The notes under the pieces were generated by a model, which searched no databases, was not told the origin of the DNA, and was given only the letters and a program-made list of their open reading frames with translations. From a virus, in the IMG/VR virus record IMGVR_UViG_3300049596_000225, positions 1-21,663 of that record: a stretch of 21,663 nucleotides of DNA; one strand, written 5' to 3'. Shown here in pieces: positions 1-21,663 of this stretch. How positions within the stretch are numbered: the stretch's first letter is position 1; the number at the start of each line of letters is the position of its first letter. The position numbers were made by a program, and so were the translations under genes.

Positions 1-7
1 TTTAACC

Positions 8-15
8 TATTTTTG
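8..15 (+). promoter_or_regulatory. Bacteroidota -7 promoter element
   Basis: TATTTTTG matches the Bacteroidota -7 consensus TAnnTTTG exactly. It is followed by AAAAGACAAAT, and the 15-base string from TTTG through GACAAAT recurs exactly at the promoter near 10394. The expected -33 TTTG would lie upstream of the window and cannot be seen. The start codon of the next gene is 14 bases after the element, so the leader would be only about 8-10 nt. Confidence 0.6.
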
Positions 16-29
16 AAAAGACAAATAAC

Positions 30-227
30 ATGGATATAATTTACTTCATTCTACTTACACCCGTTGCGGTGGTTGTTTCCTTCCTTGGATGGAAGTTGAA
101 GCAGTACAAAAATGACATTAACAAATTGCCAGAGGCAACCCCGTATCAGTACGAACGCGATGAGTACATCCCACATTTTGATGAGTACACACAAACATTG
201 TATCAGTTTAAGACGGGCAAAAAATGA
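30..227 (+). CDS. Small membrane protein
   Basis: This 65-residue protein has one hydrophobic segment at about residues 3-22 and then a basic patch (KLKQYK), which suggests a single membrane-spanning helix with a cytoplasmic C-terminal tail rich in Tyr, Asp and Glu. It is the first gene downstream of the promoter at 8-15. Its TGA overlaps the next start in an ATGA junction, so it heads the early operon. I recognise no family. Small early membrane proteins in phages can affect host envelope or exclusion, but nothing here shows that. Confidence 0.6.
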   Translation: MDIIYFILLTPVAVVVSFLGWKLKQYKNDINKLPEATPYQYERDEYIPHFDEYTQTLYQFKTGKK

Positions 228-424
228 ACGACTCATTATTAATTTGGACACCAGAACTTAACAAGTTGCGTGAGGTTATTGAAACCAACGATAATTTCCA
301 CCACATCAAGATTATTGAAATGCACTATCAATGCGATGCCTTGGATTTGTGGCGTATCACATTTAACCAAGAATTGACATTGTGGGAGGCCTTTGAATTA
401 GGAAAAGAAAGTAAACAAATATGA
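224..424 (+). CDS. Hypothetical protein, 66 aa
   Basis: This is a 66-residue, slightly acidic protein with alternating hydrophobic and charged stretches and no membrane segment. It has two Trp residues in its second half (LDLWRI and LTLWEAF). It is coupled by ATGA overlaps to both the gene before and the gene after, which supports both its start and its being translated. I do not recognise a family or function. Confidence 0.6.
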   Translation: MNDSLLIWTPELNKLREVIETNDNFHHIKIIEMHYQCDALDLWRITFNQELTLWEAFELGKESKQI

Positions 425-633
425 CAACACACGAAGCGTTAAACGAAGTATTCAGCAAAAGCAACAAAGAATTATCAGAGGTATTGCAAACCAATTACAA
501 CACCGTCACCACATGGAAATTTCAATTCAAGCGGAACGGGTTATCAATGGAAAAACAATTTGAGATTTTAGAGCAACTTAATTACACATTAAAAAACAAA
601 ATAATATGGAACAAACAAAAAGAAGTGCGGTAA
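421..633 (+). CDS. Small helix-turn-helix protein
   Basis: This 70-residue protein has a likely HTH at about residues 13-40: NKELSEVLQTNYNTVTTWK reads as helix, turn and recognition helix, followed by a basic FKRNGLS and a hydrophobic helix. The pattern resembles small Cro/CI-like or replication-associated HTH proteins in Bacteroidota phages. It starts at an ATGA overlap and its end overlaps the next gene by 28 bases. Position near the left end of the early operon fits a regulator, but no operator could be identified. The HTH assignment is by eye. Confidence 0.6.
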   Translation: MTTHEALNEVFSKSNKELSEVLQTNYNTVTTWKFQFKRNGLSMEKQFEILEQLNYTLKNKIIWNKQKEVR

Positions 634-1073
634 CCAATGTAACCGCCAACGGATCATTCGATGGGCAGTATGGCACATTGTACAAATTTGAAATCAGTTT
701 TGCCAATGGCGATTCGGGTGAGTATGCGAGTAAGTCAAAAGACCAGACCAAGTTTAGTGTTGGGGTGGAAACGGATTACACCATCACGGACAGAACATTT
801 AAGGACCGCATTTATTACAAGATTGCACCCGTAATGGCACAACCAGGGGCAACACAACAATTCACACCAAAGGCCAAAGACCCCGAGACGGGCAAACACA
901 TCATGCGTATGAGCGTGTTAAAAGTAGCGGGTGACCTTGTCATTAACGGTGACATTAAACTGCATGAGATACTATCCTATGCCCAAATTTTTGAGAATTT
1001 CGTGAACACGGGTATTGACACATTAGAAAAGTTCAAGCCAATGACCCGCGAGGATAACGATTTCCCTTTCTAA
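606..1073 (+). CDS. SSB-like OB-fold protein (probable)
   Basis: This 155-residue protein probably binds single-stranded DNA during phage replication. Residues about 15-75 look like an OB-fold: a GQYGTLYKFEISFANGD strand-turn-strand, then EYASKSKDQTKFSVG and an aromatic segment FKDRIYYKI. Small Bacteroidota phage SSB-like proteins share this shape as I know them. The C-terminus ends in the acidic, Phe-terminated DNDFPF, which matches the acidic-Phe tail that many SSB proteins use to recruit partners. It lies upstream of the initiator and helicase. An unrelated OB-fold role is possible. Confidence 0.6.
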   Translation: MEQTKRSAVTNVTANGSFDGQYGTLYKFEISFANGDSGEYASKSKDQTKFSVGVETDYTITDRTFKDRIYYKIAPVMAQPGATQQFTPKAKDPETGKHIMRMSVLKVAGDLVINGDIKLHEILSYAQIFENFVNTGIDTLEKFKPMTREDNDFPF

Positions 1074-1083
1074 CAAACAAGAT

Positions 1084-1425
1084 ATGACACAACAACAATT
1101 ATTTAACCAGTTCACGGAGGGTGAATTGGCTACCTTAAAAAAGGCAATGAACATTTTGGGCAAGTTGTTTCCCGATGAAGAAAAACCAAAACAAAATCGT
1201 GGATGGAGGGTTCGCCAATCCACACGGGATTTTATGGATGAACTTCAAGCGTTTTATGGTAACCAATGGATTTATCGTTATGATGACCAATTATTGAATG
1301 TTTGCAGAAAACACAATGTATTGGAACTTCGCAATTGGATCCGTATGTATGACCAAGCGGGATTGATTGAAGTGGTAAGGGTTCAGAATGCAAACAAGAA
1401 CATTGTTAAATTCCGATTTGTATGA
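1084..1425 (+). CDS. Hypothetical protein with possible winged helix
   Basis: This 113-residue protein is basic in its middle (about residues 33-50, with KPKQNRGWRVRQSTRDF). Its C-terminal half could be a winged-helix fold: a helix LLNVCRKHNVLELRNWIRMYDQAGLI, then a strand pair VVRVQNANKNIVKFRFV. It begins 10 bases after the SSB-like gene and ends in an ATGA overlap. A DNA-binding role in early regulation or replication is an inference from fold-like features only. Confidence 0.55.
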   Translation: MTQQQLFNQFTEGELATLKKAMNILGKLFPDEEKPKQNRGWRVRQSTRDFMDELQAFYGNQWIYRYDDQLLNVCRKHNVLELRNWIRMYDQAGLIEVVRVQNANKNIVKFRFV

Positions 1426-1823
1426 CAAACGATATTAGCAAATTGGCAAACATGATGATTGAAGTGGAGGGGGGCGAACGATGCCCCCTTGCATTCCACA
1501 TCCACTTAAAAGAAATGGCGGAGGCCATCAAGGAACTACAAGACCAGGTGAAACCATTGGCATTAACCGAGGCGGTGAAATGGCATGGCCAAGTTTACTT
1601 AGGTTATGAGATAACAAAGAAAGCGGGTGGGGGTCGTTACAATTATGACCATATACCCGAAATAATTGAATTGAAGAACCAGGTAAAGGAGTTGGAGAAA
1701 CAAGCCCAATATGCGTATAAAACAACCAACCAAGGTTTGTTGATTAGTGCGGATGGGGAATTAATAACACCCGCCCAGTACATTCAGAACGAGGACACGA
1801 TCCAAATAAAACTAAGCAAATGA
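1422..1823 (+). CDS. Hypothetical early phage protein
   Basis: This 133-residue protein is helical and charged, with a probable coiled coil at about 27-45 and 80-100. A central YLGYEITKKAGGGRYNYDHIPE segment resembles a conserved block in uncharacterised Bacteroidota phage proteins near replication genes, as I remember them. ATGA overlaps on both sides tie it into the early operon. Function is unknown. Confidence 0.6.
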   Translation: MTNDISKLANMMIEVEGGERCPLAFHIHLKEMAEAIKELQDQVKPLALTEAVKWHGQVYLGYEITKKAGGGRYNYDHIPEIIELKNQVKELEKQAQYAYKTTNQGLLISADGELITPAQYIQNEDTIQIKLSK

Positions 1824-1990
1824 GAATGTTTATTTTATCCCTTGTCTGTATTGTATTGAGTGGGTTGGGATACGGGTGGTTAATTGTGCATCACCCGTAT
1901 GTGGCCCAGTGCATCGGCATGTCCATGATGGGGTTGGGTGGTATCATTTGGATTGTTGTGATGTTTAACGCAATAAAAAGGGGGCAATGA
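1820..1990 (+). CDS. Small two-helix membrane protein
   Basis: This 56-residue protein has two hydrophobic segments, at about residues 4-23 and 35-51, joined by a short His/Pro-containing loop, and ends in KRGQ. It starts at an ATGA overlap and is the last gene of the early block. Its stop codon lies in the loop of a GC-rich hairpin. The topology predicts a small hairpin in the inner membrane. No family was recognised, so holin-like or envelope functions are only guesses. Confidence 0.55.
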   Translation: MRMFILSLVCIVLSGLGYGWLIVHHPYVAQCIGMSMMGLGGIIWIVVMFNAIKRGQ

Positions 1991-1997
1991 AGCCCCC
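1980..1997 (+). terminator. GC-rich hairpin at the end of the early operon
   Basis: GGGGGC (1980-1985) can pair with GCCCCC (1992-1997) across a 6-base loop that contains the stop codon of the preceding gene. No T-run follows, so this is not a classical intrinsic terminator. It may protect the 3' end or slow transcription. Confidence 0.4.
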
Positions 1998-2054
1998 CAT
2001 CCTATGATATGACAAATAACAAACGGATTGTGCAAATATACGGATAATTTATTT

Positions 2055-2062
2055 TATATTTG
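2055..2062 (+). promoter_or_regulatory. Probable promoter of the replication genes
   Basis: TATATTTG matches TAnnTTTG exactly and lies in an AT-rich stretch. The best upstream TTG is at 2028-2030, a 24-base spacing, longer than the preferred 19 or so, so the -33 is weak. Transcription would start near 2068-2070 and produce a leader of nearly 100 nt before the initiator gene, unlike the other promoters in this window. Confidence 0.5.
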
Positions 2063-2107
2063 TGGTGTTAACGGAATGTCGCATATTCCAAAGTTACAAA
2101 GATTTTT

Positions 2108-2163
2108 ACCCCATTAAGTTAGTGTGCAATGCGACTGCCACTCACTTGGTGGGGTTTTATTTT
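2108..2163 (+). terminator. Terminator-like leader hairpin plus T-run
   Basis: Positions 2108-2124 pair with 2139-2155 to form a 17-position stem that includes two G-U pairs and one T-C mismatch. The apex loop is about 14 bases. A run of TTTTATTTT (2155-2163) follows directly, and the ATG of the initiator is at 2166. This is the shape of an intrinsic terminator, yet it lies downstream of the promoter-like element and upstream of the start. It could be an attenuator, the end of a roughly 95-nt small RNA, or a terminator for upstream read-through. Confidence 0.55.
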
Positions 2164-2165
2164 GC

Positions 2166-2786
2166 ATGAAAAGAAAATTTACAGGCGTATGGATTCCAAG
2201 AGAGATTTGGGAACATCAAACACTTTGCCCGTTGGAAAAATTCCTTTGGGCGGAGATTCACTCACTTGATGGTGAGGATGGTTGTTTTGCATCAAATGAT
2301 TATTTGGCAAACATGGTCGGGTGTTCAACCAGGCGAGTGCAACAAATGATTGCAAACCTTAAAAAATTGTATCTGATAAAAGTACAGTTGACCAATAATT
2401 CGGAACGGGTTATTCGGATGGCGATATCGTTTGTTGGTGTTGATACCCCCACGAAATATATTGCACCCCCCCATGAAATTAATTTCGTACCCCCCACGAA
2501 AGATATTTCACCCATAGATAATAATATAGATAATAATAAAGAAAAGAATAAAGGGAAACAAGTTCCCAAACCAAGTGAAAATGATTGTATTCAGTATTTT
2601 CAAGAAAAGAAATTTGAATCAATTGAAGGGTCCCGTTTTTACCATTATTGGGAATCAATGGGTTGGACCCGCCGTGGCGGTGCGAGAATCGTACAATGGA
2701 AATCCGCCGCGAGTAATTGGATGTTAAAATTAGACCAACCAACAACACAGATTTCAACAAATAAACTTAAACTTGCCACACTATGA
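2166..2786 (+). CDS. Winged-helix replication initiator
   Basis: This 206-residue protein probably binds the phage origin and helps load the helicase encoded next. Residues about 1-90 form a winged-helix domain typical of phage replication initiators and DnaD-like organisers: FTGVWIPREIW, LEKFLWAEIHSL, then the recognition region NDYLANMVGCSTRRVQQMI. A polar Asn/Lys-rich linker (about 118-135) follows, then a C-terminal helical segment with YHYWESMGWTRRGG and a Trp-rich end. I chose the ATG at 2166. The one at 2124 would begin inside the leader hairpin and adds a Cys-rich stretch unlike the family. It is ATGA-coupled to the helicase gene. Confidence 0.7.
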   Translation: MKRKFTGVWIPREIWEHQTLCPLEKFLWAEIHSLDGEDGCFASNDYLANMVGCSTRRVQQMIANLKKLYLIKVQLTNNSERVIRMAISFVGVDTPTKYIAPPHEINFVPPTKDISPIDNNIDNNKEKNKGKQVPKPSENDCIQYFQEKKFESIEGSRFYHYWESMGWTRRGGARIVQWKSAASNWMLKLDQPTTQISTNKLKLATL

Positions 2787-4045
2787 ACAAACAACAAATC
2801 GTACTTGCCAACATTCTGTATTATGACACGGCCCGTCATTTTTTACCACAAGTAAACAAAAATTGGTTTACCGATCCGTTCGCCAAAAAATTAATTGATG
2901 TCATGACGGAAATGTATTTCAATGATGAACCCATCGACATTGTAACTTTAGCACATCACTTTGAGCGGACTGACATGGTTAAAATTGTTAAACTGCAACA
3001 AGAAGCCAGTGGCATCCATGACATTAAACCACACTTAAAATATCTCGAATACGAGTATTTGCGTGATGAGTTGGTGCGTAAAATTAGTAACATCGACATC
3101 AACAAGGATTTGAAAAGTTTGGTTAACGACATACAAGATGCGTTGGAAGCCACGACCTTTTCGACAAATAAAGAAGCGGAACAAATTATCAAGTTGACCA
3201 ATATCGAAGTTGACCGCATTATTGAAAACTCACAGAAGGGCAACACATTAACGGGTAAGCCAACGGGGTGGAAGTTTTTGGATAAGTATTTAGGCGGTTA
3301 CAACGAAGGTGATGTAATTGTAATTGCAGGTCGCCCAGGGATGGGAAAAACTGCATTGGCATTATCATTGATGAAAGATTTTGCGGAGTTGGGTGGTAAA
3401 GGTTTATTCTTATCGTTGGAAATGCCATCGGATCAATTGGCGCGAAGGTATGTTTCACTTTTAGGTAATATCGACAATTGGAAGATTCGCAATGGGGCGT
3501 TGCAACCATACGAAATTGATAATGTCATTCAGATGGCAAACAATCAAAAAATCAACTTTTGGGTTGATGATGATATTGATGCAAGATTGAGCCAAGTAAA
3601 GGCAAAGGCCAAAATACACAAATCTAAACACGGAATGGATGTGTTGATGGTTGATTACCTACAATTAATGAAAGGCACAAAGGACATGAGGGAACAAGAA
3701 ATTGCGGAAATATCCCGTGCAATGAAATTGTTGGCAAAGGAATTGAAAATCACCGTTATTTTATTAGCACAGTTATCACGCAAATCCGAGGACAGAGCGG
3801 ACAAACGCCCGATGTTATCAGACCTACGCGAATCGGGTGCCATTGAACAGGATGCGGATGTGGTTATGTTCCCCTTCCGACCCGAAAAATACTTACCAGA
3901 ACAAGCACAAATTGAAGGGGCTGAATTAATTATTTCAAAGAATAGAAACGGGGAGTGTGCAATAATTCCGACATATTACGAAGGTAGGTTGACAAGTTAT
4001 CGCGAAAATACAGAACCAAAAATTTCATCCCCTTTTGAATTTTGA
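2783..4045 (+). CDS. dnaB: Replicative DNA helicase, DnaB family
   Basis: This hexameric helicase unwinds the replication fork 5' to 3'. The protein has 420 residues, somewhat shorter than cellular DnaB (about 470). The N-terminal helical domain spans about 1-110, with a linker helix around 125-150. In the RecA-like domain the Walker A motif GRPGMGKT is at 183-190. The Walker B-like VLMVDYLQL is at about 287-295. The LLAQLSR and SDLRESGAIEQDAD motifs, the latter near the subunit interface, follow. It is ATGA-coupled to the initiator gene, as in many phage initiator-helicase pairs. No primase domain is seen, so primase is supplied by the host or encoded elsewhere. Confidence 0.95.
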   Translation: MNKQQIVLANILYYDTARHFLPQVNKNWFTDPFAKKLIDVMTEMYFNDEPIDIVTLAHHFERTDMVKIVKLQQEASGIHDIKPHLKYLEYEYLRDELVRKISNIDINKDLKSLVNDIQDALEATTFSTNKEAEQIIKLTNIEVDRIIENSQKGNTLTGKPTGWKFLDKYLGGYNEGDVIVIAGRPGMGKTALALSLMKDFAELGGKGLFLSLEMPSDQLARRYVSLLGNIDNWKIRNGALQPYEIDNVIQMANNQKINFWVDDDIDARLSQVKAKAKIHKSKHGMDVLMVDYLQLMKGTKDMREQEIAEISRAMKLLAKELKITVILLAQLSRKSEDRADKRPMLSDLRESGAIEQDADVVMFPFRPEKYLPEQAQIEGAELIISKNRNGECAIIPTYYEGRLTSYRENTEPKISSPFEF

Positions 4046-4064
4046 AATTAAAATAGTATAATTG
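4034..4064 (+). promoter_or_regulatory. Promoter, TTTG-N19-TATAATTG
   Basis: TTTG (4034-4037), a spacer of exactly 19 bases and TATAATTG (4057-4064) differ from the Bacteroidota consensus at one position. The -33 lies inside the end of the helicase gene. GACAAAT (4069-4075) follows 4 bases after the -7 element, the same place as in two other promoters here, and the ATG begins at 4076, which implies a leader of only about 5-7 nt. Confidence 0.6.
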
Positions 4065-4075
4065 TATCGACAAAT

Positions 4076-4384
4076 ATGAAAATGGATATCAAACAAACGG
4101 TGATTGACTTGTTAAGCCAATACACCGACTTCAAAGACAACGACCAACAATTGGTTGCATGGTATTGGAAACTTGAAATGGAGGCGATGGGTTACCCATC
4201 ATCCAACACCCCAACTGCTCACTTCTTAAAATTAATGGCATTCGGAAGGTTAACATCCTCCGACACCATTACACGGGTTCGTAGATTGGTGCAAGAGGAA
4301 ACACCCGAATTGCGTGGTAAAAAGTACGATGAACGCCAGGCCAAACAATCACAAGTAAAAAAGGATTTAGGATATGGACAATAA
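4076..4384 (+). CDS. Conserved hypothetical phage protein, 102 aa
   Basis: This 102-residue, mostly helical protein has an N-terminal half rich in aromatics (VAWYWKLEMEAMG), a central KLMAFGRLTSSDTITRVRRLVQEE helix pair and a basic tail. The central block resembles a short HTH-like unit and is familiar to me from small Bacteroidota phage proteins beside replication genes, but I cannot assign a function. It is the first gene after the promoter at 4034-4064. The ATG at 4082 is a possible alternative start. Confidence 0.65.
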   Translation: MKMDIKQTVIDLLSQYTDFKDNDQQLVAWYWKLEMEAMGYPSSNTPTAHFLKLMAFGRLTSSDTITRVRRLVQEETPELRGKKYDERQAKQSQVKKDLGYGQ

Positions 4385-4694
4385 ACAACAAACAGCATTG
4401 AAACTATACACAGAAGAACAATTGCTAAACACTGCTGATGCGATTAGAGATTACCTTAAAAATTACCCAGAAAAATTTCATGAATCAATGATTAAGAAAC
4501 ATCTAACAGCATTAGCACCAATCACCACAAAAAGAACTCTAATAATCTACAACACCAAAGAAACAACGGAAGAAGAAGCAACGCATCTATTAGAGATTCT
4601 GAATTGTGATGATTCAACTTTATGGGATAACGCAGACCATTGCGGAGTTCAAGTAATTGAAGTACCATTAACCTACGGAGGAGGTGAGCAATGA
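4374..4694 (+). CDS. Cassette protein 1, hypothetical
   Basis: This 106-residue protein opens the array of small accessory genes. Its LYTEEQ near residues 11-16 is encoded by an 18-base string (4403-4420) that recurs exactly at the start of the next gene (4696-4713). The middle contains a strand-like RTLIIYNTKE and a acidic CDDSTLWDNADHCGV. It ends in YGGGEQ, whose codons form the ribosome-binding motif of the next gene. It overlaps the previous gene by 11 bases. Function unknown. Confidence 0.6.
   Translation: MDNKQQTALKLYTEEQLLNTADAIRDYLKNYPEKFHESMIKKHLTALAPITTKRTLIIYNTKETTEEEATHLLEILNCDDSTLWDNADHCGVQVIEVPLTYGGGEQ
4671..4694 (+). repeat. 24-bp junction repeat, copy 1 (strong RBS)
   Basis: These 24 bases are identical to 5257-5280. 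They encode the C-terminal YGGGEQ of one gene, a GGAGG (4680-4684) ideally spaced 6 bases before an ATG (4691), and the overlapping TGA. The final 15 bases also occur at 4907-4921. Classical Shine-Dalgarno motifs are rare in Bacteroidota genes, so the repetition is notable. Confidence 0.8.
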
Positions 4695-4921
4695 GACTAT
4701 ACACAGAAGAACAGGTAAAAAAAATGTTAGATTTAGCAAGGTTTACTTATAATTCAGAGGATAAAATACTTTTATCTCAAAAACCCATCGAACTACCAAG
4801 TGATGAGGAGATAGAACGCAAAATCCAATATAGAATAGACAAAGAATTTAAGGTAGGTAGTTTAGCATTTAGGGATGGCGCAAAATGGATGCGTGATAAA
4901 ATACAAGGAGGTGAGCAATGA
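4691..4921 (+). CDS. Cassette protein 2, hypothetical
   Basis: This 76-residue, charged, helical protein begins with RLYTEEQVKKMLDLAR, a near copy of the opening of the preceding gene at DNA level. It ends with a DGAKWMRDKIQGGEQ helix, where FRDGAKWMRD resembles the C-terminal helix of many small phage proteins of unknown role. Its start is fixed by the GGAGG motif and ATGA overlap. It may help with host takeover, but nothing shows this directly. Confidence 0.6.
   Translation: MRLYTEEQVKKMLDLARFTYNSEDKILLSQKPIELPSDEEIERKIQYRIDKEFKVGSLAFRDGAKWMRDKIQGGEQ
4907..4921 (+). repeat. Junction repeat, copy 2 (15 bp core)
   Basis: GGAGGTGAGCAATGA encodes the GGEQ ending of the gene before and provides a GGAGG (4907-4911) 6 bases before the ATG at 4918. 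The core is identical to the last 15 bases of the copies ending at 4694 and 5280. Confidence 0.8.
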
Positions 4922-5280
4922 GCCTTGACTTAAACAAACTTGAAAACAAACTTGATGAAGCGTTAAGCAATGAAACAAGTGAAACACTAAGCAAATTTTT
5001 AAACGATAAAAGAATGACAAACAATAAACACCAAACGGCGGTGGATTCTATCATTGAATTATGCCAAGAATTATTATCCAATCACTATTCCATTAGTCAC
5101 GATGCGGTCTGTTCAGAAGTGATTAAATTTTGCCAAGAACAAGCAAAAGAAATGGAGAAGGAAAGAATTGAAACTGCATACAACAAAGGAACAGTTCATG
5201 GAATTGATTATCCTGAAAGTACACTACCAATAACTGGTGAACAATACTACAACGAAACCTACGGAGGAGGTGAGCAATGA
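4918..5280 (+). CDS. Cassette protein 3, hypothetical
   Basis: This 120-residue protein has two parts. The first (about 1-32) is a charged helix. The second begins at an internal Met33 and resembles widespread small Bacteroidota phage proteins: a VDSIIELCQELL helix, then a CQEQAKEMEKERIETAYNKG helix, and a TGEQYYNETYGGGEQ ending. The EQAKEME string is shared with the next gene. Translation may also start at Met33, but the GGAGG motif favours 4918. Unknown function. Confidence 0.6.
   Translation: MSLDLNKLENKLDEALSNETSETLSKFLNDKRMTNNKHQTAVDSIIELCQELLSNHYSISHDAVCSEVIKFCQEQAKEMEKERIETAYNKGTVHGIDYPESTLPITGEQYYNETYGGGEQ
5257..5280 (+). repeat. 24-bp junction repeat, copy 3 (strong RBS)
   Basis: This is identical to 4671-4694. 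GGAGG (5266-5270) stands 6 bases before the ATG at 5277, and the TGA of the preceding gene overlaps that ATG. Confidence 0.8.
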
Positions 5281-5510
5281 CAAACGGAAGCGTTCAATGG
5301 TTTCTTGACCAATTGATTGAACACCGAATTATCATTGTTAATCGAACAACATACCAAGTGAAATACAAACACGAAATACTTTTGGAACAAGCCAAAGAAA
5401 TGGAAGTGATGGGAAAGGAAATGAGTTATTCCGATGGTTATGCGGAAGGTTATAAACGGGCATTGGATTACATGACCATGTCAATTAAAAACGCAATTGA
5501 AACAAAATAA
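5277..5510 (+). CDS. Cassette protein 4, hypothetical
   Basis: This 77-residue protein shares a layout with the gene before: a QWFLDQLIEHR helix, a short strand region, then LLEQAKEMEVMGKEM and a glycine-aromatic repeat YSDGYAEGYKRALDY. It appears to be a diverged paralogue. The start is fixed by the repeated GGAGG motif. Its TAA shares one base with the next ATG. Unknown function. Confidence 0.6.
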   Translation: MTNGSVQWFLDQLIEHRIIIVNRTTYQVKYKHEILLEQAKEMEVMGKEMSYSDGYAEGYKRALDYMTMSIKNAIETK

Positions 5511-5689
5511 TGTTAAACGAAGAAATTACCCCCATCGACCAGTTGATTGAGTGGTTACAGATAAACCACAACATCACCATCCCAACGGATTTATTCCACG
5601 AATTAAAACGAGATGAAAAAATCCACGCCCAATGGTGGTATAACAAAGGATTCACCAAAGCCAAATCAATATACTTAGACGCGGAATGA
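5510..5689 (+). CDS. Cassette protein 5, hypothetical
   Basis: This 59-residue protein fills the space between two called genes exactly, with a TAATG junction upstream and an ATGA junction downstream, which is strong support for it being real. PIDQLIEWLQINHNI and a C-terminal WWYNKGFTKAKSIY resemble the two preceding cassette proteins in order of elements. No GGAGG precedes it. Unknown function. Confidence 0.6.
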   Translation: MLNEEITPIDQLIEWLQINHNITIPTDLFHELKRDEKIHAQWWYNKGFTKAKSIYLDAE

Positions 5690-6039
5690 AACACCTTGAA
5701 AGCCGTATGCAAGTGCAATGTGTAAAGTGGTTTCGACTGCAATACCGCCAAATGGGGGATTTATTAATCCATGTTCCCAATGGTGGATCACGCGATTTGC
5801 GAACGGCCCAAAGGTTAAAAGCGGAAGGGGTTATCCCAGGTGTTTCGGATTTGGTGTTGTTTATGCCCAACCTAACCCACCACGGGTTATTCATTGAGTT
5901 AAAAATTAAACCGAATAAGCAATCCGAACATCAAAAAAAATGGCAATTAATGGTCGAGGCCATGAATTACAAATATGCGTTGGTATATTCGTTTGAGGAT
6001 TTTATTGTGCAAATAGAAAGTTACTTTGATAACGCTTAA
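5686..6039 (+). CDS. VRR-NUC family nuclease
   Basis: This is a 117-residue stand-alone PD-(D/E)XK nuclease of the VRR-NUC type, probably a structure-specific DNA nuclease that acts in phage recombination or resolution of replication intermediates. Visible landmarks are Glu5 and Gln9-Cys12 in the first helix, HVPNGG (29-34), IPGVSDLVLF with Asp55, IELK with Glu71 and Lys73, and the QKKW pair at about 83-86. These fit the family's metal and catalytic positions. The length is normal for phage members. It is coupled to the cassette array by ATGA. Confidence 0.85.
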   Translation: MKHLESRMQVQCVKWFRLQYRQMGDLLIHVPNGGSRDLRTAQRLKAEGVIPGVSDLVLFMPNLTHHGLFIELKIKPNKQSEHQKKWQLMVEAMNYKYALVYSFEDFIVQIESYFDNA

Positions 6040-6634
6040 CGATATCGCCAAACGCCACATTGAATGGATTAAAATAGCCAAATACTTGGGTGCGAATCGT
6101 GATGAGGTCGATGATATGGTACAAACGATGTATTTGAAGTTGGGGGAAATACAAATCAAAGAGGGTTCACTAAATAGGTTTGCCAATTACAACGGAACAA
6201 TCAATACCATCTATCTTTTCAAAATGCTACATAATGCGTTTATAGACATCAAACGGGCAGAAAACAAGACAATACCACACCAAGACCAATTTAACCCCGT
6301 AGAAAGCCCCGAAATGGCTGAAATGGCCCACATGGACTTGATGGGTGAAGTAAAGAAAGCAATTGACGACCTACGCGATTATGACCAGATGTTATTGGAG
6401 TTGCATTTTGTGTACGGACATTCGATGCGAGACATTGAAAAAAAGACGGGCATTCCAACCCATAGCGTTTTTAACTCAATCAAAAACGCAAAACAATTTA
6501 TCAAACAAAGAACAACGGTAAAATATAAAATTTATGCAGAAGAAAAACGAAACACGGAAGAAGTACACCGAATCACGACCATCCATCGGGGTGGGGGATA
6601 TGATTCAGAAGGTGACACAAGCAACGGGGATTGA
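6026..6634 (+). CDS. Sigma-70-like RNA polymerase sigma factor
   Basis: This 202-residue protein probably directs host RNA polymerase to phage promoters or modulates it. Region 2-like helices span about 6-78, with RDEVDDMVQTMYLKL and LFKMLHNAFIDIKR. A region 4-like HTH spans about 115-160, with DQMLLELHFVYGHSMRDIEKKTGIPTHSVFNSIKNAKQ. The start must be the TTG at 6026. An in-frame TAG lies at 6014-6016, and the next ATG (6119) would remove half of region 2. It overlaps the nuclease gene by 14 bases and the next gene by 101. The C-terminal 35-40 residues are polar and probably flexible. A non-sigma HTH regulator remains possible. Confidence 0.7.
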   Translation: MITLNDIAKRHIEWIKIAKYLGANRDEVDDMVQTMYLKLGEIQIKEGSLNRFANYNGTINTIYLFKMLHNAFIDIKRAENKTIPHQDQFNPVESPEMAEMAHMDLMGEVKKAIDDLRDYDQMLLELHFVYGHSMRDIEKKTGIPTHSVFNSIKNAKQFIKQRTTVKYKIYAEEKRNTEEVHRITTIHRGGGYDSEGDTSNGD

Positions 6635-6941
6635 ACTTGCCACCAAATTTTTGATGGGCGAAGATTGTGGATGCGATGCCCGTAAACACAAATTAAACAA
6701 GATGTTCCCAACCCGTCAACCATTGTGCATGACGGAAGATGAATACCATTGGTGGACACATTTTAAGACAGTCAACGACACGACATTGGCCCCAATGGAA
6801 GCAAACAAGATAGCGGAAATATGGTCACGCATATTCCGAAGCAAAAGAATTTACAAACCATGTTCGTGCAACCCCAAGGCGTGGCAAAACATGATTAACG
6901 AATTAACCCAGGTGTATGAAACTTACGAGAAACCTTTGTGA
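6534..6941 (+). CDS. Conserved phage protein with Cys motifs
   Basis: In this 135-residue protein, GVGDMIQKVTQATGI (about 19-33) followed by GEDCGCDARKHKLNKMFP matches a short conserved block in uncharacterised Bacteroidota phage proteins. A second CSCNP lies near 108-112. The Cys pairs may bind zinc. The first 101 bases overlap the end of the sigma-like gene in another frame. An ATG at 6600 would shorten the protein but cut into the conserved GVGDMIQ block. Function unknown. Confidence 0.6.
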   Translation: MQKKNETRKKYTESRPSIGVGDMIQKVTQATGIELATKFLMGEDCGCDARKHKLNKMFPTRQPLCMTEDEYHWWTHFKTVNDTTLAPMEANKIAEIWSRIFRSKRIYKPCSCNPKAWQNMINELTQVYETYEKPL

Positions 6942-7113
6942 TTGTTGTGACCACCACAAAGAATCAACAAAAGAACTGATAAACGAAACGGGGCCAAACA
7001 TTGAACCCAACCAAATTTATATGTGTATAAAATGCCGACAGAAATTTCAAGACCGAGCAAAATGGGGGCCGTGGTTACTCGCCGCCAAAAACTTGCAAAG
7101 CAATACGCCATAA
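6916..7113 (+). CDS. Small zinc-ribbon-like protein
   Basis: This 65-residue protein carries CDCC (8-11) with a nearby HH and CIKC (37-40), a spacing that fits a small zinc ribbon. The C-terminal half ends in basic and Trp-containing FQDRAKWGPW. It overlaps genes on both sides (26 bases before, about 80 after). DNA or RNA binding is plausible but unproven. Confidence 0.5.
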   Translation: MKLTRNLCDCCDHHKESTKELINETGPNIEPNQIYMCIKCRQKFQDRAKWGPWLLAAKNLQSNTP

Positions 7114-7259
7114 TGATTTTACGCGAAGACATGGGCAAAACATGGGAACAAGTGGGAATATCAATGGGCATTAGTCCAAGGGTATGTAATGAACTATATT
7201 TACAAGCGATACGAAATGAAGCCGTGGACAAAGATATATTTAGATTACTTTGGGTATGA
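7032..7259 (+). CDS. Small HTH protein
   Basis: From the ATG at 7032 the product is 75 residues, basic at the N-terminus (RPSKMGAVVTRRQKLAKQ). It has a probable HTH in MGKTWEQVGISMGISPRVCNELYLQAI, where the ISMGISPRV turn is typical. A GTG at 7023 and an ATG at 7062 are alternative starts. The first 82 bases overlap the zinc-ribbon gene. Possibly a transcription regulator or terminase-associated HTH. Function unproven. Confidence 0.45.
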   Translation: MPTEISRPSKMGAVVTRRQKLAKQYAIMILREDMGKTWEQVGISMGISPRVCNELYLQAIRNEAVDKDIFRLLWV

Positions 7260-7335
7260 CAAAAGTGATTGGATCGAGTGCGAAGTCCCAGATTGCGGAA
7301 AGCAAGGGATTGATATAAAAGTTGTAGATGTGTAA
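7216..7335 (+). CDS. 39-aa protein, possible truncated HNH-like relic
   Basis: This is a short but protein-like frame: MKPWTKIYLDYFGYDKSDW, then ECEVPDCGKQGIDIKVVDV and a stop. In longer Bacteroidota phage proteins I recall, a similar opening and a C-x(2-4)-C pair lead into a DIHHI HNH block. Here the block ends at IDIKVVDV with no histidines, so the gene may be a truncated relative. It overlaps the HTH gene by 44 bases. It stands 23 bases before an intact HNH gene. The relation is from memory and not checked. Confidence 0.4.
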   Translation: MKPWTKIYLDYFGYDKSDWIECEVPDCGKQGIDIKVVDV

Positions 7336-7346
7336 CATCTTATGCG

Positions 7347-7354
7347 TATCTTTG
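7347..7354 (+). promoter_or_regulatory. -7 element at the HNH gene
   Basis: TATCTTTG matches TAnnTTTG exactly. A TTG at 7322-7324 gives a 22-base spacing, so the -33 is weak. The HNH start codon is only 4 bases after the element, so the transcript would be leaderless or start inside the codon. Confidence 0.5.
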
Positions 7355-7358
7355 AACT

Positions 7359-7973
7359 ATGAAATGTATAGTTTGTAAAACCGAATTTGTGCAAAAAACA
7401 AGTGTGCATAAATGTTGCTCAAAAAAATGCAAAGAGAAATATCAAGGCGATAAACGAAGCAAGAAGCCACCAACAAAAATTTGTGGTGTTTGCAAAGTGG
7501 AGTTTAAGCCATACACATCTTTGGATAAATTTTGTAGTGCCAATTGCCGTGTTGAAAATCAAAAGTCAAAGCGTTCATCACGATGGAGTGAGGAATCGAC
7601 CGCAAAAAGAATGGGCAAAAACAACCCAGGATATCGAAATGGTATGTATGTACGAAGCACACAAAGAAACGAGGAAGGACAAAGACTATTTTTAAGGATT
7701 CGTAATGGCATGAGGGAACGAATGAAAAATGAACATGGATTTATTTATTGTGAAAGATGCGAAACCACATCAACATACCAATTTGAAATGCACCATGTTG
7801 TGTATCGCAGCGAAAAACCAAACCACCCACATCTACATGACGAACGAAATTTGATTAATCTTTGTATGGAATGCCACAATTGGTATCATAAAGCAAAAGA
7901 AAATCGTTCTATATTGGTAGAAACCCGTAAATTGTATGAACTATTCGGGGAAGATGTCAGAAATAAAAACTAA
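7359..7973 (+). CDS. HNH homing endonuclease-like protein
   Basis: This 204-residue endonuclease probably cuts DNA and may spread its own gene. Two N-terminal zinc-finger-like units are visible (C3/C6 with C19-C24, and C42/C45 with C59/C63). They are followed by a NUMOD3-like DNA-binding string RMGKNNPGYRNGM (about 84-96) found in homing enzymes. The HNH domain has CERC (131-134), the catalytic-type HH (145-146), NLINLCMECH (164-173) and a final His177. The start at 7359 is favoured because the first Cys pair begins at residue 3. It seems to carry its own promoter, unlike its coupled neighbours. Confidence 0.8.
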   Translation: MKCIVCKTEFVQKTSVHKCCSKKCKEKYQGDKRSKKPPTKICGVCKVEFKPYTSLDKFCSANCRVENQKSKRSSRWSEESTAKRMGKNNPGYRNGMYVRSTQRNEEGQRLFLRIRNGMRERMKNEHGFIYCERCETTSTYQFEMHHVVYRSEKPNHPHLHDERNLINLCMECHNWYHKAKENRSILVETRKLYELFGEDVRNKN

Positions 7974-7977
7974 GATT

Positions 7978-8484
7978 ATGATTGAAGCATACAACATAAA
8001 CGAGATACACCCCAACGAGTCAAATCCAAGGACGATCCGCGATTTTAAGTTTGAGCAATTGGTCAAGTCAATTCGGGAGTTTCCAGATATGACCATGGTT
8101 CGCCCGTTAATTATCAACCAAGACAATATGATTTTGGGAGGGAACCAAAGATTTATGGCAATGAAAGAACTTGGGTTTACAACAGTACCTTGCCAAAAAG
8201 TTGATTGGAGTGCAGAACGCCAAAGGGAATTTTTAATCCGCGACAACACCAATTACGGATCGTGGGATTGGGATGCACTTGCCAACGATTTTAACGCAGA
8301 CGATTTGGAAGATTGGGGATTGGAATTACCAAAGGTTATTGATGAGGTGGAGGAAGAACCAACCATTGATACCCAAAAAATAACATTGGAGTACACGCCC
8401 GATGAATACAAGCAAGTAAAAAAAGCACTTCAAAAAATAGCATCAACCCCCGAACAAGCCGTTTGGAAATTATTAGAATTATGA
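7978..8484 (+). CDS. ParB/Srx-fold nuclease-domain protein
   Basis: This 168-residue protein has a ParB N-terminal-like fold: NINEIHPNESNPRTIRD (6-22), IREFPDMTMVRPLII, then the nucleotide-binding loop MILGGNQRFMAMKELG (51-66). A Trp-rich segment SWDWDALANDF and acidic C-terminal region follow. In phages such proteins often sit just before the terminase genes, and relatives include CTPase/nuclease and methyltransferase-linked ParB domains. There is no DNA-binding HTH of the chromosomal ParB type, so plasmid-style partition is unlikely. ATGs at 7936 and 7954 are possible but overlap the HNH gene. Confidence 0.75.
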   Translation: MIEAYNINEIHPNESNPRTIRDFKFEQLVKSIREFPDMTMVRPLIINQDNMILGGNQRFMAMKELGFTTVPCQKVDWSAERQREFLIRDNTNYGSWDWDALANDFNADDLEDWGLELPKVIDEVEEEPTIDTQKITLEYTPDEYKQVKKALQKIASTPEQAVWKLLEL

Positions 8485-8654
8485 AAGCATGGAGAGAAAC
8501 CAACCGAACCACCCCCATTGATAATGAATGGGTATTAATTGACACTAAACAGATTGGATACATAATGGAGGACCAATGGTATTTGGCCCACGATGATAGC
8601 CCAATTGCCACACCATTTATGTGGATGCCGATTCCAATTTTACCTTTTGATTGA
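8481..8654 (+). CDS. DUF551-like small protein
   Basis: This 57-residue protein has the DUF551 pattern: W-x-L/I near the start, VLIDTKQIGYIMEDQWYLAHDD in the middle and a closing TPFMWMPIPILPF, where the family usually has a THWMPLPEPP-like end. The role is unknown in phages generally. It starts at an ATGA overlap with the ParB-like gene; a TTG at 8463 is less likely. Confidence 0.6.
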   Translation: MKAWRETNRTTPIDNEWVLIDTKQIGYIMEDQWYLAHDDSPIATPFMWMPIPILPFD

Positions 8655-8656
8655 TT

Positions 8657-8866
8657 ATGACACCACAAGACAAAGCCAAAGAGTTGGTTGACAAATTCAC
8701 CGTGGTTGGATTGCAACAACGAAACGAAGGAATCCAATGTGCATTGATTTGTGTTGATGAGATAGTTAAAGAAATTCAATGCAACGCATTTGACTTTGGG
8801 GCAACTGTCCCAATGTCCGTGTACACATATTGGAAAAATGTAAAAAAACAAATCGAATTATTGTGA
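8657..8866 (+). CDS. Conserved hypothetical protein, 69 aa
   Basis: This is a helical protein opening with MTPQDKAKELVDKF and continuing QCALICVDEIVKEIQ, a signature I recognise from many small uncharacterised Bacteroidota phage and prophage proteins. The C-terminus holds an aromatic YTYWKNVKKQIELL helix. It is separated from the previous gene by 2 bases. Function unknown. Confidence 0.65.
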   Translation: MTPQDKAKELVDKFTVVGLQQRNEGIQCALICVDEIVKEIQCNAFDFGATVPMSVYTYWKNVKKQIELL

Positions 8867-8881
8867 AACAAAAGTGAAATT

Positions 8882-9205
8882 ATGGCAAACGAACAAAACT
8901 TAACACCATTTGAAAAGGGGACAGTCCCAAACCCCAATGGCAGACCCAAGGGAAGCAAGAACCGAAGCACCATCGCACGGAAGTGGTTGGAGGTAATGCA
9001 AGACACCAAGAACCCCATCACGGGTGAATTGGAAAAACTAAGCCAAGAAGATTTAATAACACTTGCAATGATACACAAGGCAAGGAAAGGTGATGTTGGT
9101 GCGTACAAACAATTGATGGATTCGGGATTCGGTATGCCCACCCAACAAATTGATGTTACTACGGAAAAACCAATCTTTAACGGCATTGATTTGGATGTGA
9201 AGTAA
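8882..9205 (+). CDS. Terminase small subunit-like (DUF5681)
   Basis: This 107-residue protein has the FEKGTVPNPNGRPKGSKNRST opening (about 11-31) typical of DUF5681 proteins found immediately upstream of phage terminase large subunits. A basic patch there may bind DNA. Helices follow: LITLAMIHKARKGDVGAYKQLMD. Direct 1-base overlap with the terminase large-subunit gene supports a small-subunit-like packaging role, in which it would recognise phage DNA and regulate the ATPase, though this role has not been shown for the family. Confidence 0.7.
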   Translation: MANEQNLTPFEKGTVPNPNGRPKGSKNRSTIARKWLEVMQDTKNPITGELEKLSQEDLITLAMIHKARKGDVGAYKQLMDSGFGMPTQQIDVTTEKPIFNGIDLDVK

Positions 9206-10362
9206 TGTTGCAAACCACGACCGCCCAGAGTAAAATTGCCAACCTGCGGAAGCGGGTTAGAATCGTGCGTGGTGGAACATCCTCATCAAAAACATTCAGT
9301 ATCATTCCGATGCTTATCACATACGCGGTGCAAAACGCAAAGTGTGAAATTAGCGTGGTATCGGAAACCATACCGCATTTGCGAAGGGGCGCAATCCGTG
9401 ACTTCCTAAAAATCATGGACATGGTGGGAATGTACGACCCAAACAAGTGGAACAAATCATCATTGACTTACACATTCTCAAACGATAGTTACATTGAATT
9501 TTTTAGTGCCGACCAACCCCAAAAATTAAGGGGCGCAAGGCGTGATGTGTTATTTGTAAACGAGTGCAACAACATAGATTGGGAATCGTATTACCAACTT
9601 TCCATTCGTACAAGAAAGTTCATTTACCTTGACTATAACCCAGTGCGTGAATTTTGGGTTGATTCAGAATTGATTGGTGACCCCGATGCGGAAATGATTG
9701 TATTGACTTACAAGGACAATGAAGCACTTGACCCCGCGATTGTAAACGAGATTGAGAAAGCCCGTGTAAAGGGTGAAACAAGCAATTATTGGCGGAACTG
9801 GTTTTTAGTATATGGGTTAGGACAAATCGGAAACTTACAAGGTGTTATATTCAGCAATTGGCAAACCATTGACACCATTCCCGAGGATGCGAGGTTGCTT
9901 GGTGTTGGTGTGGATTTTGGTTATACAAACGACCCTACCGCCATCGTTGCCGTTTATGAATACAATGGTCAAAGAATCATCGATGAGGTCGCATATCGCA
10001 CGGGAATGCTAAATTCAGACATTGCCAAGGCATTGCCGAACTTTGTACCCGTTTATGCGGATAGTGCCGAACCCAAATCAATTGATGAAATTAAAAGATA
10101 CGGGATAAGAATCAAGGGAGTGACTAAGGGCAAGGATTCCATTAACTATGGAATACAGATAATGCAATCACAATCGTACCTTATCACATCCACATCCACT
10201 AATTTAATCAAGGAGTTGCGGAATTATTGTTGGGATAGCGACGCCCAGGGGCGAAGTATGAACAACCCCATTGGAACGGATCACGCAATCGATAGTTGGC
10301 GTTATCATGAAATGATGGCATTGGGGATAAAAAGTAATTACGGAAATTACGATATTAGGTAA
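9205..10362 (+). CDS. terL: Terminase large subunit
   Basis: This is the 385-residue ATPase-nuclease motor that packages phage DNA into the procapsid. The Walker A variant GGTSSSKT is at 23-30, the Walker B RDVLFVNE at 113-120, and the coupling region YLDYNPVREFW near 141-151. The RNase H-like nuclease domain begins with GVDFGYTNDP (Asp237), followed by YADSAEP (Asp286) and the C-terminal DHAIDSWRY. The order and size match phage terminase large subunits of the PBSX/Terminase_3 kind. No portal gene follows directly, which is unusual. Its ATG shares one base with the small-subunit stop. Confidence 0.93.
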   Translation: MLQTTTAQSKIANLRKRVRIVRGGTSSSKTFSIIPMLITYAVQNAKCEISVVSETIPHLRRGAIRDFLKIMDMVGMYDPNKWNKSSLTYTFSNDSYIEFFSADQPQKLRGARRDVLFVNECNNIDWESYYQLSIRTRKFIYLDYNPVREFWVDSELIGDPDAEMIVLTYKDNEALDPAIVNEIEKARVKGETSNYWRNWFLVYGLGQIGNLQGVIFSNWQTIDTIPEDARLLGVGVDFGYTNDPTAIVAVYEYNGQRIIDEVAYRTGMLNSDIAKALPNFVPVYADSAEPKSIDEIKRYGIRIKGVTKGKDSINYGIQIMQSQSYLITSTSTNLIKELRNYCWDSDAQGRSMNNPIGTDHAIDSWRYHEMMALGIKSNYGNYDIR

Positions 10363-10363
10363 T

Positions 10364-10394
10364 TTTGTTTATTTCGTGTTTATTTGTATCTTTG
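10364..10394 (+). promoter_or_regulatory. Consensus Bacteroidota promoter
   Basis: TTTG (10364-10367), a 19-base spacer and TATCTTTG (10387-10394) match the consensus perfectly. The downstream AAAAGACAAAT matches the promoter at 8-15 base for base. The methyltransferase start codons at 10404/10407 begin 9-12 bases after the -7, so the leader is only a few nt. This makes the next three genes an independently transcribed unit. Confidence 0.8.
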
Positions 10395-10406
10395 AAAAGA
10401 CAAATG

Positions 10407-11732
10407 ATGAAACACGGTAGTTTATTTTCGGGAATTGGAGGATTTGATTTAGCATCTGAATGGATGGGATGGGAAAATGTTTTCCATTGCGAGTGGAACG
10501 AATTTGGTAAAAAAGTGTTGCACCATTATTGGCCGAACGCAGAATCATTTGATGACATTACAAAAACCGACTTTACAAAATATGCAAACAAAATTGACAT
10601 TCTCACAGGAGGATTCCCATGCCAACCCTATTCCCAAGCAGGACAACGCAAAGGAAAAGAAGATGAACGCCATTTGTGGCCCCAGATGCTTCGAGCAATA
10701 CGGGAGATTAAACCAAAGTACATCGTGGGGGAAAATGTTTTTGGGTTGCTTAATTGGAATGGAGGGATGGTATTCGACGAGGTGCATTCTGACTTGGAAC
10801 TTGAGGGGTACGAAGTCCAGGCCGTGGTTATACCTGCGGCGGCGGTCAATGCCCCACACGGAAGGGATAGAGTATGGTTCGTCGCTTCCCACACCGATAG
10901 CAGGGGATTGGAAGGGTCAACGGAGGTCGGACGGAACGGCATCAATGTTGAGTGGGAAAGCAAGTTTGGGATTATTACCAACACCAAATTCAAGTCCGAG
11001 GGAAGTGACGGAGGAACAAACGATGAAACGGAAGGAAACATACGGAGGGGAAACGAGGGCAATGTATTTGGAACATTACGCGGTGATGGGAATGCTACCA
11101 ACCCCGAATACTTGCGATGCGAACAATGCCAACAACAAGGACAATCACGATGTGAAAAGGGGATATTTGAGGGGGTTTGCATCTATGGGATTACTACCGA
11201 CACCAACAGCATCAGCAATCGGGGAAAGTCAAAGCAATCACCAGCTGCACATAAGCAAGGAAGGGGTGGCGAAACCAATACGGGAATCGGGAATGAAGGG
11301 GAACAGCAATTTATACGCGACACTACAAGTGAGGGGCTTGATTCCAACACCGACAGCGTGCGATTACAACACACCGAGGAAACCAGAAACATTCAAGAAA
11401 GCACAAGAACGACACAAAGCGAAGGGAGTGAACTTACAGAATCCATTGAAACAAATGGCAGCGATGGGAATGTTACCGACACCACAAGCCCAGGAGGGGG
11501 AAAAGATAACGGGTTTGGAAAATCAAGATTCAATGACCAAACGAGTTCGACAAATAGTTGGGACAACTTCCCAACTCAATCCCCGATTTGTGGCGGAGAT
11601 GATGGGCTTCCCACCGAATTGGACGGAATTACCTTTTCAAAATGGAGAAACGAATCCATAAAAGCATACGGGAACGCGATAGTCCCACAAGTGGCATACC
11701 AAATTTTCAAAGCAATACAAGAAACGATATGA
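10407..11732 (+). CDS. C5-cytosine DNA methyltransferase
   Basis: This 441-residue enzyme transfers a methyl group from SAM to cytosine C5 in phage DNA, probably to evade host restriction. Motif I is SLFSGIGGFDLA (5-16), motif IV GGFPCQPYSQAG with Cys72, motif VI VGENVFG (107-113) and motif VIII NAPHGRDRVWFVA (148-160). Motif X-like GNAIVPQ is at 422-428. Residues about 161-370, where the target-recognition domain should be, are low-complexity in this frame and rich in Gly, Thr, Asn, Ser and Glu. The +1 frame is open across the same DNA and looks more like a recognition domain. A start at 10365 would precede the promoter -7 element. ATGA-coupled to the next gene. Confidence 0.85.
   Translation: MKHGSLFSGIGGFDLASEWMGWENVFHCEWNEFGKKVLHHYWPNAESFDDITKTDFTKYANKIDILTGGFPCQPYSQAGQRKGKEDERHLWPQMLRAIREIKPKYIVGENVFGLLNWNGGMVFDEVHSDLELEGYEVQAVVIPAAAVNAPHGRDRVWFVASHTDSRGLEGSTEVGRNGINVEWESKFGIITNTKFKSEGSDGGTNDETEGNIRRGNEGNVFGTLRGDGNATNPEYLRCEQCQQQGQSRCEKGIFEGVCIYGITTDTNSISNRGKSKQSPAAHKQGRGGETNTGIGNEGEQQFIRDTTSEGLDSNTDSVRLQHTEETRNIQESTRTTQSEGSELTESIETNGSDGNVTDTTSPGGGKDNGFGKSRFNDQTSSTNSWDNFPTQSPICGGDDGLPTELDGITFSKWRNESIKAYGNAIVPQVAYQIFKAIQETI
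10477..11661 (+). CDS. Overlapping +1 frame inside the methyltransferase
   Basis: This 394-codon frame has no stop and lies within the methyltransferase gene in the +1 frame. From about residue 135 it reads like a C5-methyltransferase recognition region: LPTPIAGDWKG, then further GLLPTP, GMLPTP, GLLPTP, GLIPTP and GMLPTP units at 10975, 11095, 11194, 11341 and 11473, then LNPRFVAEMMGFPPNWTEL. Its first 130 codons, which overlap motifs I-VIII of the other frame, match nothing I recognise. The third frame is closed by many stops (for example 10898, 11006, 11084). Expression might come from +1 frameshifting near 10880-10890, from internal initiation, or not at all. Coordinates mark the open frame, not a proven start. 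Confidence 0.4.
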   Translation: MFSIASGTNLVKKCCTIIGRTQNHLMTLQKPTLQNMQTKLTFSQEDSHANPIPKQDNAKEKKMNAICGPRCFEQYGRLNQSTSWGKMFLGCLIGMEGWYSTRCILTWNLRGTKSRPWLYLRRRSMPHTEGIEYGSSLPTPIAGDWKGQRRSDGTASMLSGKASLGLLPTPNSSPREVTEEQTMKRKETYGGETRAMYLEHYAVMGMLPTPNTCDANNANNKDNHDVKRGYLRGFASMGLLPTPTASAIGESQSNHQLHISKEGVAKPIRESGMKGNSNLYATLQVRGLIPTPTACDYNTPRKPETFKKAQERHKAKGVNLQNPLKQMAAMGMLPTPQAQEGEKITGLENQDSMTKRVRQIVGTTSQLNPRFVAEMMGFPPNWTELPFQNGETNP

Positions 11733-12169
11733 CAAGCCATCACCAGCAATTACACAACCAAAGACAAGAAATTAAACGACTGCGCTTATTGTTAGTTCAT
11801 ATACAAAGCGAAGCCCTAAGCAAAATCCAATCGTTAAAGCGTGAAATAATAAACCCACGGGTTGATTTTAACGATGCACCCAACCATTGGAAGGAAGTAT
11901 TACGGGCGGTTTGCACAGTATCAGAATTAACCCCCGATGAAATACTTTGCCCATCGCGGAAACGGGCATCGTTATACGCCCGTCACATGTTTAACTTTAT
12001 TTGCAGAAAAAGGTTAGGGATGCCGTGGGCAGAAATTGGTCGGATTATCCATCGCGACCATTCAACGGCAATCAATTCGGTAAACGAGTTTAGCAACATT
12101 TTGCACACCGATAAGGAGGTGCAAAGGCAATACGCCAAAGTGTGTGTATTATTGAACGAGGTATTATGA
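11729..12169 (+). CDS. DnaA domain IV-like DNA-binding protein
   Basis: This 146-residue protein lacks the AAA+ ATPase but ends in a DnaA domain IV-like unit: LTPDEILCPSRKRASLYARHMFNFICRKR, then MPWAEIGRIIHRDHSTAINSV. RDHSTA at 109-114 corresponds to the DnaA signature that reads DnaA boxes. A coiled-coil-like N-terminal helix spans about 8-42. It might bind DnaA boxes in the host or phage origin and either recruit or block host DnaA. The start at 11729 makes an ATGA overlap with the methyltransferase; the longer frame from 11642 would extend into that gene. The family call rests on the motif. Confidence 0.8.
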   Translation: MTSHHQQLHNQRQEIKRLRLLLVHIQSEALSKIQSLKREIINPRVDFNDAPNHWKEVLRAVCTVSELTPDEILCPSRKRASLYARHMFNFICRKRLGMPWAEIGRIIHRDHSTAINSVNEFSNILHTDKEVQRQYAKVCVLLNEVL

Positions 12170-12912
12170 ACATTATAAATTTTAGCGGTGGCCGAACATC
12201 CGCGTATATGACCAAACGCTTAATTGATGAAGGTGGCCAATACATTGTTACTTTTCAGAATACGGGAAAGGAGATGCCACAAACACTTGAATTTATTAAT
12301 GAGTGTGATAAGCGTTGGAATCTAAACATAGTGTGGTTGGAGTATCGTAAACCCGCAACCTTTGAAGTGGTAACCTACGAAACCGCATCACGCCAAGGCG
12401 AACCATTTAATCAATTATTGGAACAACGACCATCTGGAATACCTAATCAACAATTCAGATTCTGCACGATGGAATTAAAAATTGAGACATTGCGAAGATA
12501 TTTGAAATCACTTGGGATAAAGCAATACACATCTTTTAACGGGATAAGGTATGACGAACCAAGAAGGTGGGCAAAGATAAACGCAACTGATTTAGATGTT
12601 GAATTGCCATTGGTTAAGTGGAAAACAACAAAGCCAGATGTATTGAGTTGGTGGAAACAACAAGCATTTGATTTGATGGTGAATGAACCATACGGAAATT
12701 GCGATGGGTGTTTTTTGAAAGGCAAAGGCAAGTTGTCAATTATCGCCAAAGAAAAACCCGAATTATTTGATTGGTGGATCAAACACGAAACCGAATCGGG
12801 AAACACATTTAAGAAGGAAATCAGTTACCAACAAATCAAAGACAAGGCACAATCGCAACTTGGGTTGTGGGATGATGACCCATCGTTTGAGTGTTTCTGC
12901 AATGTAGATTAG
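12166..12912 (+). CDS. PAPS reductase-like PP-loop protein
   Basis: This 248-residue protein belongs to the adenine-nucleotide alpha-hydrolase superfamily related to PAPS reductase. The PP-loop FSGGRTS (6-12) binds ATP or an adenylated substrate. Conserved elements follow: TFQNTGKEMPQTLEF, RFCTMELKIETLRRYL, FNGIRYDEPRRW and the CDGCFLKGKGKL block. In phages these proteins are common but their substrate is unproven. DNA phosphorothioation (DndC-like), nucleobase modification and sulfur metabolism are possible. Location beside a DNA methyltransferase favours DNA modification, but that is an inference. The start is chosen at 12166 for the ATGA overlap. Confidence 0.75.
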   Translation: MNIINFSGGRTSAYMTKRLIDEGGQYIVTFQNTGKEMPQTLEFINECDKRWNLNIVWLEYRKPATFEVVTYETASRQGEPFNQLLEQRPSGIPNQQFRFCTMELKIETLRRYLKSLGIKQYTSFNGIRYDEPRRWAKINATDLDVELPLVKWKTTKPDVLSWWKQQAFDLMVNEPYGNCDGCFLKGKGKLSIIAKEKPELFDWWIKHETESGNTFKKEISYQQIKDKAQSQLGLWDDDPSFECFCNVD

Positions 12913-12931
12913 GGGGTTAACAACAAACCCC
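12913..12931 (+). terminator. Terminator-like hairpin after the PP-loop gene
   Basis: GGGGTT (12913-12918) pairs with AACCCC (12926-12931) over a 7-base loop directly after the stop codon, followed by GTTTC and an AT-rich stretch. The T-run is short, so termination may be partial. It closes the unit that begins at the promoter 10364-10394. Confidence 0.5.
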
Positions 12932-12952
12932 GTTTCAATCGTTTTATAATTA

Positions 12953-13692
12953 ATGATTGAATCAAAAACCATATTAGTACCCACATCGCTTAAGGATGTA
13001 AAGTTGCATCAAATGTTGGCGTATCAAGGTCTTAAAGATGACATGGAAGATACCCAACGCCAATTGGAAGCGGTATCAATTTTTTGTGAGTTGACAATGA
13101 CCGAGGTTATGGCCATGCCGTTTGATGTATTGCAAAAGGCCGTGGAACGCATCACATTGATGTTGACCGAACAACCGACATTTACGCCTAGGTTCAAAAT
13201 GGATGGCGTGGAATACGGGTTTATTCCAAACTTGGATGATATGTCGGTGGGTGAGTTTATAGACATTGAAACATACACAAAGGAAACGCACGATTTGTGG
13301 AAGGTGATGAGTGTGTTGTATCGCCCCGTTACCCATAGCGGACAGAACGGAAGATATGAAATCGCACCCTATTCGGCAAACCTTGTCACGGGTTTCAAGG
13401 ACTTAGATTGCAACACCGCATTTGGGGCCATGGTTTTTTTTTGGAGTTTAGGAATCGACTTGTTGAATTCTATCCAGAAGTATTTGGAGGTGGAGATGGC
13501 ACCGCAGATGAAAACCGCCTTACCAAAAAATGGGGATGGTTTGGAATGGTCTATCGACTCGCTAACCGAAATTTCCTACAATTGGAAAATGTCTATACTA
13601 AAACCATTCACACCGCTTTGTACTGGACCGCTTACGAAAGCGACATTGCGGAAATGGAACAAAAAATTATTAAGCAAAGTTACAAGCGATGA
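12953..13692 (+). CDS. Tail assembly chaperone-like protein, -1 frameshift product
   Basis: A -1 slip on T_TTT_TTT (13435-13441) joins the first 163 residues to a frame open to 13692. This gives a 246-residue product, the equivalent of the lambda gpGT fusion. The second-frame part is protein-like: NRLTKKWGWFGMVYRLANRN, then IHTALYWTAYESDIAEMEQKIIKQSYKR, which resembles the T domain of chaperone pairs in related phages as I know them. Its stop forms the ATGA overlap with the gene at 13689 that is typical of this genome. This supports real translation. The third frame has stops at 13449 and 13464. Confidence 0.65.
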
Positions 13693-13699
13693 TAAATAA
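12953..13699 (+). CDS. Tail assembly chaperone-like protein, zero-frame product
   Basis: This 248-residue product probably assists tail assembly around the tape measure, as G proteins do in lambda-like phages. The first 160 residues hold the conserved part as I know it from Bacteroidota phages: a regulator-like N-terminus, GVEYGFIPNLDDMSVGEF and a GAMVFFWSLG block. At 13434-13442 there are nine T in a row. In the zero frame the last 85 residues are WSLGIDLLNSIQKYLEV and a basic tail. A -1 slip gives a different 83-residue ending (see the next entry). The stop at 13697-13699 overlaps the next gene by 11 bases, unlike the usual 4-base junctions. Confidence 0.7.
   Translation: MIESKTILVPTSLKDVKLHQMLAYQGLKDDMEDTQRQLEAVSIFCELTMTEVMAMPFDVLQKAVERITLMLTEQPTFTPRFKMDGVEYGFIPNLDDMSVGEFIDIETYTKETHDLWKVMSVLYRPVTHSGQNGRYEIAPYSANLVTGFKDLDCNTAFGAMVFFWSLGIDLLNSIQKYLEVEMAPQMKTALPKNGDGLEWSIDSLTEISYNWKMSILKPFTPLCTGPLTKATLRKWNKKLLSKVTSDDK
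13434..13442 (+). other. Probable -1 slippery site, T9
   Basis: Nine T lie across zero-frame codons GTT TTT TTT TGG. The heptamer T_TTT_TTT (13435-13441) matches the X_XXY_YYZ slippery pattern. A sequencing or assembly error in the homopolymer is the main alternative, but both frames remain open past it. Confidence 0.65.
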
Positions 13700-14180
13700 C
13701 CACATAGGAACCGCATTTAAGGTATTCAAAGACATCGCCACGGATGAGGGGTGGAATTATAGCCACGGCACATTAACGGAGTTGGACTTCAAAGCGTTCA
13801 CGGTATTCCCGTTGATGCATTGCTCAATCCAAGCCGTGTCGCTTACCGACCAAATTGCATCCATCCAAATGAACATCATGATTGCGGATCGTGTGAACTT
13901 TTTGAAAGGTGAGAACGAACAAAAAAACCTAATCACAGTTTACGACAAATATGGGTACACCGAGAATCAAAACTATGCACACATCCTTCAAGAAATGTAT
14001 GTGCAAATGTCAAAGGGGTTGTGGAAGTTAGAGCAAGACAATTATAGCCAAATACAATTCCAACGCCCCATCGTGTTTAATCCATTTGTGGAAACGATGG
14101 ATTCAGTATTGGCGGGATATCAAATACAAGTTACAATTGACTTAATCAACCCGTGGGTTACTGATGGCGATTGCATTTAA
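13689..14180 (+). CDS. Tail or head-tail joining protein, hypothetical
   Basis: This 163-residue, mixed alpha/beta protein has strand-like LDFKAFTVFPLMHCSIQ and IQMNIMIADRVNFL segments and a C-terminal YQIQVTIDLINPW. The size and place, between a chaperone-like gene and a gp10-like gene, fit a tail terminator or head-tail joining protein, but no signature confirms it. It begins at an ATGA overlap with the -1-frame stop and overlaps the next gene by 17 bases. Confidence 0.55.
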   Translation: MINNHIGTAFKVFKDIATDEGWNYSHGTLTELDFKAFTVFPLMHCSIQAVSLTDQIASIQMNIMIADRVNFLKGENEQKNLITVYDKYGYTENQNYAHILQEMYVQMSKGLWKLEQDNYSQIQFQRPIVFNPFVETMDSVLAGYQIQVTIDLINPWVTDGDCI

Positions 14181-14715
14181 GAGTTCGGAAAAAATCGTTG
14201 CGGAGTATTCCAAGAAGTGGGCAATTGCTTGTCGGAATATGTTGGAAATAAAACGCCCACGAACTTCAATCCGTGCCAAGTGGAAAAAAGTTGGCGGTGG
14301 ATGGCAAGTGGTGTCAGCAACCAAAAAAACATTCCGTGGTAATTATGTGGCCAGTGGTCAATTGGTAGCATCCATCCAACCCGATCCGAATGGATTGAAT
14401 ATGGGTATCAGTATGAACAAGACGGCCGATTATGTGCAAAGGGGTCGGAAGCCAGGCAAAGGGATTCCACTTGATTCAATGCGTAGTTGGGTAAAAATGA
14501 AACGCATCCAACCACGCGACTTGTCAACGGGTAAATTCAAATCAAAGGCAAACGAGGAAGGGATGCGGTTTATGATGAATAGAAAAATAAAGTATTTCGG
14601 TATCGAACCATTCCCATTTGTAAACCAAGCGAGACAACAAATTTTACCATCGTTCAACAAAGCGTTGACCAAAGCGATGAAACAAGACATTCAAAAAGGA
14701 CTATTCAAAAGATGA
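14164..14715 (+). CDS. HK97 gp10-like / minor structural protein (probable)
   Basis: This 183-residue, strongly basic protein has NKTADYVQRGRKPGKGIPLDSMRSWVKMKRI (about 85-115), a pattern seen in gp10-like tail-completion and neck proteins of siphoviruses. Helices about 5-35 and 150-183 flank a beta-rich middle (GGGWQVVSATKKTFRGNYVASGQLVASIQ). It probably acts at the head-tail or tail-terminating interface. Residues 115-130 (RDLSTGKFKSKANEEG) look like a flexible loop. Moderate confidence in the family, low in the exact role. Confidence 0.55.
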   Translation: MAIAFKSSEKIVAEYSKKWAIACRNMLEIKRPRTSIRAKWKKVGGGWQVVSATKKTFRGNYVASGQLVASIQPDPNGLNMGISMNKTADYVQRGRKPGKGIPLDSMRSWVKMKRIQPRDLSTGKFKSKANEEGMRFMMNRKIKYFGIEPFPFVNQARQQILPSFNKALTKAMKQDIQKGLFKR

Positions 14716-15824
14716 GTTTTACATTTACACAACAACCCGCATCCATAGTTGGGGCCAATTCCCCAATCATTTACCAAGCGTTTGAATCCACCAATTTTGC
14801 AAATGCGGGATTCCGTTATGAGTTCAAAGTTTATGTGTGGAGTGGCACGACATCCATTCCCGCAACACCGATTGTAACAATTAACAGATTACCCGACCAA
14901 TATGGAGGTGGAAGGGCGTGGATTGATGTTCACAAAATTGTAACCCAGTACATTACCACCGAGTTTTTGGTGAATGGCACATACAAACCAAACATCGGAA
15001 GCGGTGCAAAACGCGTAGCGGTGAAGTGTCAAGGCATTTGGATAGCGGGGTCAACCGCAGTTATCACTTCCAATTTATCGTTGGCCACAAAGGGTTATTC
15101 GTATACGGCGGAGGGATTCAATGTTGGGGTTTCAAAGTCAGTATTCACGGATAAGACGGCCGTCTATGTGACAAGTGAAACCACCAATGCTTATTTGTGG
15201 TATGATGCAAGTGTGATTACATCCATTACTTGTGGAAGTGCGACGGTGACACCAAACGCGGTCACAACATCCGACCAGGTGTTTCAAGGAATTGAAATCA
15301 AGCAATTAATGACGGCGGGTGCAGTATGGGGTACAAACGCCAATATCACTTTTGTGAAAGCGGGGGATGATGTGGTTATGCCCGTGGTGTTTGATTGCCA
15401 AAATAAGTACGGGCAACAAGATGTGTTATTCCTCAATCGTTACGGGGTTTATGATTCGTACCTTTTTAACGGGGTATCACGCAGAACTTACAATGTGGAA
15501 TCCGAAAAATATAGCCAACCAATTTTCAAACAAGCGGATTTAGCACAATCGTGGAGTTACGGCGTACAGATTGCCACACCATTTTTGCAAAATAGTACGG
15601 AAGTAATGACAGTAAACACGGATTGGATACCCGAGGCGGATGTACCAATTGTTGAACAGATATTTTATTCAACCAATGTATTGATTCTAAGCGGGAATAA
15701 TGTGTTATCAACAAGGGTTATCGACACCGCATTTGAGTTCAAGAAAAGGACAAACGAAAAGTTGATCCAATACACCATCCAATTGGAATACAACCAACCT
15801 AAAATAAACAAGATTGTACGATGA
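14712..15824 (+). CDS. Phage structural protein, 370 aa
   Basis: This 370-residue protein is rich in Thr, Asn, Val and aromatics, with alternating beta strands and no membrane segment. It opens with FTFTQQPASIVGANSPIIY and holds an FRYEFKVYVWSGTTSIPATP strand pair. ATGA overlaps on both sides place it in the tail operon. Beta-rich tail or baseplate proteins of Bacteroidota phages look similar, though I cannot tell whether it is a tube, a hub or a fibre component. Confidence 0.6.
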   Translation: MSFTFTQQPASIVGANSPIIYQAFESTNFANAGFRYEFKVYVWSGTTSIPATPIVTINRLPDQYGGGRAWIDVHKIVTQYITTEFLVNGTYKPNIGSGAKRVAVKCQGIWIAGSTAVITSNLSLATKGYSYTAEGFNVGVSKSVFTDKTAVYVTSETTNAYLWYDASVITSITCGSATVTPNAVTTSDQVFQGIEIKQLMTAGAVWGTNANITFVKAGDDVVMPVVFDCQNKYGQQDVLFLNRYGVYDSYLFNGVSRRTYNVESEKYSQPIFKQADLAQSWSYGVQIATPFLQNSTEVMTVNTDWIPEADVPIVEQIFYSTNVLILSGNNVLSTRVIDTAFEFKKRTNEKLIQYTIQLEYNQPKINKIVR

Positions 15825-18469
15825 ACATTCGGTTTAGTTTGGAAATTGAGGGGATACCCGTGGATTTATTTAATGACGAAAGTGTTGAATTAAACCGCCA
15901 ATTAAAAGACCTACAAGATTTATCCACCATTTGGACAGATTACACCCAGGCGTTTCAGATACCCGCATCCGAGACCAACAACCAAATCTTTTCGGATTGG
16001 TTTGATGAGAATGTGGTATTGGGTGCGTGGAATCCAAACATTGGGAAGGATGCAACATTATTAATTCATTCTTTGCCAGTGTACACGGGTCGGATTGAGT
16101 TTATTGGGTGCAAGTACAAAGACGGAATCCCGCAATTGTACAATGTCGTGTTTTATGGAACGACCAAAAAGATATTAGACATTTGGGGCGAAACATTATT
16201 GAACCAAGTGGATTGGTCGTCATACAATCACTTTGTTAGTTATGCCAATATTTTATTGTCATGGGATCAAGCGTTATTAAGTGGCGATGTATTGTGGCCA
16301 ATTGCAGATTACAACCAGGGGTGGAGGTATTCCACCATGAAAGGGGTTAATGGTAACATCAGAGATTCAAGGGGTGTTGAGATTGATGATTTACGACCTT
16401 CAATCCGATTGACCGCGATGTTAACCAAAGTGTTTGATGCAGCGGGATACACATTAAGTGGTTCGTTTTTATCGAGACCCGAAATGGATGATGCGTATAT
16501 TTTACCAATGCAAACGGCGGGGCCATTGTACGACCCAGAGTATTTCAAACCAGGCACATTGACATCGTCAAAAAGTCCATTTACATACACACAAAGAACA
16601 TACGGGACGGTAAATTATGATAAAATCATTTACAACACTGTTACATTAAACCCAAGTGGGAACTATAATGCCACCACGGGGATTTATACCGCTAATCGTT
16701 TGGGCAATTATGAGTTTCGTGCTGAATTCAATGTGACATTTGGCGGGGGTGCTTATAACTCAATTAATTTTGCTTATATGCTTAATGGTCGAGTAGTTTC
16801 AACCAAGGCCTACACGACAACAACGGCGGGTGGATTGTTTACCTTTAGTCCACGATTAAAACCAGGTGATGAAATATCATTTGGGTATTTGACATTTTCA
16901 AGTGTTTCAACGGGGGCCGTATACCTTTATTGTTTAGATGCGCCACAAGGTATTGCAGATACCACAGTTCGTTTTGAAGATGCCATGCCACAAATGAAAA
17001 TTAAAGATTTTGTAAATGGCGTGATAAAATCTTTTAACTGCATTTTGATTCCAACGAGTGCAAACACGATTGAGATTCACAATTTGCAAGATTGGTACAA
17101 TGCGGGACCAACCAAAAATTGGTCACCATTTATAAATGTAAAGGACATTGAACATACCAAGTTACCCATTCCAAGCATCGTGTCAATGACACACAAGGAA
17201 TCGGAGTGTTTGGCGAATGAATACTACCGAAACATCAACCGACGGGAATACGGGTCGGTATCGTTTGCCCCCGTTATTGATTACCCAACGGATGCGTTTG
17301 AATTGGAAACCCCGTTCAATGTGATATGTCCACAAATTTTGGATGCGGTTAATGCTAATGGTCAAAGAGTAAGGGCAACGGATTTAAGCATTGCAAGGTT
17401 TATGGATAAGGATGATAAACCAGTTCAACAAGATTTGACCTTGTTTTATTACGGCGGTAAATTTGCCGTTACGGATCAATATTATTTTAACGGAATTCAA
17501 CAACCATTTTTCCCGTTAATGACATCGTATTCCGCTTATCCCACAGTTCAATCAAGTTATTCGATGGCCTTTGGGTTGGAGTATTCTATTAAGGGCGATG
17601 CACCCGTTAACACGATGTATTTGATGTATTGGAACGAATACCTTTCCCGTATGTATTCAACGCAATCAAGGTTGGTTAAAATGACGGGAATCATCCCCGT
17701 GGGGGAATGGTTGAACTTCGCATTGAATGACACCATCGCGATAAGTGGGAATTACTACAAAGTGCAGTCGGTTAAGTATGATATGTTGACCGAGATTGCA
17801 AACCTTGAATTGATTACATACCCCGATGTGGATATCATGTCGTTTACAACTACGGGGCAAAAACCCGTGTTCACCGATGTGGTGGTCAATGTCAACGGCA
17901 AATCATATTTGAACGATTACCCCGTTGCAAAGGGTATCATGAACGCGTATCGTTTTGGAACACAGGATTATTTGGACACGAACCAGGACACGACATTCAA
18001 CCAAAATAGTGTCAGCGACATCGCCCAACAAATGCAGAGTTTACAAGCCATTGTACAATTTAACCAAATCACAATGTATCGCAGTACATTGAGTGGTCCG
18101 TTGGCAACCGATTCAACAATATGGTTAAACATTCCAATGACCAGTCAAGTATCAATCGGGTATGTACAAAACATCACGGCAACCTTGGCACCATCAAAAT
18201 ACATTTGTACCGATGGCGGTCAATACAAGTTCACCGCGATGGTGGAGGCGGAACAATCGGGAAACAAGCATTCCACATTTGCAATTCTTGTTAATGGGAT
18301 TCCCACAACGGGTTACGGGGGTCTTGCAACGGATTATGGCGTGGTGAATTTTAGCACGATTTTAGACCTTTCGCCAACGGATGAAGTAACATTGGCATGG
18401 AAGCCACAAACGGGTGGAAGCCACACAATTTATGTAACCAACGCAAACTTCTTAATACTTAAAAAATGA
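15821..18469 (+). CDS. Large tail protein with C1q-like domains
   Basis: This 882-residue protein is probably a distal tail, hub or receptor-facing component. Residues about 1-250 look like a conserved base (FSLEIEGIPVDLFNDESVELNRQL). About 262-378 resembles a C1q/TNF-like jelly roll: NATTGIYTANRLGNYEF, AYMLNGRVVSTK and KPGDEISFGYLTF. The middle continues as structural beta-rich sequence, and about 745-882 contains a second such fold (DGGQYKFTAMVEAEQSG, FAILVNG, LSPTDEVTLAWK). C1q-like folds often serve trimerisation and ligand binding. Codons in the first fold look different (many GCT), which may reflect later acquisition. No protease or hydrolase motif was seen. Confidence 0.6.
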   Translation: MNIRFSLEIEGIPVDLFNDESVELNRQLKDLQDLSTIWTDYTQAFQIPASETNNQIFSDWFDENVVLGAWNPNIGKDATLLIHSLPVYTGRIEFIGCKYKDGIPQLYNVVFYGTTKKILDIWGETLLNQVDWSSYNHFVSYANILLSWDQALLSGDVLWPIADYNQGWRYSTMKGVNGNIRDSRGVEIDDLRPSIRLTAMLTKVFDAAGYTLSGSFLSRPEMDDAYILPMQTAGPLYDPEYFKPGTLTSSKSPFTYTQRTYGTVNYDKIIYNTVTLNPSGNYNATTGIYTANRLGNYEFRAEFNVTFGGGAYNSINFAYMLNGRVVSTKAYTTTTAGGLFTFSPRLKPGDEISFGYLTFSSVSTGAVYLYCLDAPQGIADTTVRFEDAMPQMKIKDFVNGVIKSFNCILIPTSANTIEIHNLQDWYNAGPTKNWSPFINVKDIEHTKLPIPSIVSMTHKESECLANEYYRNINRREYGSVSFAPVIDYPTDAFELETPFNVICPQILDAVNANGQRVRATDLSIARFMDKDDKPVQQDLTLFYYGGKFAVTDQYYFNGIQQPFFPLMTSYSAYPTVQSSYSMAFGLEYSIKGDAPVNTMYLMYWNEYLSRMYSTQSRLVKMTGIIPVGEWLNFALNDTIAISGNYYKVQSVKYDMLTEIANLELITYPDVDIMSFTTTGQKPVFTDVVVNVNGKSYLNDYPVAKGIMNAYRFGTQDYLDTNQDTTFNQNSVSDIAQQMQSLQAIVQFNQITMYRSTLSGPLATDSTIWLNIPMTSQVSIGYVQNITATLAPSKYICTDGGQYKFTAMVEAEQSGNKHSTFAILVNGIPTTGYGGLATDYGVVNFSTILDLSPTDEVTLAWKPQTGGSHTIYVTNANFLILKK

Positions 18470-18621
18470 TATTACTCATCATAAAATTAGCACAAGCCCA
18501 AGAATGGTATGGGGTATCGGAGACGGTGGAACTTGCCAAAGGTAAAAAACAATATGCCCAGAGTTTGGGTCAAGTAGCAAAACAATATAAAAGAGCATTC
18601 AAATCATGGCGGACGAAATAA
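18466..18621 (+). CDS. Small hypothetical protein, 51 aa
   Basis: This is a 51-residue frame with a short hydrophobic start (MILLIIKLAQ) and a basic C-terminal half (KGKKQYAQSLGQVAKQYKRAFKSW). It has an ATGA junction with the preceding gene and overlaps the tape measure by 16 bases. It fills an otherwise 136-base gap exactly. The first ten residues might anchor it to a membrane. Its size and position resemble small tail or lysis-associated genes, but function is unknown. Confidence 0.5.
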   Translation: MILLIIKLAQAQEWYGVSETVELAKGKKQYAQSLGQVAKQYKRAFKSWRTK

Positions 18622-20492
18622 ATTTTAAGGTTAATGCCGACACCAAAGGTGCGGAAAAATCACTTGACAAACTCGAAAAGAATGCCAAAGGATTGGGCGG
18701 TATATTCAATAAGGCGGGAGGCGGTGTAAAGTCGTTTGGCAAAACATTGTCGGCCATTGGTAGTACGGTAAAAACGGGATTAGGGTTGGGATTGTTATTG
18801 GGAATATTGGATTCACTAAAGAATATTTTTAGTGAGAACCAACAAGTGGTTGATTTGATGAACCAAGCAATGGTTGTTATGCAAGGTGCAATTAATGGCG
18901 TTATTGAAGTTTTAAAGCCGTTATTTACATGGTTAGGCAAGGCATTCAAAGACCCGCAAAAATGGTGGGATGATTTGGTGCAGTCGTTTAAGGATGGTGC
19001 GGAGTGGATCAAAACAAACATGATTGACCAGGTGTTGAACAAGTTTACCGAATGGGCGAACAACGCCAAAATTGCAGTATTGGAATTACGCAAATCGTGG
19101 AACGAGTTTACGGGAGATACCGAGGAAGCGGAAAAGATAGGAAAACAGATTGATGACCTAAACAAACAAAACATTGCATTGGCAGAAGCGAACGCCAAAA
19201 AGATGGCAAATATTAAAGGAGTTGTCAATGCGGTTGTTCAAGGTGTAACCAATGCAGTTAATACAATCAAAAAGGCAACCAAACGGGCATTTGACAACAA
19301 GGATGTATTGGCGGCCGCGGAAGCCAACATACAAAGATTGCAAACATTGTATCAAGGTATTGTTGAAAAGTATGATTTGATGTCAGAGCAACAACGACAA
19401 ATCCGTGATGACGAAACCAAAACCATTGATGACAGAATCGCGGCTAACTTAGAATTGCAAAAGGTATTGGACGAGGGGTCAAAAAAAGAAAAGGAAAACA
19501 TCAATGCACGGATTGGCATCATTCAGATGCAACAAAGTATATTGGGTGCAAATAAGGAACGGACAAATGAGATATTGGCATTACAACAAGAATTAACGGG
19601 GGTTGAGGCAAAGTATGCGGGGTTGGTATCAGAAACATTGACTAACCAAGTTTCGTTGGGTAAGGAGGTTTTGGATATGCAAAAGGCCATGAATGAATCC
19701 AAGGCCAACCAATTAGAAATTACCAATGCCAGTATTTTAGCGGACAAACAAGCGGCGGTTGACAAAGCGGGATTAATTAAAAATGAGTTTGACCAATTCA
19801 AAGCGGTTAAGGATGCGGAGGCGGAATTACGCAAAGAGGAAATCCGCCAATTGGATGAGTTAAACGCAAAACGCCAAGCACAATTTGACGAACAATTATC
19901 ACAACTCAATCAAGGAACGGCCGCGTATAACGACGCGTTAATTGCCAAGACCGAAGCCCAAGCCCAATATGATTCAGATAGAAAAGTAAAAACAACCGAG
20001 TTTGAAACATGGGCAGCGCAAAAGGACAAAGAAGCGGCGGACATGAAGATTGCCAACCAAGAAGCCATCTTTGGTGCGGTGAGTGGGGCATTGTCATCCC
20101 TTACATCGTTGGTCGGAGAAAGCACTGCAATGGGCAAATCAATGATGATTGCACAAGCGATTATTGATACCTATGCGGGTGCAACAAAAGCCCTTGCCCA
20201 AGGTGGTGTATTGGGTTACATCGGTGCGGCATCGGTAATTGCAACGGGATTGGCCAACATCCGTAAAATGGGTGAAACCGACATACCAGGTGCATCCGAT
20301 TCGGGGTCAACACCAAGCATGGGGCCAAGCGTTTCAATCATTGGAGGAAGTGCAGACCCATCCGCCCAACTTGCACGACAATTTTCACAACAGAATCAAA
20401 AGCCCGTCAAGGCATACACAGTTGGAACGGACATGAGTTCACAACAAGCGTTGGATAGGCGGATACAAACAAATGCAACATTCCCAGGATAA
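18606..20492 (+). CDS. Tail tape measure protein
   Basis: This 628-residue protein sets tail length and probably crosses the host membrane with DNA. The N-terminus has NFKVNADTKGAEKSLDKLEKNA, typical of tape measures. Hydrophobic helices follow at about 55-75 and near 495-560 (SLTSLVG, IIDTYAGATKALAQ, GYIGAASVIATGLANIRKM). Residues about 190-480 form long amphipathic coiled coils rich in Gln, Glu, Lys and Ala. The C-terminal tail is Ser/Pro/Gly-rich. At 628 residues it would give a short tail if the usual relation of about 0.15 nm per residue holds. No peptidase or lysozyme domain was seen. Confidence 0.85.
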   Translation: MADEINFKVNADTKGAEKSLDKLEKNAKGLGGIFNKAGGGVKSFGKTLSAIGSTVKTGLGLGLLLGILDSLKNIFSENQQVVDLMNQAMVVMQGAINGVIEVLKPLFTWLGKAFKDPQKWWDDLVQSFKDGAEWIKTNMIDQVLNKFTEWANNAKIAVLELRKSWNEFTGDTEEAEKIGKQIDDLNKQNIALAEANAKKMANIKGVVNAVVQGVTNAVNTIKKATKRAFDNKDVLAAAEANIQRLQTLYQGIVEKYDLMSEQQRQIRDDETKTIDDRIAANLELQKVLDEGSKKEKENINARIGIIQMQQSILGANKERTNEILALQQELTGVEAKYAGLVSETLTNQVSLGKEVLDMQKAMNESKANQLEITNASILADKQAAVDKAGLIKNEFDQFKAVKDAEAELRKEEIRQLDELNAKRQAQFDEQLSQLNQGTAAYNDALIAKTEAQAQYDSDRKVKTTEFETWAAQKDKEAADMKIANQEAIFGAVSGALSSLTSLVGESTAMGKSMMIAQAIIDTYAGATKALAQGGVLGYIGAASVIATGLANIRKMGETDIPGASDSGSTPSMGPSVSIIGGSADPSAQLARQFSQQNQKPVKAYTVGTDMSSQQALDRRIQTNATFPG

Positions 20493-20506
20493 TTAGTTTT
20501 ATAGGT

Positions 20507-20806
20507 ATGCAATTACAAGGTATTAAATTAGCGTTGTTGGATGAATTGGTTAACGCGAATATGGAAGGTGGAACATTGTTGGTTATTCAAAAAGAAATTT
20601 CCAATGCAATGGATCGTTTGAACAAATCAAAAAAGTTTAATGGTGACGGATTAGCCAAGGCAAAAAAAGGTTTGGAATCTGCAAAGATGTTAGGTGACGA
20701 AAAGACCATTGCCACATTCACACGATGGGTTGATACATTCAACAAAGATTTGGCCCGTGCCGATAAGGCAATTGCACAATTGAAAAATGTAAATATAGGA
20801 TTCTAA
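20507..20806 (+). CDS. Small helical protein, 99 aa
   Basis: This 99-residue protein is almost entirely helical and charged: NAMDRLNKSKKFNGDGLAKAKKGLESAKML, then a second amphipathic helix. It follows the tape measure by 14 bases. It could be a tape-measure-associated chaperone or a structural partner, but no family was recognised. Confidence 0.55.
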   Translation: MQLQGIKLALLDELVNANMEGGTLLVIQKEISNAMDRLNKSKKFNGDGLAKAKKGLESAKMLGDEKTIATFTRWVDTFNKDLARADKAIAQLKNVNIGF

Positions 20807-20811
20807 AAAAT

Positions 20812-21147
20812 ATGAAAACATCATTTGATAAATTTATGGCATCAAGTGCCGTTCAGCCAATTAAAGTGGAAATGGCATTGATTGACGATGTAAACGCAAT
20901 TAAAAAACAAGCGTTTGCAGCGGTTAATTTGTTGTATAAAAACAAACAACAAATTTTAAGCGATATTGCAAATACAGAAAAGTTTGCGGGGCAGTTCGAA
21001 GCAATTGTGAGCAAGATGAAAATTGCGGCTAAAGAACTTGGAACCGAAATTAACCCAAACTATGAAAAAGAATTGGCAACGCTAAAATCAGTTATTTCGG
21101 ATTATAAGACCAAAGTAAAATCTTTGTCAACTACGGGCATATTTTAA
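20812..21147 (+). CDS. Small helical protein, 111 aa
   Basis: This 111-residue, lysine-rich helical protein has a probable coiled coil at about 25-105 (AFAAVNLLYKNKQQILSDIANTEKF, ELATLKSVISDYKTKVKSL). It starts 5 bases after the previous gene, which is of similar size and composition. The pair may form a complex or be remote relatives. Its TAA shares a base with the next ATG. Function unknown. Confidence 0.55.
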   Translation: MKTSFDKFMASSAVQPIKVEMALIDDVNAIKKQAFAAVNLLYKNKQQILSDIANTEKFAGQFEAIVSKMKIAAKELGTEINPNYEKELATLKSVISDYKTKVKSLSTTGIF

Positions 21148-21663
21148 TGAGAATCGTTGAATTGATATTGGATGACCAACAATTGGCAAGTGGTATTGAT
21201 GCTATTAGCATTGTAGAAGCCCCCGCCATTGAATCCAATTTCATTGCATTGAAATCACACGAAATAAAGTTTGCCCAGGTGGATGCCGAAAAACGCATCT
21301 TGATGGGTCCCGTATTAATTCCAGACAAACCCATTTACCGCAAACAAGTGATGAATGGCGAGATGCAAGAGTTTTATGTCTACTTTTCAAAGAACACCGT
21401 ATCACGGGCATCGCAAATGTTTTTGATGAAGGGTAACCAAGGCAAAGCCACATTGGAACACGACATGGCGTTGCAAGGTATTTGCATGGTGGAATCTTGG
21501 ATTAAAGAGGACATGGAAAAAGACAAGTCGGCCATCTATGGTATGAACGATCCGATTGGAACTTGGATGGGGTCATTAAAGGTTACCAACGATGAGATTT
21601 GGAACGACTATGTTAAAACGGGTCGTGTTAAAGGATTCAGCATCGAAGGGTATTTTGCGGATA
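21147..21663 (+). CDS. XkdF-like prohead protease, partial at the 3' end
   Basis: The first 172 residues of a protein cut by the window end. The opening MRIVELILDDQQLASGIDAISIVEAPAIESNF matches the pattern of XkdF-type phage proteins, with LMGPVLIPDKPIYRK, then FYVYFSKNTVSRASQMF, LEHDMALQGICMVESWI and VKGFSIEGYFAD, which contain the likely His and Ser of a serine-protease active site (H in EHD, S in GFSIEG). It would mature the capsid scaffold. Its position after the tape measure suggests the head genes lie downstream. Confidence 0.8.
   Translation, partial: MRIVELILDDQQLASGIDAISIVEAPAIESNFIALKSHEIKFAQVDAEKRILMGPVLIPDKPIYRKQVMNGEMQEFYVYFSKNTVSRASQMFLMKGNQGKATLEHDMALQGICMVESWIKEDMEKDKSAIYGMNDPIGTWMGSLKVTNDEIWNDYVKTGRVKGFSIEGYFAD

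Follow-up and report, generated by a model that had tools for sequence, protein, structure and literature searches.

Two overlapping genes at one locus

The DNA analysed is a virus record of 21.7 kb (21,663 nt), hereafter the window, and coordinates given without a locus handle refer to its + strand. Two long reading frames occupy the same DNA there (Table 1). The zero frame, which we call alpha, runs uninterrupted to its stop codon and encodes 441 residues, with an alternative ATG at 10404. The +1 frame, whose product we call beta, is free of stops from 10453 to 11658; its first ATG is at 10477 and its stop codon at 11659–11661. As the initial annotation had observed, the zero and +1 frames are long and open while the third is full of stops, 30 of them across the methyltransferase gene. 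Chance is ruled out as the source of the open +1 frame by codon shuffles and synonymous recodings: none of 5000 codon-order shuffles and none of 5000 synonymous recodings equalled its run of 402 codons, the longest run being 299 in both sets and the mean 111 in the recodings. Among the 22 other genes of the window the longest +1 run is 107 codons. Rfam and tRNA scans of the window gave no matches.

Table 1. Features of the overlapping methyltransferase locus in the window
Feature	Position	Strand	Basis
Alpha (putative subunit), C5-cytosine methyltransferase catalytic chain	10407..11732	+	PF00145, phrog_363, TIGR00675
Alpha motifs I-VIII	10407..10886	+	Invariant columns of the alpha alignment
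Alpha low-complexity region (probable linker)	10887..11555	+	Open, sequence not conserved
Alpha C-terminal part, WDNFPTQSPICGGDDGLPTELDG...KAYGNAIVPQ (motif X)	11556..11729	+	Invariant or nearly invariant alignment columns
Beta (putative subunit), 359 aa from the probable start, wholly within alpha	10582..11661	+ (+1 frame)	phrog_1008; conserved ATG; onset of beta constraint
Beta N-terminal domain, MQTKLTFS...WYSTRCILTWNLRGTKSRPWLYLRR	10582..10884	+	Invariant residues; lowered alpha third-position rate
Beta array, six LPTP/IPTP modules	10885..11574	+	Module types; beta codon-position rates
Individual modules	10885-10974, 10975-11094, 11095-11193, 11194-11340, 11341-11472, 11473-11574	+	LPTP/IPTP heads
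Imperfect 32-nt direct repeats, ATGGGATTACTACCGACACC-like, at module borders	10960..11489	+	Five copies, spacing 120, 99, 147, 132
Beta motif IX, LNPRFVAEMMGFPPNWTEL	11575..11631	+	Invariant residues; constraint in both frames

Alpha is readily recognised as a C5-cytosine methyltransferase chain. Pfam family PF00145 matches residues 1–226 (6e-47), phrog_363 covers residues 1–440 (3e-70) and TIGR00675 matches at 1e-41, and when the family profile was compared with the PDB the top match was M.HhaI (7e-30). The motifs seen include SLFSGIGG (motif I), GGFPCQP with the catalytic Cys72 (motif IV), ENV at residues 109–111 (motif VI) and HGRDR. Motifs I, IV (PCQ), VI (ENV), VIII and X all lie in alpha and are strongly conserved among 46 relatives. 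Absent from alpha between VIII and X, the place they have in other C5 enzymes, are motif IX and the target-recognition region, both of which are found in the +1 frame; alpha has in their place only a run rich in D, N, T, S and G. With beta held fixed, 12.7 stop codons would be expected in this part of alpha in the window and none is seen, and the hydrophobic fraction is 0.179 against an expected 0.251. The best reading of the run is a hydrophilic linker that is kept open.

The beta open reading frame, taken from 10477, matches phrog_1008, annotated as 'DNA methyltransferase' (5e-36). The earlier view that both frames are real and methyltransferase-related is borne out. The gene limits first proposed for the +1 frame, 10477 to 11661, hold at the stop; the start is probably the ATG at 10582. 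We place it there because an equivalent ATG is present in 65 of 73 relatives, a stop often lies directly upstream of it in their beta frame, and constraint on beta sets in at this point; no strong ribosome-binding site was apparent by eye upstream of it. Across 46 beta sequences the N-terminal domain, which we propose docks on alpha, has the invariant residues C36, W63, S65, C68, L70 and W72, and motif IX has L332, N333, P334, F336, V337, M340, M341, G342, F343, P344 and W347.

Searches with beta alone matched no family in Pfam, NCBIfam or PADLOC. A beta profile found nothing among solved structures, and the N-terminal domain of beta is without a known relative in those searched; a motif IX query gave no significant direct match to solved methyltransferases, and short motif IX/X queries produced chance matches or none. 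An AlphaFold model of a minimal beta (from locus L114) was poor (pLDDT 57, pTM 0.26), and this low-confidence model had no fold match in the PDB. We therefore infer the recognition fold of beta from the fused relatives considered below.

The overlap in related phages and bacteria

Searching IMG/VR with the +1 protein returned 493 related stretches, of which the best 80 were used; both frames could be delimited in 73 sequences (75 pairs, window included). Retrieval relied on beta peptides, which leaves alpha homologues that lack beta under-represented, and the counts give no frequency of alpha without beta; many alpha-type genes exist elsewhere. The offset of beta is +1 in 75 of 75 pairs, and a wider tally, with architectures assigned by sequence patterns, has 107 entries at +1 with motif X in alpha, none at +2 and seven with everything in one frame. 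Among bacterial genomes the same arrangement was seen at 72 of 80 scanned loci, in Bacteroidota, Bacillota, Pseudomonadota, Patescibacteria and other phyla; the remainder were mostly incomplete contigs or loci missed by the patterns. In most of the 73 relatives the beta stop coincides with motif X of alpha. Neither stops in homologues nor chance speaks against a function for the +1 frame: the shuffles never reach its length, and the beta interval has 0 stops in the 73 gene pairs compared with approximately 619 expected under synonymous recoding.

Existing records treat the overlap unevenly. It is annotated in Paenibacillus phage Diva, where gp50 is noted as 'g49 internal gene' (that is, internal to gp49). 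The beta gene is missing from the annotation of the Lactobacillus phage Lc-Nu record (L086, 1962-2510), and the Porphyromonas phage018a record (L087, 1465-2451) has beta alone, as a hypothetical protein, with alpha absent. At two loci (L196, 1920-2658, and L204, 1920-2658) beta starts near the start of alpha and overlaps all of it, including motif I.

As regards gene neighbourhood, the gene that follows in the window (11730-12169) encodes a helix-turn-helix protein resembling the C-terminal part of DnaA (PF08299, 4e-14), and proteins of this type were matched at 47 of the loci retrieved. Not far downstream of the methyltransferase, the window has a gene resembling PAPS reductase (12166-12912), and such a gene has the same placement in Bacteroides, Mycobacterium and metagenomic phages (L082, L083, L085, L063 and L204). 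A conserved link with PAPS reductase was rejected, as the gene is found at a minority of loci only (7/80 in the window clade).

Selection on each frame

Codon-aligned comparison of homologues, suggested at the outset as a check, revealed purifying selection in each frame. Expressed as difference counts over non-independent pairs, uncorrected for multiple hits, the rates at the three codon positions of alpha are 0.136/0.096/0.413 before beta begins and 0.054/0.047/0.441 after it stops, but 0.251/0.165/0.228 where alpha overlaps motif IX, both frames being constrained there. The third positions of alpha are the second positions of beta, and from this pattern it follows that alpha third positions are frozen exactly inside beta. 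In a sliding profile the constraint on beta begins around alpha nucleotide 165-210, near 10582, and peaks at WYSTRCILTWNLRG; the alpha third-position rate is 0.21-0.25 in the WYSTRC..TWNLRG part of the beta N-terminal domain.

Within the modules the codon-position rates of beta are 0.091/0.059/0.297. The beta nonsynonymous rate there is 0.059 against 0.469 for beta-synonymous changes, and changes silent in beta that alter alpha are eight times commoner than those that alter beta. Of 528 pairs of homologous modules, 527 are more alike in their beta than in their alpha amino-acid sequence, the mean identities being 90% and 66%. Nevertheless, alpha has 0 stops through the array at the 73 loci, compared with 486 expected with beta fixed. 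Alpha is thus open through the array without conservation of its sequence; its translation must therefore continue across the array for motif X to be made, while the array itself codes for beta. The initial annotation had suggested that one gene may encode two alternative recognition domains; this is not upheld, since amino-acid selection in the array acts in the +1 frame only, the zero frame there being an open linker. Selection thus acts separately on the two genes: on beta from approximately 10582 to its stop, on beta alone in the array, and on both in the regions of motifs VI-VIII and of motif IX.

A shuffled array of modules

The six LPTP/IPTP units first noticed by eye, 90-147 nt apart and followed by LNPRFVAEMMGFPPNWTEL at 11575, are all confirmed. 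Cutting beta at LPTP in the 73 genes yields 222 modules of 60 sequence types, with between one and six per gene; the order of types in the window is H-A-a33-D-F-B. For module type A we count 21 different neighbour contexts, and 14 for type C. A module shared by two genes may be as much as 24 points more similar in DNA than their backbones, but modules are not always the closer: across 1175 pairs the module lies more than 10 points above the backbone in 130 and more than 10 points below in 115. The case for cassette exchange consequently rests mainly on the varying order and neighbours, which indicate that the LPTP modules are cassettes recombined in many orders and shuffled between phages. The 32-nt repeats at the module borders are possible recombination sites. 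Since modules are all made up of whole codons and neither frame is interrupted within them, a swap leaves alpha and beta intact. By analogy with the multispecific enzymes of Bacillus phages, the modules probably act as individual recognition domains, each with a target of its own.

Two variations on the array may be mentioned. One is module type M (L038, L067, L014 and L015, for example), which is 145 aa long and includes an inserted helix-turn-helix-like segment. The other is a phage with a second alpha/beta pair in tandem with the first, their module sets being different (L063 and L068, 2831-5758).

Fused and repartitioned relatives

Actinophages such as ShiLan have enzymes in a single frame with the order I-VIII, LPTP modules, IX and X. 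In one of these (L151) positions 5-314 of the PF00145 profile align to residues 2-353, nearly the full length; the AlphaFold model of another (L152) has a pTM of 0.79 and matches M.HhaI over approximately 385 columns, its first LPTP module being, however, also of low confidence. In the fused relatives the tandem LPTP modules sit in the recognition position, between VIII and IX, in agreement with the earlier assignment of the +1 frame as a target-recognition region with an LNP..MGFP..W element, which is motif IX.

The partition of motifs also differs among loci with two frames. At L101, L136, L165, L170, L173 and L182 alpha consists of I-VIII only, and the +1 open reading frame has modules, IX and X. 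Each motif is nevertheless present once per locus, as would be expected if alpha and beta make up one enzyme.

In several fused actinophage loci (L085, 2181-2640; L149, 2196-2562; L151, L152, L153, L155 and L162) the +1 frame retains the beta N-terminal domain and one or two LPTP modules. It is constrained at these same loci, the alpha third-position rate being about that of the first, and these loci may still produce a short beta-like protein. At L030 (2919-3732) motif I, LPTP units and motif IX lie in one frame without a match to motif IV, a configuration that could be a natural fusion or a contig indel.

A probable single enzyme from two frames

The explanation we favour, set beside the direct observations of both frames, selection on each, motif partition, cassette shuffling and fused relatives, is that alpha and beta are very probably the two parts of one split C5-cytosine methyltransferase encoded by overlapping genes, with beta contributing a modular recognition array and motif IX. 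The complementary motifs support a single enzyme, alpha having I-VIII and X without IX, and beta having IX. Alpha would bind AdoMet and provide the catalytic cysteine with motifs I-VIII and X; beta, translated from its own start near 10582, would assemble with alpha and supply DNA recognition together with motif IX. The array, if each module has one target, would probably direct methylation to several sequences and so probably protect phage DNA against several restriction enzymes of the host, while phages would gain, lose and swap modules, probably through recombination at the LPTP-border repeats.

A different way of joining the same pieces is a programmed +1 frameshift near motif VIII, as the initial annotation proposed, which would connect I-VIII of alpha to the LPTP modules and IX in a second, longer enzyme. 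The actinophages lend this some plausibility, the very same pieces being naturally fused in one frame there. We nevertheless consider frameshifting improbable, because beta is conserved from approximately 10582, well upstream of VIII, in a part that a shift after VIII would leave untranslated, and because the shifted product would lose motif X, which is in the alpha frame, unless a second shift took place. Also unlikely is that the +1 frame encodes a separate protein of other function, anti-restriction or regulatory for example, which merely overlaps the methyltransferase. The failure of beta alone to match any Pfam, NCBIfam or PADLOC family, and of its N-terminal domain to find a relative among the structures searched, would suit such a protein. 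Against it, neither motif IX nor a recognition region is present in alpha, the LPTP/IX part stands between VIII and X in the fused enzymes of actinophages, and in several phages motif X has itself moved to beta.

We give practically no credence to the view that either frame survives as a relic of the other, without function, or that the overlap results from an assembly or sequencing indel. Single indels do shift frames in some relatives (the fused ShiLan type, L104, L101), and an indel joining VIII to the LPTP modules in one frame, once mentioned as a possible sign of such an event, does occur in actinophages; it is found there as a natural fused lineage, however, which reveals the role of the +1 open reading frame, and not as an assembly error. 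Purifying selection on each frame refutes a relic, including the overprinted one first envisaged, and an indel in the record is rejected since both frames are kept open and constrained in 73 gene pairs from independent phages, plasmids and genomes.

Comparison with known systems

In M.EcoHK31I the gene for the small subunit lies within that for the large subunit and is read in a different frame. This enzyme, which recognises YGGCCR, has two chains, the larger with motifs I-VIII and X and the second with IX, and its recognition domain is predicted to be on the larger subunit (PMC3404938). The window shows the same division of motifs between a large and a small chain. In contrast, the modules of the window lie in beta, as a multi-cassette array borne by a phage; we do not place the recognition domain on the large chain here because the fused relatives have the LPTP modules, in beta in the window, in the recognition position.

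M.AquI (CYCGRG) also has two subunits, with a natural split after VIII in the variable region (PMC3404938). Its beta subunit carries both IX and X, whereas X is in alpha in the window; the partition of the M.AquI type is found at L101, L136, L165 and L170, but with a +1 overlap of approximately 150-370 nt or more.

The multispecific enzymes of Bacillus phages are, as far as is known, single polypeptides encoded in one frame. Those of SPR, SPbeta, phi3T, rho11 and H2 are C5-methyltransferases with tandem recognition domains and several targets (PMC8936443). They resemble the window in having a tandem array in a phage enzyme, the arrays being compared here by architecture; their array is part of a single chain, while that of the window is in an overlapping second gene, so that two frames are used. 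Also close to the window is the gp49/gp50 pair of Paenibacillus phage Diva (phrog_363/phrog_1008), with the same +1 internal gene and the same beta family, although it has three modules rather than six and was annotated without a proposed joint function. In the literature covered, most subscription journals being outside its scope, we found no description of an overlapping split with a shuffled cassette array. Each part has a known precedent, M.EcoHK31I being the nearest for the split and the multispecific Bacillus phage enzymes for the array, and the overlapping split with shuffled cassettes across many phyla would appear to be the new combination.

Long same-strand overlapping genes for apparent halves of one enzyme are, to our knowledge, rare. 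The present arrangement is found repeatedly in phages and prophages from many bacterial phyla, where it is mostly annotated as one gene or has one half missed. On balance, though with less assurance than for the split enzyme itself, we think that dual-coded phage methyltransferases of this kind form a widespread class, whose second frame would be a combinatorial store of recognition cassettes; a module would be at once a permissible linker in the zero frame and a recognition domain in the +1 frame, and its swapping would retarget or broaden methylation. The locus also lends itself well to measuring selection on two frames at once. The split would explain the many phage 'DNA methyltransferases' that are without motif IX and a recognition domain, and the array would amount to a naturally occurring set of cassettes for methylating several targets, probably directed against host restriction.

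Follow-up and report, generated by a model that had tools for sequence, protein, structure and literature searches.

In the well-known tail assembly chaperone pairs, such as that of phage lambda, the unshifted end is short. According to the accessible text of the PRFect paper (PMC10885494), the length N, which we read as the distance from the slip site to the in-frame stop, averages 26 nt in the SEA-PHAGES data and 169 nt in the viral genomes of Atkins et al.; cases were predicted in just two of the 43 genomes whose length N exceeds 51 nt. Detection tools can lose cases with a long unshifted tail. In bacteria, RNA polymerase slippage on nine A's or T's is efficient in vivo, and the dnaX gene of Thermus contains such a run of nine T's (PMC5009743, accessible text). 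In Bacteroidia, programmed shifting in prfB with a Shine-Dalgarno-like element is recorded for 523 of 726 genomes (PMC8710568, accessible text).

The locus described here lies in a viral DNA stretch of 21,663 nt, referred to as the window (IMG/VR record IMGVR_UViG_3300049596_000225). The slip gene carries a run of nine T's (T9), which is the longest homopolymer in the window and its sole T run of seven or more. The first-pass annotation had placed here a programmed -1 frameshift giving two tail chaperone isoforms of nearly equal size, and its reading of the site was exact: the heptamer T_TTT_TTT stands in zero-frame phase, the zero and -1 frames are open for 85 and 83 codons past it, the third frame is stopped at 13449, the -1 frame ends at an ATGA junction and the zero frame overlaps the next ORF by 11 bases (Table 1). 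After a one-base step back at the heptamer the -1 product comprises 163 + 83 = 246 codons, ending in TGA at 13690-13692, and the 248-aa zero frame ends in TAA at 13697-13699. Three T's of the heptamer occupy third codon positions, which are free to change in the zero frame, and in the window the T at 13441 is silent in both frames. The third-frame TAG can be a consequence of the zero-frame Leu together with the Phe-Arg coding of the -1 frame. Both PHROG families matched, phrog_32199 by the zero-frame ORF and phrog_38404 by the -1 segment (E 4.6e-5), are of unknown function, and the next ORF has no PHROG match.

Table 1. Coordinates of the slip gene and of neighbouring features in the window.
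Feature	Position	Strand	Basis and remarks
Zero-frame ORF (G-like product), 248 aa	12953..13699	+	ORF reading; phrog_32199 match, E 5.1e-15
T9 run, slip site	13434..13442	+	Sequence; kept as T9 or longer in the listed protein-based loci
Heptamer T_TTT_TTT, zero-frame phase	13435..13441	+	Sequence
-1 frame, T-like helical segment FFLEFRNRL...KKWGWF...KR	13435..13692	+	Conserved in 68 aligned homologues; phrog_38404
Predicted hairpin, 31 nt, 10 bp	13442..13472	+	Abuts the heptamer; window and L042; role doubtful
Zero-frame tail, 85 codons	13442..13699	+	Overlaps the -1 segment up to 13689
Third-frame stop TAG	13449..13451	+	Sequence
Next ORF, 163 aa	13689..14180	+	ATG at 13689, ATGA junction with the -1 stop
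Tape-measure-like protein, 628 aa	18606..20492	+	PHROGs; context gene

The first-pass annotation had asked for the T run to be checked in related phages, where it is kept. Four protein-based searches, in which the DNA motif was not used, gave 277 loci among the matches listed, some contigs recurring. The site reads [GCA]T9 in 270 of them, L386, L390 and L392 being T10 through the following codon; L146 and L361 have T10 through a TTT codon, and five loci (L079, L134-L137) end before the site. A run of T9 or longer is thus found in register in all 272 site-bearing loci among the matches listed, and the three third-position T's of the heptamer are invariant in the 270 listed loci printed as 10-mers. 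When 80 relatives were taken for reading, three were set aside as partial matches and the other 77 all carried T9. A search with the -1 segment alone returned 80 loci (62 with T9, 17 with T10 and one with T12), every one with the heptamer in register. Upstream of these sites the zero frame is open for at least 158 codons in 77 loci, and for 79, 105 and 111 codons in L448, L442 and L473, respectively; the -1 frame is open for at most 50 codons. In the family's codon usage, only 69% of Phe codons are TTT, and the share of NTT is 17-36% among those for Val, Leu and Ile. Runs of T8 or T10 forcing a single frame were looked for and none was found, the T10 and T12 runs retaining both the heptamer and the two frames.

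For the analysis of the two tails, a cluster set was defined by the motif [not T]T9 + TTTAGG + CGA, 145 open upstream codons, two complete tails and a -1 tail of at least 60 codons. It contains 274 loci, 220 of them unique, in 50 clusters at 75% identity, and omits relatives with TTTAA after the run, T10 relatives with an earlier T and rows cut at contig ends. The -1 segment is the part common to the most distant relatives, with the pattern FFLxFRxRL...KWGWYxSIYxLAxGD... among 68 aligned homologues. In 44 of the 50 cluster representatives, the -1 frame lacks a start codon between its preceding stop and the site, and in none does it have an ATG there, so that the -1 segment is best reached by a slip. 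The window itself has a TTG in its -1 frame 9 codons upstream of the site, which weakens, for the window taken alone, the case that the segment is made only as a fusion. Together, these sequence comparisons support a transition into the -1 frame that is maintained at T9.

The family is large, with at least 600 matching stretches, of which at least 590 are relatives. A tree built from the 50 representatives groups together the seven clusters in which the zero frame is the longer of the two (98/90), and likewise the four clusters with 79-91 codons and a longer -1 frame (100/100); it is rooted at the midpoint only. Among 50,697 phage records, the family is represented by four records of two phages, Nonlabens phages P12024L and P12024S. 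Their two products (L082:3995-4689 and L083:1989-2683) were deposited as separate hypothetical proteins, with the T9 link unannotated; in the P12024L deposit they appear as gp40 and a fragment, gp41. An exact motif search of the genome set found the DNA element in one contig, from a Winogradskyella metagenome-assembled genome, a count that may be low because relatives with other motifs are missed. The two Nonlabens phages and the Winogradskyella contig point to Flavobacteriia as hosts, which for the window itself we infer from these relatives.

Counting from the codon that precedes Phe-Phe, the zero tail reaches at least 55 codons in 47 of the 50 representatives and 28, 19 and 40 codons in the other three. 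In 20 representatives the zero stop falls at codon 58, ~25-31 codons ahead of the -1 stop. Short zero tails are found in the Nonlabens phages, L140, L209 and L256 (28, 19, 40 and 22 codons, respectively), and the long tail is thus not needed everywhere. The 22-codon tail of L256 stands amid a cluster with 79-86 codons and points either to a long tail lost recently or to an error. In L263, which has its T run near position 61, the unshifted frame contains the first helix and then enters a -1-type segment, and a stop comes at 27 codons in the -1 frame; an indel, natural or erroneous, lies past the site, near the end of the stretch. Two products of near-equal size are supported for the window and hold in one group, 7 of the 50 clusters, but not as a general trait of the family, and the short tails go partway towards homologues that keep one frame only, which the first-pass annotation had named as evidence against its own reading.

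The openness of the zero frame was compared with simulations in which the -1 protein was fixed, the first 10 codons were left unchanged, the rest were drawn synonymously by family codon usage, and the zero tail was capped at the -1 length. The zero frame stayed open to the -1 stop in 0.9% of the draws for the window and in 0.1% for the L042 cluster, its nearest kin. The zero tails of the 50 representatives add up to 3224 codons, whereas the 2000 draws averaged 2030 and never exceeded 2293; for single clusters, P is below 0.05 in 29 of the 50 and at least 0.05 in 21, six of which have P of at least 0.2. Over -1 codons 11-50, nine zero-frame stops were counted where 64.4 ± 5.4 were expected (z -10.2, a score that, like the others, overstates the number of independent cases since the clusters share ancestry), and the superclade of the window (seven clusters) has none where 22.9 were expected. 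As controls, the alternative frames upstream of the site gave 738 stops for 749 expected and 699 for 731 (z -1.9 to 1.9), the third frame of the overlap was mildly low (165 for 198.5, z -3.2), and the stretch past the zero stop showed an excess (129 for 111, z +2.9). The 50 clusters had been chosen by the T9 motif.

Silent sites were followed as pairwise differences at fourfold sites within the same codon box. In the superclade of the window these differences drop from 0.376 upstream to 0.085 in the overlap, and the drop extends over the whole tail, whose successive thirds have 0.102, 0.079 and 0.064, against 0.400, 0.398 and 0.335 upstream. The L156/L206 clades fall from 0.282 to 0.040, and the other clades from 0.378 to 0.145, with 0.298 past the zero stop (151 site pairs). 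The expected recovery past the zero stop is absent in L156/L206, with 0 differences in 350 site pairs. A cruder count by codon position gives the same picture in most clusters, L205 and L228 being exceptions in which third-position diversity is lower past the zero stop than before it. The identity of zero-frame residues also exceeds what the -1 frame explains (0.397 vs 0.288 in the superclade of the window and 0.456 vs 0.282 in the 58-codon clusters), but this test was discarded as confounded because its control past the zero stop is likewise raised (0.370 vs 0.261). Given the depletion of stops and the low silent-site variation in the unshifted tail, the shared bases look constrained for two proteins. 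Both frames thus appear to be under purifying constraint over the overlap, as a dual-coded C-terminus, and the long unshifted tail looks selected rather than passive.

Other explanations of the locus differ in which of these observations they leave unaccounted for. Homopolymers are prone to error, and the T run might be suspected of misassembly or of phase variation at the DNA level; such an origin is scarcely conceivable beside a register that is unchanged in every site-bearing listed locus and all 80 loci of the -1-segment search, the deposited genomes of two isolated phages among them, and as far as conservation can tell T9 is a real site and no sequencing slip. It is also very improbable that two overlapping genes, each with its own initiation, exist here without slippage. 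The separate annotation of gp40 and gp41 in the Nonlabens phage (GenBank JQ823123) and the TTG upstream of the window's site would suit such an arrangement, but in the -1 frame start codons before the site are lacking in most representatives and ATG in all, and the third-position T's of the run do not change across the 270 listed loci. The zero tail could instead be a passive by-product, open by chance, with the -1 segment alone being of importance. The depletion of stops taken jointly, the easing of fourfold suppression past the zero stop in the other clades (not in L156/L206) and the recurrence of the zero stop at codon 58 make this quite improbable, even if the short tails, the 21 clusters with P of at least 0.05 and a zero-frame residue identity that in the superclade of the window is raised no more than in the control all fit a passive tail. 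Finally, the zero frame might be kept open for translational coupling, so that unshifted ribosomes end near the start of the next gene, and not for the protein it encodes. In the superclade of the window, the -1 stop has the context CGATGA in six of the seven representatives and AGATGA in one, an in-frame zero stop lies within about ten bases of it, and in the window, where this was checked, the next gene starts at the -1 stop. Coupling nevertheless seems unlikely, as it calls for openness and not for quiet silent sites, and in the 20 codon-58 representatives the zero stop comes well ahead of the -1 stop while the preceding frame is still short of stops.

Regarding the mechanism, the first-pass annotation had proposed a programmed -1 shift of the ribosome. 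The maintained -1 transition at T9 stands, and the ribosomal nature is the part in doubt, since RNA polymerase, too, is known to slip on T9 runs. On balance the shift is most likely ribosomal, at U_UUU_UUU. The alternative, a serious possibility if a somewhat less than probable one, is that an extra base is inserted at T9 by the RNA polymerase of the phage or the host, and T10 transcripts would then be read in the -1 frame; translation of T8 transcripts would enter the third frame and stop after five codons. Polymerase slippage would agree with a run of at least nine in every locus examined, with the lack of a conserved RNA structure 3' of the site and with the rare use of Shine-Dalgarno pairing in Flavobacterium (PMC8710568, accessible text). 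It has to be set against a ribosomal heptamer that is always in phase within the run, the description of tail chaperone shifts as ribosomal (accessible text of PMC5009743) and the persistence in Bacteroidia of programmed shifting aided by Shine-Dalgarno-like elements (accessible text of PMC8710568). Moreover, the length of nine may simply be the sum of seven slip bases and two T's forced by coding, one by the hydrophobic codon before Phe-Phe and the other by a Leu/Phe codon of the -1 frame. T9 was accordingly rejected as proof of polymerase slippage, being non-discriminating when coding can force its first and last T.

The search for a conserved RNA stimulator was negative in the 50 representatives, where the mean folding z-score ranged from -0.63 to 0.13 over six settings; the most favourable of these put 10 of the 50 below -1.5. 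Among 104 thinned sequences, the best four-base stem was 0.135 over the shuffled expectation and formed in 26%, and visual inspection of 60 contexts showed no pairing motif upstream. The hairpin predicted in the window and L042 was rejected as a general stimulator, because its first base directly follows the heptamer and it is not a general feature. As T9 is also a known site of polymerase slippage and no conserved stimulatory RNA was found, the preference for the ribosome over the polymerase is a matter of judgement.

Neither part of the gene matches Pfam or NCBIfam, and the zero-frame profile finds nothing among PDB sequences; clusterin, reached with the -1 profile (E 0.0073), was taken as a chance hit. 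The unshifted form is modelled well up to about residue 180 (mean pLDDT 84.9, pTM 0.70), and its helix 153-189 passes through the site. The -1 segment modelled alone is predicted to be helical (mean pLDDT 78.0, pTM 0.52); the shifted product was folded as two separate parts because it is not read in one frame. The models suggest that the shift would swap one helical end for another. A Foldseek search of the PDB with the zero-frame model gave 28 matches, none at E 0.001 or better, and the best VIA-align Z was 4.9; no PDB chain was found for the -1 model, a result that excludes nothing. In BFVD, the zero-frame model has 35 hits at E 0.001 and the -1 model two, all uncharacterized or unnamed, and the sole hit named as a chaperone is weak (E 0.74). 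Four BFVD entries of 234-267 aa (A0A516L611, A0A6J5SVK3, A0A6J7XA66 and A0A6J5N0W0) are listed for both models, the -1 model matching A0A516L611 strongly (E 3.2e-4) and the other three at E 0.07-0.6; these may be single-frame fusions of the two parts or joined gene calls. Flavobacterium phage 6H gp10 (BFVD E 3.5e-4) was rejected as kin, since none of its six frames is matched by the profile of either part and a stop closes its -1 frame right behind T_TTT_TTC. At that locus (L401:10352-10927, - strand), gp10 ends soon after T_TTT_TTC and a long ORF in another frame continues, the two perhaps being a different chaperone pair.

The tape-measure-like gene is the fifth downstream of the slip gene, not the next. 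Its best PHROGs match is to a virion structural protein (E 4.6e-15), followed by tail length tape measure proteins (E 3.5e-9 and 1e-8), and NCBIfam gave nothing above cut-off. As judged by eye, the order of ORFs after the gene is similar in L241, L268 and L236, with about 160, 175, 370 and 850 aa and then 619-708 aa; the ORFs at the position of the next ORF have 151-163 aa. Just upstream of the tape-measure-like gene, the window encodes an 882-aa protein with a C1q-like domain (15821-18469; Pfam C1q, E 7.2e-6), whose place is taken by an ORF of 774-921 aa in the same three relatives. The tail assembly chaperone named in the first-pass annotation therefore has the architecture and the nearby tape-measure-like gene on its side, but no profile or fold match. 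The sequence is best read as a putative tail assembly chaperone gene of the G/GT type, hitherto unannotated in Bacteroidota phages, whose C-terminus appears to be dual-coded.

Overall, it is quite probable that the gene produces a G/GT-like pair by a one-base slip at T9, with both ends constrained. Unshifted reading would give the 248-aa form, and a one-base backward slip on T9 the 246-aa form; the two would share their first 163 residues and differ in their helical ends. By analogy with phage lambda, the shifted form would provide a T-like domain joining the major tail protein to the tape measure, and the unshifted form would be the more abundant partner. A bolder proposal, which we consider possible but rather doubtful, is that the ~80 codons encode two alternative, independently selected C-terminal domains, that unaided nine-T slippage chooses between them and that the isoforms are made in comparable amounts; the slippage would then possibly be performed by RNA polymerase at a high rate. 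If true, this would be a two-state alternative ending, instead of the usual rare read-on, across a large unannotated family of Bacteroidota phages.

What matters in the G/GT-like pair is that the unshifted end is as long as the shifted one and that both look selected, which would make it a long conserved dual-coded stretch in a phage. In the largely open-access literature searched, no long dual-coded unshifted tail was described for this gene. The window also contains two long overlapping ORFs on the + strand in different frames (10365-11732 and 10477-11661), both matching DNA methyltransferase families. The 455-aa ORF matches the Pfam C5 methylase (E 9.2e-47) and phrog_363 (E 2.7e-71), and the 394-aa ORF matches phrog_1008 (E 4.9e-36) and a Bacteroides phage methyltransferase (96% of the length, 27% identity); from its sequence the pair is a possible second, longer dual-coding case in the same phage.

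Among the systems described, the locus can be compared with that of the Nonlabens phages P12024L and P12024S (Inhavirus), whose gp40/gp41 belong to the same family and have T9 in the same register and a homologous -1 segment, but differ in their zero tail of 28 codons and in being deposited as two hypothetical proteins. With dnaX of Thermus thermophilus it shares a nine-T run inside the coding sequence; in dnaX there are stops nearby in both other frames, whereas here one of them encodes an 83-codon segment, and the transcriptional slippage described for those nine T's (PMC5009743, accessible text) is a candidate mechanism here. No sequence kinship with G/GT of phage lambda was detected. The locus resembles that pair in the -1 transition late in the upstream ORF, which fuses a second segment to it, and in the tape-measure-like gene downstream; it differs from lambda in having T9 as its slip site, in lying five genes away from the tape-measure-like gene and in an unshifted frame that extends beyond the shifted one and itself appears constrained.
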